From Rubrobacter taiwanensis (GTDB lineage: Bacteria; Actinomycetota; Rubrobacteria; Rubrobacterales; Rubrobacteraceae): DNA of 64,000 bases. A model generated the notes under the pieces. The model was not told the DNA's origin and searched no databases. It saw nothing but the letters and a program-made list of their open reading frames with translations. The first letter of the stretch is position 1, and every line of letters begins with the position of its first letter. Positions 1 to 64,000 of the stretch are shown one piece after another. Position numbers and translations under genes: made by a program. The DNA is taken from the NCBI RefSeq assembly GCF_004337705.1, contig NZ_SKBU01000006.1:124001-188000 (forward strand), written 5' to 3'.

Positions 1-6
1 GTGCAT
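1..6 (-). CDS. possible start of a divergent gene (two codons only)
   Basis: On the minus strand an ATG at 6-4 follows an AAAGGAG ribosome site about 8 nt upstream. If real, it starts a gene running off the left edge, divergent from the aminotransferase. Only ATG CAC is visible, so nothing can be said about the product. Confidence 0.3.
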
Positions 7-50
7 GAGACGGCTCCTTTTTCGCCCATGGTACCCCTCCGGGCAGCCGC

Positions 51-78
51 TTGACATCCCCCGCCCCTGCACTACAGT
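51..78 (+). promoter_or_regulatory. candidate sigma-70 promoter for the aminotransferase
   Basis: TTGACA at 51-56 and TACAGT at 73-78 are 16 bp apart, about 58 bp upstream of the ATG at 136. The -35 is a perfect consensus and the -10 matches 4 of 6. A strong AAGGAGG ribosome site follows at 125-131. Confidence 0.55.
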
Positions 79-135
79 GACCTCGCAAGGCCAGAACGAC
101 AACCTTCTCCGGCGGGAGAAGGGGAAGGAGGGTGC

Positions 136-1473
136 ATGATCGGGGAGACGCAGCAGTGGGTGGAGAAGGACCGCAGATACGTGTGGCACGCGCTGGCCGG
201 GTACGACCCGAACTCCTCGCCGCTGACCATCGCAGAGGCCAAAGGAGCGTGGGTCACGGACATAGAAGGCAACCGCTACCTGGACGCCATGAGCGGGCTG
301 TGGTGCGTCAACGCCGGCTACGGCCGCGAGGAGCTGGCCCGCGCTGCCTACGAGCAGCTTAAGGTTATGCCCTACTACCCCCTCACCCAGAGCCACCTGC
401 CGGCGATAGAGCTGGGGGAGAAGCTGAACGAGCTGCTCGGGGACGAGTACACCTTCTTCTTCTCTAACTCGGGATCTGAGGCCAACGAGGTGGCCTTCAA
501 GGTGGCCCGCCAGTACCACCAGCAGCGCGGCGAGCCCTCCCGCTGGAAGTTCATCTCCCGCTACCGGGCCTACCACGGCAACTCCATGGGCGCGCTGGCG
601 GCGACCGGACAGGCGCTGCGCAAGTACCGCTACGAGCCGCTCTCCCCGGGATTCGTGCACGTCGAGCCGCCGGACACCTACCGCGGGGAGTACGGCGGGC
701 CGGACGCCGGGAAGAGGTACGCGGAGAAGATAGAGCGCGTCATTCGCTGGGAGCTGCCCGAGACGGTGGCGGGGGTGATCATGGAGCCGATCATAACCGG
801 CGGCGGCGTCCTGGTGCCGCCGGAAGACTACATGGGCGAGGTGGAGCGCATCTGCCGGGAGAACGGGGTGCTCTTGATCTCAGACGAGGTGATCTGCGGC
901 TTCGGGCGCACCGGCGAGGCGTTCGGGTTCATGAACTACGGCGTGGAACCGGATATCGTGACGATGGCCAAGGGGATAACCAGCGGCTACCTGCCGCTCT
1001 CGGCCACGGCCGTAAAGCGCGAGCTGTTCGAGGAGTTCAAAGGCGAAGACTACGCCCGCTTCCGGCATGTCAACACCTTCGGCGGCAACCCGGCGGCCTG
1101 CGCGCTGGCGCTAAAGAACCTCCGGATTATGGAGGAAGAGAACCTCTTTAAGCGTCCGGCGGCCCTGGGGGAGCAGCTGCTTGGAGAGCTCTCGGCGCTG
1201 GAAGACCACCCGCACGTCGGGGAGATAAGAGGCAAGGGGCTGCTCATCGGCATTGAGCTTGTAGAGGACAAGGCGAGCAAGCGCCCGGCGGGCGGGGCGC
1301 TGGTCGGCCAGATGATAAGCGCCTGCAGGGAGCGGGGTTTAATCGTGGGCAGGAACGGCGACACGGTGGCCGGGTACAGCAACGTCATCACGCTCGCCCC
1401 GCCCCTGAGCATCACGGAGGAAGACCTGCGGTTCATCGCCCGCACGCTCAGGGAGTGCATCGGCGAGCTATAA
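136..1473 (+). CDS. class III PLP-dependent aminotransferase
   Basis: A 445-residue fold-type I aminotransferase of the omega-aminotransferase family, moving an amino group from an amine or omega-amino acid to a keto acid, usually pyruvate. The N-terminal DIEGNRYLDAMSGLWCVNAG block and SNSGSEANEVAFKVAR are typical. The PLP-binding Asp is D250 in LLISDEVICGFGRTG and the Schiff-base lysine is K279 in TMAKGITSGY. Length is normal for the family. The start is fixed by the ribosome site 125-131. It resembles the Bacillus YhxA type; substrate cannot be told from sequence. A copper amine oxidase and an M20 peptidase lie just downstream on the other strand, which suggests amine or polyamine catabolism. 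Taurine- or beta-alanine:pyruvate aminotransferase are alternatives. Confidence 0.92.
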   Translation: MIGETQQWVEKDRRYVWHALAGYDPNSSPLTIAEAKGAWVTDIEGNRYLDAMSGLWCVNAGYGREELARAAYEQLKVMPYYPLTQSHLPAIELGEKLNELLGDEYTFFFSNSGSEANEVAFKVARQYHQQRGEPSRWKFISRYRAYHGNSMGALAATGQALRKYRYEPLSPGFVHVEPPDTYRGEYGGPDAGKRYAEKIERVIRWELPETVAGVIMEPIITGGGVLVPPEDYMGEVERICRENGVLLISDEVICGFGRTGEAFGFMNYGVEPDIVTMAKGITSGYLPLSATAVKRELFEEFKGEDYARFRHVNTFGGNPAACALALKNLRIMEEENLFKRPAALGEQLLGELSALEDHPHVGEIRGKGLLIGIELVEDKASKRPAGGALVGQMISACRERGLIVGRNGDTVAGYSNVITLAPPLSITEEDLRFIARTLRECIGEL

Positions 1474-1735
1474 CCCGCTCCACCTCGTGCGGCTCGCCCC
1501 GGATCTCCACCGGCGAGCTCTCAGGCCGCATGTGCTGCGGGCTCTTGAGCCCGGTGCCGGTCACCAGCACCACGATTCTCCCGCTGCGCCCGATCAGATC
1601 CGCCCCCAGCGCAGGCCAGCCCGGCGAACGCCGCCGCAGGCCGCCAGCGTCCGGATCGCCCGCAGCAGGAGTTCGACGCACCCCTCGCCCGAATCTACCC
1701 GTTCCGGGTCGTCGTAGCGGATCGCGCACCGTCTT
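1474..1735 (-). pseudogene. C-terminal remnant resembling threonine synthase
   Basis: This roughly 300-bp gap between two convergent genes has no intact gene. On the minus strand one frame reads GRIVVLVTGTGLKSP, which matches the C-terminal strand-turn of threonine synthase-type PLP enzymes (VVxVTGxGLKDP). Upstream of it, in another frame, lies AIRYDDPERVDSGEGC and a helix-like run ending VRRAGLRWGRI. The two parts need a frameshift to join, and nothing remains of the N-terminal three quarters. I read it as a decayed thrC-like gene; identity rests on the short C-terminal motif. Confidence 0.4.
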
Positions 1736-1774
1736 CTAGCACCACGGCCGCCGACGCGACTTCCCCCGCCCTCC

Positions 1775-3100
1775 TCACTCGTAGCCGCACCAGTCCATGG
1801 CCAAGAGCGCGTAGGTTTTGGTTGCGGTAAGCAGCTCGTCGATCAGGACGTACTCATCATCCCCGTGGGCCACCCGGATGTCGCCGGGTCCGTAGCTGAT
1901 CGCGGGAACACCCCCGGCGTTGAGGAACGCCGTGTCTTCGACCGCAGCGAACCCCTGAACGGGGGGCCGGCCGGCGAAGCGCGTGCCCTCTGCCGCCTGC
2001 TCGTGGGCGGTGGAGACCGCCTCGCAGATCGGATGGTCGGGAGGCACGACCGAAGCCGGCCAGTTGAGCTTCCACTCCACTTCCGGCGGGTGCTTCCGCA
2101 GCCACGGGTCGAGCTCGGCGGCGCGCCGGATATGCTGCTCGACCTCCTGCCGGACCGCTTCAGGATCCTCCTCGGGATGGTACCAGCAGGCGTACTCGAT
2201 CGTCATGTACTCCGACACGACGAAGGGGACGAGAACCTCCTTCGGACCGCCGATTACCACACCGGGATGTATCGTGAAGTGCCCCGGCGGGAAGAGCTCG
2301 TGGCGCTTGCTCTGCCCCCACTCCTCTTCGAGTTGCCGGACGGCGTTCATGACGAACAGCCCCTTGTCTATAGCGTTGACGCCGACCCGCTCACCCTCTC
2401 CCCCGGCCCGGATCAACTGCGCCCGCATCGAGGCGTGAGTGGGTTTGCCGCGCACCGTAACGGAGAACCAGAAGAGACCGGGAGTTATCGGGACCACGGC
2501 GAGCGGGTGCGGAGGCGCGCTGGGCTCCGAGACCACCCCGGCATCCGCCGTGTATCCGCGCCGGATCGTCGCCGTGGTTCCGCACTCGTGGTCCATGACC
2601 TCCTCGCCGACCACGGCCTCAAGGATGAGGTCTCCCCGCAACCGGAAACCGGCGCGGCGGATCGCATGCGCCGCGAACGCCTGGGCGAGCACCCCGCCCT
2701 TCATATCGGTGGACCCCCGGCCCCAGATGCGGTCTTCGTCGATCTTCCCGCTCCAAGGCGAACCGCTCTGCCAGTTCGCCGGATCTCCGGGCGGCACCAC
2801 GTCGATGTGCCCGTTGAAGATCAAAGACCTCCCGCCACCGCTCCCCTTCCAGACCCCCACGCAGTTATCCCGGCCGGCCTCGATCGCGAACAGGTCCACC
2901 TCGCAGCCCAGATCCTCGTACACCCGCGAGATGTAGCGCGCAACCTCGCCCTCGCCCCCGACCACCTCCTCATAGACCTGTCCCGGATACTTGGGGTTGA
3001 CGCTCTCTATCTGCACGGCCTCGCTCACGGCCCGGACCAGCTCGCCGCGCAGGCCGTCAACCGCGCCGAGCACCTTCCCGGCGTCTGCCCGCTGAGGCAT
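1775..3100 (-). CDS. M20 family metallopeptidase (ArgE/DapE-like deacylase)
   Basis: A 441-residue di-zinc hydrolase of the acetylornithine deacetylase / succinyl-diaminopimelate desuccinylase superfamily. Visible signatures: FNGHIDVVPPGD (H98, with catalytic D100), IWGRGSTDMKGG with bridging D132, VVGEEVMDHECG with E166/E167 as catalytic base and ligand, VSEPS, and a C-terminal VAHGDDEYV supplying the last histidine. Length is typical. It cleaves an N-acyl or amide bond on an amino-acid-like substrate; the acyl group is not predictable. It follows the copper amine oxidase on the same strand with a 74-bp gap containing a hairpin, so the two may be co-transcribed. Confidence 0.9.
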   Translation of the reverse strand: MPQRADAGKVLGAVDGLRGELVRAVSEAVQIESVNPKYPGQVYEEVVGGEGEVARYISRVYEDLGCEVDLFAIEAGRDNCVGVWKGSGGGRSLIFNGHIDVVPPGDPANWQSGSPWSGKIDEDRIWGRGSTDMKGGVLAQAFAAHAIRRAGFRLRGDLILEAVVGEEVMDHECGTTATIRRGYTADAGVVSEPSAPPHPLAVVPITPGLFWFSVTVRGKPTHASMRAQLIRAGGEGERVGVNAIDKGLFVMNAVRQLEEEWGQSKRHELFPPGHFTIHPGVVIGGPKEVLVPFVVSEYMTIEYACWYHPEEDPEAVRQEVEQHIRRAAELDPWLRKHPPEVEWKLNWPASVVPPDHPICEAVSTAHEQAAEGTRFAGRPPVQGFAAVEDTAFLNAGGVPAISYGPGDIRVAHGDDEYVLIDELLTATKTYALLAMDWCGYE

Positions 3101-3131
3101 GTTCTCCTCCTCTCGTCTCTAATGCAGAGGA

Positions 3132-3155
3132 GGTCCCGGCGCGTCCACCGGGACC
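3132..3155 (-). terminator. hairpin between amine oxidase and M20 peptidase
   Basis: GGTCCCGG at 3132-3139 pairs with CCGGGACC at 3148-3155 around an 8-nt loop. No T-run follows on the minus strand, so it could be a weak terminator, an attenuator or an mRNA-stabilising hairpin after the amine oxidase gene. Confidence 0.35.
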
Positions 3156-3174
3156 CCCCTTTCCCCGGCCGCTC

Positions 3175-5103
3175 TCAGCTTCCGTTGTGGCAGTGGCCGT
3201 CCTTGTGCGGGCGGGGCACGTCGAGCGCGGGGTTGCGGTCGAAGAACCCCTCCGGCTGGAGCATGAAGCCGGAGTACTGAACCGGCATCACGGGCCAGTC
3301 CTCCAGGCGGACGGGGTGGTGGGTCCCGAGCGTGTACCAGATCACCACGTCCTCGTCCTCCACGGAGCGGTTCTGCTTGATCCACCTCACCAGCCCGTCG
3401 TCGCCGGGGTTCTGGTTGGGATACGCTCCGGCGGCGTGCCGCTCGGCCGGCTCGTACGGCGTGACCCAGAAGTGCCCGGTGGTAAAGCCGGCCCGCTTGA
3501 TGACCTGCGCGTCGGGCTGGGCGAAGGGCAGCACGTTGGTCTTGGGCACCAGTTTGTAGGCGACGGGCTCACCCACCCGGTTCTTCGAGGCCTCGTTGAC
3601 GACCTTCCAGTAGCGGGCGGACTGCATGTTGACCTTCCGGCCGCTCTCGGACTCGTTGGAGATGCGGGTGGCCTTCGCGTAGTAGGCGTTGCCGTGCGGG
3701 TTCTCATCTCCCGGCGGGACGGGCTCGGTGTTCACCTCATAGACGGTGTTCTTCTGCCCGTCCACATCGAGGTCCAGCCGGAAGTTGAAGAAGTGCTGGT
3801 GGATTGGACCGTAGAGCCCGTCGGTATTCAGGAGTTGGCCGTGACGGGTCTTCTCGCCGGGCGGCAGGGCCCCGGTGGAGACGATGCCGGTGAGCTTGCC
3901 CTCGAACTCTATCTGTCCGTCCTGGTAGAAGTACCAATAGAAGCCGTACTCGTAGTTGGCTACCGTGGCGACGAAGGAGAGCACGAGCCGCCGCGAGCGC
4001 CGTACCTCGGTCTCTTCGGTGCGGAAGTCGAAGTGCTTCCAGAGCATCCCGTAATCTTCTTCGTGCAGACAGACGGCGTTCTTGATGGTCAGCGGCCGCC
4101 CCTTGCCGTCGGCGACCACGGCGTCGAAGTACCGGATCTCGCCCAGGCAGTCGCACCCCAGCTCCAGCGAGTTGGCGAGCGCCCCGATGTTGTACTCGCC
4201 CGCATCAAAAGCGTTCTTGCGCCAGTGACCGGGGCGCGGGTCGCCATAGGGGACGACCATCTCCGAGAGCGAGGCCCGGTAGAGGATGGGCCGCTCCCGG
4301 CCGTTGTCGTTGTAGCTGACGGTGTAGAGCACGAGCCCCTCGCGGGCGGTGAAGCCTATCCTCATGCGCCACTTCTGCCACCGGATCTCATGCCCCTCCA
4401 CCTCGAAGCTCGGGCCTTCGGGCTGCGTGATCTCCAGCGGCTTGAGATCCTGCCGCTCCCCGGCGGCCTCCGGCGTGTAGTTGCCCCTTTCTTGGGGCAC
4501 GGGCACCACGCCGTGATCCTCGATCCGCACGACCTCCATCTTGTTGAGGTCCACGACCGCGATCAGGTTATCTATCGGGTGGGCGTAGGCGTTGTCCTCG
4601 GGGTCCAGCCGCACCCAGGAGAGCGCCCGGCTCAGACGCCGCCCCTCCTCGTCGCCGTAGCTGCCCGCCGACCACGGGTCCACGATCACGAGATCCATGT
4701 CGGTGATGCCGCGCTTCTCCAGCGCCGCCCGGTACTCCGGGTTCTCCTTGCACGCCCGCTCGCACTCGTCGAACTCCTCCAGCACGATGGGGGGCTGCAC
4801 CTCACCCTCGATCCGCTCCCAGGACTTGACCCTCCGCTCCGTGAGCGAGACGACGGCCTCGTAAGACCGCTCCTCGGCGGTGTTTACCACGACGCAGAAG
4901 GCCTCGCGCTCGAACTCGTCACCCGACCTGAAGGCCAGCACCTCCTCCTTCGGCGGCTCGTTGAGCACCACCCCCGCGAAGCGTACCTCCTCACCGAGCC
5001 TGCGCTCCCGCTTCAGGATCTCCACAGCAGCCGAGATCTCCTCCGCGCTCAACGGGGTCAACGGATGGTCGGCAACGGCGACCGGTCTCTCAGCCAGCGA
5101 CAT
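3175..5103 (-). CDS. copper-containing primary amine oxidase
   Basis: A 642-residue quinoenzyme that oxidises primary amines to aldehydes with release of ammonia and hydrogen peroxide. The topaquinone precursor is Tyr384 in VANYEYGFYW, the N-Y-D/E motif of the family. Copper ligands are H435 and H437 in IHQHFFNF plus a C-terminal histidine in GTHHPVRLEDWP (H595 or H596). The general base is probably the Asp of EIRYFDAVV. Two small N-terminal domains precede the large beta-sandwich; length matches Arthrobacter-type enzymes. No signal peptide, so probably cytoplasmic. The start has an AAGGAGG site just upstream. Physiological substrate (phenethylamine, histamine, a diamine) cannot be read from sequence. 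Confidence 0.95.
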   Translation of the reverse strand: MSLAERPVAVADHPLTPLSAEEISAAVEILKRERRLGEEVRFAGVVLNEPPKEEVLAFRSGDEFEREAFCVVVNTAEERSYEAVVSLTERRVKSWERIEGEVQPPIVLEEFDECERACKENPEYRAALEKRGITDMDLVIVDPWSAGSYGDEEGRRLSRALSWVRLDPEDNAYAHPIDNLIAVVDLNKMEVVRIEDHGVVPVPQERGNYTPEAAGERQDLKPLEITQPEGPSFEVEGHEIRWQKWRMRIGFTAREGLVLYTVSYNDNGRERPILYRASLSEMVVPYGDPRPGHWRKNAFDAGEYNIGALANSLELGCDCLGEIRYFDAVVADGKGRPLTIKNAVCLHEEDYGMLWKHFDFRTEETEVRRSRRLVLSFVATVANYEYGFYWYFYQDGQIEFEGKLTGIVSTGALPPGEKTRHGQLLNTDGLYGPIHQHFFNFRLDLDVDGQKNTVYEVNTEPVPPGDENPHGNAYYAKATRISNESESGRKVNMQSARYWKVVNEASKNRVGEPVAYKLVPKTNVLPFAQPDAQVIKRAGFTTGHFWVTPYEPAERHAAGAYPNQNPGDDGLVRWIKQNRSVEDEDVVIWYTLGTHHPVRLEDWPVMPVQYSGFMLQPEGFFDRNPALDVPRPHKDGHCHNGS

Positions 5104-5138
5104 CCTCTCCTCCTTTCGCAGCCTTCCCTTATGTAATC

Positions 5139-5168
5139 AGTATATCAATGGAGGACGGGGCGGCTCAA
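5139..5168 (-). promoter_or_regulatory. candidate promoter of the amine oxidase gene
   Basis: On the minus strand TTGAGC (5168-5163) and TATACT (5144-5139) are 18 bp apart, 36 bp upstream of the start codon. The same TTGAGC -35 appears in front of phaC. Confidence 0.45.
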
Positions 5169-5182
5169 TCCGAGGACCGGCC

Positions 5183-5224
5183 CTAACCGGCGACCGGGGG
5201 CTGATTGCGAAACTCCTCGCGCAG
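5183..5224 (-). repeat. imperfect direct repeat flanking the MNT/HepT locus, copy 1
   Basis: These 42 bp match 5865-5906 at 33 of 42 positions by eye, in the same orientation. Both copies encode on the minus strand a peptide tail ending QPPVAG followed by a stop: LREEFRNQPPVAG here, LSEEFCGQPPVAG in copy 2. Copy 1 seems to be the last codons of a lost gene; copy 2 is the tail of the frameshifted gene at 5865-6039. Confidence 0.6.
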
Positions 5225-5273
5225 CTCGTTCGGGCTCGCATCAAAATCGGGGGTTTGAGGAGATATGCCAGGG

Positions 5274-5477
5274 CTAGTCTGGTCGACATTGGTATTCCTT
5301 CAAGAGCGCTTCGGACTCTTCGAGTAGCCGGGGAACCTCATTCTGGACGATAGCCCAGACGATTTCGGAGTCTATCTCGGCGTACTCGTGGATGATCCGG
5401 TTTCGGAAGCCCACGATCTGGCGTACCGGACCGATCGAGTCCTCCAGATCGGGGAAGTGGCGGGTGGCCTGTCCCAC
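5274..5477 (-). pseudogene. truncated HepT-like toxin (C-terminal half)
   Basis: The 67-residue product carries the HEPN/HepT RNase signature FRNRIIHEY (R-x4-H-x-Y) followed by DSEIVWAIVQNEVPRLL, characteristic of HepT. Full-length HepT is about 110-140 residues; the first helices are missing. It lies in the same frame as the upstream MNT gene, separated only by that gene's TAG and five codons, so the deletion removed the hepT start and joined the reading frames. The GTG at 5477 is the only candidate start and has no clear ribosome site. The catalytic motif survives but the dimerising helices do not, so it is probably inactive. Confidence 0.7.
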
Positions 5478-5492
5478 AGATAGGCTTCGCGG

Positions 5493-5804
5493 CTACGCCG
5501 CACCATAGAGGATTTCCTGCTGCTCCTCGATCTCCCGGCGCCGGTAGGGGTTGCGGACGGCACCGATCTCCACGAGGTCTACCCGGCGACCAAACAGGCT
5601 CTCCAGGTCCTCCAGCAACCCGAAGTACGCACCGGCGTGCTCGCTGGGGCTCATGGGAGCGAACTCCACGACGAAGTCCAGGTCGCTCCTCCCGGGGTCG
5701 AAGTCCCCCCGCAGCGCGGAGCCGAAAAGAGCCAGGCGTACGACCCCGTGGCGCTTACACAACTCTACAATTCCGGGCTTTTTCGCTTCGATCAAGCCGG
5801 CCAC
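5493..5804 (-). CDS. mntA: MNT-type nucleotidyltransferase (antitoxin of a HepT/MNT pair)
   Basis: A 103-residue minimal nucleotidyltransferase with the motif GSALRGDFDPGRSDLDF (GS...D-x-D metal-binding signature). In HepT/MNT modules this enzyme neutralises the HEPN RNase by adding AMP to a tyrosine near the active site. Length is normal and the gene looks intact, unlike its partner just downstream. The identification as an antitoxin follows from the neighbour. Confidence 0.85.
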   Translation of the reverse strand: MAGLIEAKKPGIVELCKRHGVVRLALFGSALRGDFDPGRSDLDFVVEFAPMSPSEHAGAYFGLLEDLESLFGRRVDLVEIGAVRNPYRRREIEEQQEILYGAA

Positions 5805-5864
5805 TGCACCAACCTCCTGTCCGGTATTTTAATCTACGCCAGATGAGAGGCCAGGCCTCGACTT

Positions 5865-6039
5865 CTAACCCGCTACCGGGGGCTGGCCACAGAACTCCTC
5901 GCTCAGAACTTCTGGCAGCAGCTCCGCATCGGAGTCGAGGTCCAGCTTTGCCGGGCAGCTCCCCGTCCGCCTTCTCGGCCATTTCGGAACCGCTCCGGCT
6001 GCGGATGCGCTCGACGACCATAGCCTTGGGTATCTCCAC
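5865..6039 (-). pseudogene. frameshifted small hypothetical gene
   Basis: Reading from ATG 6039 gives MEIPKAMVVERIRSRSGSEM and then AEKADGELP; skipping one G in the CCCGGCAAAG stretch restores LDLDSDAELLPEVLSEEF and QPPVAG before a stop at 5865. The intact peptide would be about 58 residues, with a short helical N-terminus, and resembles small actinobacterial hypothetical proteins of the form I-R-S-R-G...ELP. The one-base insertion could be a true mutation or a sequencing error. The last 42 bp are repeated at 5183-5224. Confidence 0.5.
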
Positions 6040-6121
6040 TTAACCCCCTCTCTCCTGCCGGGTGCATCAAATGTTGCCAGAGTGTGCGGCAGTGCGGAGC
6101 CGTACCGTCAGGGAACGCACA

Positions 6122-6150
6122 TTGCATGATGCTTCGGCCGCATCTAAAAT
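6122..6150 (+). promoter_or_regulatory. candidate promoter of the aco operon
   Basis: TTGCAT at 6122-6127 and TAAAAT at 6145-6150 are 17 bp apart in the 247-bp gap before acoA. The -10 is 5 of 6; the -35 matches only TTG well. No -12/-24 (sigma-54) element with correct spacing was found here. Confidence 0.4.
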
Positions 6151-6286
6151 GTGCCCGGAGCGGCAAAGTCAGGGGTGGCCGGATCTGCGGAGAATAGCCA
6201 GATAGCGGGTGGACCGGAGAGACTTCCGGCATATTTGTCCCCGGTGGCGCTGCTCCGGAGCGGGGAAACGGGAAAGGAGGAGTCCC

Positions 6287-7282
6287 TTGACGACCGTTGA
6301 CACCGCGCGGCTCAGGGAGCCGAGCAAGGAGGAGCTGCTGGAGTCCTACCGGGTGATGCGCACGATCCGGGAGTTCGAGGACCGGCTGCACGTGGAGTTC
6401 GCGACGGGTGAGATCCCGGGCTTCGTGCACCTGTATGCGGGCGAGGAGGCCATCGCGGCCGGGGTTTGCGCGCACCTGAACGAGGACGACTACATCGCCA
6501 GCACTCACCGGGGCCACGGGCACTGCATCGCCAAGGGCTGCGACGTTAAGGCGATGATGAAGGAGATCTACGGCAAGAAGGACGGGCTCTGCCACGGCAA
6601 GGGCGGCTCGATGCACATCGCCGATCTGGACAAGGGCATGCTCGGGGCGAACGGGATCGTGGGCGGCGGCCCGCCGCTGGTCTGCGGGGTCGGCCTCTCA
6701 GCCAAGGTGCGCGGGACGAAGCAGGTCGGCGTTGCGTTCACCGGCGACGGCGGGTCCAACCAGGGGACGTTTCTGGAGAGCCTGAACCTGGCGGCGGTCT
6801 GGAACCTGCCGTGCGTCTTCGTCGTGGAGAACAACGGCTACGCCGAGTCCACCTCCACCAACTTCTCCACCAGGGGCATAGACATAGCCAAACGCGCCGA
6901 CGGCTTCGGGATGCCGGGCGTGGTTGTCGACGGCCACGACTTCTTCGCCGTGTACGAGGCGGCCGGCGAGGCCATCCGGCGTGCCCGGGAGGGCGGCGGC
7001 CCCTCCCTGATAGAGTGCAAGGTCAACCGCTACTACGGCCACTTCGAGGGCGATGCCCAGACCTACCGGGCCCCGAACGAGGTCGAGAACATCCGCCGGG
7101 AGCGCGACTGCCTGGACATGTTCGCCCGCCGGGTCACCGATGCGGGGCTCATCGAGCGCAGCGAGCTGGAGCAGATAGACGAGGAGGTCCGGGCGCTCAT
7201 AGACGAGGCCGTCGAAGAGGCCAAGGCCGCCCCGGAGCCGGGCCAGGCCGACCTGCTCAGCGACGTTTACGTGAGCTACTAG
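6287..7282 (+). CDS. acoA: acetoin dehydrogenase E1 component, alpha subunit
   Basis: TPP-dependent dehydrogenase alpha subunit (331 residues from this start). With AcoB it decarboxylates or cleaves acetoin and passes an acetyl group to the lipoyl E2. The TPP/Mg motif is FTGDGGSNQGTF...VVENNGY. STHRGHGHCIAKG and YYGHFEGDAQTYR favour acetoin over pyruvate dehydrogenase. An upstream in-frame ATG at 6209 exists, but the TTG at 6287 follows a good AAAGGAGG site (6273-6280) and the conserved domain begins right after it. It is first in acoA-acoB-acoC-acoX. The lipoamide dehydrogenase (E3) is not in the window. Confidence 0.92.
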   Translation: MTTVDTARLREPSKEELLESYRVMRTIREFEDRLHVEFATGEIPGFVHLYAGEEAIAAGVCAHLNEDDYIASTHRGHGHCIAKGCDVKAMMKEIYGKKDGLCHGKGGSMHIADLDKGMLGANGIVGGGPPLVCGVGLSAKVRGTKQVGVAFTGDGGSNQGTFLESLNLAAVWNLPCVFVVENNGYAESTSTNFSTRGIDIAKRADGFGMPGVVVDGHDFFAVYEAAGEAIRRAREGGGPSLIECKVNRYYGHFEGDAQTYRAPNEVENIRRERDCLDMFARRVTDAGLIERSELEQIDEEVRALIDEAVEEAKAAPEPGQADLLSDVYVSY

Positions 7283-7349
7283 GCTTCAGGGTACGGGCCG
7301 GCGGGTATCAGTTCTCCTCCGGAACCCGCCGTCCGAAGGGAGGCACAGA

Positions 7350-8369
7350 ATGCGCAGGATAACGTTCATGCAAGCGATAAACGAGGCGCTCGCCCAGGAG
7401 ATGGAGCGCGACCCGACCGTGGTGGTCTTCGGTGAGGACAACGCCGGCGGCGCGGGAGCTCCGGGCGAGGACGACGCGTGGGGCGGCGTCATGGGCGTCA
7501 CCAAGGGCCTCTACCACAGTTTCCCGGGCCGGGTGCTGGACACCCCCATCAGCGAGTCGGCGTTCATCGGAGCGGCCGCGGGTGCGGCCTGCTCGGGCTT
7601 GAGGCCGGTGGCGGAGCTGATGTTCGTGGACTTCATGGGGGTGTGCTTCGACCAGATCTTCAACCAGGCCGCCAAGTTCCGCTACATGTTCGGCGGCAAG
7701 GCCAGGACGCCTATGGTCATCCGCACCATGTACGGGGCCGGCATCCGGGCGGCGGGCCAGCATTCGCAGAGCCTCTACCCCATCTTCACGCACATCCCGG
7801 GGCTGAAGGTCGCCATCCCCTCCAGCCCGTACGACGCGAAGGGCCTCATGATCCAGGCCATCCGCGACGACGACCCCGTGATCTTCTTCGAGAACAAGGT
7901 CCTGTACGCGGTGGAGGGCGAGGTGCCGGAGGAGTCCTACACCGTGCCGTTCGGCGAGGCGAACTTCGTACGCGAGGGCGACGACGTAACGATAGTCGCC
8001 ATCGGGCGGATGGTGAGCTTCGCGGAGCAGGCGGCCGAGGAGCTGGCCGGCGACGGGATAGAGTGCGAGATTCTGGACCCCCGCACCACCTCCCCGCTGG
8101 ACGAGGAGTCCATCTACGAGAGCGTCGAGAACACCGGGCGGCTGGTGGTCGTGGACGAGTCGAACCCGCGGTGCAGCCTGGCTTCGGATATCGCGGCGCT
8201 GGTGGCGCAGAACTGCTTCGAGGATCTGAAGGCCGCGCCGAAGATGGTAACCGCTCCGCACACCCCGCCGCCGTTCAGCCCTACGCTGGAGGACGCCTAC
8301 GTCCCGGACCCCGAGCGGATCGCCGCCGCCGCGCGCGAGGTGGTCGAGGGGGCCGGCGCCCGGGCATGA
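7350..8369 (+). CDS. acoB: acetoin dehydrogenase E1 component, beta subunit
   Basis: A 339-residue transketolase-like beta subunit completing the E1 active site. Typical segments: ITFMQAINEALAQEM, VVVFGEDNAGG, DTPISESAFIGAAAGAA, VADLMF-like VAELMFVDFMG, and ILDPRTTSPLDEESI near the C-terminus. GAAGGGAGG precedes the ATG. The stop overlaps the acoC start (ATGA), implying translational coupling. Not to be confused with acuB at 18986. Confidence 0.92.
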   Translation: MRRITFMQAINEALAQEMERDPTVVVFGEDNAGGAGAPGEDDAWGGVMGVTKGLYHSFPGRVLDTPISESAFIGAAAGAACSGLRPVAELMFVDFMGVCFDQIFNQAAKFRYMFGGKARTPMVIRTMYGAGIRAAGQHSQSLYPIFTHIPGLKVAIPSSPYDAKGLMIQAIRDDDPVIFFENKVLYAVEGEVPEESYTVPFGEANFVREGDDVTIVAIGRMVSFAEQAAEELAGDGIECEILDPRTTSPLDEESIYESVENTGRLVVVDESNPRCSLASDIAALVAQNCFEDLKAAPKMVTAPHTPPPFSPTLEDAYVPDPERIAAAAREVVEGAGARA

Positions 8370-9481
8370 GCGGGATCGTCAAGCTGGGGATGCCCAAGTG
8401 GGGCCTCTCCATGACGGAGGGGCAGCTCGTCCGGTGGCTCGTCGAGGAGGGCGCGGAGCTGAAGCCCGGCGACGAGGTGGCCGAGGCCGAGAGCGAGAAG
8501 ATCAACGGCACCGTCGAAGCCCCGGCCGCCGGGGTCCTGCGCCGGCGGGTGGCCCGGGAGGGCGAGGTCATCCCGGTCGGCGGCCTGCTGGGGGTGATCG
8601 CCGACCCGGCGGTCCCCGAGGGGGAGATAGACTCGTTTATCGAGGAGTTTCAGGCCACGTTTGTGCCCGGGGAGGCCGGGGAGGAGGCCGGTCCGGAGCC
8701 CCAGACGGTAGAGGTCGGCGGCAGGAGCATCCGCTACCTCAAGCACGGCGAGGGCGAAGAGACCGCCATCCTGCTGCACGGCTTCGGCGGCGACCTGAAT
8801 AACTGGCTCTTCAACCAGGAGGTCCTGGCAGACGGGCGCGCCGTCTACGCCCTGGACTTCCCCGGGCACGGAGGCTCCACCAAGGAGGTCGAGGGGACGC
8901 TGGACGAGCTGGCCGGGGTGGTCTCCGGGTTCATGGACGCGCTGGGCATCGAGCGGGCGCACCTGGTGGGCCACTCCATGGGCGGGGCGGTGGCGGCGAC
9001 GCTCGCCCTGGCCCGTCCGGAGCGGGTCGCCTCGCTGGTGCTTATCGCGAGCGCGGGGCTGGGGCCGGAGATCAACGAGGAGTACATACGGGGCTTCATC
9101 GCCGCCGGGCGCCGGAAGGAGATGAAGTCCGTCCTCCAGCTGCTCTTCGCCGATCCGGATCTCGTCACCCGCCAGTTGGTGAACGACGTGCTGAAGTACA
9201 AGCGCCTCGACGGCGTGGATGAGGCGCTGAAGAAGCTGGCGGGCGGGATCTTCCCCGGCGGCCGGCAGGCTAACGTGCTGACGTCCCGGCTGACGGAGAG
9301 CGAGGTCCCCATCCTGGTCATCTGGGGCGACAAGGACGCCATCCTCCCGCCCGAGCACGCCGCCGAGCTCTCCGGCCGGGCTCCCGCCGAGGTCCTGGAG
9401 GGCCGGGGCCACATGGTGCAGATGGAGGCGGCCGGCGAGGTCAACCGCTTGATCGAGGACTTCATCGGCGGCCTAGAGTAA
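8366..9481 (+). CDS. acoC: acetoin dehydrogenase E2: lipoyl domain fused to alpha/beta hydrolase
   Basis: A 371-residue protein. Residues 1-80 form a biotinyl/lipoyl domain with lipoyl-lysine K45 in EAESEKINGTV. A linker of about 45 residues rich in Glu/Pro follows. Residues 125-371 are an alpha/beta hydrolase with LLHGFGGDLNNW (oxyanion hole), nucleophile elbow GHSMGG, IWGDKDAILP (Asp) and GRGHMVQME (His). This architecture is known for AcoC-type E2, where the hydrolase fold replaces the usual catalytic acetyltransferase domain. The ATG overlaps the acoB stop. Confidence 0.9.
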   Translation: MSGIVKLGMPKWGLSMTEGQLVRWLVEEGAELKPGDEVAEAESEKINGTVEAPAAGVLRRRVAREGEVIPVGGLLGVIADPAVPEGEIDSFIEEFQATFVPGEAGEEAGPEPQTVEVGGRSIRYLKHGEGEETAILLHGFGGDLNNWLFNQEVLADGRAVYALDFPGHGGSTKEVEGTLDELAGVVSGFMDALGIERAHLVGHSMGGAVAATLALARPERVASLVLIASAGLGPEINEEYIRGFIAAGRRKEMKSVLQLLFADPDLVTRQLVNDVLKYKRLDGVDEALKKLAGGIFPGGRQANVLTSRLTESEVPILVIWGDKDAILPPEHAAELSGRAPAEVLEGRGHMVQMEAAGEVNRLIEDFIGGLE

Positions 9482-9483
9482 GG

Positions 9484-10515
9484 GTGTCAGCCGGGATAAC
9501 GGTCGGCGTCGTCGCCAACCCCGCCTCCGGGCGGGACATCCGGCGGCTGGTAGCCGGAGCCTCCGTCTTCGACAACGCCGAGAAGGGGAACATGGTCCGC
9601 CGTCTCATGACCGGGCTCGGGGCGGCCGGCGTGGACCGCGTGCTGATGATGCCCGCCGGGGACGGCATCGCCGAGAGCCTGACCCGCAACCTCCGGGGCC
9701 GCACCGGAGCGCTGCGCGAGCAGCCCCTCCCGGAGCTGGAGTTCGTGGCGATGCCGGTCAGAAACGACGCCGGGGACACCGTGCGGGCGGTCGCGGAGAT
9801 GCGCGAGCGCGACGTTGCGGCGATAGCGGTGCTCGGCGGCGACGGGACGCACCGCCTCGTCGCCCGCCACTGCGCGGACGTGCCGCTATGCGCGCTCTCC
9901 ACCGGCACCAACAACGCCTTCCCCGAGATGCGCGAGGCGACGGTCGCCGGGCTGGCGACCGGGCTCGTGGCCACCGGGCAGGTAGAGCGCCGCGAGGCCC
10001 TGCGCCGGGAGAAGGTGCTGCGCGTCGGCGTAAACGGCGCGGCCCGGTACGACTGCGCCCTGATAGACGTGGCCGTGACCCGGGAGCGGTGGACCGGAGC
10101 CCGCGCCCTCTGGCACGCGGGGGAGATCTCCGAGGTCTTCGTGAGCTTCGCCCGCCCAAACGCCGTGGGGCTCTCCTCCATAGCGGGCCTGCTGGACCCC
10201 ATCTCCCGCTCGGAGAGCTGCGGCATGCACCTGCGCCTGACCGCGCCCGAAGAGGCAGACGCCGTGCTGCGCGTCCCGCTCGCCCCGGGCCTGATCGTGC
10301 CGGTCGGCGTGGAAGAGGCGCGCCGCATGTACCCCGGCGAAGCGTTCCCGGTGGAGGCGGACGGGTGCACCCTGGCGCTGGACGGCGAGCGGGAGATAGA
10401 GCTCGGCCCCGGCGACCGGGCCGAGGTGCGTCTCGAGGTGGACGGCCCGCTCACCATAGACGTGGACGCGGTAATGGAGCTCGCCGCCCGCCGGGGACTT
10501 TTGAACGGGATGTGA
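9484..10515 (+). CDS. acoX: AcoX-like ATP-NAD kinase family protein
   Basis: A 343-residue protein with the NAD/diacylglycerol kinase fold: GVVANPASGRDIRRL, MPAGDGIAES, the GGDG motif in AVLGGDGTHRLV, and STGTNNAFP. AcoX genes accompany acetoin dehydrogenase operons; their exact role is unsettled. GTG start two bases after the acoC stop, so it is part of the operon. Residues 30-45 (ASVFDNAEKGNMVRR) are typical of this subgroup. Confidence 0.85.
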   Translation: MSAGITVGVVANPASGRDIRRLVAGASVFDNAEKGNMVRRLMTGLGAAGVDRVLMMPAGDGIAESLTRNLRGRTGALREQPLPELEFVAMPVRNDAGDTVRAVAEMRERDVAAIAVLGGDGTHRLVARHCADVPLCALSTGTNNAFPEMREATVAGLATGLVATGQVERREALRREKVLRVGVNGAARYDCALIDVAVTRERWTGARALWHAGEISEVFVSFARPNAVGLSSIAGLLDPISRSESCGMHLRLTAPEEADAVLRVPLAPGLIVPVGVEEARRMYPGEAFPVEADGCTLALDGEREIELGPGDRAEVRLEVDGPLTIDVDAVMELAARRGLLNGM

Positions 10516-10521
10516 GCCCGG

Positions 10522-12180
10522 CTACCCCGACAGCTCGCGCTCGAAGACGGTCTCCAGCGAGGGGCGGGAGCCGTCGCCGGGGACGGTACGCTCCAGGCAC
10601 AGGCGGGCGGAGGGTCCTGAGATCTCCAGCGTGGCAACCTGGTTGTTGAACCACGGCTCTTCGTGGGCGAGAGACCACGCTATCTGCGGCTCTCCCGCCC
10701 CGGCGGCGCGGGCAAGGGCGCGGAAGAGCGCCTCTCCGGCCTTCGACCAGGCGAACCGGACGGAGCGGCGCTCCTTCCCGTCGAGCGGGTTGCGGAAGGG
10801 GGAGCAGACCGCCTGGTAGACGGGACTCTTGACCGGAGTGCCGGGCGGGAAGCCGACCCGGGCGAGGTAGGCGTGGTGCACATCGCCGGAGAGGACGGTG
10901 ACGGAGGCCGGCGGCGTGCCGCGCTCCCCCGCGGCGACGGAGCGCAGGAGGTCCGCGAACCGGTCGAAGGACTCGGGGAAGGCGCTCCAGTGGCCGAGAT
11001 TCTGGGACTTGCGGAGCCGCTCGCCAAGCCGGGCCGCTACTCTGCCCCACGCGCCGTTACACAGGGCCTCGTTCCAGGCCTCGGCGTGATGCAGGCCGGG
11101 GCCGAGCAAGAGCGGTATGGAGGTGGCCAACAGCAGGTGCTCGAAGTCCCCTTCGGCGCGCTCTGAGATCCAGTCCCAGTCGGCGGCGTGGATCATGCGC
11201 CGCCGCCCGGGCTTCAGGACGCGGCCCGCGCGCGAGTCTGCGACGATGAGCCGGACGTTGCCGAGGTCGCGGCAGAAGCTCCAGCGGTACGCCTCCGGGT
11301 TCCCCGCGACGCTCAGCGCCATCTCCCTCAAAACCGCACCGGGATCGGAGGCCTCCCGGACCTTCCGGAAGAAGCCCTCCGCTTCCAGCTCCGCCGGGGA
11401 GAGGTTGCCGAGGTGCTGGTAGATCCAGTACGCGCTCAGAGCGCCGGCTATCTTCTCCCGCCACCACGGTCTCTGCCGGTGCTCCTCCAGCCAGAGATGG
11501 GAGACGTTCCAGTTGTCCTGAACCTCGTGGTCGTCGAAGATCATGGCCGAGGAGACGGTGGAGAGGAGCCACCGGATGGCGGGGTCCCGCCAGGACTCGC
11601 GGTAGAGGTGGGCGTACTCCGCAAAATCTGCGGCCTCCTCGCCGGGCGGCTCGCTCACGTCGCGGCGGGAGCGGATGAACTGCCGGGTGGCGGGCGCGGC
11701 CTCGTCGGCGTAGATCTGGTCGCCCAGCATCAGCAGGACGTGCGGCCACCGCTCCGGCGGCTCCCGGCGCATCCTGAGCGCCAGCGCGTAAAGCGCGTCC
11801 ACCTCGCGCCCGCGGGGGTCCTCGTCCTTGCGGAGCGTGTAGGGCGGCTCGTGCGGCAGCGAGACCCGGCAGGAGCCGAACACGAGCCTCAGCGCCGCCC
11901 CGGGAGCCAGGGTGCGGATCACGCTCGGCGGGAAAGGCGACCCCGGCTCGGGCCACTTCTTCTCCCCGTCCAGCCGCACCTCGTACTCGTAGGCAGAGCC
12001 GGGCTCAAGCCCCTCGAGACGCACCAGCGCGTAGTGGTGCCCCCAGGCGGAGAAGGTGCGCGCCCGGCGCCCCAGCACCTCCACCTCGCCCGGAGCGCTC
12101 GTCTCGACCCAGACGGTCGCCCGGGAGGCGTCCACGTAGCGCACCAGCGGCCCGAGGACGAGCTCAGGCACGGGGTTCAA
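10522..12180 (-). CDS. PhoD-like alkaline phosphatase/phosphodiesterase
   Basis: A 552-residue metallophosphatase. An N-terminal fibronectin-like domain (about 1-95, VDASRATVWVETSAPGEVEV) leads to the catalytic domain: RLVFGSCR, HVLLMLGDQIYADE, AMIFDDHEVQDNWN, and VTVLSGDVHHAYLARV. These match the metal ligands of the PhoD superfamily. There is no Tat or Sec signal peptide, unlike secreted PhoD, so it is probably cytoplasmic and may act on phosphodiesters or polyphosphate-like substrates. Its end is 6 bp from acoX on the opposite strand. Confidence 0.88.
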   Translation of the reverse strand: MNPVPELVLGPLVRYVDASRATVWVETSAPGEVEVLGRRARTFSAWGHHYALVRLEGLEPGSAYEYEVRLDGEKKWPEPGSPFPPSVIRTLAPGAALRLVFGSCRVSLPHEPPYTLRKDEDPRGREVDALYALALRMRREPPERWPHVLLMLGDQIYADEAAPATRQFIRSRRDVSEPPGEEAADFAEYAHLYRESWRDPAIRWLLSTVSSAMIFDDHEVQDNWNVSHLWLEEHRQRPWWREKIAGALSAYWIYQHLGNLSPAELEAEGFFRKVREASDPGAVLREMALSVAGNPEAYRWSFCRDLGNVRLIVADSRAGRVLKPGRRRMIHAADWDWISERAEGDFEHLLLATSIPLLLGPGLHHAEAWNEALCNGAWGRVAARLGERLRKSQNLGHWSAFPESFDRFADLLRSVAAGERGTPPASVTVLSGDVHHAYLARVGFPPGTPVKSPVYQAVCSPFRNPLDGKERRSVRFAWSKAGEALFRALARAAGAGEPQIAWSLAHEEPWFNNQVATLEISGPSARLCLERTVPGDGSRPSLETVFERELSG

Positions 12181-12277
12181 CCCCCGTAGCCGGCGCGTTC
12201 CCTATGACGTATCCCCTTTCCACCCCTGAAGCGGAAATGTACCACAGTTCGCTCCCTCTCACCCTCCGGGGCAGATA

Positions 12278-12283
12278 TATACT
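12278..12283 (+). promoter_or_regulatory. candidate -10 box giving a leaderless selA mRNA
   Basis: TATACT within GATATATACT ends 7 nt before the preferred selA start GTG (12291). No ribosome site is visible before that GTG. A transcript starting at or next to the GTG would be leaderless, as is common in actinobacteria. No good -35 is seen. The same GATATATACT box lies 6 nt before the ATG of the gene at 40875-41291. Confidence 0.4.
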
Positions 12284-12290
12284 TTCAACC

Positions 12291-13637
12291 GTGGACGTGA
12301 GGGAGAAGCTGCGGGTGCTGCCGGGGGTGGACACGGTGCTGCGGGACCCGGCAGCGGCCGGGCTCGTGCAGAGCCTGGGGCGTCCGCGGGCGGTGGAGGC
12401 CGTGCGGGCCGCGGTGGAGGCGCTGCGGCGCGGGATCCTGAGCGGGGAGCGCCCGGACGTGAGCCCGGCGGCGGTAGTGGAGCTGGCCCGGGAGCTGGCG
12501 GCCGCCGAGAGGCCGGGGCTGCGCCGGGTCATCAACGCCACCGGGGTCGTACTGCACACCAATCTGGGCCGCGCCCCGCTGGCGGACGCGGCAGCGCGGG
12601 CGGCGGCTGAGGTCTCGCGCCGCTACTCGAACCTGGAGTACGACTTGAAGGCGGGCCGGCGCGGGTCGCGCTACGCGCACGCGGTGGGGCTGCTGCGAAT
12701 CCTGACCGGAGCGGAGGACGCGCTGGTTCTGAACAACTGCGCGGCGGCGACGCTTTTGGCGCTGGCGGCCGTGGCGGCGGGCGGCGAGGTGCCGGTCTCG
12801 CGCGGGCAGCTGATCGAGATCGGGGGCGGCTTCCGCATACCCGAGATCCTGGAGCTTAGCGGCGCGAAGCTGCGCGAGGTCGGCACCACGAACCGCACCC
12901 GCCTCGCGGACTACGAGCGCGCGATCGGCGAGGAGACGCGGGCCGTCCTCTGGGTGCACAGCAGCAACTTCGCCACCGTGGGGTTCACCGAGTCGGCCGG
13001 GATAAGAGAGCTGGCGTCTCTCGGGGCGCCCGTGATCGCGGACCTCGGCAGCGGCGCGCTCGTGCCGGTGGCGGACGAGCCGCAGGTGCCGGAGGCGGTC
13101 GCCGCCGGAGCCGCGGTCGTAACCTTCTCGGGAGACAAGCTGCTCGGCGGGCCGCAGGCCGGGGTCGCCGTCGGGCAGACGGAGTATATAGACCGGATGC
13201 GCCGGCACCCCCTGGCCCGCGCCCTGCGGCCGGACAAGCTCTGCCTGGCGGCGCTGGAGGCGACGCTCAGGCTGTACGCCGACCCGGAGCGCGCGCGGCG
13301 CGAAGTCCCGGCCCTCAGGATGCTCCACACCGGTCCCGAGGAGCTGGAGGAGCGGGCGCGCAAGCTGGCGGCGAGGGTAGCGGCGGCGGCCCCGGAGCTG
13401 GAAGTGTCCGTCGTACCCTCCACCGGGCGGAGCGGCGGCGGTACGCTGCCGCTGCACGAGGTCCCGTCCCGCGCCGTGCGCCTCGCCGGACGCCCGCCGG
13501 AGGAGCTGGCGGCGGCGCTGCGCGCCGCGGAGCCGCCGGTTATCGGGAGGATCCGCGAGGACGCGCTGCTTCTGGACGTGCTCACCCTCCTGCCCGGCGA
13601 AGACGAGCTGGTAGCGGAGGCGCTGGATGCCGGGTAG
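12291..13637 (+). CDS. selA: L-seryl-tRNA(Sec) selenium transferase
   Basis: Converts Ser-tRNA(Sec) to Sec-tRNA(Sec) with selenophosphate. 448 residues from GTG 12291; an ATG at 12204 would add 29 residues unlike SelA. Signatures: VINATGVVLHTNLGRAPL, RGSRYAH, NNCAAATLL, and the PLP lysine K283 in FSGDKLLGGPQAG. The stop overlaps the selB start. With selB and the adjacent tRNA-Sec it forms a compact selenocysteine locus; selD is not in the window. Confidence 0.95.
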   Translation: MDVREKLRVLPGVDTVLRDPAAAGLVQSLGRPRAVEAVRAAVEALRRGILSGERPDVSPAAVVELARELAAAERPGLRRVINATGVVLHTNLGRAPLADAAARAAAEVSRRYSNLEYDLKAGRRGSRYAHAVGLLRILTGAEDALVLNNCAAATLLALAAVAAGGEVPVSRGQLIEIGGGFRIPEILELSGAKLREVGTTNRTRLADYERAIGEETRAVLWVHSSNFATVGFTESAGIRELASLGAPVIADLGSGALVPVADEPQVPEAVAAGAAVVTFSGDKLLGGPQAGVAVGQTEYIDRMRRHPLARALRPDKLCLAALEATLRLYADPERARREVPALRMLHTGPEELEERARKLAARVAAAAPELEVSVVPSTGRSGGGTLPLHEVPSRAVRLAGRPPEELAAALRAAEPPVIGRIREDALLLDVLTLLPGEDELVAEALDAG

Positions 13638-15462
13638 CGCCTTCACCATCGGGACGGCCGGGCACATAGACCACGGCAAGACGACCCTCGTGCGGCGCAT
13701 GACCGGGGTGGACACCGACCGGCTGGAGGAGGAGCGCCGGCGCGGTATCTCCATAGACCTCGGCTACGCGGAGCTGGAGCTGCCCTCAGGTCGGCGGGCC
13801 AGCATCGTGGACGTGCCGGGACACGAGCGCTTCGTGAAGAACATGGTCGCCGGGGCCGCCGGCATAGACGCCTTCCTGCTCGTCGTGGCCGCCGACGACG
13901 GCGTCATGCCCCAGACGCGGGAGCACCTGGACGTGATCCGGATGCTCGGCGTCCGGCAGGGGGTCGTCGCCCTGACCAAGACGGACGCCGTGGACGAAGA
14001 GACGGCGGACATAGCGGAGCTTGAGGTGCAGGAGCTGCTGGAGGAGACCGGCTACGAAGAGACGCCCGTCGTCCGCGTCAGCGGGGTGACGGGCGCGGGC
14101 GTGCAGGAGCTGCTGCGAAAGCTGGACCGGCTCGCGCCGGAGGGCCGCCGGCAGGAAGGCCTCGTCCGGCTGCCGGTGGATCGGGCCTTCGTACTGCGCG
14201 GCATCGGGCTGGTGGTCACGGGAACGCTGTGGTCCGGCGTGATCCGCCCCGGAGACCGGCTCTACGCCCTGCCGCAGAACAGGCCGGTGCAGGTGCGCGG
14301 CGTCCAGGTGCACGGCCGGCCCGTGGAAGCGGCTGCGGCGGGCTCCCGCACGGCGCTGGACCTGGTGGGGATGGAGGCGGGCGAGATCGAGCGCGGAGAC
14401 ATGCTCGCCTCCGAGCCGCTGCAATCCTCCCGGCGGCCGGACGTGCGCGTGAACCTGCTGCCGGGCGCGCCGCGGCTGAAGTCCGGCTCCCGCGTGCGGG
14501 TCTACCACGGCACGCGCGCCACGGCCGGCCGGCTGCGGCTGCACGGCGCACAGACCCTGGAGCCCGGCGGCTCCGCCCGCGCCCGGCTGACGCTGCAGGA
14601 CCCGCTCGCGGCCCTCGGTGGCGACCGCTTCGTCCTGCGCTCCATGAGCCCCCAGGTCACGATCGGCGGCGGAACGATCATAGACCCCCACCCCGCCCGG
14701 CGGCGGCCCGAACCCGGCTGGCTGGAGGCGCTGGAGGCGCGGGATCTCGCGGCCGCCGTACCCATCCTCCTGCGCCGGGAGCCGGAACGGGGACTGCCGG
14801 CGGCCGGGCTCGCCCGGCGGCTCCCGGCTGACGAGCGCGCAGCGGAGCGGGCGGCGCGCGCGGCAGAGAACGTAACCGAACTCGGCGGGCTCTACTGCCT
14901 GCAGGAGACGGCCTCGGCGACGCGCGGGCGGCTGCTCGCCGCGCTGGAGCGGCGGGCGGAGGAGAACCCGGTCGACCCCGCCCTCTCGGCCGCCGAAGCC
15001 CGAAGAGCCTGCGGGGTGGAGCCGCGGCTGGCGGACGCCGTGGTCTCGGAACTTATCGCCTCCGGGCAGGCGGAACGGACAGAAGGCGGCGTCGCGCTGG
15101 CCGGCGCGGGCGGTCCGGGCGAAGAGGTCCGGGCCGCAGCCGAATCCCTGCTGGAGCGCCTGAGAAAGCGGAGCATCGAGTTCGAGAAGGTCGAACCCGG
15201 GCCGGCAGCGCAGCTCCTCCTGAAGGAGGGGAAGGCCGTGCGGCTGAACGGCTCGACGCTGGCCGCAAAGGAGGCCGCCGACCGGGTCTTCGAGGAGATC
15301 CGGCGCGCCTGCGAGGAGAAGGGCTCCGTCACGCTCGCCGAACTACGCGACCGCCTGAACACCAGCCGCAAGTACGCTCAGGGCTGGCTGGAGTTCGCGG
15401 ACGCCGCCGGACTCACCCGCCGCATCGGGGACGAACGCGTCCTGACCCGCAGATACAGATAG
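13627..15462 (+). CDS. selB: selenocysteine-specific elongation factor
   Basis: A 611-residue EF-Tu-like GTPase carrying Sec-tRNA(Sec) to UGA codons marked by a SECIS element. G1 [13 protein letters not shown]2 region [12 protein letters not shown]3 DVPGHE, G4 TKTD. Domains II/III follow to about residue 340, then C-terminal winged helices that bind the SECIS RNA (about 380-611, ending [20 protein letters not shown]). Length is normal for bacterial SelB. It overlaps the end of selA by 11 bp and is followed 13 bp later by tRNA-Sec. Confidence 0.96.
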
Positions 15463-15475
15463 TAAAATATCTCCC

Positions 15476-15565
15476 GGAATGCGTGGGCCTGGTGGCCCGG
15501 CCGGTCTTCAAAACCGGCAGGCGGCCGAGACCCGGCCGTTGGTGGTTCGATTCCCCCGCATTCCG
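15476..15565 (+). tRNA. selC: tRNA-Sec (anticodon TCA)
   Basis: The acceptor ends GGAATGCG (15476-15483) and CGCATTCC (15557-15564) pair fully, with discriminator G at 15565; CCA is not encoded. The anticodon stem CCGGT/ACCGG encloses loop CTTCAAA with UCA at 15508-15510. The D-arm has a 4-nt TGGT loop and a stem of 5 bp plus a possible T-G pair. The long variable arm is CGGCCG/CGGCCG with a 5-nt loop. The T-loop is TTCGATT. Only 12 nt lie between T-loop and discriminator, one fewer than the 13 of canonical bacterial tRNA-Sec, and the T-stem has one T/C mismatch. The position after selAB supports the call. Confidence 0.95.
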
Positions 15566-15567
15566 CT

Positions 15568-16218
15568 CTACCCGCGATCGAGCATAGCCGAGATCCAGGC
15601 CCGCACCACCCCCTCCCGGTCCGCCGCCGAAAGCCGGTAGCGCTCCCCGGCCTCCCTCCGCGCCCGGCGCGTGACGTGAAAGAGCGTTATCGCGGCCGCA
15701 ACCGAGATGTTCAGGCTCTGCGAGAACCCGCACATCGGCACCACGAAGGTGCCGTCCACCAGCTCCAGCGCCTCTTCGGAGAGCCCCGAGTGCTCGTTGC
15801 CGAAGACGAAGGCGGCCGGCCGCCCCAGATCCACCCCCTCCACCGGCACGGCCCCCCGGTCCAGCCGGCTGCCCCAGACCGTATACCCCCTCTCGCGCAG
15901 CGCACCGATAGCCTCCCCCGTCTCCGCGTAACGCCGGATCGTCAGCCACTTGTCCGCCCCCTGGGTTATCTCCCGGCTCGGCGCAAACTCCCTCTGTCCC
16001 TCCACCACCGAAACGTCCTGAACCCCGAATGCCTCCGCCGAACGCAGAACCGCCGCCTGGTTGTGCCCGTCGTCCACCGCCTCCAGCAGAACCGTCACAT
16101 ACCGCGTCCTGCTCTCCAGAACCTCCCGCATCCGCCGCGCCCGCCGCGGCCGTACCATCCCCCACAGCAGCTCCTCCGGCACCGATCCCACACCGAACGC
16201 ATCACGCCGACCCGCCAT
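15568..16218 (-). CDS. trmH: tRNA (guanosine-2'-O)-methyltransferase TrmH
   Basis: A 216-residue SPOUT enzyme that 2'-O-methylates G18 of the tRNA D-loop. Motif 1 NQAAVLRSAEAFGV, motif 2 FVFGNEHSGLSEE and motif 3 VVPMCGFSQSLNISVAAAITLF form the trefoil knot and SAM site. The C-terminal extension (RLSAADREGVVRAWI) is typical of TrmH rather than RlmB. It is convergent with tRNA-Sec, whose 3' end is 3 bp from its stop. Confidence 0.93.
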   Translation of the reverse strand: MAGRRDAFGVGSVPEELLWGMVRPRRARRMREVLESRTRYVTVLLEAVDDGHNQAAVLRSAEAFGVQDVSVVEGQREFAPSREITQGADKWLTIRRYAETGEAIGALRERGYTVWGSRLDRGAVPVEGVDLGRPAAFVFGNEHSGLSEEALELVDGTFVVPMCGFSQSLNISVAAAITLFHVTRRARREAGERYRLSAADREGVVRAWISAMLDRG

Positions 16219-16259
16219 AACGAAAGGTTAGCCGCCAGGAAAACAGCCTTCAACGCTTG

Positions 16260-16287
16260 TTACTGTACCGTCCGGACGGTATAGTAA
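16260..16287. promoter_or_regulatory. 28-bp palindromic operator before the TetR gene
   Basis: An inverted repeat centred on TACCGTCCGGACGGTA with TTACT/AGTAA outer arms; each 14-bp half matches the other with one mismatch. It ends 4 bp before the TetR ATG, in the 73-bp gap shared with divergent trmH. Position and symmetry fit autorepression by the TetR protein. Confidence 0.75.
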
Positions 16288-16291
16288 GGAT

Positions 16292-16825
16292 ATGCAGGCG
16301 ACGAAGCGCGAGATTCTGGATGCTGCGACCCGCGTGGTGTTCCGCGAGGGTGTTAGTGGTCTGACGCTGGAGGCGGTGGCTCGGGAGGCGGGGCTCAGCA
16401 AGGGGGGGTTGCTGTATCACTATCCGAGCAAGGAGGCTTTAATCGGGGGTGTTCTCGAGTGCTATTTGGAGGAGTTCGAGGACGAGCTGGAGCGCCGGGC
16501 CGGTGAGGGCCCCGGTAGCTGGACGCGGGCGTACGTAGAGGCGACCTTCGAGGAGACCTTCTCGGACGCCGAGCGGGAGATAAACGCCGGGATGCTGGCG
16601 GCGATGCTGCTCAATCCGGAGTTGCTGGAGCCCTTGCGGGAAAGGTACGCCGTCTGGCAGGAGCGGGCGGCAAACGACGGCATAGAGCCGGCGCTGGCGC
16701 TCCTCCTGCAGCTGGCGGCGGATGGGTTGTGGCTGGGTGCGTTGCTGGGGCTGGTGCGGCTGGACGGCGAGAAGCGGGAGCGGGTCCTGAAGAAGATGCT
16801 GGAGCTAGCCGGTGGGGCTGGCTGA
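16292..16825 (+). CDS. TetR family transcriptional regulator
   Basis: A 177-residue regulator. The helix-turn-helix is at about residues 5-50 (ILDAATRVVFREG...TLEAVAREAGLSKGGLLYHYPSKEAL). The ligand-binding half is helical (EINAGMLAAMLLNPELLEPL). It overlaps the exporter gene downstream by 14 bp, so regulator and transporter form a two-gene unit, with the palindrome at 16260-16287 as the likely operator. Confidence 0.92.
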   Translation: MQATKREILDAATRVVFREGVSGLTLEAVAREAGLSKGGLLYHYPSKEALIGGVLECYLEEFEDELERRAGEGPGSWTRAYVEATFEETFSDAEREINAGMLAAMLLNPELLEPLRERYAVWQERAANDGIEPALALLLQLAADGLWLGALLGLVRLDGEKRERVLKKMLELAGGAG

Positions 16826-17255
16826 GTACATCGGCAAGGCCGCTGCGGCGTGGTTCATGGGGTTCTTCCCGTTCTTCGAGATCTACGTCGCCGTTCCCGC
16901 GTCCATCGCGCTCGGGCTGGACTACTTCTCTGCCGTCTTCTGGCCGGTGCTGGGCAACTTCACGCCGGTTCCCCTCATCGTCTTCGCCCACAACCAGCTG
17001 ATGCGCATCGAGCGCGTCAAGCGCTGGCTCACCGGGCGCACCTCGGAGCGGTTCGAGCGCTGGCTGAACCGCTACGGCAGCTGGGTGATCCTGATCGTCA
17101 CCCCCTGGGTCGGCATCTGGGTCGTCGCTGCGACCGCCCGGGCGCTCGGCATGAGATCCGGCCCGCTGCTCCTCTACTCCTTCATCAGCATACTCGCCTA
17201 CGCCGTCCTCATAGCCGCCGGCATCGCGCTCGGCATAGACTTCCTCACCGGCTGA
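16812..17255 (+). CDS. putative small multidrug export protein (COG2426 family)
   Basis: A 147-residue inner-membrane protein with about four hydrophobic segments: WFMGFFPFFEIYVAVPASIALG, a re-entrant GNFTPVPLIVF, WVILIVTPWVGIWVVAAT and LLLYSFISILAYAVLIAAGIALG. The F-P-F-x-E-x-x-x-A-x-P and GN-x-x-P-V motifs are those of the Sm_multidrug_ex family. Start is GTG inside the end of the tetR gene. The drug-export role is a family name with little direct proof; regulation by the upstream TetR is inferred. Confidence 0.8.
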   Translation: MGLAEYIGKAAAAWFMGFFPFFEIYVAVPASIALGLDYFSAVFWPVLGNFTPVPLIVFAHNQLMRIERVKRWLTGRTSERFERWLNRYGSWVILIVTPWVGIWVVAATARALGMRSGPLLLYSFISILAYAVLIAAGIALGIDFLTG

Positions 17256-17301
17256 GCGTTCCCGGGCTGCAAGCTTCGCCGCGCGGCGGCATAATGCTGG
17301 A

Positions 17302-17832
17302 GTGAGCAGGCCATTGAGCGAGCACGAGGTGAGGTTGAGAGACGGAACGGCCGTCTCCGTGCGGCCCATCCGGCGCGAGGACACGGAGGCGCTGCGGAGG
17401 TTCTACGGCCGGCTCAGCGAGGAGACCATCCACCAGCGGTTCTTCGGCCCCTACCCGGAGCTGGACGAGGAGCGCGCCCGGTACTTCACGCACCTCGACG
17501 GCGAAAGGAGGTTCGCGCTGGTTGCCCTGGACCCCGAGAACCCCGGGGAGATTATCGGCGTCACCCGCTACGACCGGGACGAGGACGACCAGAGCCGGGC
17601 CGAGTACGCCGTGGTCGTGGAGGACGCCTGGCAGGGGAGGGGGCTGGGGACGGCGCTCACCCGGGCCATCGTGGACGAGGCGCGGGAGCGCGGGGTGCTG
17701 TGCCTGCACGCGCTCGTGCTGCCGGAGAACCGGCGCATGGTCCGGGTCTTGCAGGGGCTCGGTCTCCCGGAGCTCGTGCGCTGGCAGGACGGCGTGGAGC
17801 TCTTCGAGATAGACCTGCGGCCGGACGGCTAG
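17302..17832 (+). CDS. GNAT family N-acetyltransferase (AcuA-like by context)
   Basis: A 176-residue acetyltransferase with the acetyl-CoA loop WQGRGLGTAL preceded by AEYAVVVEDA. The N-terminal RDGTAVSVRPIRREDTEAL and HQRFFGPYPELDEERARYFTHLD segments resemble the Pat/AcuA-like lineage of protein lysine acetyltransferases. It converges on acuC, overlapping its end by 4 bp. In Bacillus, AcuA acetylates and inactivates acetyl-CoA synthetase while AcuC reverses this; the convergent pairing suggests the same job here, but that is inference. Confidence 0.82.
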   Translation: MSRPLSEHEVRLRDGTAVSVRPIRREDTEALRRFYGRLSEETIHQRFFGPYPELDEERARYFTHLDGERRFALVALDPENPGEIIGVTRYDRDEDDQSRAEYAVVVEDAWQGRGLGTALTRAIVDEARERGVLCLHALVLPENRRMVRVLQGLGLPELVRWQDGVELFEIDLRPDG

Positions 17833-18989
17833 CTCATCAGCGGCAGGGCCTTCTCCAGCACCTCCTCCACCGCCCGGCGGTTCTTCTCCGAGATCTCCTT
17901 CGCCCGCTCTATCGGGGGGTGGTCTTCGGGATCGTCGCGCATGAAGGAGGGGAGCGCGACCGGGCTCTCGGGCTGGTGGTCCCTTATCCAATCCTCCGGC
18001 ACCCGCTCGGGCACCTCCTGGTGAGAGACCGCCGCCCACACGAAGGTCCACGCCCGCGGCACCACGCGCCAGTGGTCGTAGCCCCCGCCGCCCAGAGCGA
18101 CCCAGCGCCCGCCGCAGAGCTCGTGCGCCAGCTCGTGCATCCTGTGTGGGATGTGCTCGTAGAGGCGGGTGGTGGCGGAGAGGTGCGTGAGGGGGTCCAG
18201 CCTGTGCCCGTCGACCCCGTTCTGCGAGACGATGATGTCCGGCCGGAAGGCGCGCAGCGCCTCGGGAACGAGCGCCTCGAAGCACTCGATCCAGGACTCG
18301 TCGTCGGTGAACGGCTCCAGCGGAACGTTGAGCGAGTAGCCCCGCCCGGCGTTCCGGCCCAGCTCGCCGGTCTCTCCGGTGCCCGGGAATAGGTAGCGCC
18401 CGGTCTCGTGCATGGAGACGGTGAGCACCTCCGGGTCGCTGTAGAACATCCACTGCACCCCATCGCCGTGGTGGGCGTCGGTATCCACGTACGCCACGCG
18501 GAGTCCGGGATACTCCTGCCTGAGCCGGGCGATGGCCACACCCGCGTCATTGTAGACGCAGAAGCCGCTCGCCCGCGAGCGCAGGGCGTGATGCAGCCCG
18601 CCGGAGATGCACATGGCGTGGGTCGCCTCGCCGCTCATGACCATCTCGCAGGCGCGCAGCGTGCCGCCGACCACGTACGCGCAGGCTGCGTGCATGTCCG
18701 GGAAGACCGGGTTGTCCGGCGTGCCGAGACCGTAGTGCACCAGGGTCTCGAAGTCCGTCTGCATCTTCCCCGCTTCCTGCACGCGCCGGATGTAGTTCAG
18801 GCTGTGGACGGTCTGCAGGTCCTCGACGGTAGCGGGTTCGGGTTTTACGAAGGAGTAGCCCTCAAAGAGCCCCAGCTCCTCGCACAGGCGCAGGGTCAGC
18901 CTCAGCCGCCGGGGGTTGAACGGGTGCTCGTCGCCGAACCCGTAGGCTTCAAGCTCCGGCGAGTGCACGATGGCCGCCGCGCCGCTCAT
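17829..18989 (-). CDS. acuC: AcuC histone-deacetylase-fold protein deacetylase
   Basis: A 386-residue zinc hydrolase. HDAC signatures: SGGLHHALRSRASGFCVYNDAGVAI (catalytic His pair), DTDAHHGDGVQWMFY (zinc Asp/His), SMHETGRYLFPGTGE, QNGVDGHRLDPL (zinc Asp) and LGGGGYD. In Bacillus, AcuC deacetylates acetyl-CoA synthetase. Its ATG overlaps the acuB stop (ATGA), so acuB-acuC are coupled; a longer upstream frame exists but runs inside acuB. Confidence 0.94.
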   Translation of the reverse strand: MSGAAAIVHSPELEAYGFGDEHPFNPRRLRLTLRLCEELGLFEGYSFVKPEPATVEDLQTVHSLNYIRRVQEAGKMQTDFETLVHYGLGTPDNPVFPDMHAACAYVVGGTLRACEMVMSGEATHAMCISGGLHHALRSRASGFCVYNDAGVAIARLRQEYPGLRVAYVDTDAHHGDGVQWMFYSDPEVLTVSMHETGRYLFPGTGETGELGRNAGRGYSLNVPLEPFTDDESWIECFEALVPEALRAFRPDIIVSQNGVDGHRLDPLTHLSATTRLYEHIPHRMHELAHELCGGRWVALGGGGYDHWRVVPRAWTFVWAAVSHQEVPERVPEDWIRDHQPESPVALPSFMRDDPEDHPPIERAKEISEKNRRAVEEVLEKALPLMS

Positions 18990-19624
18990 TCCTCTTCCTG
19001 CTGCGGGGGCCAGAGGATCCTGTACCCGGCGCTCTCCAGCTCCTGGACCACAGGAGTGGGGTTGATCATGGCCAGCCGCAGCACCATCGTCTTCTTGCCG
19101 GGGCTCTTCCCGGGTGCAGAGAGCACGCTCACGATGTTCACGTTCAGATCGCGGATGATCTCGGCCACCCCGGCGAGCGCGCCGGGCCGGTCTATGAGCT
19201 CCAGCTCCAGGCGGCTGCCGGGCTCGTGCGCCCCGACGAGCCGCATCAGCGCCCGCATCACGTCCGAGGACGTTATGATGCCCACCAGCTTCCCCCCGGA
19301 GACGACCGGCAAACAACCTATCCTGCGCTCGTTCATGTCCCGCGCGGCGTGCTCGATGGGGTCCAGCGGGTGCGCGGTAGTCACCTCCCGTCGCATCACA
19401 TCCTTCACCTTCAGCTTCTCCAGCGCGGCCGCCCGCTCCGGGTCGCCTGCCGGAGGGGCCGCGTCCCGCAAGTCGCGGTCGGAGATTATCCCCACCAGCC
19501 GCCCGTTCTCCAGCACCGGGAAGTGCCGGATGCGCCGCTCGCGCGACATCCGCAGGGCCTCGCCCGCCGTGGTCTCCGGCGTGACGGTGAGAACCTCCCG
19601 GGTCATGCAGTCTTCGACCAGCAT
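18986..19624 (-). CDS. acuB: AcuB-like CBS-CBS-ACT regulatory protein
   Basis: A 212-residue protein with two CBS domains (about 5-60 and 75-130: CMTREVLTVTPETTAGEAL, HFPVLENGRLVGIISDRDL, KVKDVMRREVTTAHPLDPI, LPVVSGGKLVGIITSSDV) and a C-terminal ACT domain (about 138-205, LELIDRPGALAGVAEII). This order is that of Bacillus AcuB. CBS pairs bind adenosyl ligands such as AMP or ATP, so it may report energy state to AcuC. First gene of acuBC. Confidence 0.92.
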   Translation of the reverse strand: MLVEDCMTREVLTVTPETTAGEALRMSRERRIRHFPVLENGRLVGIISDRDLRDAAPPAGDPERAAALEKLKVKDVMRREVTTAHPLDPIEHAARDMNERRIGCLPVVSGGKLVGIITSSDVMRALMRLVGAHEPGSRLELELIDRPGALAGVAEIIRDLNVNIVSVLSAPGKSPGKKTMVLRLAMINPTPVVQELESAGYRILWPPQQEEE

Positions 19625-19679
19625 CAGCTCACCCCTGCCCTTCTCTTTCCCTGCTACGCGGGAAAGTATGCCAGATTTC

Positions 19680-19702
19680 GGGGGCCTGGCGCGCCGGCCC
19701 CC
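19680..19702 (-). terminator. GC hairpin after the anti-sigma gene
   Basis: GGGGGCC at 19680-19686 pairs with GGCCCCC at 19696-19702. It lies downstream of the anti-sigma gene and upstream of acuB, both on the minus strand. A second small stem (GCTCCG/CGGAGC) is next to it. There is no T-run, as is common for high-GC terminators. Confidence 0.4.
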
Positions 19703-19729
19703 TCGCTCCGGTCGGAGCGGGCCGCAAGC

Positions 19730-20395
19730 CTACAGCTCCGAGCTCAGCACCACCTCTCCGGCCTCGTCGGTAATGGAGACGGAGCGGGCGTCCTCGCGCA
19801 ACACGGCCCCATTGAGCTGGCAGTCCACCTTGACCTCCCCCACCCCGATAAAGGTGCCGGCCGGCACGAGTTCTCCGTCCGCGCGTTCGAGGGTGACGGT
19901 GTAGACCTCGCCGGGCTCCAGGCCTTTGATCTCCAGCAGCAGCTCCGTACCCCAGGTGTGAGCGACGACGACGGACTTCTCCACCGTTATCTCTTCCCGC
20001 GCCACCACGAACTCGATAGGCTCCTCGTCTCCGAGACCGAACTCCTGCGGCTCGTCGTCGGCGACGATCGCAAACACCCCTAGGACCGCCAGGAGGACGA
20101 GTGCGGCAGCGATGCCGGCAACCGCGACCGCCCGCCGGACTCCCGCACCCCCGGTATCTCGCTTCGCGACTCTGGAGACCACGCGGTCCTCGAGGTCCGG
20201 GGGCGGCGACTCGTCCGGCCTCACGCCGGACTCGCCCAGCGACTCGACGACGGCCCGAAGCTCGTCCACCTCGACCCGGCAGCGGTTGCAGCCCTCCAGG
20301 TGCCGGCGGAGCTCGGAGCGCTCCGGCTCTTCGAGCTGTCCGAGCAGGTACGCGCCGATCAACTCCCGGTAGCGCCGGCAATCGTTAGCGCTCAT
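19730..20395 (-). CDS. zinc-finger anti-sigma factor (RskA-type)
   Basis: A 221-residue single-pass membrane protein. The N-terminal ZAS motif is H32-x3-C36-x2-C39 in RRHLEGCNRCR, with C6 upstream. A transmembrane helix covers about 88-111. The external C-terminal domain (about 115-221, ELLLEIKGLEPGEVYTVTL) is the RskA beta-domain. It should hold the sigma factor encoded immediately upstream until a membrane signal releases it. Its ATG overlaps the end of the sigma gene by 11 bp. Confidence 0.92.
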   Translation of the reverse strand: MSANDCRRYRELIGAYLLGQLEEPERSELRRHLEGCNRCRVEVDELRAVVESLGESGVRPDESPPPDLEDRVVSRVAKRDTGGAGVRRAVAVAGIAAALVLLAVLGVFAIVADDEPQEFGLGDEEPIEFVVAREEITVEKSVVVAHTWGTELLLEIKGLEPGEVYTVTLERADGELVPAGTFIGVGEVKVDCQLNGAVLREDARSVSITDEAGEVVLSSEL

Positions 20396-20966
20396 CCGAC
20401 CACCCCATTTCCTCGAGCGTGAGGCGCAGAGATTTTAGCGCGTAGTACATGCGGCTGCGCAGCGTGCCGGACGGCACCCCGAGGTCTTCGGCGACCTCGG
20501 AGTACAGCCGGCCCTGGTAGTACACCTCGAAGATGACGCGCCGGTGATCCTCGCTGAGGCTCTCCAGGGCCTCTCCCACCAGCAACGCCCGCAGGGTCCG
20601 CTCGGCCGGGTCCTCGACGGGCCCGCTGCTCTCTTCCCCACTCTCACTTCCCCCTCTTGTCCCCGGTGGCCGCGCTGCTCGCTTCCGGGCTGCATCAACC
20701 ACCAAGTTGCGTGCGATGGCGAAGAGCCACGTCCTCATCGAGCCGCGTTCGGCGTCGAACCTCTCGCGGGAGCGCCACGCCCGCACGAAGGTCTCCTGCA
20801 CAACCTCCTCGGCCAGCCCCCGGTCCCCGAGCGACCGCAGCGCCAGCCGGTACAACTCCCCGGCGTGCTCCCTGTAAGCGGCGCGGATCTCCTCTTCCCC
20901 AGTCCGCGCTGCGCGCAGCCGGCGCAGCCGCCCTCCCAGGGCACGGAACCTCTGCGGCCGCTTCAT
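20385..20966 (-). CDS. ECF subfamily RNA polymerase sigma factor
   Basis: A 193-residue sigma factor with only regions 2 and 4. Region 2: YRLALRSLGDRGLAEEVVQETFVRAWRS...TWLFAIARNLVVDAARKR. A variable Gly/Ser/Glu linker follows. Region 4: LESLSEDHRRVIFEVYYQGRLYSEVAEDLGVPSGTLRSRMYYALKSLR. Coupled by overlap to the RskA-type anti-sigma gene, so it is probably SigK-like and controlled by proteolysis of that partner. Confidence 0.95.
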   Translation of the reverse strand: MKRPQRFRALGGRLRRLRAARTGEEEIRAAYREHAGELYRLALRSLGDRGLAEEVVQETFVRAWRSRERFDAERGSMRTWLFAIARNLVVDAARKRAARPPGTRGGSESGEESSGPVEDPAERTLRALLVGEALESLSEDHRRVIFEVYYQGRLYSEVAEDLGVPSGTLRSRMYYALKSLRLTLEEMGWSDER

Positions 20967-21062
20967 GCACCACCGTCTCTCACGCGAACAGAAACACCTC
21001 CGGGTCCGCCACCACAGGTATGGTAAATGACGGGCCGGAGGTCCCGCTCCTCGGTGGCGGAG

Positions 21063-21089
21063 GGAGGGACTCCGGACCGGAGCCCCTCC
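21063..21089 (-). terminator. strong hairpin after the DUF4394 gene
   Basis: GAGGG-CTCCGG pairs with CCGGAG-CCCTC across a 2-nt loop with one unpaired base on each side. It sits 21 bp past the stop of the minus-strand DUF4394 gene, in the 144-bp gap before the sigma gene. No T-run. Confidence 0.45.
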
Positions 21090-21110
21090 CCGCGGGTGAT
21101 CGGGTTCGTA

Positions 21111-22064
21111 TCAGATCTCGCCGCGCCGCCGGACTCCGGCCGCAATGGCCGCCAGGACGACGAGGGCCACCCCACCGAAGACTACTACCGGAACCACGGG
21201 AACTCCGCCGGTATCCGGCATGGTCATCGTGGGTATGGCGAGGTCGGTGACGACCTCGCCGCCGCCGATGGCGCCGATCTCGGTCACCGCTCCGGAGGAG
21301 AGGTCCAGGGCGTAGAGCACGGACCCCATCTCCGACTCCAGGGCCACGAACGCCTCGTCCGCGCCGCTCAGGGTGGTGATATCGAAGCCGACGTTGCCGG
21401 TCGTGGGCGCCCCGATCTCACCGACGGTGTTGAGGACGCCGTCGTTGGGCGGGTCCTGGATGACCAGGATGCCGAGCGCGGAGTCTATGTCGTAGAGCGT
21501 GGTCTCCTCCACGTCCGGGAGGTTGTTGGTGTAGGCTCCGGCCACGACGGTGGGCTGCGCGCCCGCGTTGGGGTCGTCGGCGGCGTAGGCCAGCTCCTCG
21601 TCGACGTTGGTCTCTATCCCCGCGTCCAGCTCCGCCAGGCGCAGGTTCTGCCCGGCGTCGCTTACGACGCGGATGGCATCGGCGGACGGGTTGAAGTCCA
21701 CCTCGAAAGCCGAACCCTCCAGCGGCTCGGTGACCTGCCCCTGCTCCGTTACCGCGCCGGAGGCCGGATCCACGGTGTAGACGGCTCCGCCGGCCCCCAA
21801 AGCCCACAGCTCGCCGGTCGCCGGCCGGAAGTCTATCCCGAGGATGTCCTCTCCGGCCTCGATGGTCACGCGGTCGGTGACCGTCCCGGGATTACCCCGG
21901 TCGAAAGCGATCAACTCGTTCGACGGCGTAAGCCCCCACACAACCCCGCCGCCGCTCTGGGCCGCAGCCCCCGCGGCTCCCCAGACCATTAGCGCCAGCA
22001 CGACGCCCGCCGCAACCAGCGGTTTTGTCAGCCCTAGACGCCACCTGCCAACAGCCCAACTCAC
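21111..22064 (-). CDS. DUF4394 secreted protein with MPDTGG sorting-like tail
   Basis: About 317 residues from GTG 22064, chosen because GTGAGGTG lies about 10 nt upstream; an in-frame GTG at 22100 has no ribosome site. A signal peptide (KPLVAAGVVLALMVWGAAGAAAQ) is followed by beta-propeller-like DUF4394 repeats (VVWGLTPSNELIAFDRGNPG, ILGIDFRPATGELWALG, AFEVDFNPSADAIRVVSD). The tail reads MPDTGG, then a hydrophobic helix and ARG-like RRRGEI, the layout of an LPxTG wall-sorting signal with Met for Leu. No sortase is encoded in the window. A small protein at 42681 has a true LPDTGG tail. Confidence 0.8.
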   Translation of the reverse strand: MSWAVGRWRLGLTKPLVAAGVVLALMVWGAAGAAAQSGGGVVWGLTPSNELIAFDRGNPGTVTDRVTIEAGEDILGIDFRPATGELWALGAGGAVYTVDPASGAVTEQGQVTEPLEGSAFEVDFNPSADAIRVVSDAGQNLRLAELDAGIETNVDEELAYAADDPNAGAQPTVVAGAYTNNLPDVEETTLYDIDSALGILVIQDPPNDGVLNTVGEIGAPTTGNVGFDITTLSGADEAFVALESEMGSVLYALDLSSGAVTEIGAIGGGEVVTDLAIPTMTMPDTGGVPVVPVVVFGGVALVVLAAIAAGVRRRGEI

Positions 22065-22202
22065 GATCTGACACCTCACTTTCTCTAGAGGACTTTGCAC
22101 TGGGGTATACGGAGTTACACCTGCCCGTGTTCAAGAGCGGCGGGTTCTCAAAAGAAAAGAGAGCGCGTAGGCTGACGCGAGCGCCCGCTTCCTGAGTACG
22201 CC

Positions 22203-22334
22203 TGCTGCACCCGGTGGGCCGGGCGAGCAGGCTGGATGAGGTGGCCTCGGCTGTCGCCTACCTGCTCTCGGAGGAGGCGAGCTTTATCGACGGGGCCATC
22301 GTGCCCGTGGACGGGACGTTCGGCGCTCGAGCGC
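22203..22334 (+). pseudogene. C-terminal remnant of a short-chain dehydrogenase/reductase
   Basis: The plus-strand frame reads HPVGRASRLDEVASAVAYLL then SEEASFIDGAIVPVDGTFGA, which is the conserved C-terminus of SDR enzymes (P-x-GR-x-x-x-x-E-V-A...G-x-x-x-x-VDGG). Nothing of the Rossmann fold or catalytic Tyr-Lys remains upstream, where the DNA belongs to the DUF4394 promoter region. Decayed fragment. Confidence 0.7.
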
Positions 22335-22356
22335 AACCCCGAAGAGAGATGACGCT

Positions 22357-22502
22357 AGTGCCCGACCCAGGCCTCGGGGTAGCGGGTCAGCTCCCTGACG
22401 GCCTCGGGCAGCTCGCCCCGGACCAGGTCTTCGAGCGTCACGGACTCCAACACCGCCCGCAGACTGGCGCGGACGGCGATCCAGACCTCCTGCAGATGCT
22501 CC
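22357..22502 (-). repeat. 146-bp partial copy of the Rrf2 gene 3' end (copy 1)
   Basis: This stretch repeats 29606-29751 with only about four differences by eye (about 97% identity), same orientation, 7.2 kb apart. It encodes the last 48 or so residues of the Rrf2-type regulator (HLQEVWIAVRASLRAVLESV and LEDLVRGELPEAVRELT) without the DNA-binding half. It lies between the SDR remnant and the broken GntR gene. Confidence 0.9.
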
Positions 22503-22542
22503 AGAGGGGTCTGGGTCGCGGCCTCGCAAAGCCCCCGTGCGC

Positions 22543-23305
22543 TCAATCCTCTACCCCCTTTACCCCGCGCGTCTCGACCAGCACCCTTATGGCGTCGCCC
22601 CGGAAGTAGGAGATGCCCCACTCGGCGGGCGTCCCGTCCCCGAACACGTCGAGGGCTTCGACCCTGAGCAGCCCGACGCCGGCCGGCGTTCCCAGGCAGC
22701 GGGGGATCTCCGGGTCGGCGGGCTCCATCTCGAAGACCGAGCGCGCCCTGTAGAGTTCGAGCCCGTAGTGGGCCCGCACGAGCTCGCGTGCCGAGCGGAA
22801 ATCCCGCCGTAACAGGTCGCAGATCCCGGGTAAAAGGTCCTCCCGGAAGTACTTGATGCCGTAGACTAGCGGTATCTCACCAGCATAGCTGACACGTTCG
22901 AGCACCACCAGGAGGGCGCCGGAAGACACCCCCAATCCATCCGCCGACCGCCCGTACATCCGGACCCTCCGGACGCCCAGGACCTTCTTGCAGGGCTCGA
23001 AGCCGACCCGGGCGACCGACTCCGAAAAGCCCATCTTCTCGGCGACCCGGTAATCTATGCAACCCGGCCGCACGAAGCTGTTCTTCCCCCCTAACCCTGT
23101 ACACCAGGCCCTTGTCCTGAAGGTGTCCGAGGGCCCGGGCAGCCGTGTGCCGGTTGACGCCGTGGTGTCCGGCCAGTGCGTGTCCGGTTGGCAGCCGGTC
23201 TCATGACCTGTAGTCGCCGCGCAGGATGGCCCTCTCAAGCTCCTCCGCGAGCTGCATGTAGCGGGGCACCGCGGGCGTGCGGCCCTTCTTCGTATCTATC
23301 GTCAC
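22543..23305 (-). pseudogene. broken HutC/PhnF-type GntR regulator
   Basis: From GTG 23305 (GGGAGG site upstream) the frame gives PRYMQLAEELERAILRGDYRS and a TGA. Downstream, DRLPTGHALAGHHGVNRHTA and ARALGHLQDKGLVYRVRG continue the GntR helix-turn-helix, then a frameshift leads into an intact UTRA domain (NSFVRPGCIDYRVAEKMGFS...LVYGIKYFREDL...EWGISYFRGDAIRVLVET). So at least one stop and one frameshift break a regulator of normal design. UTRA regulators of this type bind GTxTAxAC operators; such sites exist at 23339, 27241 and 29582. Confidence 0.85.
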
Positions 23306-23338
23306 CGATTTGAAGCCTCCCGGCGGGACTTGGGAAGA

Positions 23339-23354
23339 GGTTGTCTAGACAACC
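23339..23354. promoter_or_regulatory. HutC-type GntR operator, perfect 16-bp palindrome
   Basis: GGTTGTCTAGACAACC is a perfect inverted repeat 34 bp upstream of the broken gntR start. Its core GTCTAGAC fits the GT-N-TA-N-AC operator of the HutC/PhnF subfamily. Position suggests autoregulation when the gene was intact. Confidence 0.75.
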
Positions 23355-23387
23355 TCGCTCTGGACCCGAGCGAGTCCGGGCCGGGCT

Positions 23388-24161
23388 TCACGACAGGCGC
23401 TCCAGCCCGGAGGTTCGCCCGTCCTCTATGCTGAGCAGCACCGCGCCGAGCGTAATCGGGCCCGGGGCCAGCCTGAGAGAGTCTGGAGTGGCAGGGTCTT
23501 CTCCTTTGAGGCGAGCAACGAATTGCCCGGGATCGATACCCGCGAGACCGCCCGAGGGACCGGTCATCCCCACGTCGGTGACGAGGGCCGTTCCCCGGGG
23601 TAGCAGGTGCAGCGGCAGGGTGGGTTCGTGAGTGTGGGTACCCAAAACGGCAGCGGCCTCCCCGTCCACCGCGAACGCAAAGGCCTGCTTCTCGAGAGGC
23701 GATTCGCTGTGGAAATCCACGATTGCTGTGCCCCGCGGCCGGGCGGCCAGCCAGGACTTGTAGGCTGGCAGGGCTTCGGGGACGGCGCTGGCGCCGGCGA
23801 GGTTGATCACGGACACCGGCTCTCCGGTGACCTCCAGAGAGAGGATGCCTTTCCCGGGGGTGCCGGCCGGGACGTTGTGGGGTCTGAGGACCCGGGGATG
23901 TTCCAGGACGGTCTCGCTATGGGGACCGTCCCAAGAGTGGTTGCCGCCTGTAATCACGTCCACCCCGGCTGCAAACAGGCGCTCGACCAGCTCGACGCTC
24001 ATGCCGAAGCCGCTCCAGACCTCAGAGCCGCTGACGAGGCAGTTCTCGGCGTTGGCTACCACGAGGTCCGCGCCGTGCTCCTCGCGGAGAGGCGGCAGCC
24101 GCCGGGCCAGGTAGTCAACCGCCCCGGGTCCCACAATGTCCCCGATGAAGATGACGTTCAT
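23388..24161 (-). CDS. YmdB-family metallophosphoesterase
   Basis: A 257-residue protein of the YmdB / TIGR00282 family, whose Bacillus member hydrolyses 2',3'-cyclic nucleotides. Metal-ligand motifs: FIGDIVGPGAVDYL (Asp), NAENCLVSG (Asn/Glu), GGNHSWD (Asn-His), VDFHSESPLEKQAFA, and GTHTHEPTLPLHLLPRGTALVTDVGM (His-x-His). Length is normal. ATG 24161 overlaps the stop of the permease gene upstream, so it is the last gene of the ABC importer operon; an enzyme acting on what the importer brings in is a reasonable inference. Confidence 0.88.
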   Translation of the reverse strand: MNVIFIGDIVGPGAVDYLARRLPPLREEHGADLVVANAENCLVSGSEVWSGFGMSVELVERLFAAGVDVITGGNHSWDGPHSETVLEHPRVLRPHNVPAGTPGKGILSLEVTGEPVSVINLAGASAVPEALPAYKSWLAARPRGTAIVDFHSESPLEKQAFAFAVDGEAAAVLGTHTHEPTLPLHLLPRGTALVTDVGMTGPSGGLAGIDPGQFVARLKGEDPATPDSLRLAPGPITLGAVLLSIEDGRTSGLERLS

Positions 24162-24988
24162 CCCTTCACGGCTCCTTCCAGGATCACGTTGAGTATCTGC
24201 CGGCGGATGAAGAGGTACGCCAGCAGGGTGGGCAGCGTTGCTAAGGCGGCCGCGGCCATTATAGTGGACCATTGGATGCCACCCTCGCCGCTGGCGAACT
24301 GGGCGACGCCCACGGTGAGGATGTGCATCTCGGGGTCGCGGGCGATCAGGAGCGGCCAGACGAACTCGTTCCAGGTGTTGATGAACACGAAGATGGCTAG
24401 GGCCGCTATCGCCGCTCTGTTCGCCGGCAGCACCACCCGCCAGATGATCGTCCACTCGGCTGCTCCGTCGATCCTTGCCGCCTCGATGATGCTCTGCGGG
24501 AAAGATTTGAAGTGCTGCCGCAGGAGAAAGATGCCGTAGGCGCTCGCTATCTGGGGCAAGATCATGCCGGGGTAGGTGTTCAAGAGGTCCAGCCGGCTCA
24601 TCAGGATGTAGTTGGGCACGTAGAAGACCACGAACGGCACCGGCAGCGTGAGCAGGAAGGCCGCGAACAGCAGGTTCGCGGCCCGCGAGTCGTGGCGGCT
24701 GAAGAAGTAGGCGGCCGGCACGGCAATCGCCAGCTGCCCCAGCGTCACCCCGCCGGCGAACACTACGCTGTTGACGAACTGGCGCGCTACGTTCGCCGTC
24801 CGGAAGACGTTGGCGTAGTTCTCCAGAGTCGGCGCGAGCGGGAGGGGATTGAGGGGATCGGTAAAGACCAGCTGCGGGGGCTTGAGGCTCATGCCGAACA
24901 TCCACACCAGCGGCACGAACGTGACCGCCACCGCCAGGATCAGAACCGCGTGAGCCGCCAGGCGGTCAGGGTAGCTCCTAGCGGTCAT
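24158..24988 (-). CDS. ABC transporter permease, MalG/UgpE type
   Basis: A 276-residue inner-membrane permease with six helices. The EAA loop that contacts the ATPase is EAARIDGAAEWTIIWRVVLPANRAAI. The N-terminal helix and VFVPLVWMFGMSLKPP are typical of the carbohydrate-uptake-1 family. Overlaps its neighbours on both sides. No ATPase gene is in the operon, so it presumably uses a shared MsiK-like ATPase encoded elsewhere. Confidence 0.93.
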   Translation of the reverse strand: MTARSYPDRLAAHAVLILAVAVTFVPLVWMFGMSLKPPQLVFTDPLNPLPLAPTLENYANVFRTANVARQFVNSVVFAGGVTLGQLAIAVPAAYFFSRHDSRAANLLFAAFLLTLPVPFVVFYVPNYILMSRLDLLNTYPGMILPQIASAYGIFLLRQHFKSFPQSIIEAARIDGAAEWTIIWRVVLPANRAAIAALAIFVFINTWNEFVWPLLIARDPEMHILTVGVAQFASGEGGIQWSTIMAAAALATLPTLLAYLFIRRQILNVILEGAVKG

Positions 24989-25895
24989 AGGTCAGGCTCC
25001 GGTCCAGGATCCTGAACTGCCAGACGGCCGCTCCCCCGAGGAGCAGCATGAGCATCACCGCCTCGGCGCCCGCCTTGCCGATCTGGAAGAACTGGAAGGC
25101 GCTCTGGTAGGTGGCGTAGAGCAGGTTGTTAGAGGCGTCATTCGGCCCGCCGCGGGTGAGGATCTCTATCGGGACGAAGGCGTTGGGCAGCGCCTGGAGG
25201 ATGGCGGTGAGCATCACGAACAGGACGGTGGGCATCAGGAGCGGTATAAGCACCCAGCGCACGAAGGACCACCCCGCGGCTCCGTCCACCCTGGCAGCCT
25301 CCAGGTACTCTTTAGGGATGGCCATGAGCCCGGCCAGGGCGATCAGGTAGTTGAACCCCATAAACTTCCACGCCGTGATAACCCCGATAGATCCCAGGGC
25401 AGTGGCCGGATCGTTGAGCCAGTTGTTGCCCGGAACTCCGAAGAGACCCAGGAAGGCGTTCAAGAGCCCGCCGGTCGGCAGGTATATGTACTGCCACAGA
25501 AGCGCCCCCACCGAGACGGCGACCACCGTGGGGGTAAAGATGAGCGACTGGTAGACGTCGCCGCAGCGCCCGCCGAGCTGCAGGGTGAGCATCGCGAGCC
25601 CCACGGGCAGCAGGAAGTTGCCCAAAAGCGCGATCGCGATGTAGAGCAGGCTCTGGAAGAGGAGGCGGTAGAAGGCCGGATCGGCGAACCGGGAGGCGAA
25701 GTTCTCCAGGCCCACGAAGGTCATCTGGGGGCTGACCATGTTCCACTCGAAGAAAGAGAGGAAGGTAACCAGGACCACCGGCCAGTAGACGAACAGCCCC
25801 AGGAACACGGCGGCCGGAAGCACCAGCAGGTAAGGCCGGAGCAACTTCAGCCGGCGCGGCCGGGAGGAGGACTTGGAGGTGGCGCCGTAGCTCAA
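24978..25895 (-). CDS. ABC transporter permease, MalF/UgpA type
   Basis: A 305-residue permease with six transmembrane helices and the EAA loop EAARVDGAAGWSFVRWVLIPLLMPTV. The N-terminus (LRPYLLVLPAAVFLGLFVYWPVVLV) is typical of UgpA-like subunits. Its ATG overlaps the binding-protein stop (ATGA) and its own stop overlaps the second permease, so the four genes are translated in tandem. Confidence 0.93.
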   Translation of the reverse strand: MSYGATSKSSSRPRRLKLLRPYLLVLPAAVFLGLFVYWPVVLVTFLSFFEWNMVSPQMTFVGLENFASRFADPAFYRLLFQSLLYIAIALLGNFLLPVGLAMLTLQLGGRCGDVYQSLIFTPTVVAVSVGALLWQYIYLPTGGLLNAFLGLFGVPGNNWLNDPATALGSIGVITAWKFMGFNYLIALAGLMAIPKEYLEAARVDGAAGWSFVRWVLIPLLMPTVLFVMLTAILQALPNAFVPIEILTRGGPNDASNNLLYATYQSAFQFFQIGKAGAEAVMLMLLLGGAAVWQFRILDRSLTYDR

Positions 25896-27229
25896 GAGCA
25901 GGGCTCCCCGGCGATCAGACCGTTGACCTGCCCGGCAGCGCGAGCCAGTGCCGCTTCGGCGCTGCTCTGGCCGCCGAGTATCTCCTGGGTGGCCGAGAAG
26001 AGGGCATTGGCAGCCTGCAGGCCGTTGGGGCCCGGGAAGGACTGCCAGGGGACCACCAGGGGTACCTGGCTCACCGCCACGGCCTGAATGGGGTTCTCCT
26101 GCATGAAGTCCCTCAGGTACCGCGGGTCGTCGGCCACACCTTCCCGCGGCGGCAGGTAGCCGGTCCCCTTCGTCCAGATGGTCAGGCCCTCGGGCGACTC
26201 CAGAAACTTGATAAACTCCCAGGCCGCCCTTCTTTTGACCTCGTCCTGGGAGAACACGAAGAGGCAGTTGCCGCCCGCCGGGAGCCGGGGCTGCTTACCC
26301 TCGAAGGCGGGGAAGGTCGTAGCCCTCAGGTCGAAGGAGGCCTGTTCCTCCAGGCTCTGCCGCTTGGCGATGGTGGTGATAAAGGTAGCCACCTCACCGC
26401 TGAGAAAGGCCTGATCCCCCTGGTCCCACAGGACGTTCAGCGCTAACTCCCCCTCGACCAGGTCCGCCCAGAACTGCATCGCCTCCGTGGCCTCCGGACC
26501 GTCGAACGCGGCCACCACCTCGCCGTCCCGGCATTCCGTCAGCCGGCCGCCGTTGGACTCTATCAGCGCCTGTGTGCTCCAGTTGTCGTCGAGTATCTGG
26601 AGGTAGATTCCCGGCTTACCGGTGCTCTCCCGGATGCTGCGCGCCGCCTCGCGCCACTCCTCCCAGGTCTGCGGCGGCTCGTCGGGGTCCAGCCCGGCCT
26701 CCTCGAGCATGGAGGCGTTGTAGTAGGTGACTATGTTCGACAGTGCGTAGGGCATACCGACCAACTCGCCGCCCACTCGTCCGAGTTCCAGTATGTTCTC
26801 CGGGAAGTCGTCGAGGTAGCCTCCGTCCTCGTAGCTCTCGACCAACTCGTCTACGGACGCGAACGGGAAGTTGTTGGTGACGTAGTCCAGGTACAGGTAG
26901 CCGATCTGCGCTATATCCGGGGGGCTGCCGGCCGCAAGATCGGTCTGCAGGTTCTCCAGCAGACCCGTGTACGCGTTGGGTTGGAAGCGCTCACGGACCG
27001 TTATGTTAGGATTCTGCTCCTGGAACCTCTCGACCAGCTCCCGGACCGTGGGTCCGCCGAAGTCCTCGGTGTTTATGTGCCAGTACTCGATTTCGACCGG
27101 GCCATCGGGGGCGCCGGCGGCACCTCCACCACATCCGGCCAGCCCCCACGTACCTAAACCGGCCAAAAGAGCAGCTCCGGCGCTGCGACGAAAGAACTCC
27201 CGGCGCGAGATCTGGGCGGTAGATGGCAC
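25892..27229 (-). CDS. ABC transporter extracellular solute-binding lipoprotein (UgpB-like)
   Basis: About 445 residues from GTG 27229, which follows an AGGAGG site. The N-terminus SRREFFRRSAGAALLAGLGT has a twin-arginine and leads to a lipobox (LAGC), so it is probably Tat-exported and lipid-anchored. The mature part (VEIEYWHINTEDFGGPTVRELVERF...) is a cluster 1 binding protein, as for sugars or glycerol-3-phosphate. It opens the operon with two permeases and a YmdB-like phosphodiesterase. A HutC-type operator overlaps its ribosome site. Substrate unknown; a phospho-compound fits the context. Confidence 0.92.
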   Translation of the reverse strand: MPSTAQISRREFFRRSAGAALLAGLGTWGLAGCGGGAAGAPDGPVEIEYWHINTEDFGGPTVRELVERFQEQNPNITVRERFQPNAYTGLLENLQTDLAAGSPPDIAQIGYLYLDYVTNNFPFASVDELVESYEDGGYLDDFPENILELGRVGGELVGMPYALSNIVTYYNASMLEEAGLDPDEPPQTWEEWREAARSIRESTGKPGIYLQILDDNWSTQALIESNGGRLTECRDGEVVAAFDGPEATEAMQFWADLVEGELALNVLWDQGDQAFLSGEVATFITTIAKRQSLEEQASFDLRATTFPAFEGKQPRLPAGGNCLFVFSQDEVKRRAAWEFIKFLESPEGLTIWTKGTGYLPPREGVADDPRYLRDFMQENPIQAVAVSQVPLVVPWQSFPGPNGLQAANALFSATQEILGGQSSAEAALARAAGQVNGLIAGEPCS

Positions 27230-27240
27230 TGCGACCTCCT

Positions 27241-27248
27241 GTCTAAAC
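27241..27248. promoter_or_regulatory. HutC-type operator at the solute-binding gene start
   Basis: GTCTAAAC (GTTTAGAC on the coding strand) fits GT-N-TA-N-AC and lies 12 bp before the GTG, abutting the AGGAGG ribosome site. A repressor here would block expression of the importer operon. Confidence 0.55.
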
Positions 27249-27283
27249 CACACAGTTAGCAACGCTTGTAGGACACGCTCAAT

Positions 27284-27985
27284 CTATAGGAGCCGGTTCG
27301 GAGCTGTGTTAGAGGGTGGTAAATTCTGCGATAAATCCGGGTAAAGCCTCGAGCCGGAGGACCTGCACTTCGCCACATGAGAACTGAGTGCCCCGCCAAC
27401 AAGGGATCCGTCCGCCACCCAGATCATCCTCTCCCGGATATACGAGGAGCTGCGCTCCACGACCATCACGATGATGAAGACGAAGATCAGGATGGTAAGC
27501 ACCTCCGGGTACTGGAAGAGGCGCATGGAGGTCAGAAGCTCGAAGCCGATGCCGCCGGCCCCGACCAGCCCGAGCATGATTGAGTTGCGGATGTTTATGT
27601 CTCAGCGGTAGAGCGTGAGCCCCACGAAGGGGGGCATCACCTGCGGGACCACGCCGAGGGCGAGGGTCTGTGGGAGGTGCGCCCCGGTGGACCGGAGCGC
27701 CTCCACCTGCCCGGGGTCTATCTCTTCCATCGCCTCGGCATAGAGCTTGCTGAGCATGCCGATCGAGTGGATGGATATGGCCATGGTGACCAGGAAAGGC
27801 CCCAGGCCGACGGCCGCGACGAAGATGAGCGCCTAGATCAGGTCCGGCATCCCGCGCGCGAAGACCACGGGGCTGAACCGCACCGCCAGGACGCTCTGGA
27901 CGAAGAAGACACCGAGGAGGGCGAGCCCCAAGAACTTCGGCATCCACCGGAAGCTCTCCGGCGCGTCCGCTGCCTTCGCGCTTAC
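27284..27985 (-). pseudogene. decayed phosphonate ABC permease (phnE-like)
   Basis: One frame spells most of PhnE: ESFRWMPKFLGLALLGVFFV, SVLAVRFSPVVFARGMPDLI, then TAG, ALIFVAAVGLGPFLVTMAIS, HSIGMLSKLYAEAMEEI, and a TGA after GLTLYR, then DINIRNSIMLGLVGAGGIGF to RERMI. Both stops fall where tryptophan codons would fit (TGG to TAG and TGA). The likely start GTG has become GTA at 27985, where it would have overlapped the phnC stop. Clearly inactive. Confidence 0.85.
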
Positions 27986-28717
27986 TGCGGCGCCTCCCGG
28001 ACCTCGACCCCGTAGACCCGCTCCATCTCGGCCCGCTCCACCTCGACGGCTAGGCCGGCGAGCCCCAGCTCGCCTTCCCGGATGCCTAGGATGCGGTCCG
28101 CGTAGCAGCCGGCCAGGTTTACCTGGTTCAGGTTGCAGATCACGGCGATGCCTCCTCGCTAGCCAGGCGCAGGATGTCCATGACCGTCCGCACTGACTCG
28201 GGGTCCAGGCTCGCCACCGGCCCGTCGGCCAGGATTACGGAGGGGCGCTGAGCCAGCGCCCGGGCTATGGCGACGCGCTGCTGCGTCCGCCGGAGAGCGT
28301 ATCGGCCTTGTCGCTCAGCCCACCCTCTCCAGGCACTCCAGAGCTATCCTGCGGTCCTTCTCCGAGAAGCGGCGCAGGCAGCTCAGTTGCCCGCAGAACA
28401 CGCTCTGGAGCGCCGTCAGGCACCGGACCAGGCTGAACTGCTGGAAGATGAGCCTCAGATCTTTGTGCGCCGCCCGCAGCTCCCGGCCGGAGAGCCCTGT
28501 GATGCAGCAACCGGCTACACCCGGACCTCCCCGGAGGTCGGCTCGACCAGGTGGTTGATACAGCGCAAGAGGGTAGACCTCCTGGCCCCGCTCCTGCCGA
28601 CGACCACCGCAAACTCGCCCCTCGACGGAGAACGAGACCCCGCCGAGCGCCCGCGTGCCGTTCGGGTATACCTTGTTCAATTCCCTGACCTCGACGAAAG
28701 CACTCACCGTCTTCCTC
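27982..28717 (-). pseudogene. decayed phosphonate ABC ATPase (phnC-like)
   Basis: From GTG 28717: SAFVEVRELNKVYPNGTRAL and GGVSFSVEG, then frameshifts through the Walker A region. A later frame gives GLSGRELRAAHKDLRLIFQQ (Q-loop), and another restores [30 protein letters not shown] (Walker B with Asp-Gly in place of Asp-Glu) and [13 protein letters not shown] before a stop. The C-terminus ICNLNQVNLAGCYADRILGI to VREAPQ is still readable. Several frameshifts; no function expected. Confidence 0.85.
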
Positions 28718-28724
28718 CCCACGC

Positions 28725-29475
28725 CTACTGGTTGGCGAGTTGCTCGAGATCCAGGTCCAGCGTGTCCACCAAGTCCCGGATCACGTCGTAATCCGAGTCC
28801 GTGGCCTCGACGTAGCCGACGGCGTCCTCGGTGCCGAGGGTGGCGGCATCCACGTCTTCCGGCGTCATCTCCAGGAAAGCCGCCCGGATCCTCTCCTTCA
28901 CCTCCGGCGGGAGTCCTCCCCCACGGCGATTGGGCTCTCCGGGATCGGCTCGGACTCGCCATGGCGAGCGCGGAGGCGTCGTGCCCTCCGGCGTAGGTGG
29001 TCTCCGCAAGATCCCGCTCCGGGTCTATACCCGCCTCCGCAAAGGCCTTCCTCGGGAAGAGGTTGCCGGAGGTCGAAGCTGGATCCACGAAGGTGAAGCT
29101 CCGGCCTCTAAGGTCCTCGATGCTTTCAATGTCGCCGTCGGCCCGAGCGATCATGAGACTGTGATAGGTGGTGCTCTTCTCCCCCTCCTCCGTGACCCGC
29201 ACGGTGATGGCCTCGGCCCCCGCCACCTCCGTGGCGAGCATGTAAGAGAGCGGTCCGAACCAGGCCACGTCCACGTTGCCGGAGCGCATCGCCTCGATGA
29301 TGCCTGAGTAGTCCGTCGCCGTATAGATTTCCACCTCGACGCCGAGCTCCTCGCCCAGGTAGCCAACTACCGGCTCGAAGGCCCGGACTATCTTGGCGTT
29401 GTCCTCTGCCGGGATAACCACCAGCAGCGCCGCCATCACAACGGCCAGCGCCGGCACCACTCTATGCCCCGACAT
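28725..29475 (-). pseudogene. decayed phosphonate-binding protein (phnD-like)
   Basis: ATG 29475 has a GGAGG site. The N-terminal half is intact: signal peptide, EPVVGYLGEELGVEVEIYTA, DVAWFGPLSYML, DLRGRSFTFVDPASTSGNLF, DLAETTYAGGHDASALAM. Then an internal deletion of several dozen residues joins to SEPIPESPIAVGED, and a frameshift leads to PPEVKERIRAAFLEMTPEDV at the C-terminus. Family is the PhnD/PtxB phosphonate or phosphite binding proteins. First gene of a dead phnDCE operon. Confidence 0.85.
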
Positions 29476-29581
29476 TCCTCCAGTGCCTCCGGGCTCTCTC
29501 GCGTACAACGCCGCCAAGTCTAGCGGCAGCTTCAGAGCGCTCTGTTAACCCCGGGTAAAAGAGCGGTAAAATGCGCGTTTC

Positions 29582-29589
29582 GTCTAGAC
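29582..29589. promoter_or_regulatory. HutC-type operator upstream of the dead phnDCE operon
   Basis: GTCTAGAC with flanking TTC/AAA half-matches the 16-bp palindrome at 23339. It lies 107 bp upstream of the phnD start. Third copy of the motif within 6.3 kb. Confidence 0.6.
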
Positions 29590-29603
29590 AAATGGCGGAA
29601 GCA

Positions 29604-30083
29604 TCAGTGCCCGACCCAGGCCTCGGGGTCGCGGGTCAGCTCCCTGACGGCCTCGGGCAGCTCGCCCCGGACCAGGTCTTCGAGTGTCACGGACTCCAAC
29701 ACCGCCCGCAGGCTGGCGCGGACGGCGATCCAGACCTCCTGCAGGTGCTCCGCGGCGCCGGTGTACTCCACGGTCTCCGGGCGCGCTCCGCGCACGTTGG
29801 CCAGCGGCCCGTCGACGGCGCGGATGATCTCGGCCAGCGTGATCTCCCGCGCCGGACGCGCGAGCCAGTAGCCGCCGCCGGCCCCCCGCTGGGTGCGGAT
29901 AATCCCGGCGTGCTTGAGCTCGGTCAGGATGTTCTCCAGAAACTTGCGCGAGATGTTCTGGGCCCCGGCGATCTGACCGCCCCTCATCGGCCCTCCGTCG
30001 GCAGCGGCGAGCTCGGCCGCCGCCCGTAACGCATAATCTGCTCTCGCAGAGACCTGCAACCTCTCACCAACCCCTTCCGGCAC
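29604..30083 (-). CDS. Rrf2 family transcriptional regulator
   Basis: A 159-residue winged-helix regulator: VSARADYALRAAAELA, ISRKFLENILTELKHAGIIR and RGAGGGYWLARPAREITLAEIIRAVDGP are classical Rrf2 segments. It contains no cysteine at all, so it cannot bind the Fe-S cluster of IscR or NsrR; it is of the cysteine-less CymR type or senses something else. Start is GTG 30083 or TTG 30059. Its 3' third is duplicated at 22357-22502. Confidence 0.9.
   Translation of the reverse strand: MPEGVGERLQVSARADYALRAAAELAAADGGPMRGGQIAGAQNISRKFLENILTELKHAGIIRTQRGAGGGYWLARPAREITLAEIIRAVDGPLANVRGARPETVEYTGAAEHLQEVWIAVRASLRAVLESVTLEDLVRGELPEAVRELTRDPEAWVGH
29606..29751 (-). repeat. 146-bp duplicated segment (copy 2, inside intact rrf2)
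   Basis: The parent copy of the repeat at 22357-22502, about 97% identical by eye. It covers the last third of the Rrf2 gene. Confidence 0.9.
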
Positions 30084-30141
30084 TCACCCGACCGCAAGCC
30101 TTTCGCGAAGATTCTACCCGAAAACCGGAGAAAGCTGGCGC

Positions 30142-30606
30142 CTAACGCCGCTCCTCTTCTTCGCCTACCAGAGCGGCGACCTCCGCAGCAGTGATAGTCT
30201 CCCGGCGCGGAGTCCCGAGCACCATGCGCCGGTCGAAGCCTAACCCGTCGGGCCGGGGGCGGTAGAAGGGAAAGCTCACCAGCGAGTACTCCCGCGGGTC
30301 GCCCTCGAAGGTGAAGTGCTGCTCGATCCAGATCAGAGGTCGCGGCAGGTCCGGCAGCCCCCCGGGGAAGTGCTCGCAGATCACCTCCCCGGCTATGTAC
30401 TCCGCCAGGAGGGATATGTTGGCCACCTCCTCCCCGGCAAGCTCGCTGCATATAACTACCGGAGCGTCCCCGAGTCGCTCTCCGCGGTAGATCCGGATCC
30501 GGCAGACGCCCCCGCCGCAGCGGAACCCTTCCATCCGGCAGATGTAGTCGCGGGCAAGCCCGGCTCCGCTCCCAACGTCTCTTCTGGATGTTCGATCTTC
30601 CGGCAT
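30142..30606 (-). CDS. hypothetical protein
   Basis: 154 residues, ATG with a strong AGGAGGGGG site. The middle reads RIRIYRGERLGDAPVVICSE, then LAEYIAGEVICEHFPGGLPD and LIWIEQHFTFEGDPREYSLV SF, a beta-rich pattern with conserved-looking aromatic residues; no membrane segment. Four cysteines (in YICRM, FRCGG, GVCRI and VICSE plus VICEH) are scattered. I do not recognise the family. It lies between clpP and rrf2 on the same strand. Confidence 0.7.
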   Translation of the reverse strand: MPEDRTSRRDVGSGAGLARDYICRMEGFRCGGGVCRIRIYRGERLGDAPVVICSELAGEEVANISLLAEYIAGEVICEHFPGGLPDLPRPLIWIEQHFTFEGDPREYSLVSFPFYRPRPDGLGFDRRMVLGTPRRETITAAEVAALVGEEEERR

Positions 30607-30629
30607 GCTCCCACCCCCTCCTGGTGGCG

Positions 30630-31250
30630 CTAGCCCGGCGTAGCCGCAACAGCTCTCTTGACACGGCCGATAACCCCGTCAACGAGCCCGTACTTCACGG
30701 CCTCCTCAGAACCCATGATGTAGTCCCGGTCGGTGTCGCGTTCGATCCTCTCGACCGGCTGCCCGGTGTGCCCGGCCAGGATCTCGTTCATGCGCCGTTT
30801 GGTGCGGATTATCTCCCGAGCGTGTATCTCCACGTCCGACGCCTGTCCTCCGGGACCGCCCGGCGTCCACGGCTGGTGAATGACTATGCGAGAGTTCGGC
30901 AACGCCCGGCGCTTCCCCTTCGCCCCGGCGGCCAGCAGGACGGCGGAGATGGAACCCGCCATCCCCAGAGCCGTCGTCGCCACGTCCGGCTCCACGAACT
31001 GCATGGTGTCGTAGATCGCAAGCCCCGCCGAAGTCACCCCGCCCGGCGAGTTTATGTACAGGTGGATGTCCTGCTCCGGATCCTCGCTCGCCAGATGCAA
31101 GAGCTGCGCGATGACGGAGTTGGCTACCTGGTCGTCGACCTGCGCCCCCAGAAAGACGATCCTGTCCTGCAAGAGCCGCGAGTAGATGTCCATAGCCCGC
31201 TCACCCCGCGGGCCCTCCTCCACCACGTACGGAATCCCCGAACTACCCAT
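30630..31250 (-). CDS. clpP: ATP-dependent Clp protease proteolytic subunit (divergent active-site loop)
   Basis: A 206-residue Clp[54 protein letters not shown] (His) and [10 protein letters not shown] (Asp) are well conserved. The nucleophile segment reads [11 protein letters not shown] where most ClpPs have GQAASMGAxLL; the serine is kept but four neighbours differ. Good ribosome site before ATG 31250. No clpX or trigger factor gene is adjacent, so it may be a secondary paralogue. Confidence 0.92.
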
Positions 31251-31338
31251 CTCGTCTCCTCTGAGCTAGAATCTCTTCAGGTAGCTATACAGTAGCATTT
31301 ATGTAGTGTTTTGGCAAGTTTTTGGGGAGGTGAGCGCT

Positions 31339-31608
31339 GTGGACCTTCCGCACCTGCGGGAGATGCGGCGGCGGGCGGTGTTGACGCAGCAGCAGCTGGC
31401 GGAGAAGAGCGGGGTTGCGCGGGACACGATCTCCAAGCTGGAGAGTGGCCACCGCCGGGCGTATCCCACGACGGTGCAGAAGCTGGCGGCGGCGCTTGCG
31501 GTGGCTCCGCAGGCGCTGGTCGGCGGCGTCGAGTATCTGGACGAGGAAGTCCGGGAGGAGCGGCAGGAGGAGCAGCCTGAGAAGAAGCGGCGCAGGGCCG
31601 GTTTCTAG
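31339..31608 (+). CDS. XRE-family helix-turn-helix regulator
   Basis: About 89 residues from GTG 31339, placed 8 nt after GGGGAGG; an earlier ATG at 31306 lacks such a site. HTH at about 5-60: LREMRRRAVLTQQQLAEKSG, VARDTISKLESGHRRAYPTT. The tail is highly charged (EEVREERQEEQPEKKRRR). Divergent from clpP, with which it shares an AT-rich gap (31251-31338). Confidence 0.88.
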   Translation: MDLPHLREMRRRAVLTQQQLAEKSGVARDTISKLESGHRRAYPTTVQKLAAALAVAPQALVGGVEYLDEEVREERQEEQPEKKRRRAGF

Positions 31609-31641
31609 TATCCTGGGGCCTGTGTCAGGGAGGCTGGGATA

Positions 31642-32487
31642 GTGCAGCGAGAGTTCTTGCCGCTGGATGGTTTCCGGGCGATTACACTGGCGGTCAACGT
31701 TCCAGGACCTGCAGCCGCATGCCGACTGCGCAAGCTGGGTGCGGAGATCACGAAGGTCGAGCCGCCGGACGGAGATCCCCTGGAGGCCTTCTGCCCGGCG
31801 TGGTATACGGCCCTGCACGAGGGGATAGAGACCATCCGGCTGAACCTGAAGGACCCCGAGGAGCGCTCCGGACTGGAGGGGCTGCTGGCGGAGAGCGATC
31901 TGCTCCTGACCTCCAGCCGGCCCGCGGCGCTGGAGCGGCTGGGGCTGGGCTGGCCGCAACTCCAGCAGCGCCACCCGCACCTCTCGCAGGTGTCCATCGT
32001 GGGGTACCCGCCGCCGGACGAGAACGTCCCCGGCCACGACCTGACCTACCAGGCAGACCTGGGCCTGATCCGGCCGCCGCAGATGCCCCGCACGCTGCTG
32101 GCGGATCTCGCCGGAGCGGAGCGGGCGGTGAGCGCGGCGCTCGGCCTGCTGCTGGCGCGCGAGCGGGGCGGGGAGGCCGGCTACGCGCAGGTCTCGCTGG
32201 CGGAGGCGGCGAGCTCGTTCGCCGATCCGCTGCGCCACGGGCTCACGGCCCCGGGCGGTCCGCTGGGCGGCGGGTTGCCGGGATACGCGCTCTACGAGAC
32301 GAAGCGGGGCTGGATCGCGATCGCCGCGCTGGAGCCGCACTTTCTGAAGCGGCTGGAGCGCGGGCTGGGGCTGAAGGCAGCCACCCGCGGGGAGCTGGAG
32401 GAGGCATTCCGCACCCGGGACGCGCAGAGCTGGGAGAGCTGGGGCGCAGAGCGCGACCTCCCGATAGCGGCACTGCCGGAGAGCTAG
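31642..32487 (+). CDS. short family III (CaiB/BaiF) CoA-transferase
   Basis: 281 residues against the usual 380-400. N-terminal LDGFRAITLAVNVPGPAAAC, LGAEITKVEPPDGDPL and LNLKDPEERSGLEGLLAESD fit the family; the catalytic Asp is probably in LLADLAGAERA. The family's large C-terminal domain is shortened (QVSLAEAASSFADPL then GYALYETKRGWIAIAALEPH and a brief tail). GTG start with GGGAGGC before it. Such short members are probably intact variants, but a loss of function cannot be excluded. Substrate unknown. Confidence 0.78.
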   Translation: MQREFLPLDGFRAITLAVNVPGPAAACRLRKLGAEITKVEPPDGDPLEAFCPAWYTALHEGIETIRLNLKDPEERSGLEGLLAESDLLLTSSRPAALERLGLGWPQLQQRHPHLSQVSIVGYPPPDENVPGHDLTYQADLGLIRPPQMPRTLLADLAGAERAVSAALGLLLARERGGEAGYAQVSLAEAASSFADPLRHGLTAPGGPLGGGLPGYALYETKRGWIAIAALEPHFLKRLERGLGLKAATRGELEEAFRTRDAQSWESWGAERDLPIAALPES

Positions 32488-32687
32488 CCCGCGGACCTGC
32501 CCGGCATCCACTCTACCCGCAGCATCTCCTCCCCCGCCCGCCGCTTTCCCGTGTACAGCACGCCCCGGTGGCCGCAGAAGCAGCGGTAGACGAGCTCGAT
32601 GCCCCGGTCCGTGTTGTGAAGGCTCTCTATGTCCTGCGCGAAGAGCAGAACCCGGCCGCGGTGCCGGGGGCAGTAGACGGCGAACAC
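32484..32687 (-). CDS. small putative zinc-ribbon protein
   Basis: A 67-residue product from GTG 32687, which begins 3 bp after the Lrp stop with a GAGGGGC site. It has C-x2-H (CPRHRG) and C-x-C-G (YRCFCGHRG) pairs 30 or so residues apart, a likely single zinc knuckle, and a basic TGKRR segment. Its stop overlaps the end of the convergent CoA-transferase gene. Family not recognised; the position implies co-transcription with the Lrp regulator. Confidence 0.6.
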   Translation of the reverse strand: MFAVYCPRHRGRVLLFAQDIESLHNTDRGIELVYRCFCGHRGVLYTGKRRAGEEMLRVEWMPGRSAG

Positions 32688-32689
32688 GG

Positions 32690-33166
32690 CTAGCCCCTCA
32701 CCATATTGTCCTCGTAGAGCGTGGAGAGCGCGAGCGTTGTCATCGTACCCCCCACCTCCGGGATGTCCCGGATCTCCTCCAAAACCTCCTGGAGCGCCAG
32801 CGGCGAAGCCGCCCGCACCTTGAGCAGCAGGCACCACTCGCCCGTCACCCGGTGGCACTCCTCGACCGTCACCCCCTCACACCTCAGCCCCATGATAGCC
32901 TCCGCCGAACTACCGCAAGCCCCCTCCGTCCGCACCCAGATGAAAGCCGTCAGCGGCTGCCCCAGAGCCCCCCAATCCACCAGCGCCCGGTAGCCCCGGA
33001 TCACACCCCGCTCCTCCAGGCGCTTGATCCTCTCGTGCACCGCAGGCCGCGATAGCCGCACCTCCCGCGCAACCCGCTCCTGGCTCATCCTCCCGTCAGC
33101 GTGCAACAGCCGCACTATCTCCCGGTCAACGGCATCCACCGGCCAACCCCTTTCTCTACGCTTCAT
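32690..33166 (-). CDS. Lrp/AsnC family transcriptional regulator
   Basis: 158 residues. HTH at about 10-60 (AVDREIVRLLHADGRMSQER, VAREVRLSRPAVHERIKRLE), then the RAM ligand-binding domain (about 70-150, PLTAFIWVRTEG...GEWCLLLKVRAASPLALQEV). Several cysteines in the RAM domain (ACGSS, LRCEG, EECHR, EWCLL) are unusual. The region upstream (33167-33233) is very AT-rich and is the likely promoter and autoregulatory site. Confidence 0.92.
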   Translation of the reverse strand: MKRRERGWPVDAVDREIVRLLHADGRMSQERVAREVRLSRPAVHERIKRLEERGVIRGYRALVDWGALGQPLTAFIWVRTEGACGSSAEAIMGLRCEGVTVEECHRVTGEWCLLLKVRAASPLALQEVLEEIRDIPEVGGTMTTLALSTLYEDNMVRG

Positions 33167-33233
33167 CAGTAAATATACGGTTATATATACGAAATATCTA
33201 TAGTAAGAATTTATTTCCGACGAATCGTAACCA
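33167..33233. promoter_or_regulatory. AT-rich promoter/operator region of the Lrp gene
   Basis: These 67 bp are far more AT-rich than the surroundings, with overlapping TATA-like runs (TATATATAC, AATATCTATAG). It separates the Lrp start from the end of the MFS gene. Lrp-family proteins favour such AT-rich, degenerate inverted repeats. Exact operator not assigned. Confidence 0.4.
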
Positions 33234-34463
33234 TCAATCTCTAGCCGGCTGTGGGACGGCCAGTATCACGGGCACGGCCAGCAGGAGCAGCGCCGCTGCT
33301 CCGAGCCAGGGGATGGTGTACGTGCCGGTGGCGTCCCGCAGCAGCCCGGCCAGGAACGGTCCGCCTGCGGTAGCGAGGGCCAGGATGGTAGCCTGGAGCC
33401 CCATGAGGCGACCGTAGAGTGCGCCGGAGAAGTAGTGTGACATCACCGCGGCTCTGGTGGGCAGCACGGAGCCGAAGACCAGCCCGTAGAGGCCCACGTA
33501 CAGGTAGACCCGCCACCACTCCTGCGCTCCTACGAGGATGAGTCCGGAGGCGGCGAGTATCGCGAAGATGGCGGCGACGAGCGGTCGGGGCCGGATATGA
33601 TCCAGGAGTGCGGGGAAGAGGAAGCGTCCCGGGAGGCTGATGAGGCCGGTCAGGCCGATGGCGGCGGCCACCTGCCCGGCCGGGAAGCCGAGGTCCTGCA
33701 GGTAGGCCACCTGGTGGAAGAGCATGGCGAAGGTTCCCGTGAACCCCAAAGTGTAGGCGGCGCAGATCAGCCAGAACGCCCGGTTCGTGTGCCGCAGGCC
33801 GGCCAGCATCGCGCCGTAGGTTCTCTTGAGGTCTATCCTGGGCATCCGGGCTTCTTTGCGGGGCCGGTCGCGCACGACCAGCAGCGCGAGCGTCCAGATG
33901 ACGGCGGCCATGACCAGGCCCAGGGTCAGGGTGGCGTTGCGCCAGCCGCCGCGTTCGACGAGCCATTGGGTCAGGGGCAGGAAGATGGCGACCGAGAGCC
34001 CGGCCACCAGCGTCAGCACGCCCAGGGCCTTGCCCTTCGGCCCCTCGAACCACTGGTCTACGGCGACGTAGGCGGGTTCGTAGAAGGTGCAGGCCATCGC
34101 CGGCCCTATGAGGAGCGCCCAGACTGCGATCACCTGCCAGTCGGCGGTGGCGCGGGAGAAGAGCGCGAGTCCGCAGCAGCCCAGGGCGGCTCCGGCCAGG
34201 AAGACCCGCCGCGGCCCGGCCACGTCGCAGACGGTGCCGACGAGCAGCGCCAGCAGGCCGGAGACGACGACGGCCATCCCCAGCGCGGCCGAGAGGGTGG
34301 TACGGCTGAACTCGGCCGCCGCCGCTCCCTCTCCGAGCAGGACGGAGAAGGAGTAGAAGATCGCGCCGTAGGCCACGTTCACCATCGCGGCCAGCGCGAC
34401 GACCAGCGCCCAGCGGTAGATGCCGCTCCCAGAATCTTCCGGGTCCGAACGCCGGCCACCCAC
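33234..34463 (-). CDS. MFS transporter
   Basis: A 409-residue, 12-helix permease. The cytoplasmic loop between helices 2 and 3 (GTVCDVAGPRRVFLAGAALG) and the central loop VVRDRPRKEARMPRIDLKR are typical. Sequence style resembles the oxalate/formate or monocarboxylate-type MFS group (FYSFSVLLGEGAAAAEFSRT). GTG start with GGGAGGGAG upstream. Substrate unknown. Confidence 0.88.
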   Translation of the reverse strand: MGGRRSDPEDSGSGIYRWALVVALAAMVNVAYGAIFYSFSVLLGEGAAAAEFSRTTLSAALGMAVVVSGLLALLVGTVCDVAGPRRVFLAGAALGCCGLALFSRATADWQVIAVWALLIGPAMACTFYEPAYVAVDQWFEGPKGKALGVLTLVAGLSVAIFLPLTQWLVERGGWRNATLTLGLVMAAVIWTLALLVVRDRPRKEARMPRIDLKRTYGAMLAGLRHTNRAFWLICAAYTLGFTGTFAMLFHQVAYLQDLGFPAGQVAAAIGLTGLISLPGRFLFPALLDHIRPRPLVAAIFAILAASGLILVGAQEWWRVYLYVGLYGLVFGSVLPTRAAVMSHYFSGALYGRLMGLQATILALATAGGPFLAGLLRDATGTYTIPWLGAAALLLLAVPVILAVPQPARD

Positions 34464-34495
34464 TCGAAGCTCCCTCCCGAATCCGCCACCTCATC

Positions 34496-35282
34496 CTACC
34501 CGGGCCGGACGGCCCCGGCCAGCGCTAGAAGGGGCACGAAGACCAGGACCAGCGCCCCTACCCGGTCGAAGGCGCGCCCTACCAGAAGAGCGACCAGGAA
34601 GTGAGCTTAACCCGCGACACTCACGGAGACGAAGAGCAAATAAAGCCAGAAGACCCCCGGCAGCACCCGGGGTCTGGTAGCGGTGCCGGGCGAGGAGAAG
34701 AACGGCCAGCGCAAGAGCGGCCGGGATGAGCAAGATGCCGAAGCCTCCCGAGTAACCGCCGCCGAAGTACAACACCGCGGCTACCAGCAGCGGTCCGATC
34801 ACGGCTCCTACCTGATCCAGGGCCTCATGCAGCCCGAACCCCCAGCCACGGCCCATGCCTGCGGTGGCGTGCGAGAGCATGGCGTCGCGGGCCGGAGTAC
34901 GGATCGCCTTTCCCAACCGCTCCGCGATGATCAGGAACGCGGCGATCTCCCAGCTCCCGGCCAGCGCCAGCAGCGGGACGGCGACGAAGGTGATGGCATA
35001 TCCCCAGATCGTGACCGCCCAGAACCTTCCTGTGCGGTCGGTGAAGTACCCAGAGACAAGCCGCAGAGCGTACCCCACAAACTCCCCGGCCCCGGCCACG
35101 ATGCCTGCGACTGCGGCGCTCGCCCCGAGGAAGGCCAGGTAGGGGCCGGTGATGCTCCTCGCCCCTTCGTAAGTCGCATCGGCCAGCAAGCTTATAACAC
35201 CGAAGATCAAGACAAACCCGAGCGCCGAACGGCCATCGAATCCCGCCCTTCTCCTCACCGGCTCTGTCTGCCTCTCACTCAC
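34496..35282 (-). pseudogene. broken MFS transporter
   Basis: The N-terminal six helices are intact (GFVLIFGVISLLADATYEGA...RLGKAIRTPARDAMLSHATA...FGLHEALDQVGAVIGPLLVA). After ARHRYQTP the frame shifts: another frame continues RVLPGVFWLYLLFVSVSVAG, then TAA, AHFLVALLVGRAFDRVG and VLVFVPLLALAGAVRPG to a stop at 34496. Several dozen residues between AHF and LVALLVG are missing compared with a normal second half. So it has a frameshift, a stop and an internal deletion. Confidence 0.8.
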
Positions 35283-35292
35283 AACAGGACCC

Positions 35293-35661
35293 TTACTCAG
35301 CTACCCCCGTGCCGGAGATCCAACGCCACATTCTTTTCAGAGGGCCTTGCGTTCCGGTATCGGGGGGTGTTGCCGGACGGGGCCGGGTTACGCCCGGCGG
35401 GAAGGATGGTGTTATCTCCTCCGGGTTGCCGCCCCTCTCCCGGAGTGCGTCCTCCAGTTCCCCGATCTCCGCTCTCAGTTGCGGAGCGACTTCTCCCTCG
35501 AGGCGCTCCAGCTCGCCGGCCAGCCGATCATACTCCTCCCGGCCCTCACCGTACTCCTCACCTTCGGTAGCTTCCCAGCCTCTCAAGACCCCGTATGCGG
35601 CCTGCTGCTGAGCCAGCGCCAGAACGAGCTCGTCCGGCCGTTCCTCCAGGGTGCCGCCCAT
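35293..35661 (-). CDS. hypothetical coiled-coil protein, end of the fluoride-switch operon
   Basis: 122 residues. Residues 5-75 are charged and helical (AQQQAAYGVLRGWEATEGEE, EYDRLAGELERLEGEVAPQL), probably a coiled coil; the tail is Pro-rich (PPGVTRPRPATPPDTG) ending in WRWISGTG. No family recognised. It is the last gene of the minus-strand run that begins at the antiporter. Confidence 0.55.
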   Translation of the reverse strand: MGGTLEERPDELVLALAQQQAAYGVLRGWEATEGEEYGEGREEYDRLAGELERLEGEVAPQLRAEIGELEDALRERGGNPEEITPSFPPGVTRPRPATPPDTGTQGPLKRMWRWISGTGVAE

Positions 35662-35672
35662 CCTCAGTTTGG

Positions 35673-35771
35673 TTATCCTGGGCTGCTCCAGGCTTCGAGC
35701 GCCTCCCGAAGCCGCTCCAGCAGTTCCGGAGGCACCTCTACACCGAGCTCGATCAGCCTAGCGTTCCTCAC
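35673..35771 (-). CDS. possible 32-residue peptide overlapping the DUF6062 gene end
   Basis: GTG 35771 lies inside the last codons of the DUF6062 gene in another frame; the product is RNARLIELGVEVPPELLERL plus REALEAWSSPG. It looks like a small amphipathic helix-turn-helix and fills the gap between two genes of the operon. Too short to be certain. Confidence 0.35.
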   Translation of the reverse strand: MRNARLIELGVEVPPELLERLREALEAWSSPG

Positions 35772-36453
35772 CGGCGACCCACCTCACCGCCCGCCAGGGA
35801 GCGTCGCGCTCCCGGCCCCAGGGCTCGTCCCGGAAGCGGTAGTCGTTGTGCCGGACGTACCGCTCCAGGTCGGTCTGCAGCCCTTCGAGTACCGTCCGGA
35901 CCATCCCGACCAGCGTATCCGGGAGGCTCCCGCCCGCCAGAGCGGAGGCCCGGCTGAGGTGAAGCGCGCACACGGTGCCCGGTCCTCCGAGAAGCTCCTC
36001 CGGAGGAGTGTCTTCTGTGGTCTCCAGAAGTGCTCGCAGGTAGCTCTCCTCGGCCTCCTTTTCGGCGGCGCAGATCATACACCCCGTTCCCGGCTCGACG
36101 AAGAGAGGCTTTGCATCCTGATGGCCCAGCAGCGTCTTCAGTGCCGAAGATGGTTTGGAGCTGGAAGCGTCCTCAAGCACCTCCCGCAGCTCCCGCACCA
36201 CCGCCCGGTAGAGGATCGCGGCTCCCAGTCCGGAGCGCATCTTCAGCATCCGGTGGGCGTGCCGGTTACAGAAGCCGAGCGAGTGCCGCATCTCCTGCTG
36301 CACGTCCGGGTCATTGACGAGTTCGTAGAGCAGGTTGTCCAATCGGGTGCGCCCGTCCCGCTCCACCAGCCGGCACACCGCGCAGCCGCTCTCCTCCAGC
36401 GCCTCCTCAAGCCGGAAGCGCAAGGCGCTCTTTCTGCCGGGCGATCCGTTCAC
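35758..36453 (-). CDS. DUF6062 family protein with duplicated Cys/His module
   Basis: A 231-residue protein without signal peptide. Cysteines and histidines fall in two equal sets: C24-x2-C27...C62-x2-H65 and C125-x2-C128...C162-x2-H165, offset by 100-101 residues, which looks like two copies of a metal-binding module (GCAVCRLVE/GFCNRHA and GCMICAAEK/VCALHLS). The rest is helical. The ATG overlaps the uspA stop. Function unknown; it is the third gene downstream of a fluoride riboswitch. Confidence 0.85.
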   Translation of the reverse strand: MNGSPGRKSALRFRLEEALEESGCAVCRLVERDGRTRLDNLLYELVNDPDVQQEMRHSLGFCNRHAHRMLKMRSGLGAAILYRAVVRELREVLEDASSSKPSSALKTLLGHQDAKPLFVEPGTGCMICAAEKEAEESYLRALLETTEDTPPEELLGGPGTVCALHLSRASALAGGSLPDTLVGMVRTVLEGLQTDLERYVRHNDYRFRDEPWGRERDAPWRAVRWVAGEER

Positions 36454-36884
36454 CCGGCGTGCTCCCGTTTGGGGACTATCAGGACCGGGCAGGGGGAGTA
36501 GATCGCTATCCGGCGCGTCACGCTGCCGATCATGAAGCGTTCGAGCGCGCTGTGCCCCTTGCGGCCGACCACCATCAGGTCGAAGCCCTCGTCCCGGGCG
36601 TACTCTATGAGGGCCTTCGCGGGATGCCCGTGGATGACCTCCCGCTCGTAACTCACCCCGAAGCGCCGGGCGGCCTCGTCCAGGGCGCCGCGCTTGCGCT
36701 CGAAGAACCGGGCAGCATCCTCCAGCGACCCCTGATACTCGCCCACCGTCTCGACGTAGTCCGGGATCTGGGCCACGGAGACCACGCGCAGTTGAGCTCC
36801 GAACTTCGCCGCCATCTCGGCCGCCTTCTCGAAAGCCTGCGCGGCGGTCTCGGACCCATCCCAGGCCACCATTATCTTCTTCAT
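36450..36884 (-). CDS. universal stress protein UspA family
   Basis: A 144-residue single-domain Usp: KKIMVAWDGSETAAQAFEKA at the N-terminus, GHPAKALIEYARDEGFDLMV, and the ATP-binding signature VGRKGHSALERFMIGSVTRR (G-x2-G-x9-G-S). It should bind ATP. ATG overlaps the antiporter stop (ATGA). Usp proteins often partner transporters of this kind, sometimes as a fused domain, so a regulatory role on the antiporter is plausible. Confidence 0.92.
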   Translation of the reverse strand: MKKIMVAWDGSETAAQAFEKAAEMAAKFGAQLRVVSVAQIPDYVETVGEYQGSLEDAARFFERKRGALDEAARRFGVSYEREVIHGHPAKALIEYARDEGFDLMVVGRKGHSALERFMIGSVTRRIAIYSPCPVLIVPKREHAG

Positions 36885-38035
36885 TCTCTCTCCTCCTTGG
36901 CAGCGCGGAGCTTCTTTATCTCCTCGAAGGGCAGGAAGAACCGCTGGGCGATCAGGGTCGGGATCACGGCGGTCGCGATCACCACCGTCACCAGCACCGA
37001 GTACTGCTGCTGGGTGATGAGACCGTTGTCCAGGCCGTACAGCGCCGAGATGGTCCCGAAGGTGAGCCCGGTGGACATCAGGAGCGTGGTGTACATGCTG
37101 TTTCTGAAGGAGTAGCCGTAGAAGAGGGTCACCGGCATCACCCCGATGAACTTGGCGGCGACCTTCACGAAGAAGAAGACCAGGATCGCCCAGAAGCCCG
37201 CGACGAGCGCCCCGAACGACACGAACAGCCCGGCCCGGATGAAGTAGAAGGGGGTGAGGAAGGTGAAGGTGAGGGTGCGCATCCTCTTCGCCAGCTCCTC
37301 CCGGCTCTGGAAGGTGTCGGCGAGCACCAGCCCGGCGAGGTAGGCCGGCAGCACGGCCTCGCTGCCCGCGAGGCTGGCCAGCGCTCCCAGACCGAAGAGC
37401 ATGAGAAGCAGGTACTTGAGCTCCGGCTCGCTCACCCGCTCGCCGTAGCGCCGGAAGAACCAGCGGGTGAACCGGGGCAGCACGACCAGCACGGCCGCCG
37501 TGGCGGCTATGAACACCAGCATCTCCACGCCGAACCCGGCGAAGATGAGCCCCAGAGCGGCCACCGTGCCCAGGTCGGTGACGAAGCAGGCGGCCAGGAT
37601 CACCTTCCCGATCTCGCTGCGGTTCAGCCCCGTCTCCACCATCACGGCGTAGACCACGGCGACCGAGGTAGTGGAGAGGGCGATCCCGGCGATCAGGGCC
37701 GCGTTCGTATCCCAGCCTGAGATCCAGTACGCCCACGCCGCAGCGCCCAGAAACGGGATCAGGAACGACAGGGACCCGATCAGGAGGGTCTCCGCGAGCT
37801 TATTGCGCAAGACCTCGGTGTCTATGTCCACCCCGGCCAGGAAGGTCAGCGCGACGGCTCCCACGCCGGCCAGGAAGGCCACCCACTCGGGCTCCGGCAC
37901 ATCGAAGAGGTTGCCGGCCAGTATGCCGACCGTGATCTCGATCAGCGCCACCGAGATGCCGAGCCGGATGGAGATGAGGCTGGCCAGAAGCGCCAGACCG
38001 ACCCAAATCGCCGCAACAAGGTAGATGTTCTCCAC
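36881..38035 (-). CDS. cation:proton antiporter (CPA2-like) under a fluoride riboswitch
   Basis: About 384 residues from GTG 38035, preceded by GAGGAGAG; a longer frame from 38143 would run through the riboswitch. Eleven to thirteen helices: NIYLVAAIWVGLALLASLIS, IEITVGILAGNLF, LTFLAGVDIDTEVL, ALIAGIALSTTSVAVVYAVM, ILAACFVTDLGTVAALGLIF (the V-T-D-x-G motif of CPA2 exchangers) and FYFIRAGLFVSFGAL. Antiporters of this kind are known members of fluoride-riboswitch operons. It presumably helps survival under fluoride by moving protons against cations; fluoride itself is not its proven substrate. Confidence 0.92.
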   Translation of the reverse strand: MENIYLVAAIWVGLALLASLISIRLGISVALIEITVGILAGNLFDVPEPEWVAFLAGVGAVALTFLAGVDIDTEVLRNKLAETLLIGSLSFLIPFLGAAAWAYWISGWDTNAALIAGIALSTTSVAVVYAVMVETGLNRSEIGKVILAACFVTDLGTVAALGLIFAGFGVEMLVFIAATAAVLVVLPRFTRWFFRRYGERVSEPELKYLLLMLFGLGALASLAGSEAVLPAYLAGLVLADTFQSREELAKRMRTLTFTFLTPFYFIRAGLFVSFGALVAGFWAILVFFFVKVAAKFIGVMPVTLFYGYSFRNSMYTTLLMSTGLTFGTISALYGLDNGLITQQQYSVLVTVVIATAVIPTLIAQRFFLPFEEIKKLRAAKEERE

Positions 38036-38096
38036 GCGTTCTCTCCTCGACCGTCCTCGCGCTCTTCGCTCTGCGGCAGCGAACCCCGGAGAACGC

Positions 38097-38135
38097 AAAA
38101 AGGCCTCTACCCGCGGCTCGCCGCAAGTAGAAGCC
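38097..38135 (-). terminator. intrinsic terminator of the fluoride riboswitch
   Basis: On the minus strand a hairpin GGCTTCTACTTGCGGC / CCGCGGGTAGAGGCC (loop GAG) is followed directly by TTTTT (38101-38097). Its 5' arm overlaps the 3' end of the aptamer (CTTCTAC), so ligand binding should prevent its formation. Expression ON with fluoride is expected. Confidence 0.88.
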
Positions 38136-38179
38136 ATCAGCATCCCGTGAGATGCGGTTATGGGTGAGCCTCATCACCC
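38127..38179 (-). ncRNA. fluoride (crcB) riboswitch aptamer
   Basis: Minus-strand RNA reads GGGTGATGAGGCTCACCC, then ATAACCGC, a GCATC/GGATGC stem, CTGATGGC and TTCTAC. This matches the crcB consensus (GGxGAUGxxGxUCxCC, AACCGC, CUGAUGxCUxCUAC) in every conserved block, including the pseudoknot halves. It lies 92 bp upstream of the antiporter GTG. A -10-like TATAGA precedes it on the same strand near 38210. Confidence 0.95.
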
Positions 38180-38296
38180 TCGGCGCTTTTCGCGCGCCTC
38201 CGATACTCTATAACAGGCGCCGGGGAAGGGCAAGGCCGGCGATTTTTTGAGAACATACCTCTCTGTCCGAACGGACCCGGCGCAGAACGGGAGGCC

Positions 38297-39115
38297 ATGA
38301 GAGAGCTGCTCGAAGCTGTAATACTGGGAGTCGTGCAGGGGACGACGGAGTTTCTGCCCATCTCCAGCTCTGGGCACCTGCTACTCGGCCAGTACTTCTT
38401 CGGCATGGACCAGGAGAAGTACGGCCTTACCTTCGACGTGGCGCTGCACTTGGGCTCGCTGCTGGCCGTCATAGCCTACTTCCGGCGGGACCTGGCAGAG
38501 ATAGCGCGGGCCTTTCTGCGCTCGATCCCGCACCCCAACTTCGGGGACAGCGACCAGCGGGTGGCTTACCTCCTGATCGTCGCGACGCTCCCGGCCGCGG
38601 CGGTCGGCTTCCTCTTCCGGGGATTCTTCGAGGGCCTGCGCTCGCCCTGGGCCGTTATCGCGGGCCTCACCGTCTTCGGCGTCCTCTTCATCCTGAGCGA
38701 GCGGGTGGGCGGCAAGCGGAAGCAGGCCGCCAAGATGAGCTTCCGGGACGCCTTGATCATCGGGGTCGGGCAGGCCATCGCCTTGCTGCCGGGGGTCTCG
38801 CGCTCCGGCTCCACCATCACCTTCGGGCTCTTCCTGGGGCTCGACCGGCAGGAGGCGGCGCGGTTCTCGTTCCTGATGAGCATCCCGATCACGGCCGGAG
38901 CTTGCCTCGTGCAGATCCCGCAGGCCTACAGCGAAAACCTCACCCCCTGGCTCGGATTCCTGTTCTTCGCGGGGTTCGCAGTCTCGGGGGCGGTGGCATA
39001 CCTGACCATCGCCTTCCTGCTCGCCTTCTTCCGCCGCTACAGCATGCGCGCCTTCGCCTACTACTCCTTCGCCGTCTCCGCGCTCGTGGCGGTGCTGCTC
39101 CTGCTCGGTTTCTGA
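38297..39115 (+). CDS. uppP: undecaprenyl-diphosphatase (BacA/UppP)
   Basis: A 272-residue integral membrane phosphatase that recycles the peptidoglycan lipid carrier. Signatures: VVQGTTEFLPISSSGHLLL and LLPGVSRSGSTITFGLFLGL, which together form the active site facing the periplasm. Length and eight-helix layout are standard. ATG preceded by GGGAGG. Divergent from the riboswitch operon. Confidence 0.96.
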   Translation: MRELLEAVILGVVQGTTEFLPISSSGHLLLGQYFFGMDQEKYGLTFDVALHLGSLLAVIAYFRRDLAEIARAFLRSIPHPNFGDSDQRVAYLLIVATLPAAAVGFLFRGFFEGLRSPWAVIAGLTVFGVLFILSERVGGKRKQAAKMSFRDALIIGVGQAIALLPGVSRSGSTITFGLFLGLDRQEAARFSFLMSIPITAGACLVQIPQAYSENLTPWLGFLFFAGFAVSGAVAYLTIAFLLAFFRRYSMRAFAYYSFAVSALVAVLLLLGF

Positions 39116-39357
39116 ACTTGAACTCGAACTTCAAGCTGCTACACTGTGGGTCGTCGTTCTTCCGGCATTCTGCAGTCCGTACCGCAGAGGGAGGTGAGCG
39201 CGTGTCAGAACCGAGCAGTAGCAATGGCGGCTCGCGGCTGCGCGGCCTCCCGTACCCCCGATAGCTCCTTCCTTCCCCGCATGGAGCCGGAGAGCGGTCG
39301 GCCGCGCCCGTCCGAGTCCGCTCTCTGACGTTCCATTCGAGCGAGGAAGGAGGAGAG
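39116..39357 (+). other. 242-bp leader between uppP and mgtE, structured, class unknown
   Basis: A short inverted repeat (CTTGAA/TTCAAG) follows the uppP stop and may be a weak terminator. The rest holds GGGAGGTGAGCGC, several GC stems (GCGGCTCGCGGCTGCGCGGCC) and CCGGAGAGCGGTCGG before a GGAAGGAGGAGAG site. AGGTGAG recalls the M-box magnesium riboswitch start, but the other M-box blocks are not visible. No protein-coding signal seen. Confidence 0.4.
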
Positions 39358-40878
39358 ATGAACCGGAAGGATTTCGAAGCGCTAATCCGGCAAGAACAGT
39401 GGGAGACGCTGCGGGAGCTCTTCAAGGAGATGTCCGATGAGGAGGCCGCGCGGCTGCTGCTGGAGCTGGACCCGGAGAGCCGCAGTGAGCTCTTCAGGGA
39501 GATGCCCGAGCAGCTGTTCGGGGCCAGAGAGGAGATGAAGCGGCTGCAGAAGGAAGAGGTCGAGCGCATGATCGAGCGCGGGGAGTGGTCCGGGCTGCGC
39601 CGGATGCTGGCGGAGTGGCCGTTCCCGGAGGTGGCCGAGCTGCTTCTGGAGCAGGAGAAGCCCAAGCGCGTCCTGCTCTTCAGGGCCCTTCCCCGGCCGC
39701 TGGCCGCCGAGGTCTTCTCCTACCTGGAGACCGAGACCCAGAACGCTCTGTTGAAGGAGCTCACCGACGAGGAGACGCGCCGGCTGCTCGCGGACCTGGA
39801 CCCCGATGACCGCACGGAACTGCTGGGCGAGCTGCCCGGCCAGGCGACCCAGAAGCTTTTGAACCTCCTCTCTGCAGAGGATCTCAGGGAGGCCCGCCAG
39901 CTGCTGGGCTATCCGGAGGGCAGCGTGGGCCGCCTCATGACGCCCGACTATGTCGCCGTGCGGCCGCACTGGACGGTCGGGGAAGCGCTGGAGCACATCC
40001 GGCGTTTCGGGGCGGACCGGGAGACGATCAACTGGATCTACGTGGTGGACGACTCCTGGAGGCTCCTGGACGCCCTGTCGCTGCGCGCCTTCATCGTCGC
40101 CGATCCGCGGCAGCGGGTGGAGGAGATCATGGACTACCGGTTCGTGAGCGTCTCCGCCCACGACGGCCGGGAGGAAGCCGTCCGCACCATCCAGCGCCAC
40201 GACCTGGAGGCCGTGCCGGTGGTGGACTCCGAGGGCGTGCTCGTCGGGATCGTCACCGTGGACGACGTGCTGGACGTAGCCGAGGAGGAGGCGACCGAGG
40301 ACTTCCACCTCTACGCCGCCGTGCGGCCCCTGGACATGAGCTACCGGGAGAGCGGCGTGTGGTCCCTGTTCCGCAAGCGGGTGCCCTGGCTGATAGCGCT
40401 GGTGGGCGTGGGGCTCGTCTCCAGCGGCGTGATAGCGGCCTTTGAGGAGACGCTGGAGGCGGCCATAGCGCTCGCCTTCTTTATCCCGCTCCTGATCGAC
40501 TCCGGGGGGAACACCGGCTCGCAGTCGGCGACGCTGATGGTGCGGGCCATCGCCACCGGGGACCTGCGGCTCGGACAGTGGGGGCGGGCCATCAGCAAGG
40601 AGCTGGCCGTGGGCATCTCGCTCGGCGCGGCGCTGGGGCTCGCCACGGCCCTTCTCGGGATCTTCCGGGGCGGGGTGGAGATCGGGCTCATCGTCGGGCT
40701 CACAATGATCGCCATAGTGCTCGTGGCGAACCTGATCGGGGCCGCCCTGCCGTTCGCACTCTCCCGGCTGGGTCTGGACCCGGCGGTGGCGAGCGCGCCG
40801 CTTATCACCACGGTGGTGGACGCCACGGGCCTGATCATCTACTTCACGATCGCAACCCTGGTACTCGGAGCTATCTAA
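39358..40878 (+). CDS. mgtE: magnesium transporter MgtE
   Basis: 506 residues, about 50 longer than the usual 450. The N-terminus carries helical MgtE_N repeats, apparently with an extra copy (LLLELDPESRSELFREMP at about 37-54 echoes LLADLDPDDRTELLGELP at about 143-160). A CBS pair follows (about 195-320, VGRLMTPDYVAV, AVPVVDSEGVLVGIVTVDDV). Five C-terminal helices contain the pore motif IDSGGNTGSQSATLMVR. The N and CBS domains close the channel when Mg2+ is high. Strong ribosome site. Confidence 0.94.
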   Translation: MNRKDFEALIRQEQWETLRELFKEMSDEEAARLLLELDPESRSELFREMPEQLFGAREEMKRLQKEEVERMIERGEWSGLRRMLAEWPFPEVAELLLEQEKPKRVLLFRALPRPLAAEVFSYLETETQNALLKELTDEETRRLLADLDPDDRTELLGELPGQATQKLLNLLSAEDLREARQLLGYPEGSVGRLMTPDYVAVRPHWTVGEALEHIRRFGADRETINWIYVVDDSWRLLDALSLRAFIVADPRQRVEEIMDYRFVSVSAHDGREEAVRTIQRHDLEAVPVVDSEGVLVGIVTVDDVLDVAEEEATEDFHLYAAVRPLDMSYRESGVWSLFRKRVPWLIALVGVGLVSSGVIAAFEETLEAAIALAFFIPLLIDSGGNTGSQSATLMVRAIATGDLRLGQWGRAISKELAVGISLGAALGLATALLGIFRGGVEIGLIVGLTMIAIVLVANLIGAALPFALSRLGLDPAVASAPLITTVVDATGLIIYFTIATLVLGAI

Positions 40879-41291
40879 CCTCCCCGCATCAGCTCCCGGT
40901 AGCGCTCGGCGCGACGCTCGATCTCGGGCAGCCTGCGGTCCGCCGAGCGCTGCGCTCCCCGGGGCATCCGGCCGCTGCGGGCGAGCTCTATGTAGGCCTC
41001 GCAGACCCGCAGAGCCCGGCCGTACTCCCGCCGCCGCTCGTAGATGGCCGCAAGCCGCTCGTAGGGCTGGATGCCCACGAAGCCCTCCGCCACGCTCTGC
41101 TCGTAGAGCCGGACGGCCCGCTCGGTGTCCGTCCTCTCCGCCTCCATCGCCTCCAGGTTGCGCTCCAGCGCGGCCTCGTAGTTGCGCAGCGGGTCCTCTT
41201 CGGTCCCGATCCGCTCGTACTCGCCCGGCTCCAGCACCGGACCGAGCCGCTCCTCCTCCCTCCTGCCGAAGATGCGCCTCAGAAACTCCAT
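40875..41291 (-). CDS. TPR-like hypothetical protein
   Basis: 138 residues: a charged N-terminus (RRIFGRREEERLGPVLEPGE) and two TPR-like helical hairpins (RAVRLYEQSVAEGFVGIQPY, ERLAAIYERRREYGRALRVC). The stop overlaps the end of mgtE by 4 bp. No ribosome site; a TATACT box ends 6 nt before the ATG, so the mRNA may be leaderless. Confidence 0.75.
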   Translation of the reverse strand: MEFLRRIFGRREEERLGPVLEPGEYERIGTEEDPLRNYEAALERNLEAMEAERTDTERAVRLYEQSVAEGFVGIQPYERLAAIYERRREYGRALRVCEAYIELARSGRMPRGAQRSADRRLPEIERRAERYRELMRGG

Positions 41292-41297
41292 GCCCAG

Positions 41298-41303
41298 AGT
41301 ATA
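41298..41303 (-). promoter_or_regulatory. candidate -10 box of a leaderless mRNA
   Basis: TATACT within GATATATACT on the minus strand ends 6 nt upstream of ATG 41291. The identical 10-mer stands 7 nt before selA. Confidence 0.4.
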
Positions 41304-41315
41304 TATCGGGCTCGC

Positions 41316-42089
41316 TCAGCCCCGGAGGAAGCCTCCCTCGGAGTGGATGACCTGGCCCGTGATCCAGGCCGCCTCGTCGCTCGCCAGGAACGCCACGAGC
41401 CGGGCGGCGTCCTCCGGCCGGCCGATGCGCCCGAAGGGGAACCTGGGCAGGAGCTCCCGTTTCAGGTCTTCCGACATCCAGCCGGTGTCGGTGGGACCGG
41501 GGTTCACGGCGTTTACGGTTATGCCCTTCTCCGCCACCCCGGCGGCCAAAGCAGCGGTGAAGGCCTCGACGGCCCCCTTGGTGGCGGCGTAGGCCAGCTC
41601 CTCCGGCATCGGGCCGAGCGACTGCCCGGAGGTCAGGTTGATGATCCTCCCGGACTCGCCCGAGAACCGGCGGGCGAACTCCGCCGCGAGCAGCAGAGCA
41701 CCCCGCACGTTGACCGCGTAGTGGGCGTCGAGCGTGGAGGCGTCCAGCGCGCGGTAGCCGTCGCGGGTAGAGTACGCGGCGTTGTTGACCAGGATGGCGG
41801 GCGGTCCGAGCTCGCGCTCCGCCTCCTCCAGGAGGCGCGCCGGGGTCTCAGGGAGCGAGAGGTCGGCCTCCAGGCTCGCTGCGCGGATACCGAACCCGCG
41901 CAGCTCCACAAGCAGAGCTGCCGGATCATCGCTTTCGGCGCCCCAGGGCGTCTCACCGTCGTAGGCACGCCAGCCGGTGAAGAAGATCTCCGCCCCCCGC
42001 GCCGCAAGCTCCCGGCAGACGGCGAATCCTATGCCCCGCCGCCGGCTCACGCCGGTGACGAGCGCGACGCGCCCGCACAGCCTGCTCAC
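41316..42089 (-). CDS. SDR family oxidoreductase (FabG-like)
   Basis: 257 residues from GTG 42089, which has GGAGGTAAG upstream. NAD(P) motif TGVSRRRGIGFAVC (the RRxGIG variant), VNNAAYSTRDG, and the catalytic Ser...Tyr-x3-Lys in NLTSGQSLG...LAYAATKGAVEAF. VNAVNPGPTDTGWM and GRPEDAARLVAFLASDEAAW are typical of 3-oxoacyl reductases. Substrate unknown. Confidence 0.9.
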   Translation of the reverse strand: MSRLCGRVALVTGVSRRRGIGFAVCRELAARGAEIFFTGWRAYDGETPWGAESDDPAALLVELRGFGIRAASLEADLSLPETPARLLEEAERELGPPAILVNNAAYSTRDGYRALDASTLDAHYAVNVRGALLLAAEFARRFSGESGRIINLTSGQSLGPMPEELAYAATKGAVEAFTAALAAGVAEKGITVNAVNPGPTDTGWMSEDLKRELLPRFPFGRIGRPEDAARLVAFLASDEAAWITGQVIHSEGGFLRG

Positions 42090-42109
42090 CTTACCTCCGG
42101 CCCCGTACC

Positions 42110-42580
42110 TCACTCTCTCCCCTCGTAGATGTTCGCCGCCACCACCCGGCCTTCCAGCTCGGCGGGGACGAGGATGCGCCGGTATCCCGGCCCCTCGAAC
42201 GCGTCGAGGCGCGGCCACATCCCGGGGAGCCGCCCGGAGACGAAGAGCAGGCAGCGCACCTCCCCCGCCTCCGGGTCCCACCGGAAGTACCTCAGGCCGC
42301 GCCGGATCGAGACCCCGCCCCGCACCCGGCACTCCCGCCACTCTCCCTCCAGCCCGGCGAGCACCCACTCGTTCGGCTCGCCCGGGGCCAGGGTTCCGTA
42401 GACCACGAGCCGCCGGGAAGGACGATCAAGCACCGCATCCAGCACCTCTTCGGCCTCTCCTGCGGCCGATCGCGCGCCGGCGGCGCGGAGCGCCTCGCGC
42501 AGCGACCGCCCGCAGCCGGAAGCCCGGGCCCGGTTCGCTAGCTCCAGAACCCGCAGCAACCTCTCCGGCTCCAGGATCAT
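42110..42580 (-). CDS. gamma-glutamylcyclotransferase-like (AIG2/GGCT) protein
   Basis: 156 residues. After a helical N-terminal extension of about 57 residues comes LVVYGTLAPGEPNEWVL, the YGTLxPG substrate-binding loop of the GGCT fold, and later WPRLDAFEGPGYRRILVPAE, whose DxFEGxxY segment carries the usual catalytic Glu. Divergent from the LPDTGG gene, 20 bp upstream of the SDR gene. Confidence 0.82.
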   Translation of the reverse strand: MILEPERLLRVLELANRARASGCGRSLREALRAAGARSAAGEAEEVLDAVLDRPSRRLVVYGTLAPGEPNEWVLAGLEGEWRECRVRGGVSIRRGLRYFRWDPEAGEVRCLLFVSGRLPGMWPRLDAFEGPGYRRILVPAELEGRVVAANIYEGRE

Positions 42581-42680
42581 GAGACAAGTCTAATGCACCT
42601 TTAATCTCATTTTAATGCGACCCGGGTAATATCTCGCGTGCAGGGGTGGAGCAGGCAAACCTCGAGAACCGAAAGGAGGT

Positions 42681-42920
42681 ATGGTGAAGAGGCGGATTCT
42701 AACCCTGTTTATCACGGCGCTGCTCGCTCTGGCGCTCCTTGCGCCGGCGGCTCTCGCCCAGGACGACGACAACGACGACGCCGACGACAACGGAGGTGCG
42801 GCCCCGCTGCCGGACACCGGAGGAGCCGCTCTGGTGGTTCCGGCCGCAGGAGCGCTGCTGGTAGGCTCCGGGATCCTGACGGGCGCCGTCGCCCTCAAGC
42901 AGCGGCGGCGCGGCTCGTAG
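42681..42920 (+). CDS. small LPDTGG cell-surface protein
   Basis: 79 residues: signal peptide (residues 1-26, VKRRILTLFITALLALALLA), an acidic spacer (DDDNDDADDNGG), then PLPDTGG, a hydrophobic helix (ALVVPAAGALLVGSGILTGA) and KQRRRGS. This is a complete LPxTG sorting signal, leaving only about 25 residues of mature protein. AAAGGAGGT ribosome site. A TAATAT -10 lies at 42627. A strong hairpin follows. It may be a peptide tether or a structural wall peptide; no sortase in view. Confidence 0.8.
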   Translation: MVKRRILTLFITALLALALLAPAALAQDDDNDDADDNGGAAPLPDTGGAALVVPAAGALLVGSGILTGAVALKQRRRGS

Positions 42921-42955
42921 CCGCCCGGTCCCTTTGGCGGCCTGCGCCGCCCCGA

Positions 42956-42991
42956 AAGAGAGAACGGCCGCCGGTGCGGCCGTTCTCTCTT
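42956..42991. terminator. bidirectional hairpin terminator
   Basis: A perfect 16-bp stem, AAGAGAGAACGGCCGC with its complement, around loop CGGT. It lies between the LPDTGG gene and the convergent cupin gene and has A/T-rich outer ends on both sides, so it can terminate both. Confidence 0.85.
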
Positions 42992-43045
42992 ACAGCTCAC
43001 CGATGACCCCCGGCCGGGCGGGCACGGAGGTCATGCCGGAGAGCC

Positions 43046-43405
43046 TCACCCGCCCGCCCGGCCGTAGACGTCTTCCAGACGGACGATATCGTCCTCGTCG
43101 AACTCCCCGAAGGAGATCTCCAGAACCCGCACCGGCTCGGACCCGATCGCAGAGAGCCGGTGCGTCGTCTGGCGGGGGATGAAGACCTTCTCGCCCGGGT
43201 CGGGCTCCAGGACCTGTTCTCCGAGCTCGACGCGCGCGCCGGGGTCCAGCACGACCCACAGCTCGTCGCGCCTGTGGTGGTACTGGCGGGAGAGAATCCC
43301 GCCCGGGTCCACCGTGATGATCTTGACCGTGCACGGCAGGTTGTGCGTGTACTGCTCGAACCTGCCCCAGGGTTTGTCTACCTTGAGCGAAGCGGGCTTC
43401 TCCAC
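43046..43405 (-). CDS. cupin, mannose-6-phosphate isomerase type II-like
   Basis: 119 residues: WGRFEQYTHNLPCTVKIITV, PGGILSRQYHHRRDELWVVL (cupin motif 1, H-x-H...E) and PGEKVFIPRQTTHRLSAIG (motif 2 with His). This is the stand-alone form of the C-terminal domain of bifunctional phosphomannose isomerase / GDP-mannose pyrophosphorylase. Probably sugar-phosphate isomerisation, substrate unproven. Confidence 0.82.
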   Translation of the reverse strand: MEKPASLKVDKPWGRFEQYTHNLPCTVKIITVDPGGILSRQYHHRRDELWVVLDPGARVELGEQVLEPDPGEKVFIPRQTTHRLSAIGSEPVRVLEISFGEFDEDDIVRLEDVYGRAGG

Positions 43406-43431
43406 CAGAACACCTCCTGCAGAAGAATGGC

Positions 43432-43701
43432 TTACTCGCCTTCCGGCAGCTCGCCGGCGGCTATGGCGGCCAGAGCCTCGACGGCCGCCCGGGCGTCCGG
43501 CCCCTCCGCCCGGATCTTTACCCTATCATCCTTCTTCACCGCGAGGGTCATGAGCTTTAGAGGGCTCTTGGCATTCGCCGTCTTGCCGTCCTTCTCCACC
43601 TCGATCTCCGAAGCGAACTGCTTGGCCGTCTTCACGAAGACCGCCGCCGGCCGGGCGTGTATGCCCTCCTCATGCCCTACAACGACCTCCCGTTCCACCA
43701 T
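43432..43701 (-). CDS. ptsH: phosphocarrier protein HPr
   Basis: 89 residues with the phosphoryl-accepting His15 in EGIHARPAA and a serine at position 46 (ANAKSPLKLMTLAV). The Ser46 surroundings differ from the LKSIMGVMSLG of Firmicutes, so regulation by HPr kinase is doubtful. No EI or EII gene is nearby; it may serve a dihydroxyacetone kinase or a PTS encoded elsewhere. Confidence 0.93.
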   Translation of the reverse strand: MVEREVVVGHEEGIHARPAAVFVKTAKQFASEIEVEKDGKTANAKSPLKLMTLAVKKDDRVKIRAEGPDARAAVEALAAIAAGELPEGE

Positions 43702-43842
43702 ACCTGCCTCTCCTTCCGGTACATACGAATCTCGGCAGAGGGATTCTAACCCGCCCGCAGCCTCCGAGACAGGGCCGGACCCCCGCCCTAGAGAAGTAGG
43801 GTAATATCTCTAAGGGCAGGGAAAACGATACCGGGAGGAAAG

Positions 43843-44208
43843 TTGCCGAAGCTGGAAGTGGAAGGGTACGGCACGTTCGACGTGCCGGAGGGCAAACGGC
43901 TGGTCAAAGCGATAGAGGAAGACGCCGGGGTAGATATCCTGCACCGCTGCGGCTCCTACGCCAAGTGCACCACCTGTCGCATCGAGTACCTGGACGGGGA
44001 ACCGGAGAAGATGACCAGGGCCGAGCTGGAGGTGCTCGAAGCCCGCGGCCACCTGGGGGACTTCCGGCTCTCGTGCCAAGCGGTCTGCGACCGCGACATG
44101 CGGGTGCGGGTCCTGATGACGGTCAGCTCCACCGGACTGGACGGCCCCGGCCCCGAACCGGCGGACGAGATCACGCCCGAACCCGAGTGGGTGGACAGAC
44201 CGTACTGA
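43843..44208 (+). CDS. 2Fe-2S ferredoxin
   Basis: 121 residues from TTG 43843, 1-2 nt after a GGGAGGAAAG site. Plant-type ligand spacing: C36, C42 and C45 in CGSYAKCTTC, and C78 in RLSCQAVC (C82 nearby). The C-terminal tail is acidic and Pro-rich. Electron carrier for an unidentified partner; the Rieske oxygenase at 62520 is one far candidate. A TAATAT -10 lies at 43802-43807. Confidence 0.9.
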   Translation: MPKLEVEGYGTFDVPEGKRLVKAIEEDAGVDILHRCGSYAKCTTCRIEYLDGEPEKMTRAELEVLEARGHLGDFRLSCQAVCDRDMRVRVLMTVSSTGLDGPGPEPADEITPEPEWVDRPY

Positions 44209-44215
44209 CCGGCCG

Positions 44216-44244
44216 TTGAGCGGCCCGTAAAAAGAATTTAAGAT
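44216..44244 (+). promoter_or_regulatory. candidate promoter of phaC
   Basis: TTGAGC at 44216-44221 and TAAGAT at 44239-44244 are 17 bp apart, 39 bp before the phaC ATG. Confidence 0.5.
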
Positions 44245-44283
44245 ACAAGGCGCCGGGCAGGGAGCGCAGAGAAGGAAGGCGGC

Positions 44284-46179
44284 ATGACGGACTTCAGAGG
44301 AAGCGGCGGCGAATCCCGGACCTCTCCTCCGGCGGCGTTCGAGGCGTGGTCGCGGTGGTTGCGGCAGAACACGGGCGAGGCCGCGGCGCGGCCGGGTGCG
44401 CCTGCTCTGTGGCCGGTCCCTGCCGGGGAGGGCGGTGGGTTCCCCCCGGCTCAGGACCCGCTGCTGTGGGCCGTGCAGAAGCTGTGGGACGCTCACCCGT
44501 TGCGCAACATACTGCCGCTCAACTGGGCGGAGATCATTCGCGCGCTGCAGGTTCTGTGGATGCGGGAGATGAGCGACCCGGTGCGGGCCACCGAGCGGGC
44601 GCTAGAGTACAACCGCCGCCTCTTCGAATCCACGCTGGAGGTGTGGAACGAGGCGACGGCCCGTTTCTGGGGGCTGCCGCGGCAGAAGCGGGAGGGGAGA
44701 TCGGACAGACGCTTCTCCGCGCCGGAGTGGGAGAGCAACCCGTTCTACCAGACGCTCAAGGAGAGCTACCTTTTGGCCTCGGAGTACCTGCTCCGGGAGG
44801 CCGAGGAGACGGCCGACGACCGGGAGACCGAGGAGCAGCGGCGTCTCAGGTTCCATCTCAAGCAGTTCGTGGACGCGATGGCCCCGGTCAACTTCCTCCT
44901 GACCAACCCCGCTGCGCTGCGGCGCATCGCGGAGACGGGCGGGGCCAGCCTCGCGGAGGGGGTCCGCAACTTGCTCGCGGACATCCGGGAGGGGCGTCTG
45001 AGCATGACCGACGCCACCGCCTTCGAGGTCGGGGAGAACCTGGCGGTCACGCCGGGCAAGGTCGTCTACCGCAACAGGCTCATCGAGCTCATCCAGTACG
45101 AGCCCCGGACCGGGCGGGTCTACGAGGTCCCGATCCTCTTCATCCCGCCCTGGATCAACAAGTACTACATCCTGGACCTCCGGCCCGAGAACAGCATGGT
45201 CCGCTACCTGCTGGAGCAGGGCTTCCAGGTGTTCATGATCTCCTGGAAGAACCCGGACGCCTCGATGGAGGACACCGCCTTCGAGGACTACATGACGCTG
45301 GGACCGCTGGCCGCGGCCGGGGTCGTAAGAGACATAACCGGCTCGGAGAAGATCAACCCGGTCGGCTACTGCGTCGGGGGGACGCTGCTCGCGGTGACCC
45401 TCGCCTACCTCGCCGCCGGAGAAGGCGAGAACCCCTTCCACGCGGCCACCTTCATGGTCGCCCTGCAGGACTTCTCCGAGGTCGGCGACACCGCGGTCTT
45501 CATAGACGAGCCCCAGATAGAGTTCATGGAGCAGCAGATGCTGGAGCGGGGCTACCTGGACAAGCAGGACCTGGCGAACATGTTCAACCTGCTGCGGGCG
45601 AACGACCTGATCTGGTCCAACATCATCAACAACTACCTGCTCGGGCAGAAGCCGCCGCCCTTCGACCTGCTGTACTGGAACTCCGACGGGACCCGCATGG
45701 CCCGCGAGGCGCACAGCTTCTACCTCCGGAACACCTACCTGGAGAACAACCTCGTCAAGCCGGGCAAGGTGGAGATCGGGGGGAGGCCCGTAGACCTGGG
45801 CCGGATCACGAACGAGATCTACGCCGTCGGGGCCGAGAGAGACCACATAGTCCCCTGGCGCTCGGCCTGGAAGATCAGCCGGCTCGCCGGCGGCCGGACC
45901 CGGTTCTGCCTCGCCTCCAGCGGCCACATCGCCGGGATGATCAACCCGCCCTCGAAGGGCAAGGGCCGCCACTGGGTCAACGAGAGCGGCGACGCCGGAG
46001 ACTTCCGCACCGCCGAGGAGTGGCGCGAGAACGCCACCGAGAAGGAAGGCTCCTGGTGGACGGACTGGACGCTGTGGCTTGCGCCCCTCTCCGGCGATAA
46101 GATCCCCCCGCCGCCCATAGGCAGCGAGAACCACCCGCCGATAGAGGACGCTCCCGGCACCTACGTCCGGGAGAAGTAG
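44284..46179 (+). CDS. phaC: poly(3-hydroxyalkanoate) synthase, class I
   Basis: 631 residues, typical of class I PhaC working without a PhaE or PhaR partner. The nucleophile is Cys363 in the lipase-like box GYCVGG; the Asp is in VGAERDHIVPW and the His in LASSGHIAGMINPP. The N-terminal third (FEAWSRWLRQNTG, DPLLWAVQKLWDAHPLRNIL) is the dimer/capping domain. Product is a carbon-storage polyester. AGAAGGAAGG site precedes ATG. No phaA, phaB or phasin gene is adjacent; pyruvate carboxylase follows. Confidence 0.95.
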   Translation: MTDFRGSGGESRTSPPAAFEAWSRWLRQNTGEAAARPGAPALWPVPAGEGGGFPPAQDPLLWAVQKLWDAHPLRNILPLNWAEIIRALQVLWMREMSDPVRATERALEYNRRLFESTLEVWNEATARFWGLPRQKREGRSDRRFSAPEWESNPFYQTLKESYLLASEYLLREAEETADDRETEEQRRLRFHLKQFVDAMAPVNFLLTNPAALRRIAETGGASLAEGVRNLLADIREGRLSMTDATAFEVGENLAVTPGKVVYRNRLIELIQYEPRTGRVYEVPILFIPPWINKYYILDLRPENSMVRYLLEQGFQVFMISWKNPDASMEDTAFEDYMTLGPLAAAGVVRDITGSEKINPVGYCVGGTLLAVTLAYLAAGEGENPFHAATFMVALQDFSEVGDTAVFIDEPQIEFMEQQMLERGYLDKQDLANMFNLLRANDLIWSNIINNYLLGQKPPPFDLLYWNSDGTRMAREAHSFYLRNTYLENNLVKPGKVEIGGRPVDLGRITNEIYAVGAERDHIVPWRSAWKISRLAGGRTRFCLASSGHIAGMINPPSKGKGRHWVNESGDAGDFRTAEEWRENATEKEGSWWTDWTLWLAPLSGDKIPPPPIGSENHPPIEDAPGTYVREK

Positions 46180-46260
46180 CAGCCCCGGCCGCGCACCCGC
46201 CGGGGGCATGCGGTTAGAATACGGGGGCTTCGTCAGCAGGCCGGCGGAAGGAGAGAAGCT

Positions 46261-49200
46261 TTGCTCAAGAAGGTCCTGGTAGCCAACCGCGGGGAGATCG
46301 CCATCCGGGCTTTCCGGGCGGCGTACGAGCTGGGCATCCGCACCGTAGCCGTCTACACCCCCGACGACCGGGGCTCCCTGCACCGCCAGAAGGCCGACGA
46401 GGCGTATGAGATCGGGGAGGCGGGGCACCCGGTGCGCGCCTACCTGGACATAGAGGAGCTGGTGGCGACCGCAAAGCGGGTGGGGGCGGACTCCGTCTAC
46501 CCCGGCTACGGCTTCCTCTCCGAGAGCGCGGCTTTCGCCGCGGCGTGCGCGGAGGCCGGGCTCACCTTCGTCGGTCCTCCGCCGGAGGTGCTCTCGCTCA
46601 CCGGGGACAAGATGCGCGCCCGCCGGGCGGCAGAGGAGGCCGGGATCCCGGTGCTGCGGGCCTCTGACCCCGTCTCCTCCCCTGAGGAGGCGCTCGAAGC
46701 GGCCGAGCAGATAGGCTACCCGGTCTTCGTGAAGGCCGCCGGCGGCGGCGGCGGCCGGGGTCTGCGGCGGGTGGAGCGCCCGCGAGAGCTGCCCGGAGCG
46801 GTCGAGACCGCGATCCGGGAGGCCGCGGGGGCGTTCGGAGACCCCCGGGTCTTCCTGGAGCAGGCCCTCCTCAAGCCCCGGCACATCGAGGTGCAGATCC
46901 TGGCCGACGGCACGGGAGAGGTCATTCACCTCTACGAGCGGGACTGCTCGGTGCAGCGGCGGCACCAGAAGCTGATCGAGATAGCCCCCGCGCCCAACCT
47001 GGACCCCGCGCTGCGCGAGCGGTTGTGCGAGGACGCGGTGAGGTTCGGCCGGCAGGTCGGCTATCTGAACGCCGGCACCGTAGAGTTCCTGGTCGGCGAG
47101 AGCGGAGAGCACGTCTTCATCGAGATGAACCCCCGCATCCAGGTCGAGCACACCGTGACCGAAGAGACGACCGACGTGGACCTGGTGCACGCGCAGCTCC
47201 GGATCGCGGGCGGCGAGACGCTGCGGGACCTCGAGCTGCGCCAGGAGGAGATAAAGCAGCGCGGCGTGGCGCTGCAGTGCCGGGTTACGACCGAGGACCC
47301 GGCCCGGGGCTTCCGGCCGGACACGGGCAAGATCTCGGTCTACCGCTCCCCCGGCGGAGCCGGCATCCGGCTCGACGGCGGCAACGCCTTCGCCGGGGCC
47401 GAGATCTCACCCTACTTCGACTCGCTCTTGGCCAAGCTCACCGCCCGCGGTCCCACCCTCACCTCCGCCACCCGGCGCGCCCGGCGGGCGCTGGCCGAGT
47501 TCCGGGTGCGCGGCGTGGCGACCAACATCGCCTTCCTCAACGCCGTGCTGAACGAGCCGGACTTCCTGGAGGGGAGGACATATACCAGCTTCGTGGACGA
47601 CCGGCCCCACCTCACCTCCGTCTCCACGGGCCGCGACCGCGCCAGCCGCCTGCTCTCGCTGCTCGCCGACGTGACCGTCAACCGGCCGCACGGCGAGCCG
47701 CCCCCGGTGCCCGACCCGAGAAAGAAGCTCCCGCCGCTGCCGGACGGAGACCCGCCCCCCGGCTCCCGGCAGCAGCTGCGGGAGCTGGGCCCCGAGGGCT
47801 TCGCCCGCTGGCTGCGCGAGAGGCAGCAACTGCAGGTCACCGACACCACCCTGCGCGACGCCCACCAGTCTCTCTTGGCCACCCGGCTGCGCACCTTCGA
47901 CATGCTCGCCGCCGCGCCCCACATCGCCCGCATGCTCCCCGAGCTCTTCTCCGCCGAGGTCTGGGGCGGAGCCACTTTTGACGTGGCGCTGCGCTTTCTG
48001 CACGAGGACCCGTGGGAACGGCTGGAGCGCCTGCGGGAGGCGCTGCCGAACATCTGCCTGCAGATGCTCCTGCGGGGCCGCAACGCCGTCGGCTACACCG
48101 GGTACCCGGATGATGTGGTGCGCGCCTTCGTCGAAGAGGCGCACGCCGCCGGCATAGATATCTTCCGCATCTTCGACGCCAACAACGACATCGACCAGCT
48201 GCGCCCCGCCATAGAGGCGGTCCGGGAGGCCGGAGCCGTCGCCGAGGGCGCGCTCTGCTACACCGGCGACCTCTCGGACCCGCGGGAGGATCTCTACACC
48301 CTGGACTATTACATGCGGCTGGCCGGGCAACTGGTCGAGGCTGGCTCGCACATCCTGTGCATCAAGGACATGGCCGGGCTCCTGAAGGCCCCCGCGGCCC
48401 GGAGGCTCATCGGGGCGCTCCGGCAGGAGTTCGGGCTGCCGGTGCACCTGCACACCCACGACACCGCCGGCGGCCAGCTCGCCACCTACCTGGCCGCCGT
48501 GGAGGCGGGCGTGGACGCCATAGACGGAGCGGCGGCCCCGCTCTCGGGCATGACCAGCCAGCCCAATCTTTCCGCCATAGTCGCGGCCACCGACCACACC
48601 GAACGGGCTACCGGGCTCTCCCTGGAGGCTCTGGGAGACCTTGAACCCTACTGGGAGGCGGTCAGGAGCCTGTACGCGCCGTTCGAGGCGGGGCTCAGGT
48701 CCCCGACCGGGACGGTCTACCGGCACGAGATCCCGGGCGGCCAGCTCTCCAACCTCAGGCAGCAGGCGCTGGCGATGGGGCTCGCCGACCGCTTCGAGGA
48801 GGTGGAGCGCCTCTACGCCCGCTGCGACGAGCTGCTCGGGAGGATAGTGAAGGTCACCCCGACCAGCAAGGTCGTCGGGGATCTGGCCCTGTACCTGCTC
48901 TCGGCCGGCATAGAGCCCGAGGAGCTCGAAGAGAGGCCGGGCGACTACGACCTGCCGGATAGCGTCATAGGCTTCCTGCGCGGCGAGCTCGGCACGCCCC
49001 CGGGCGGCTGGCCGGAGCCGTTCCGCACCCGGGCGCTCGCAGGCCGGGTTGAGGCGGCCACGAACGGCGGGATCTCGGAGGCGGACCGGAAGGCTCTCGA
49101 GGGGGAAGACCGGCGGGCGGCCCTCAACCGCCTGATGCTCCCCGGTCCGGCGAAGGAGTACGAGTCCAACCGCGAACGGTACGGAGACGTCTCGGTGGTG

Positions 49201-49641
49201 CCGACGCGGGCGTTCCTCTACGGGCTCGAGACCGGAGAGGAGCTGGCCGTGGACCTGGAACCCGGCGTGAGACTCTATATACAGCTCGAAGCTATGACCG
49301 ATCCGGACGAGCGCGGCATCCGGACGCTCATGCTCACGATGAACGGCCAGCCGAGGCCCGTAGACGCCCAGGACCGCTCGCTCAAGCCCGAAACCCCGGC
49401 CCGGGAGAAGGCCGACCCGAACGATCCGGCCCACGTCGCAGCCCCGATGACCGGCGTGGTGACGATCTCGGTCGAGGAGGGGGCGCACGTGGAGGCCGGA
49501 CAGCAGATCGCAACCATAGAGGCGATGAAGATGGAGTCCTCCATCAGCGCTCCGGCGGCCGGCGTGGTGCAGCGGGTCGCTGTGCCTTCGGGCACGAACG
49601 TGGAGCCGGGAGACCTGCTGGTCGTGCTAAAGCCCGCTTGA
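46261..49641 (+). CDS. pyc: pyruvate carboxylase
   Basis: A 1126-residue multidomain enzyme making oxaloacetate from pyruvate, bicarbonate and ATP. Residues 1-450: biotin carboxylase (VLVANRGEIAIRAFRAAYEL, KAAGGGGGRGLRRV, FIEMNPRIQVEHTVTEE). About 515-1040: carboxyltransferase (TDTTLRDAHQSLLATRLRT, EVWGGATFDVALRFL, CIKDMAGLL, HTHDTAGGQ). About 1055-1126: biotin domain with K1090 in IEAMKMESS. TTG start after GGAAGGAGAG. One uninterrupted chain, as usual for this enzyme. Confidence 0.97.
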   Translation: MLKKVLVANRGEIAIRAFRAAYELGIRTVAVYTPDDRGSLHRQKADEAYEIGEAGHPVRAYLDIEELVATAKRVGADSVYPGYGFLSESAAFAAACAEAGLTFVGPPPEVLSLTGDKMRARRAAEEAGIPVLRASDPVSSPEEALEAAEQIGYPVFVKAAGGGGGRGLRRVERPRELPGAVETAIREAAGAFGDPRVFLEQALLKPRHIEVQILADGTGEVIHLYERDCSVQRRHQKLIEIAPAPNLDPALRERLCEDAVRFGRQVGYLNAGTVEFLVGESGEHVFIEMNPRIQVEHTVTEETTDVDLVHAQLRIAGGETLRDLELRQEEIKQRGVALQCRVTTEDPARGFRPDTGKISVYRSPGGAGIRLDGGNAFAGAEISPYFDSLLAKLTARGPTLTSATRRARRALAEFRVRGVATNIAFLNAVLNEPDFLEGRTYTSFVDDRPHLTSVSTGRDRASRLLSLLADVTVNRPHGEPPPVPDPRKKLPPLPDGDPPPGSRQQLRELGPEGFARWLRERQQLQVTDTTLRDAHQSLLATRLRTFDMLAAAPHIARMLPELFSAEVWGGATFDVALRFLHEDPWERLERLREALPNICLQMLLRGRNAVGYTGYPDDVVRAFVEEAHAAGIDIFRIFDANNDIDQLRPAIEAVREAGAVAEGALCYTGDLSDPREDLYTLDYYMRLAGQLVEAGSHILCIKDMAGLLKAPAARRLIGALRQEFGLPVHLHTHDTAGGQLATYLAAVEAGVDAIDGAAAPLSGMTSQPNLSAIVAATDHTERATGLSLEALGDLEPYWEAVRSLYAPFEAGLRSPTGTVYRHEIPGGQLSNLRQQALAMGLADRFEEVERLYARCDELLGRIVKVTPTSKVVGDLALYLLSAGIEPEELEERPGDYDLPDSVIGFLRGELGTPPGGWPEPFRTRALAGRVEAATNGGISEADRKALEGEDRRAALNRLMLPGPAKEYESNRERYGDVSVVPTRAFLYGLETGEELAVDLEPGVRLYIQLEAMTDPDERGIRTLMLTMNGQPRPVDAQDRSLKPETPAREKADPNDPAHVAAPMTGVVTISVEEGAHVEAGQQIATIEAMKMESSISAPAAGVVQRVAVPSGTNVEPGDLLVVLKPA

Positions 49642-49877
49642 ACCGGCGAACCCTCAACCTGCTCGCGCTGGGTGTGGCGGTCGGCGGGGCGGCCGCCGCA
49701 CTCATCACGGGCCTGTGGCGTTCCGGGCTGCTGGGACTCTCCCTGGGACTGGCAGTGCTGCTCTACGGTATCGGGGCGGCGCTCTACGGCCAAGACCGGG
49801 CCGCAGGATGGGTGCTGGCGGCCGTGGGAGCACTGGTCACCGCCGGGCACGTCATCCAGCTCCTACTCCCGCGATAA
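49638..49877 (+). CDS. small membrane protein downstream of pyc
   Basis: 79 residues, TTG start overlapping the pyc stop (TTGA). Two to three hydrophobic helices: LNLLALGVAVGGAAAALITG, GLLGLSLGLAVLLYGIGAAL and GWVLAAVGALVTAGHVIQLL. No family recognised. Its end overlaps the convergent pduO gene by 15 bp. Confidence 0.6.
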   Translation: MNRRTLNLLALGVAVGGAAAALITGLWRSGLLGLSLGLAVLLYGIGAALYGQDRAAGWVLAAVGALVTAGHVIQLLLPR

Positions 49878-50390
49878 CGAGTAGCGGCCGTCGGCGCGGC
49901 GGGCCGCCACGAAGAGCACGTCCGAGAGGCGGTTGAGGGCCTTGAGGGCCTCCGGATGAGCCTCCGGCAGGCCGGCGGCGACCGCCGCACGCTCGGCCCG
50001 GCGGACCACCGCCCGGGCCACGTCCAGGTGCGCCCCGAGCTTCGTCTCGCCCGGCACGACGAACTCGCGCGGCAGCGCGGTGCGCGCCTTGAGCTCCTCC
50101 AGCCTCCCGTCCAGGGCGCGCACGTCCGCCCCGGCCACCTGGTTTGGCTCCTCGGGCATCGCCACATCCCCCATGATGCGGTACATGAGCCGCTGGAGGC
50201 CCAGGAGCAACTCGTTCAGCTCGCCCTCTCCCGCCTCCGCCCGCGCCAGCCCGATGAACGCGCTCGCCTCGTCTATCTCGCCGAGCAGGGCTATGCGCGC
50301 ATCCGCCTTGGAGAGCCGCCCGCTCCCGAGCAGCGTGGTGGTGCCATCGTCGCCGCGCCGGGTGGAGACCCGGGGATTCCTCTCGCTCAT
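49863..50390 (-). CDS. PduO-type ATP:cob(I)alamin adenosyltransferase
   Basis: 175 residues. ATP-binding N-terminus STRRGDDGTTTLLGSGRLSK, then IDEASAFIGLARAE, PGETKLGAHLDVARAVVRRA and LNRLSDVLFVAAR, which are the conserved PduO blocks. Makes adenosylcobalamin for B12-dependent mutases. The family's P-G-G-x-x-x-x-A motif appears as PGETKLGAHLD, a minor variation. Confidence 0.93.
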   Translation of the reverse strand: MSERNPRVSTRRGDDGTTTLLGSGRLSKADARIALLGEIDEASAFIGLARAEAGEGELNELLLGLQRLMYRIMGDVAMPEEPNQVAGADVRALDGRLEELKARTALPREFVVPGETKLGAHLDVARAVVRRAERAAVAAGLPEAHPEALKALNRLSDVLFVAARRADGRYSLSRE

Positions 50391-50440
50391 GGCCTCTCCT
50401 CTCGCTCAGACCACCTGATAAAATCTTCCGCGCAGCCATC

Positions 50441-51964
50441 ATGAAGGTCGAGATCACATTCCCTCTCAGCCCGGCAGGCGTTCTCCGCAAGGCCGCCACG
50501 ATAGCCTCGCGGCATTCATCTTACCGGATCTCGCGCACGGGCGGTGCCGGGCGCGCCGCCGTGGAGCTGGAGCTGCCGGAGGACTGGCAGGAGTTCGACC
50601 GCCTCAGGCGGCTGCTGCGCTCCGAACGCGCGGTGGAGTACGCGGCGGACGGGGAGCGCGTGCCGGGCGACGAGCTGGCCGCCGGGCTGCGGTGTTTTCT
50701 GCGCAAGCAGCGCGCCGGGACGCCGGAGAAGGACTGGTGCACGCCGCCCTTCCTGCACGACCGCCAGATCTTCCCCTGCAAGAAGATCCACATCTACGAC
50801 AACGACCGGCCCACCAGCAACTCCTGGTACGCCTTCGGGGAGATGAAAGACGGGGTCTTCGAGGTGGACAAGGCGGCGATCTCCGAGCGGGTGCTGAGCG
50901 ACCTCGGCCCCTGCGTCCGGTGCCCCATACTGGACCTGGACAACATAGCGGAGACGATCGCCCGCCTCCCGGAGCACATAGATCCGGCCCGGGATCCCGC
51001 CTGGACCTACCGGGGTTCGGACGGAGTCGCCAAAGCGCTTACGGGAGATGAAGACGAGCCGGACGGCGAGAGCCTGCTGGAGCGCCTGGCGCGCACCGTC
51101 CGCTCCGGCAGCCCGGGAGCAGTAGGAAACGCCGTGCGCGGGACCCCCGGCAGCCGCAACGTCCCGGCCACCCGTTACGCAGACGTCGGCGGCATGGAGG
51201 ACACGATAGCCCTGGTGCGGGAGGCGGTCGAGCTGCCCATAACCCACCCCGAGATCTTCAAGCGGCTCAAGATCCGGCCGCACAAAGGCATCCTCTTCTA
51301 CGGCCCGCCCGGCACCGGCAAGACGCTCCTGGCCCGCGCCGTGGCGCACGAGAGCGGAGCACACTTCATCGCCGTCTCCGGGCCGGAGATCCTGAACAAA
51401 TTCTGGGGCCAGAGCGAAGCGAAGCTCAGGAGCATCTTCGCCGAGGCGAAGGCCAAGTCGCCCTCGATCATCCTCTTCGACGAGATAGACTCCTTCGCCT
51501 CATCCCGCGACATGATGAGCGAGAGCTTCGAAGCCACCCTGGTCTCCCAGCTCCTCTCCCTAATGGACGGGATGAGCGACCTGGGACGGGTGTGCGTGAT
51601 CGCAACCACGAACCGCCCGGAGGCCCTGGACCCGGCGCTGCGCCGCCCGGGCCGCTTCGACCACGAGATAGAGATAGGGCTGCCGGACCGCAACGCCCGC
51701 CACCACATCCTCAAGATCCACACCCGCGGCATGCCGCTCGCCGACGACCTGGACCTGGAAGCCGTAGCCGCCCTGACCCGCGACTACTCCGGAGCCGACC
51801 TCGAAGCCCTGTGCCGGGAAGCGGCGCTGGTGTGCATGCGCCGCTCGCTGAACCTGCAGGACTACACCCGCCGGTTCTCCAGCCACCAGCTCGCCGCACT
51901 CTCCATCACCGCCTACGACTTCCGGGCCGCCATGAAGCGCGTCCGGCCCAGCGTCCGCCGGTAG
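50441..51964 (+). CDS. single-module AAA ATPase with a novel Cys-containing N-domain
   Basis: 507 residues. The AAA module (about 235-505) resembles one module of CDC48/VCP: DVGGMEDTIALVREAVELPI, Walker A GPPGTGKT with K294, pore loop NKFWGQSEAKLRSIF, Walker B IILFDEID (D347, E348), sensor 1 [20 protein letters not shown], sensor 2 region SGADLEALCREAAL. Residues 1-190 are unlike the double-psi N-domain of CDC48 and hold C85, C100, C113, C158 and C161, the last pair as GPCVRCPILDLDNI. Probably a hexameric unfoldase or remodeller; target unknown. A TAAAAT -10 stands at 50417-50422, 18 bp before the ATG. Confidence 0.88.
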   Translation: MKVEITFPLSPAGVLRKAATIASRHSSYRISRTGGAGRAAVELELPEDWQEFDRLRRLLRSERAVEYAADGERVPGDELAAGLRCFLRKQRAGTPEKDWCTPPFLHDRQIFPCKKIHIYDNDRPTSNSWYAFGEMKDGVFEVDKAAISERVLSDLGPCVRCPILDLDNIAETIARLPEHIDPARDPAWTYRGSDGVAKALTGDEDEPDGESLLERLARTVRSGSPGAVGNAVRGTPGSRNVPATRYADVGGMEDTIALVREAVELPITHPEIFKRLKIRPHKGILFYGPPGTGKTLLARAVAHESGAHFIAVSGPEILNKFWGQSEAKLRSIFAEAKAKSPSIILFDEIDSFASSRDMMSESFEATLVSQLLSLMDGMSDLGRVCVIATTNRPEALDPALRRPGRFDHEIEIGLPDRNARHHILKIHTRGMPLADDLDLEAVAALTRDYSGADLEALCREAALVCMRRSLNLQDYTRRFSSHQLAALSITAYDFRAAMKRVRPSVRR

Positions 51965-52188
51965 GCTCTATACGGATGTCCGGGTAAACACCCGCCGCTG
52001 AGCAGCACATGCCGGCCGGTAACCGGAATGGAACAAATATTTAGCTTTATCTAAAAAAATTTTTTACCTACTCTTACAATTCGTCTGAGATTCCGGTAAG
52101 ATAGTTTTGGAAGGCGGCCGTCCGGCTCAGCTTAGAGACAGAGATCCCACTCCTTTCCTCGCCGGGCCGGGCGGTTCCTTCTTTTTCG
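51965..52188. other. AT-rich intergenic region
   Basis: 224 bp between the AAA gene and the convergent ABC ATPase gene. It has an A/T run (TCTAAAAAAATTTTTT) near 52050 and a TAAGAT box at about 52098. No coding sequence or tRNA is apparent. The T-run could end the AAA transcript, but no strong stem precedes it. Confidence 0.5.
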
Positions 52189-53139
52189 TCAGCTGTTGCC
52201 GCGCACCAGGCGGAAGAAGACCTCGTCGAAGGACGGTTTAAGGATATCCACGGAGCGCACGTCGGCGCCGTTGAGGGCGGAGAAGACCTGGGGCATGGCC
52301 ACGTCGGCATCGTCCACGATCAGGCGGGCGTGGCTGACGGGTCCCTCTGCGGCCTCTTCGTCCTCCCTGACCTCTACCACGTGTCCGATGTCCTTGAGGA
52401 AGGAGAGCGACCAGCTCACCTGTCCCGGCTCTCCGCCCAGGGTGAGCTCCAGCACCTCGCCGCCGAACGCCTGGCGCCGGAGTTCGTCTGGGGTTCCCAG
52501 TGCGGCGAGCGTGCCGTTTGCGAGGAAGCCGACGCGATCGCAGCGGGCGGCTTCGTCCACGTACTGGGTGGTCACGAAGAGGGTGCGGCCCTGCTCGCGC
52601 AGCTGCACGAACTCGTCCCAGAAGCGGCGGCGCAGGATGGGGTCTAGACTGGCGGTGGGCTCGTCCACGAAGAGGAGCCGGGGCGAGTGCACGATGGCCG
52701 CAGCCAGCTGCAGCCGGCGCTGCATCCCGCCGGAGATATTCCCTGCGGCCTTACGCCGGTGCTCCCAGAGCTCCACGAACTCCAGGGCTTCTCTGACCTT
52801 GCGGCGGCGCTCGAAGAAGCTCAGGTCGTAGAGGCGGGCGACGAAGTTCAGGTTCTGTTTCACCGAGAGGTTCTCGTAGAGCACGAACTTCTGAGGCATC
52901 ACGCCCAGGCGGCGGCGTTCCTCGGTGCCGAACTTCTCCGGTGGGCGGCCGAAGACCCTCACCTCTCCCTCGGTGGGCTTCAGGTAGCCGGTGAGCGTTC
53001 TGAGGAGGGTGCTCTTCCCTGCGCCCGAGGGTCCGATAAGGCCGAAGATCTCGCCCTCTTCCACCCGAAGGTCGATGCCTCTGAGCACGGTGGTCCCGCC
53101 GAAGCGCCGCACCAGGTTCTTCGTCTCGATGACCGGCAT
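52189..53139 (-). CDS. ABC-2 exporter ATP-binding protein (DrrA-like)
   Basis: 316 residues: Walker A GPSGAGKST, Q-loop VMPQKFVLYENLSVKQNL, signature NISGGMQRRLQLA, Walker B LLFVDEPTASLDP. The H-loop has Gln for His (TTQYVDEA), which is usual in DrrA-type drug exporters. The C-terminal 85 residues are the DrrA-like extension. Its ATG overlaps the stop end of the permease gene, so the two are coupled. Confidence 0.93.
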   Translation of the reverse strand: MPVIETKNLVRRFGGTTVLRGIDLRVEEGEIFGLIGPSGAGKSTLLRTLTGYLKPTEGEVRVFGRPPEKFGTEERRRLGVMPQKFVLYENLSVKQNLNFVARLYDLSFFERRRKVREALEFVELWEHRRKAAGNISGGMQRRLQLAAAIVHSPRLLFVDEPTASLDPILRRRFWDEFVQLREQGRTLFVTTQYVDEAARCDRVGFLANGTLAALGTPDELRRQAFGGEVLELTLGGEPGQVSWSLSFLKDIGHVVEVREDEEAAEGPVSHARLIVDDADVAMPQVFSALNGADVRSVDILKPSFDEVFFRLVRGNS

Positions 53140-54635
53140 CAGATCTTCCTCCGGCGCATCAGGAGCCAGGCGAGGGCGAAGGAGACGAGTGCTATGGCGG
53201 CGAAGCCGCCCAGGTCCCAGGGCGAGATGGCGGTGCCGCGCAGCATGGTGTCCTGCAGCGCCCGGATACCGTAGGTGGCAGGCAGAAAGTGCGAGATGCC
53301 CTGGGCCGGCTGGGTCATCTCCTCCAGCGGGAAGAGGAACCCGGCGAAGAAGCCGCTCGCGATGAGGTGCAGCATGGCGAGCTGGATAGCCTGCAGCTGG
53401 CTGCGGGCCAGGGCCGAGAGCAGGAACCCGAACCCCAGGGAAGCGACGGTGAGCAGCACCATCACGGCGGCCACCATCAGGTAGCTGCTCTGCACCGGGA
53501 TGTTCAGGGAGTAGATCAGGGCCGCCGCCACCGCCAGGTTCACCGCCAGCACCATCCCCGCGTAGGTCAGAAACTTGCCGGACAGGATCTCCCCCGGTCC
53601 CAGAGGGGAGACCTCGAAGAACTCGTACGCCCCGGAGGTGCGCTCGCGCACGATCGCCAGCGAGGCCAAGCTGATAGCGATGTGCTGGATCAGGATCCCC
53701 AGCACCCCCGGCACGTAGAACTCCACCACCTCAGGCTCGAAGGCGACCAGGTTCTCCAGCTCCAGCCGGAACGGGTTCACCAGCACGCTCGGCGGCACGT
53801 CCGGCACCTCTCCGATGCTCGCCCCGAGCTCCGAGAGAGCCCGCTCCAGTTCCAAGGCTCCGGTGCGGGCCTTGATCTCCTCCGCCCCCTCCTTCTGCGC
53901 TTCCCGGAACTCCTGCACCAGCTCCCGGGCCTCGCGCGTCCGGTCTATGGCCGTTCCCAGCTCTTCACTCGGCCCCTCCGCCTCGTTCTCCAGGACTATT
54001 AGGGTGCTCTCCAGGCTGGTCAGGGCGGTGTAGAGCTCGGCCGTCAGCCCCTGCGCCTCCTCGGAGGCCAGCGCCTCGGCCGCGGCGTTTATCTGCGCGG
54101 CGATCTCGTTGATCTCCTCGAACTGCCGCCGGGCCTGGCGCAGGTTCTCTATCTCCCGTGTGACCCCGGCGCGCACGATCTGCTGGTTCAGGTCCAGCAC
54201 CAGCCCGTTGGCCCGGTTCGGCACCGTCGTCCCGAAGACCGGGTTTATGGTGGCGTAGTGGACCCGCAGCACGGCCTGTTCGCCCTGCAGCACGGTCTCC
54301 GAAGGCTCCGGAGGGATAATGATAACCGCGTCTGTCTCGCCCCGGCGCAGGAGGGCATCGGCCTCCTCCACGCTGCGCAGCACGCCCTGGAACTGCGTCC
54401 GGACGGTAAACCGGTCCCGGTACTCCCGGAAGAGCTCCTCGCCCTCGCTGCCCTCCTCGACCACCACCACCGCGCGCGGCAGGATGTTCTCCGTCTGGAA
54501 GCTGAGGGCGAAGGCGACCATGATCAGGACCGGCCCCAGCAGCAAGAGCAGCAGCAGCTGCGGCTGGCGGACAAGATCCCAGAATTCCTTGACGGCCACG
54601 GCCCTCGTCCGGGACCAGGAGCTGAGAATCCTCAT
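53139..54635 (-). CDS. ABC-2 type exporter permease
   Basis: About 498 residues from ATG 54635 (TTG 54644 is an alternative). One N-terminal helix (LLLLLLLGPVLIMVAFALSF), a large external domain with long helices (about 45-300, EIENLRQARRQFEEINEIAA), then five C-terminal helices. This layout is that of YhgE/ABC2_membrane_3 permeases that export lipids, drugs or surface polymers. Partner ATPase is downstream. Substrate unknown. Confidence 0.9.
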   Translation of the reverse strand: MRILSSWSRTRAVAVKEFWDLVRQPQLLLLLLLGPVLIMVAFALSFQTENILPRAVVVVEEGSEGEELFREYRDRFTVRTQFQGVLRSVEEADALLRRGETDAVIIIPPEPSETVLQGEQAVLRVHYATINPVFGTTVPNRANGLVLDLNQQIVRAGVTREIENLRQARRQFEEINEIAAQINAAAEALASEEAQGLTAELYTALTSLESTLIVLENEAEGPSEELGTAIDRTREARELVQEFREAQKEGAEEIKARTGALELERALSELGASIGEVPDVPPSVLVNPFRLELENLVAFEPEVVEFYVPGVLGILIQHIAISLASLAIVRERTSGAYEFFEVSPLGPGEILSGKFLTYAGMVLAVNLAVAAALIYSLNIPVQSSYLMVAAVMVLLTVASLGFGFLLSALARSQLQAIQLAMLHLIASGFFAGFLFPLEEMTQPAQGISHFLPATYGIRALQDTMLRGTAISPWDLGGFAAIALVSFALAWLLMRRRKI

Positions 54636-54680
54636 ACTACGCAAATGATATCTCCCGGACGGGGGTCTGAGCAGCCTCTC

Positions 54681-55703
54681 CTAGCCCCCCACCGAGCGCA
54701 CTGCGGCGCGCCAGAACGCCCGGTTCTCGCCCGGCTCGAACGGCAGGTAGAACGCCACCCGCCCGATAAGCCCCTCGTACCGCTCCCGCACGGCGGCCCC
54801 CAGCTCGTCCGGAGCGGCCTCGACCGCGAACGCCGCGAGCATCTCGTCCGAGACGAGCTTCGGCATCTCCTCCCACTTCTTGGCGGCCGCGAGCTTCGAC
54901 AGCTCCTCCCCCACTCTCTCCCAGCCGTGCACCTCCAGCACGACGCGGTACGTCGGGGTGGAGGCGTAGAAGGCGAGCTGCGCCCGCATCCTCTCCCGCT
55001 GCCGCTCCGCCTCCTCTGAGCTCTCCCCGGTGATCACGAAGACGCTGGTCGCCAGCTCCACCTCTCCGGTGCTGCGGCCCGCTTTAGCCGCTCCCTCCTC
55101 GACCGCCGGGAGCACAACCCGCCGCACGTACTCCGGGCTGTGGAACGGGTGGACGTGGAAACCCTCGCACGCCTCGCCCGCAAGCCGGCAGAGCCCGGGG
55201 TTCACGCCCGCGATGTAGACGGGGATCTCCGGGTGCTCTATCGGGCCGGGGTTGAAGAACGGCGTGATGAGCGTGTGCCGGTAGAACTCGCCCTCATACT
55301 GCAGCGGCTCGCCGGTCTGGAAGGAGTGCCAGATCGCGCGCAGCGCCCCCAGGTAGTCCCGCAGCCGGGCGACGGGCCGGCCCCACGGCATGGAGAAGCG
55401 CCGCTCGATGTGCGCCCGGACCTGCGTGCCGAGCCCCAGTAGGAGCCGCCCGCCGGAGAAGTCCTGCAAATCCCAGGCGAGCTGCGCGGTCACCATCGGG
55501 GAGCGGGAGAAGGCTATGGCGACCGAGTTGCCGAGCTGTATCCTGCGGGTGTGCTCGGCCGCAAGCGCGAGCGGCAGGAAGGAGTCGTGCTTCGTCTCGC
55601 TCGCGAAGAGCCCGGCGAAGCCCAGAGACTCGGCCTCCCGCGCCGCCTCCGCTATCCGGGGCAGGTGCTTGCCCTCGACCGCGAGCCCGGCGTCCAGCTT
55701 CAC
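54681..55703 (-). CDS. luciferase-like (LLM) flavin-dependent oxidoreductase
   Basis: 340 residues of the bacterial-luciferase TIM-barrel type: [71 protein letters not shown]. The sequence style is closer to the F420-dependent mycobacterial group than to FMN luciferases. ATG overlaps the stop of the quinone reductase gene upstream. Substrate unknown. Confidence 0.88.
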
Positions 55704-56668
55704 GGCACCAGCACCACCTTGCCGGAGGTCTCCCGGCCCTCCAGCGCCCGGTGTGCGTCCGCGGCCTCGGCTAGCGGCACGGTGCGGTCCACGCGCACCT
55801 CGAGCTCGCCGGCCTCTATCCAGCGGAAGAGGTCACCGGCCCGCCACAGCAGCTCGTCCCGGTCCAGCGTGTAGTGCGCAAGCGAGGGCCGGGTCAGGAA
55901 GAGCGAGCCCTTGCCGTTCAGAACCTGGGGGTCCAGCGGCGGCACGGGCCCGCTCGACTGCCCGAAGAGCACCATGTACCCTCGCGGGCGCAACACGTCG
56001 AGTCCGCCGCCGAAGGTGCTGCGGCCGACCGAGTCGTAGACGGCGTGCACGCCCTCGCCGCCGGTGAGACGCTTCGTAGCGGCGACGAAGTCCTGCTCGG
56101 TGTAGCGAATGATCTCGTCCGCCCCCGCCTCCTTCGCCAGCCGGGCCTTCGCCTCGGTGGAGACGGTCCCGATCACGTACGCTCCCCGCTTCTTTGCCAG
56201 CTGCACCAGCAGCAGCCCCACCCCTCCGGCGGCCGCGTGCACTAGCACGCTCTGCCCGCTCTCCACCGGGAAGGTGCTGTGCGTCAGGTAGTGGGCCGTC
56301 ATGCCCTGCAGCATCACCGCAGCGGCCACCTTCAGGTCCACCCCGTCCGGCACCGGGACCAGCCTCCACGCCGGGACCACCGCTCTCTCGGCGTACGCCC
56401 CCGGGCTCATCGCCCAGGCTACGCGCTCCCCTTCTCCTACCTCTTCAACACCCTCGCCGACCGCCTCCACCACGCCCGCGCCTTCGAGCCCGAGCGTGTG
56501 CGGCAGCTCCACCGGGTACTGCCCGGTGCGCTGGTACACGTCTATGAAGTTCACGCCCGCAGCTTCCAGCCGCACGCGCGCCTCGCCGGGACCCGGCTCC
56601 GGGACGGGAATGTCCTCGTAACGCATCGCCTCCGGACCGCCGGGCTCGTGCACTCGAACAGCCTTCAA
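55700..56668 (-). CDS. NADPH:quinone oxidoreductase (zinc-free MDR family)
   Basis: 322 residues: [35 protein letters not shown], nucleotide-binding [16 protein letters not shown], and [16 protein letters not shown]. No zinc-site cysteines, as expected for QOR-type enzymes. Overlaps the LLM gene by 4 bp, so the pair is probably one transcript. Confidence 0.92.
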
Positions 56669-56772
56669 AGCCTCACCCCCTGCCTCTCTGTGACACCTCC
56701 CCTATCCTACCCCATACCGGAAGAGCGTTCGTGCAACGATGAACCCGTTCCGCCTGCATATGCCCCGGGCTC

Positions 56773-58209
56773 TCAGCTCGTCCCGGCGCAGACGGGCGGC
56801 CTGCGCCCGTCCCAGGGCCGCGCCTCTTCAAGCCGGGCTGCGAGCCGGATCAGGGTAGCCTCCTCGCCGAAACGAGCCACGAGCTGGATACCCACCGGGC
56901 CGCCGCTCCCGGTGGTCATCACCGGCAGACTCATCGCCGGCTGCCCCGTCATATTGAACAGCGCCGTAAAGGGAGCGTGCCGGAAGATCTTGTCGTACCA
57001 GTCCCTCGCGCCGAGATCCGGATCGTCGGCGTCGAGCAAGCCGAGCGGGAACGTCGCATGAGCGAGCGTGGGCGTAAGGAGCACGTCGTAGTCCAGGAAC
57101 CAGCGTCCCATGGTCCGTGTGATCTGGTTCTGAATGGCCTCAGCCTCCAGCATGTCCAGCGCCGTGAGGCGGTTCCCGGCCTCAGAACAGGCGAGCGTGG
57201 TCGCTTCGAGGGTCTCCGGCGACGGCCGGTTGCCGGTCAGCCGGCCATAGGTGGCGACCGCACCCGCCAGGAAGGCGAACCAGATCCGCGAGTTGGCCCG
57301 GTCGAAGGCCTCAGCGTCGAGATCCGGGGAGGCCTCCGTTACGTCGTAGCCGAGCTCTTCGAGCAGCGCCGCCAGCCCTTCGACGGCCCGGACGCATTCG
57401 GCATCGACCGGCACACCGGACCACGCTTCGGTGGTGAAGGCGACCCTCAGTTTGCCCGGCGCCTCGCCAACTTCCCGGGCGAACGGGCGGCCCGGGGGCG
57501 CGGTGTAGTACTTGTCACCTATACCGGGTCCGTGAACAGCATCCAACAGCGCCGCACAGTCCCGAACCGTGCGGGTGAGTACGAACTCAACCGCGGCCCC
57601 GTTTAGCGCCTCACCGAAATCCGGGCCGAGCGGGACGCGTCCCCGGGTCGGTTTGAGTCCTACCAGACCGTTCACGGCCGCCGGTATACGGATAGAACCG
57701 CCGCCGTCGTTGGCGTGGGCAACCGGCACGGCGCGCGCCGCTACCAGTGCTCCGGAGCCGCCCGAGGAACCTCCCGCGCTGTGAGCCGGATTCCACGGGT
57801 TCCGGGTGGGGCCGGTGAGCACGGACTCCGTAGAGGCGTTGAAACCAAACTCCGGCGTCGCGGTGCGCCCGAGGGTCGCCAGTCCCGCGCTCCTGAAGCG
57901 GGTCATGAGATCCGAGTCGTAAGGGAACGTGACACCCTCTCCCGTCATGCGGCTGCCCGAGCGGCTCGGTACTCCCTCGGCGTGCAGGACGAGGTCTTTG
58001 ATCAGGAAGGGAACGCCGGAGAACGGGCCGCTCTCCTTATGGGCCAGGGGTTCCTCGAACGGCTCACCGACGAGGGCATTGAGCTCCCTGTTCACCGCTT
58101 CGATCGCCTGCAGAGCCGCCCGCTGCACCTCCCCCGCCGATACCTGTCCGGAAGAGATCAAACACGCCAAGCCGGTGGCATCATGCTCCACGTACTCAGA
58201 GACTCGCAT
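56773..58209 (-). CDS. amidase signature family hydrolase
   Basis: 478 residues. The Ser-cisSer-Lys triad is visible: Lys in [10 protein letters not shown], cis-Ser and the glycine-rich loop in [15 protein letters not shown], and nucleophile Ser in [12 protein letters not shown]. The C-terminal [20 protein letters not shown] and [15 protein letters not shown] are typical. The style resembles 6-aminohexanoate-cyclic-dimer hydrolase (NylA), but substrate is open. GAGGAGG ribosome site; 60 bp downstream of the HDAC-like gene on the same strand. Confidence 0.92.
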
Positions 58210-58269
58210 TCCGGGACCTCCTCAGATCCGAGGGCTCACGTCTTCCTTCCTGCACTCCGCCGGCCGGGT

Positions 58270-59382
58270 TCAGATGAGAACCTCAGCCATCTCGTCTACC
58301 AGGGTGCGCTGAAATTCCAGGACCCGCCGAGCCGGCTGCTGGGCCGAGAAGAGCTCCTCGAAGGGGTCCTCCACGGGAGTACGCACGCCGCTCAGCTCCT
58401 CGACCACCGCCAGCCCGCAGAAGGGTACGGTGGACTCGGCGTACCCCCCCTCATGTACGGCGACCAGCCGCCCGCCGCACAGCTCTTCAGCGGCCCCCAT
58501 CAAGAGCCGGGTCATCTGCCGGTAAGACTCGCCGTAGAGCATCTGGCGCGCTAGAGGATCGGCGGCGTTGGCGTCCAGGCCACTGGCGATGATGATCAGG
58601 TCCGGCCCGAAGCGCTCCAAAACGGGCACCACGATGCGGCGCATCGCGTAGAGATAGGTCTCGTGCCCGCTCCCCGGCGGCAGCGGCACGTTCACGTTAT
58701 ACCCTTCTCCCGCCCCCGCACCGCGCTCCTCCACGCCCCCGCCACCGGGTGGGAAGCAGTTCTCCTGGTGTATGGAGACCGTGAGCACGTCCGGCCGCTC
58801 GTAGTAGATCTCCTGCGTCCCGTTGCCGTGGTGGACGTCCCAGTCCACCACGGCAACCCTCTCCACTCCGTGCTCGGCCCTCGCGGCCTCTATGGCCACG
58901 GGGATGTTGGCCAGAAGGCAGAAGCCCATCGCAGAGTCGGGCAGACAGTGGTGTCCCGGAGGCCGGGAGAGCGAGTAGGCGTTGCGCAACGCTCCGGAGA
59001 GTACGTCGGAGACAGCACGTTTGGCAAGCCCGGCAGAGAGCTTCGCTATCTCATAGCTGCCCGCTCCGAAGGGAGCAAAGAGCCCCTCCTCACCACCACC
59101 AGAATCGCTGGCAGCCCTGAAACGTTCCAGATAACTCCGGGTATGCACCCGCAACAGGTCTTCCTCCGCCACCTCAGGCGCAGAGAGCTGGATTACCTCG
59201 GCACCCAGGAGGCCCGAGACGTCCAAAAGGGCCTTAAAACGGCGTTTGGTCTCGGGCGACTCTGCGTGACCGCCTCCGGCAGGCGGCTGCAACCACCCTC
59301 CTACCGGCATCACGAGCACCGCCTCACCCGTGGTGTGCCATAGACACCGCTCATCATGATAGAAGGCCGTTCGTTCGCTCAT
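58270..59382 (-). CDS. second HDAC-fold deacetylase (acetylpolyamine amidohydrolase-like)
   Basis: About 370 residues from ATG 59382 (GAAAGGAAGG site); a longer frame to 59439 lacks support. HDAC hallmarks: SLSRPPGHHCLPDSAMGFCL (His pair), VVDWDVHHGNGTQEIYYERP (zinc ligands), SIHQENCFPPGGG, SGLDANAADPL (zinc Asp) and VHEGGYAEST. Closer to class II HDAC / acetylpolyamine amidohydrolases than to AcuC at 17829. With the amidase downstream it could remove acyl groups from a polyamine- or amide-type compound; this is inference. Confidence 0.92.
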   Translation of the reverse strand: MSERTAFYHDERCLWHTTGEAVLVMPVGGWLQPPAGGGHAESPETKRRFKALLDVSGLLGAEVIQLSAPEVAEEDLLRVHTRSYLERFRAASDSGGGEEGLFAPFGAGSYEIAKLSAGLAKRAVSDVLSGALRNAYSLSRPPGHHCLPDSAMGFCLLANIPVAIEAARAEHGVERVAVVDWDVHHGNGTQEIYYERPDVLTVSIHQENCFPPGGGGVEERGAGAGEGYNVNVPLPPGSGHETYLYAMRRIVVPVLERFGPDLIIIASGLDANAADPLARQMLYGESYRQMTRLLMGAAEELCGGRLVAVHEGGYAESTVPFCGLAVVEELSGVRTPVEDPFEELFSAQQPARRVLEFQRTLVDEMAEVLI

Positions 59383-59494
59383 CCCACTCCTTCCTTTCAC
59401 CACACTCCCCACCCAGCAGGAGCACATCCCCCCGCCCACTCCCAGCTAACGGCCCCGCAGCTCTGCGCCAAACACCCCGCAATAGCCGACCGCT

Positions 59495-59510
59495 ATAATG
59501 TATACATTAT
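59495..59510. promoter_or_regulatory. perfect 16-bp palindrome, GntR(FadR)-type operator candidate
   Basis: ATAATGTATACATTAT is its own reverse complement. Cores like TGTATACA are typical operators of FadR/VanR-type GntR repressors. It lies 113 bp upstream of the HDAC-like gene on the minus strand; on the plus side only degenerate DNA follows. No regulator gene is adjacent. Confidence 0.6.
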
Positions 59511-59513
59511 CCA

Positions 59514-59925
59514 ATGATGGGGGATCAGTCAAGCAGCACTGTCGGGTTCACGCGCACCTGTCTACGATCGTGTGGCGGCCCTGTCTCATCTGAGGGGATT
59601 CGCTTCTTCGATCCGGCGGGATTTGGGCTCCCGCTGGCAGCACGAGGAGCCGATCGTTCAAACGTCTACGCGCGAGAAATCCTGATGCTGGACGACGGTG
59701 AGTTCGCATGGGGCGCCGGGCATGACGAATTTTCCGTCGGCGAGCCTTGAGAAGGGACTTGCAGGTTGTGACGGCGCAGTGGTCAATGATGGCGATTCAC
59801 CCTCTCCTGGTTCCTGGCGATCGCCGTGCCCGTGGGAAGGTGAACGGCTGCAGGTGGGTGTGCAACTGCTATCTGCAGCGCCAAGGAGCATCTTTGGCGT
59901 TCACCCGAAAGAGTGGGCGATAAAC
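59514..59925 (+). pseudogene. degenerate region with an amidase C-terminal remnant
   Basis: No intact gene in about 410 bp. At 59805-59840 one plus frame reads WFLAIAVPVGR then a stop; the next block in another frame reads LQVGVQLLSAAPRSIF. Together they recall the amidase C-terminus (LPAIAVPVGR-x-x-x-G-LPVGVQLLSA). The first 240 bp carry a 78-residue frame from ATG 59514 (ending ILMLDDGEFAWGAGHDEFSV), which I do not recognise and which lacks a ribosome site. Confidence 0.5.
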
Positions 59926-60972
59926 TCATGGCACCAGGACCAACTTACCGAAGAAGGATTTACTTCTGAAATCCTCTTGAGCACGCTTGATCTCTGACAG
60001 CGGGTAAGTGCCGGCAAGGAGCGGCTGAACCTTGCCTTCCTCTATATATCCGATCATGTCGACGAACTCCTTGCGAGTACCAATGGTCGAGCCGATCAAT
60101 TCCAGGTGCTTGAGGTAGAGGGTTCTGAGGTCGAGCTGCACCATAGGGCCTGCGATGGCACCTGCGGTAACGTAGCGGCCAAGAGGTTTGAGAACTCTTA
60201 ACAGGTCGGAGAAGGTCTCGCCACCCACCACGTCTGCCACCACATCGACCGGATGGCCGCCGGTGATACCGGCGACAGTCGAGGACAGATCGGACACACC
60301 CCGGGAGATCACGCCTTCCGCACCCAATTCACGCGCCCCATCTTCCTTACCCTCCCCCACCAGAGCCAGCACCCTCGCGCCGCGCAGACGAGCCAGCTGC
60401 AGCAGGGCTGATCCCACTCCTCCGGAGGCGCCCGTTACGAACACCGTTTCTCCACCTACCACTCTCGCTCGGTTGAGCATGTGTTCGGCGGTAAGGTAGG
60501 CGGTGGGAAATGTAGCGAGCTCTTCATCGCTCAGAGGGGCATCGATAGCGATTGCGTTTTCGGCAGGCACGGCAACATATTCAGCAAATCCACCATCTCG
60601 CTCGCTACCGATAAGGGCTGCATTTATTAGCCCCTCTTCTCCTTCACCGCAGCGAAGAACAAAGTCAACGATTACGCGCTCACCTATCCGGGATTTGGGG
60701 ACACCATCGCCGACCGCTATGATCCGCCCCACAATATCCATCCCCTGTATACGTGGGAACTCCATCTGTTCCCCACGACGCCATCCTCCAGTAGCTTGTG
60801 GATCATCCTCGGTCCCGTAAACCCCTTCTCGGGTCCAGAGATCCGTGTTGTTCACTCCGGCAGCGCCGACTCGGATTAGCACCTCGTCTCGACCGGGCCG
60901 GGGAACGGGTATGTCCTCCCGATATTCGAGCTTCTCAAGTCCACCGTAGCCGGTGAGCAGGACCGCTTTCAT
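59926..60972 (-). CDS. zinc-free medium-chain dehydrogenase/reductase
   Basis: 348 residues. AVLLTGYGGLEKLEYREDIP, AGVNNTDLWTREGVYG, FPRIQGMDIVGRIIAVGDGV and the Rossmann loop VTGASGGVGSALLQLARLRG are MDR features; catalytic and structural zinc cysteines are absent. The residue run VYGTEDDPQATGGWRRG is a subgroup insertion. GAGAGGAG site before ATG. It lies 81 bp downstream of the ALDH gene on the same strand, probably in the same pathway. Confidence 0.88.
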   Translation of the reverse strand: MKAVLLTGYGGLEKLEYREDIPVPRPGRDEVLIRVGAAGVNNTDLWTREGVYGTEDDPQATGGWRRGEQMEFPRIQGMDIVGRIIAVGDGVPKSRIGERVIVDFVLRCGEGEEGLINAALIGSERDGGFAEYVAVPAENAIAIDAPLSDEELATFPTAYLTAEHMLNRARVVGGETVFVTGASGGVGSALLQLARLRGARVLALVGEGKEDGARELGAEGVISRGVSDLSSTVAGITGGHPVDVVADVVGGETFSDLLRVLKPLGRYVTAGAIAGPMVQLDLRTLYLKHLELIGSTIGTRKEFVDMIGYIEEGKVQPLLAGTYPLSEIKRAQEDFRSKSFFGKLVLVP

Positions 60973-61053
60973 GGAAATTGATTTTCTCCTCTCCAGACTT
61001 GATACTAGGTATATCTTCTATTAGGGAGCATCTCTGAAGCCTGTATAGTTGCA

Positions 61054-62523
61054 TTACAAGCAACAAGCTCTAACACTTATTTTTACTACTGTATTCTTAA
61101 TCTGTGTGTAGTTTTCAAGCGCTACTAATCCTCTCTCGCGGCCATAACCACTCAGTTTGTAGCCTCCGAAAGGAGAACCTATACCACCCGAGAAGTACTC
61201 GTTGATCATCACGTAGCCAGCTTGAATCTCGCTCGCGAAGCGAAGTGCACGATCGATGTTGCGTGTAAAGATGCCTGCAGCCAGCCCGTAACTGGAGTCG
61301 TTCGCAATATCTATAGCTTCGTCTTCGCCATTAAAAGACAGCGTGACCAGCACAGGACCGAAAATTTCCTCCTGCGCGATGCGCATGCCTCTCTCTACCT
61401 TGTCGAAGATGGTGGGCGCAACAAAGTATCCTTTCTCGAACCCCTCGGCGCATCCTCCGATGAGCATATGTGCACCCTCCTTTTGTCCTGTGTCTATGTA
61501 GTTCAGGACGCGCTCGAAATGTTCGGCAGATACTAGAGGTCCCATATCTGGGTCATCGATTCCTGCACCAAGCTTTATTGCTCGCGCGTTCTCTATCACC
61601 TTTTTCAGGAAGGTCTCTCTTATCGAGTCTTCAACCAGCAACCGGGAGCCTGCATCACAGTACTGTCCCGCGTTCGAGAAGAGGCCTTTTGCAACCTCGT
61701 TTGCGGCCAGCTCTAAATCGCAGTCCGCAAAGACGATCTGCGGGGATTTTCCGCCAAGTTCCAGTACCACCGGTTTTACGTGCTCAGCTGCAGCCTTGAG
61801 TACCGCACGCCCAGTCTCTACGGAACCGGTGAAGGTGATGGAATCTATCCCCGGGTGTTCGCTGAGGGCTTTGCCGGCATCCTCGCCGAAGCCAGCCACG
61901 ACGTTGTAGATGCCGGGAGGAAAATCCAGCTCGAGAAACACTTCGGCGAATTTGAGGGCAGTAAGGGGCGTCTGCTCGGCGGGTTTGACCACCGCGGTGT
62001 TGCCGGCCGCCAGCGCAGGGGCGAGACTCCGGCAGACCATGCTCAAGGGCGCGTTCCACGGCACGATGTGGGCGGTTACCCCGAGCGGTTCGCGAACCGT
62101 GTAGTTCAAGTAGTCCGGCCCCAGCGGAATGGTCTCACCGTGAATCTTGTCGGCGGCGCCTGCGTAATAGTCGAAATAGCGGACGCAACCGGATATCTCG
62201 CTTCGGGAGTGCTGGAGAGGCTTACCCGTGTCCAGCGTCTCCAGTTCGGCGAATTCATCCAACCTGGATTCAAGAACCCGCGCCACGCGGTAGAGGAGCC
62301 GAGACCGATCTTCAGGAGTGAGGCGCCGCCAGGGGCCGTTGAAGGCTTCCCTGGCGGCGCCCACAGCGTCGCCGACATCTCCCGCTGTCCCTCGGGCTAC
62401 GGTTGCGATCACCTCTTCCGTTGAGGGATCCACAACTCCGAAGGTCTGACCGCTACGGCTGGATGTCCACTCGCCTCCGATAAAGAGGCGGTCACGAATC
62501 TCCGGCATTTCTGGGTTTCTCAA
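61054..62523 (-). CDS. NAD(P)-dependent aldehyde dehydrogenase
   Basis: 489 residues. Catalytic Cys289 in NAGQYCDAGSR and general-base Glu255 in VLELGGKSPQIV; HIVPWNAPLSM holds the catalytic Asn and SITFTGSVETGR the cofactor loop. The start is TTG 62523, overlapping the Rieske stop (TTGA), or ATG 62508. Betaine/aromatic aldehyde-type enzyme by general look. Codon use is less GC-rich than upstream genes. Odd C-terminus with two adjacent cysteines (VRACCL). Confidence 0.93.
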   Translation of the reverse strand: MRNPEMPEIRDRLFIGGEWTSSRSGQTFGVVDPSTEEVIATVARGTAGDVGDAVGAAREAFNGPWRRLTPEDRSRLLYRVARVLESRLDEFAELETLDTGKPLQHSRSEISGCVRYFDYYAGAADKIHGETIPLGPDYLNYTVREPLGVTAHIVPWNAPLSMVCRSLAPALAAGNTAVVKPAEQTPLTALKFAEVFLELDFPPGIYNVVAGFGEDAGKALSEHPGIDSITFTGSVETGRAVLKAAAEHVKPVVLELGGKSPQIVFADCDLELAANEVAKGLFSNAGQYCDAGSRLLVEDSIRETFLKKVIENARAIKLGAGIDDPDMGPLVSAEHFERVLNYIDTGQKEGAHMLIGGCAEGFEKGYFVAPTIFDKVERGMRIAQEEIFGPVLVTLSFNGEDEAIDIANDSSYGLAAGIFTRNIDRALRFASEIQAGYVMINEYFSGGIGSPFGGYKLSGYGRERGLVALENYTQIKNTVVKISVRACCL

Positions 62524-63830
62524 GCCAGGTCCGTCTCACCCGATCGAAACATCTGCACCATACCCTCCTCATCTCCCGGCGGAACTTGATCTATCCCGAC
62601 CATTTTGTCGACAATCATGTTTTGGTAGCGATGGAGGGTTTCTTCGAACTTGTAGCACATCCGGCCTCCCCGGTATGCCGGATTGGAGATCCCCTCCTGC
62701 ACCCGCTCGACGATCTCAATGTCTTGGAGGTTGACAAGGTCCCAGAAGCGCATAAGTTGATTGAGTTTCTCTTCTGCGTCGGGGTCTTCCAAGGACTCTG
62801 GATGAGAGAGGATAACAGTCTTTTCTAAAGTTTGATCCGGTCCCACAGGCTTTGCAACGATAACGAAAGCGTGATTCGGCAGCACGGAGATGGCGGTGTT
62901 AGGGAACAGCAGAGCAAAGCGCGCGCTCACGGCATCTTCCTCACTCAGAGAACTGAGCGGAGGAAGCCCCTGCCACCCACCAGCCTCACTATTCTGTGAG
63001 ATCGGTGTTGTACAAAATCCAGAGTACATCCCCGGTCCTTGCCAGCGATAGTGGTCTTCCATACGAGAAACCTTCACAAGCTCAGGGTGTACCCATGGCA
63101 AGTGATAGTATTCCAAGAAGTTCTCCCCGACGAGCTTGTAGTTCGCGGCTACATGGTAGCCCTTCTCCCGCACAACCCGCCACTCATCCAGCCGGTGCCC
63201 GGAGAGACGCTCTGGCAAATCACCGAGTTGCTTGGCGAGGGGTTCAGCTTCGGTATCCAGGTTAACGAAGACCAGGAAGCCCCAGTTCTCCACCCTGACG
63301 GGCAAGAGTCCATAATCAGCTTTATCGAACGCTTTGACACCGCTCATGTCGAAAGCCACCTGAGCTTCCTTCGGAATATCCGAACCTTCGAAGAGGGGCG
63401 TGCCCAGACACCGACCTTCGAGATCATAAGTCCAGCTATGGTAAGGACATCTTATTCTGTTGTTGCGCACCATACGGACATCATCATCGAGCAGCTTGGC
63501 GGCTCGGTGGCGGCAGACGTTGTGGAAGGCCCTAAGTTTACCTTGCTTGTCTCTGGCAACGATGATCGAACGTCCGGCGACCTCAGCGACGATCACCTGC
63601 CCCGGCTTCTCTACCTGAGAGGCAAATCCGACCACGACCCAGCTCTTAGCGAACACCCTCTCCCGCTCAATCTCGAAGAACTCGTGAGAAGTGTAGGCGT
63701 CGGGGATGAGAGTCACCGCCAGGTCTACCGGAGCTCGGGTGTGCCTGTAGGTCTCCTCCTTGATGTAGGCTTCGGGCGGTATGGGCCGAGGATTGAGCCG
63801 TGCATAAGGATCGACGCGACTAATGGTCAT
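62520..63830 (-). CDS. Rieske non-haem iron oxygenase, alpha subunit
   Basis: 436 residues from ATG 63830 (GGGAGGAG site). Rieske 2Fe-2S ligands C106/H108 (NVCRHRA) and C128/H131 (RCPYHSW). The mononuclear iron site is ENFLEYYHLPWVHP with H243 and H248; the bridging position is E240, not the usual Asp, as in quaternary-amine monooxygenases of the CntA/GbcA kind. The third iron ligand would be in the LVNLQDIEIVERVQ region. Substrate unknown: aromatic acid or quaternary amine. No reductase gene is in view. Confidence 0.92.
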   Translation of the reverse strand: MTISRVDPYARLNPRPIPPEAYIKEETYRHTRAPVDLAVTLIPDAYTSHEFFEIERERVFAKSWVVVGFASQVEKPGQVIVAEVAGRSIIVARDKQGKLRAFHNVCRHRAAKLLDDDVRMVRNNRIRCPYHSWTYDLEGRCLGTPLFEGSDIPKEAQVAFDMSGVKAFDKADYGLLPVRVENWGFLVFVNLDTEAEPLAKQLGDLPERLSGHRLDEWRVVREKGYHVAANYKLVGENFLEYYHLPWVHPELVKVSRMEDHYRWQGPGMYSGFCTTPISQNSEAGGWQGLPPLSSLSEEDAVSARFALLFPNTAISVLPNHAFVIVAKPVGPDQTLEKTVILSHPESLEDPDAEEKLNQLMRFWDLVNLQDIEIVERVQEGISNPAYRGGRMCYKFEETLHRYQNMIVDKMVGIDQVPPGDEEGMVQMFRSGETDLA

Positions 63831-63884
63831 ATCTCCTCCCTTCCGAATCGCTTTGGACCTTTGCAATCGAGAACTCCAGTTCCA

Positions 63885-64000
63885 TCAGAGCAACCTTTCT
63901 TCATAAGGGTAGAGGGAAAGCATTACCGAACCCTCTGTGGTGATCCAAACCTCATCTTCCAGCTTCACCCCATCCTGCTCGCCCACTTTTCCTGCGTAGA
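63885..64000 (-). CDS. M24 family metallopeptidase, C-terminal end (partial)
   Basis: The last 37 codons of a gene entering from the right: YAGKVGEQDGVKLEDEVWIT then TEGSVMLSLYPYEERLL and a TGA at 63887-63885. G-V-x-x-E-D-x-x-x-x-T-x-x-G is the end of creatinase / Xaa-Pro peptidase (M24) proteins. It lies 54 bp upstream of the Rieske gene on the same strand and may lead this operon. Confidence 0.65.
   Translation of the reverse strand, partial: YAGKVGEQDGVKLEDEVWITTEGSVMLSLYPYEERLL

Follow-up and report, generated by a model that had tools for sequence, protein, structure and literature searches.

A fluoride aptamer ahead of antiporter, uspA and DUF6062 genes in Rubrobacter taiwanensis, and the recurrence of DUF6062 in fluoride loci

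Fluoride riboswitches have on repeated occasions given leads to what uncharacterized proteins do. The locus described here lies on a stretch of 64,000 nucleotides from Rubrobacter taiwanensis (contig NZ_SKBU01000006.1, positions 124,001 to 188,000; hereafter the window) in a genome, G000, of 3.0 Mb that is 99.7% complete. It raises the question of whether a protein of the family DUF6062, encoded behind a fluoride aptamer together with an antiporter and a universal stress protein, takes part in the response to fluoride, and if so in what capacity.

Aptamer, terminator and gene order

The following features were recognized in the window, all of them on the minus strand:

38121-38187, (-), fluoride riboswitch aptamer (RF01734), 46.5 bits with the covariance model
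38102-38135, (-), intrinsic terminator as putative expression platform, 15-pair stem followed by TTTTT
36881-38035, (-), CPA2-type cation/proton antiporter gene, GTG start, 384 aa, PF00999 E 5.6e-41
36450-36884, (-), UspA universal stress protein gene, 144 aa, PF00582 E 4.8e-34, 118 bits
35758-36453, (-), DUF6062 protein gene, GTG start, 231 aa, PF19538 77 bits (cut-off 27)
35670-35768, (-), truncated 5' end of helical protein gene A, 33 codons, 45% over 20 aa
35293-35739, (-), helical/coiled-coil protein gene B without its 5' end, 52% over 116 aa
34491-35297, (-), MFS transporter gene, truncated and frameshifted, PF07690 E 7e-13

An earlier note on this DNA had claimed a crcB aptamer upstream of the antiporter, and the RF01734 search agrees with it, since the match is full-length (model positions 1-64) and well above the cut-off of 34 bits, with an E-value of 9.7e-10 for the whole window. 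The overlapping terminator that had also been claimed is present, its stem running from 38135 to 38102 and its 5' arm being the 3' block of the aptamer, GGCTTCTAC, with a z-score of -4.8 for the terminator stretch. The pseudoknot between the first loop and the 3' block pairs as AGGC/GCUU in the window and as GAGC/GCUC, AAGC/GCUU and GAGU/ACUC in relatives, compensatory changes that were judged by eye and not by a formal count. In the usual ON-switch layout, the fluoride-bound aptamer keeps the terminator from forming and transcription reads through; judged from these elements, riboswitch control of the run from the antiporter through uspA to DUF6062 is very probable. A second RF01734 match in the genome (C17, 23 bits, below the cut-off) falls inside a called gene and was taken as chance. 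The window also carries a selenocysteine tRNA gene (70.6 bits) at 15475-15565 on the plus strand.

The antiporter passes for PF00999 with 141 bits and reaches 128.5 bits (E 3.4e-37) with the CPA2 model TIGR00932, below the cut-off of 238 for that model, and its orthologues in three relatives likewise come with an aptamer. The ATP-binding motif of UspA is intact (GRKGHSALERFMIGS; G-2x-G-9x-GS, residues 107-121), as in the ATP-binding type. Antiporter and uspA, and uspA and DUF6062, each overlap by 4 bp as had been described, and each of the three genes is supported by its family. No CrcB/Fluc or CLC-F fluoride exporter gene is present in this operon, the antiporter being neither. The genome does have a tandem CrcB pair, at G000:C9 42069-42838, for which the search gave no fluoride aptamer, and it lacks a CLC gene.

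The description of the locus as a five-gene run with two more reading frames behind DUF6062 had to be revised in the light of matches to relatives. The first of these frames, of 33 codons, overlaps DUF6062 by 11 bp and matches the N-terminus of the gene that follows DUF6062 in G001. The second is an open frame of 122 codons at 35293-35661 with an ATG at 35661, and read from about 35739 it matches residues 27-142 of a 166-aa protein at L038 (E 7e-37). The corresponding families A and B overlap each other in intact fluoride operons and are intact and adjacent in G025-G027, following in G025 and G026 a weak aptamer match of about 26 bits, below the cut-off. The idea that the two small frames are one frameshifted gene was dropped, since the initial 33 codons correspond to the beginning of A; most simply, a deletion has fused the beginning of A with the body of B. 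The MFS gene behind this fused remnant is 87% identical to its counterpart in G011 over residues 2-191 only, and its frame is lost afterwards. The operon therefore consists of three intact genes and an eroded tail.

The gene types of this tail, A, B and MFS, all recur in other fluoride operons. Family B was found in 8 confident genomes, always in fluoride-type loci, and of the 9 MFS family members in the class, 8 are located in fluoride loci, the ninth (G001:C44) falling outside the check. Members of this recurring family, at L041 979-2154, L038 494-1684, L068 4538-5728, L069 5509-6702 and L126 5006-6196, carry the signature TYEGAR or ASEMVYP and form a candidate fluoride-related transporter family.

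DUF6062 and fluoride aptamers in other genomes

PF19538 and RF01734 were searched in the same 396 Actinomycetota genomes, of which 15 carry DUF6062, at 17 places altogether. At 9 of the 17 (G000, G001 twice, G045, G092, G125, G212, G224 and G340) a same-strand aptamer lies 78 bp to about 2.2 kb upstream, the called genes in between sharing the orientation, against a chance expectation of 0.018 cases within 3 kb at 0-7 aptamers per genome (Poisson P 6e-22; P 5e-14 when only six families are counted). The co-occurrence of DUF6062 and aptamer by genome gave a Fisher P of 2.7e-5. G291 is a tenth case, its riboswitch contig ending inside a dynamin-like gene and leading, through an overlap of 51 nt, to the end of the contig with DUF6062. 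With G155, G157 and the second half in G340 excluded as untestable by contig ends, 10 of 14 places are linked, in six taxonomic families, so that the association with fluoride riboswitches elsewhere, on which the earlier note had made its proposal depend, holds. No aptamer was found at the DUF6062 places with flanking sequence in G018, G023, G196 and G378, and G023 still pairs DUF6062 with an antiporter. In G018, a c-di-GMP-I-GGC riboswitch at L035 1752-1832 faces away from the DUF6062 gene. A contig scan with the Rubrobacter profile found only four close relatives.

Outside the phylum, an out-of-sample search of plasmid records found a single DUF6062 relative (PF19538 38 bits), which the Thermomicrobium roseum megaplasmid carries. 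The fluoride aptamer in front of it scores 29 bits (E 5e-5) and so stays under the cut-off of 34 bits, a value that an inserted hairpin may have lowered. It ends about 40 bp before the DUF6062 start codon, thus DUF6062 opens that operon, and in G092 and G125 too no other gene stands between it and the aptamer. A terminator (GCCTCTGCT...AGCAGAGGCTTTTT) overlaps the T. roseum aptamer, an AGGAGG ribosome site is present, and the gene after DUF6062 encodes a HEAT-repeat protein, a partner type shared with G212, G340, G125 and G291.

Recurrent companions at aptamer loci, several of them named from reading sequences and not from a family search, are CrcB, DUF190, HEAT/zinc-ribbon proteins, a dynamin-like GTPase (PF00350), the coiled-coil proteins A and B, MFS transporters and MutS-like proteins, and further hydrogenase-4/FHL-like subunits, enolase and histidine phosphatase. 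Genes for the dynamin-like GTPase follow fluoride aptamers in several families of Actinomycetota (L071, L077, L072, L107 and L108). The aptamers themselves may be clustered: G001:C39 2396-20684 (L032, L033) holds six of the seven of its genome within 18 kb, one below the cut-off, with hydrogenase-4/FHL-like subunits, a sulfatase-like gene, MFS, a MutS-like pair and DUF6062 as neighbours, and G077:C89 (L119) holds five in about 9 kb, one below the cut-off, together with fragments that resemble a diverged DUF6062 (CTAC...CAWH) and are unrecognised by Pfam.

Relation to described fluoride operons

UspA had been thought undescribed as a fluoride partner, a view that the literature contradicts: in Enterobacter cloacae FRM, uspA belongs to a riboswitch-controlled operon and is up 120-fold with fluoride (PMC5533749). 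That operon, ppaC-uspA-eno-gpmA-crcB-orf5249, shares with the window a fluoride riboswitch, a multigene operon and uspA, but has neither antiporter nor DUF6062 and instead contains CrcB and copies of fluoride-inhibited enzymes (PMC5533749). In the accessible text of PMC11139923, Na+/H+ antiporters rank second in frequency among the classes associated with the riboswitch. An antiporter as first gene after the aptamer is common to that class and the window; DUF6062 and the coiled-coil remnants go unmentioned in that text. The crcB-motif gene list in the available part of Weinberg et al. 2010 (PMC2864571) includes mutS, K+/Cl- transport and formate hydrogen lyase; the aptamer is common to that list and the window, and related islands contain genes of MutS-like and hydrogenase-4/FHL-like type, whereas DUF6062, the dynamin-like GTPase, HEAT/zinc-ribbon proteins and the MFS family of the window are absent from the part available. 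The claim that DUF6062 is undescribed as a fluoride partner stands in so far as no paper in the literature searched names it, and none there links dynamin with a fluoride riboswitch. Subscription papers, including the original fluoride-riboswitch gene tables, lay outside the search, therefore priority is not certain.

The DUF6062 protein and its possible role

By its score and by all of its invariant ligands, the window protein is a member of DUF6062 (PF19538), a family without known function; it is intact and shares 52-54% identity with relatives. Two CxxC...CxxH sets (C24 C27 C62 H65 and C125 C128 C162 H165) are invariant in an alignment of 14 diverse members that takes in T. roseum, and with the start Met, one Leu and one Asp these eight Cys/His make up all eleven invariant columns, which bears out the description as a double Cys/His protein with residues of metal-ligand type. 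The N half aligns with the C half as its homologue (HHalign probability 96.9%), therefore DUF6062 is an internal duplication of a helical unit, each copy having one site of metal type. AlphaFold2, given five sequences, returned a model that is all helical in secondary structure and otherwise unusable, with a pLDDT of 44.7, and because of this value a fold search was omitted. A profile search of solved structures yielded no solved relative and two weak matches, the better of which, ribosomal protein eL42 (E 0.013), was taken as cysteine-driven chance; no family match beyond the DUF was found.

The best explanation overall, to which we give a probability of roughly 0.6, is a fluoride-induced operon with DUF6062 as a metal-binding helper. 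It draws on sequence evidence of several kinds, namely the aptamer, the terminator, the gene overlaps, the linkage of DUF6062 to fluoride in several families and one further phylum, and the invariant ligands. As HF enters and fluoride rises, the aptamer, bound to Mg-fluoride, would prevent its 3' block from pairing into the terminator, and RNA polymerase would then read through into antiporter, uspA and DUF6062; both fluoride binding and read-through in R. taiwanensis are thus putative. The antiporter would counter cytoplasmic acidification, and the ATP-binding UspA would work alongside it as a stress regulator. DUF6062 may be a soluble, all-helical protein with two structural metal sites, the metal being probably zinc, and would assist in a fluoride-response module to which, in other genomes, HEAT/zinc-ribbon, dynamin-like GTPase, MFS and coiled-coil proteins also belong.

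That DUF6062 has a role in fluoride biology of some kind is likely, judged from genomic linkage, and the sensing or repair of fluoride damage to metalloenzymes, as proposed earlier, is possible. Co-residence in fluoride islands leaves its molecular role unfixed. Its likeliest job would be to shield Mg-dependent phosphoryl-transfer enzymes and GTPases from inhibition by fluoride-metal complexes, or to restore them after it, a role that we favour because GTPase, enolase and phosphatase genes accompany DUF6062 elsewhere. Since an enzyme with a Mg-phosphoryl site is missing from the window's own operon, the argument for shielding comes from these neighbours in other genomes, and as a named biochemical role the protection of phosphoryl-transfer proteins is put forward only tentatively.

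The neighbours also allow the main rival explanation, according to which DUF6062 is the adaptor of a complex for membrane repair or remodelling, formed with the dynamin-like GTPase, coiled-coil and HEAT proteins, that answers envelope damage by HF. The dynamin-like gene precedes DUF6062 in G224 and G291, behind the aptamer, and in G157, at a contig end; it lies in the same aptamer cluster as DUF6062 in G125 and G045, and the limitation of coiled-coil family B to such loci fits as well. However, DUF6062 has no adjoining dynamin gene in the window, in G001:C43, in G092 or in T. roseum; on this reading only the DUF6062 adaptor and the antiporter would remain in the window. We regard this explanation as rather unlikely. 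CxxC...CxxH sets can also hold [2Fe-2S], and given the strict invariance of its ligands DUF6062 might be a redox or Fe-S sensor or regulator and not a zinc protein, tuning the activity of UspA or of a transporter; constant redox or Fe-S partner genes are, however, missing from the loci, and with no family match beyond the DUF this seems improbable. Alternatively, DUF6062 could be a passenger with a general stress role unrelated to fluoride, since fluoride islands collect stress genes, and indeed several DUF6062 genes have no aptamer and some of the islands contain many unrelated genes. But DUF6062 comes first after an aptamer of its own in three distant lineages, and linked loci with varying partners are found in six families and in a further phylum, hence we hold a mere passenger to be just as improbable. 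Least likely is that transcription stops after the antiporter and another promoter serves uspA and DUF6062: selection on distal expression may be relaxed because the 3' end of the operon is eroded, but the genes overlap by 4 bp, no terminator-like site was found at either junction and no promoter-like site on the operon strand from antiporter to DUF6062, and DUF6062 has stayed intact.

The statistically overwhelming link across phyla gives the DUF6062 family a concrete physiological setting. DUF6062 is probably an overlooked part of bacterial fluoride survival, because it stands behind fluoride sensors in many unrelated bacteria. We see about an even chance that it is the hallmark of an unrecognised riboswitch-controlled module in Actinomycetota and Thermomicrobia, made up of DUF6062, HEAT/zinc-ribbon protein, dynamin-like GTPase, coiled-coil A/B and a dedicated MFS transporter, whose protective mechanism would be other than export. 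The linkage suggests that fluoride defence may have, besides export, pH balance and spare enzymes, a branch of GTPase, HEAT and metal-binding proteins.
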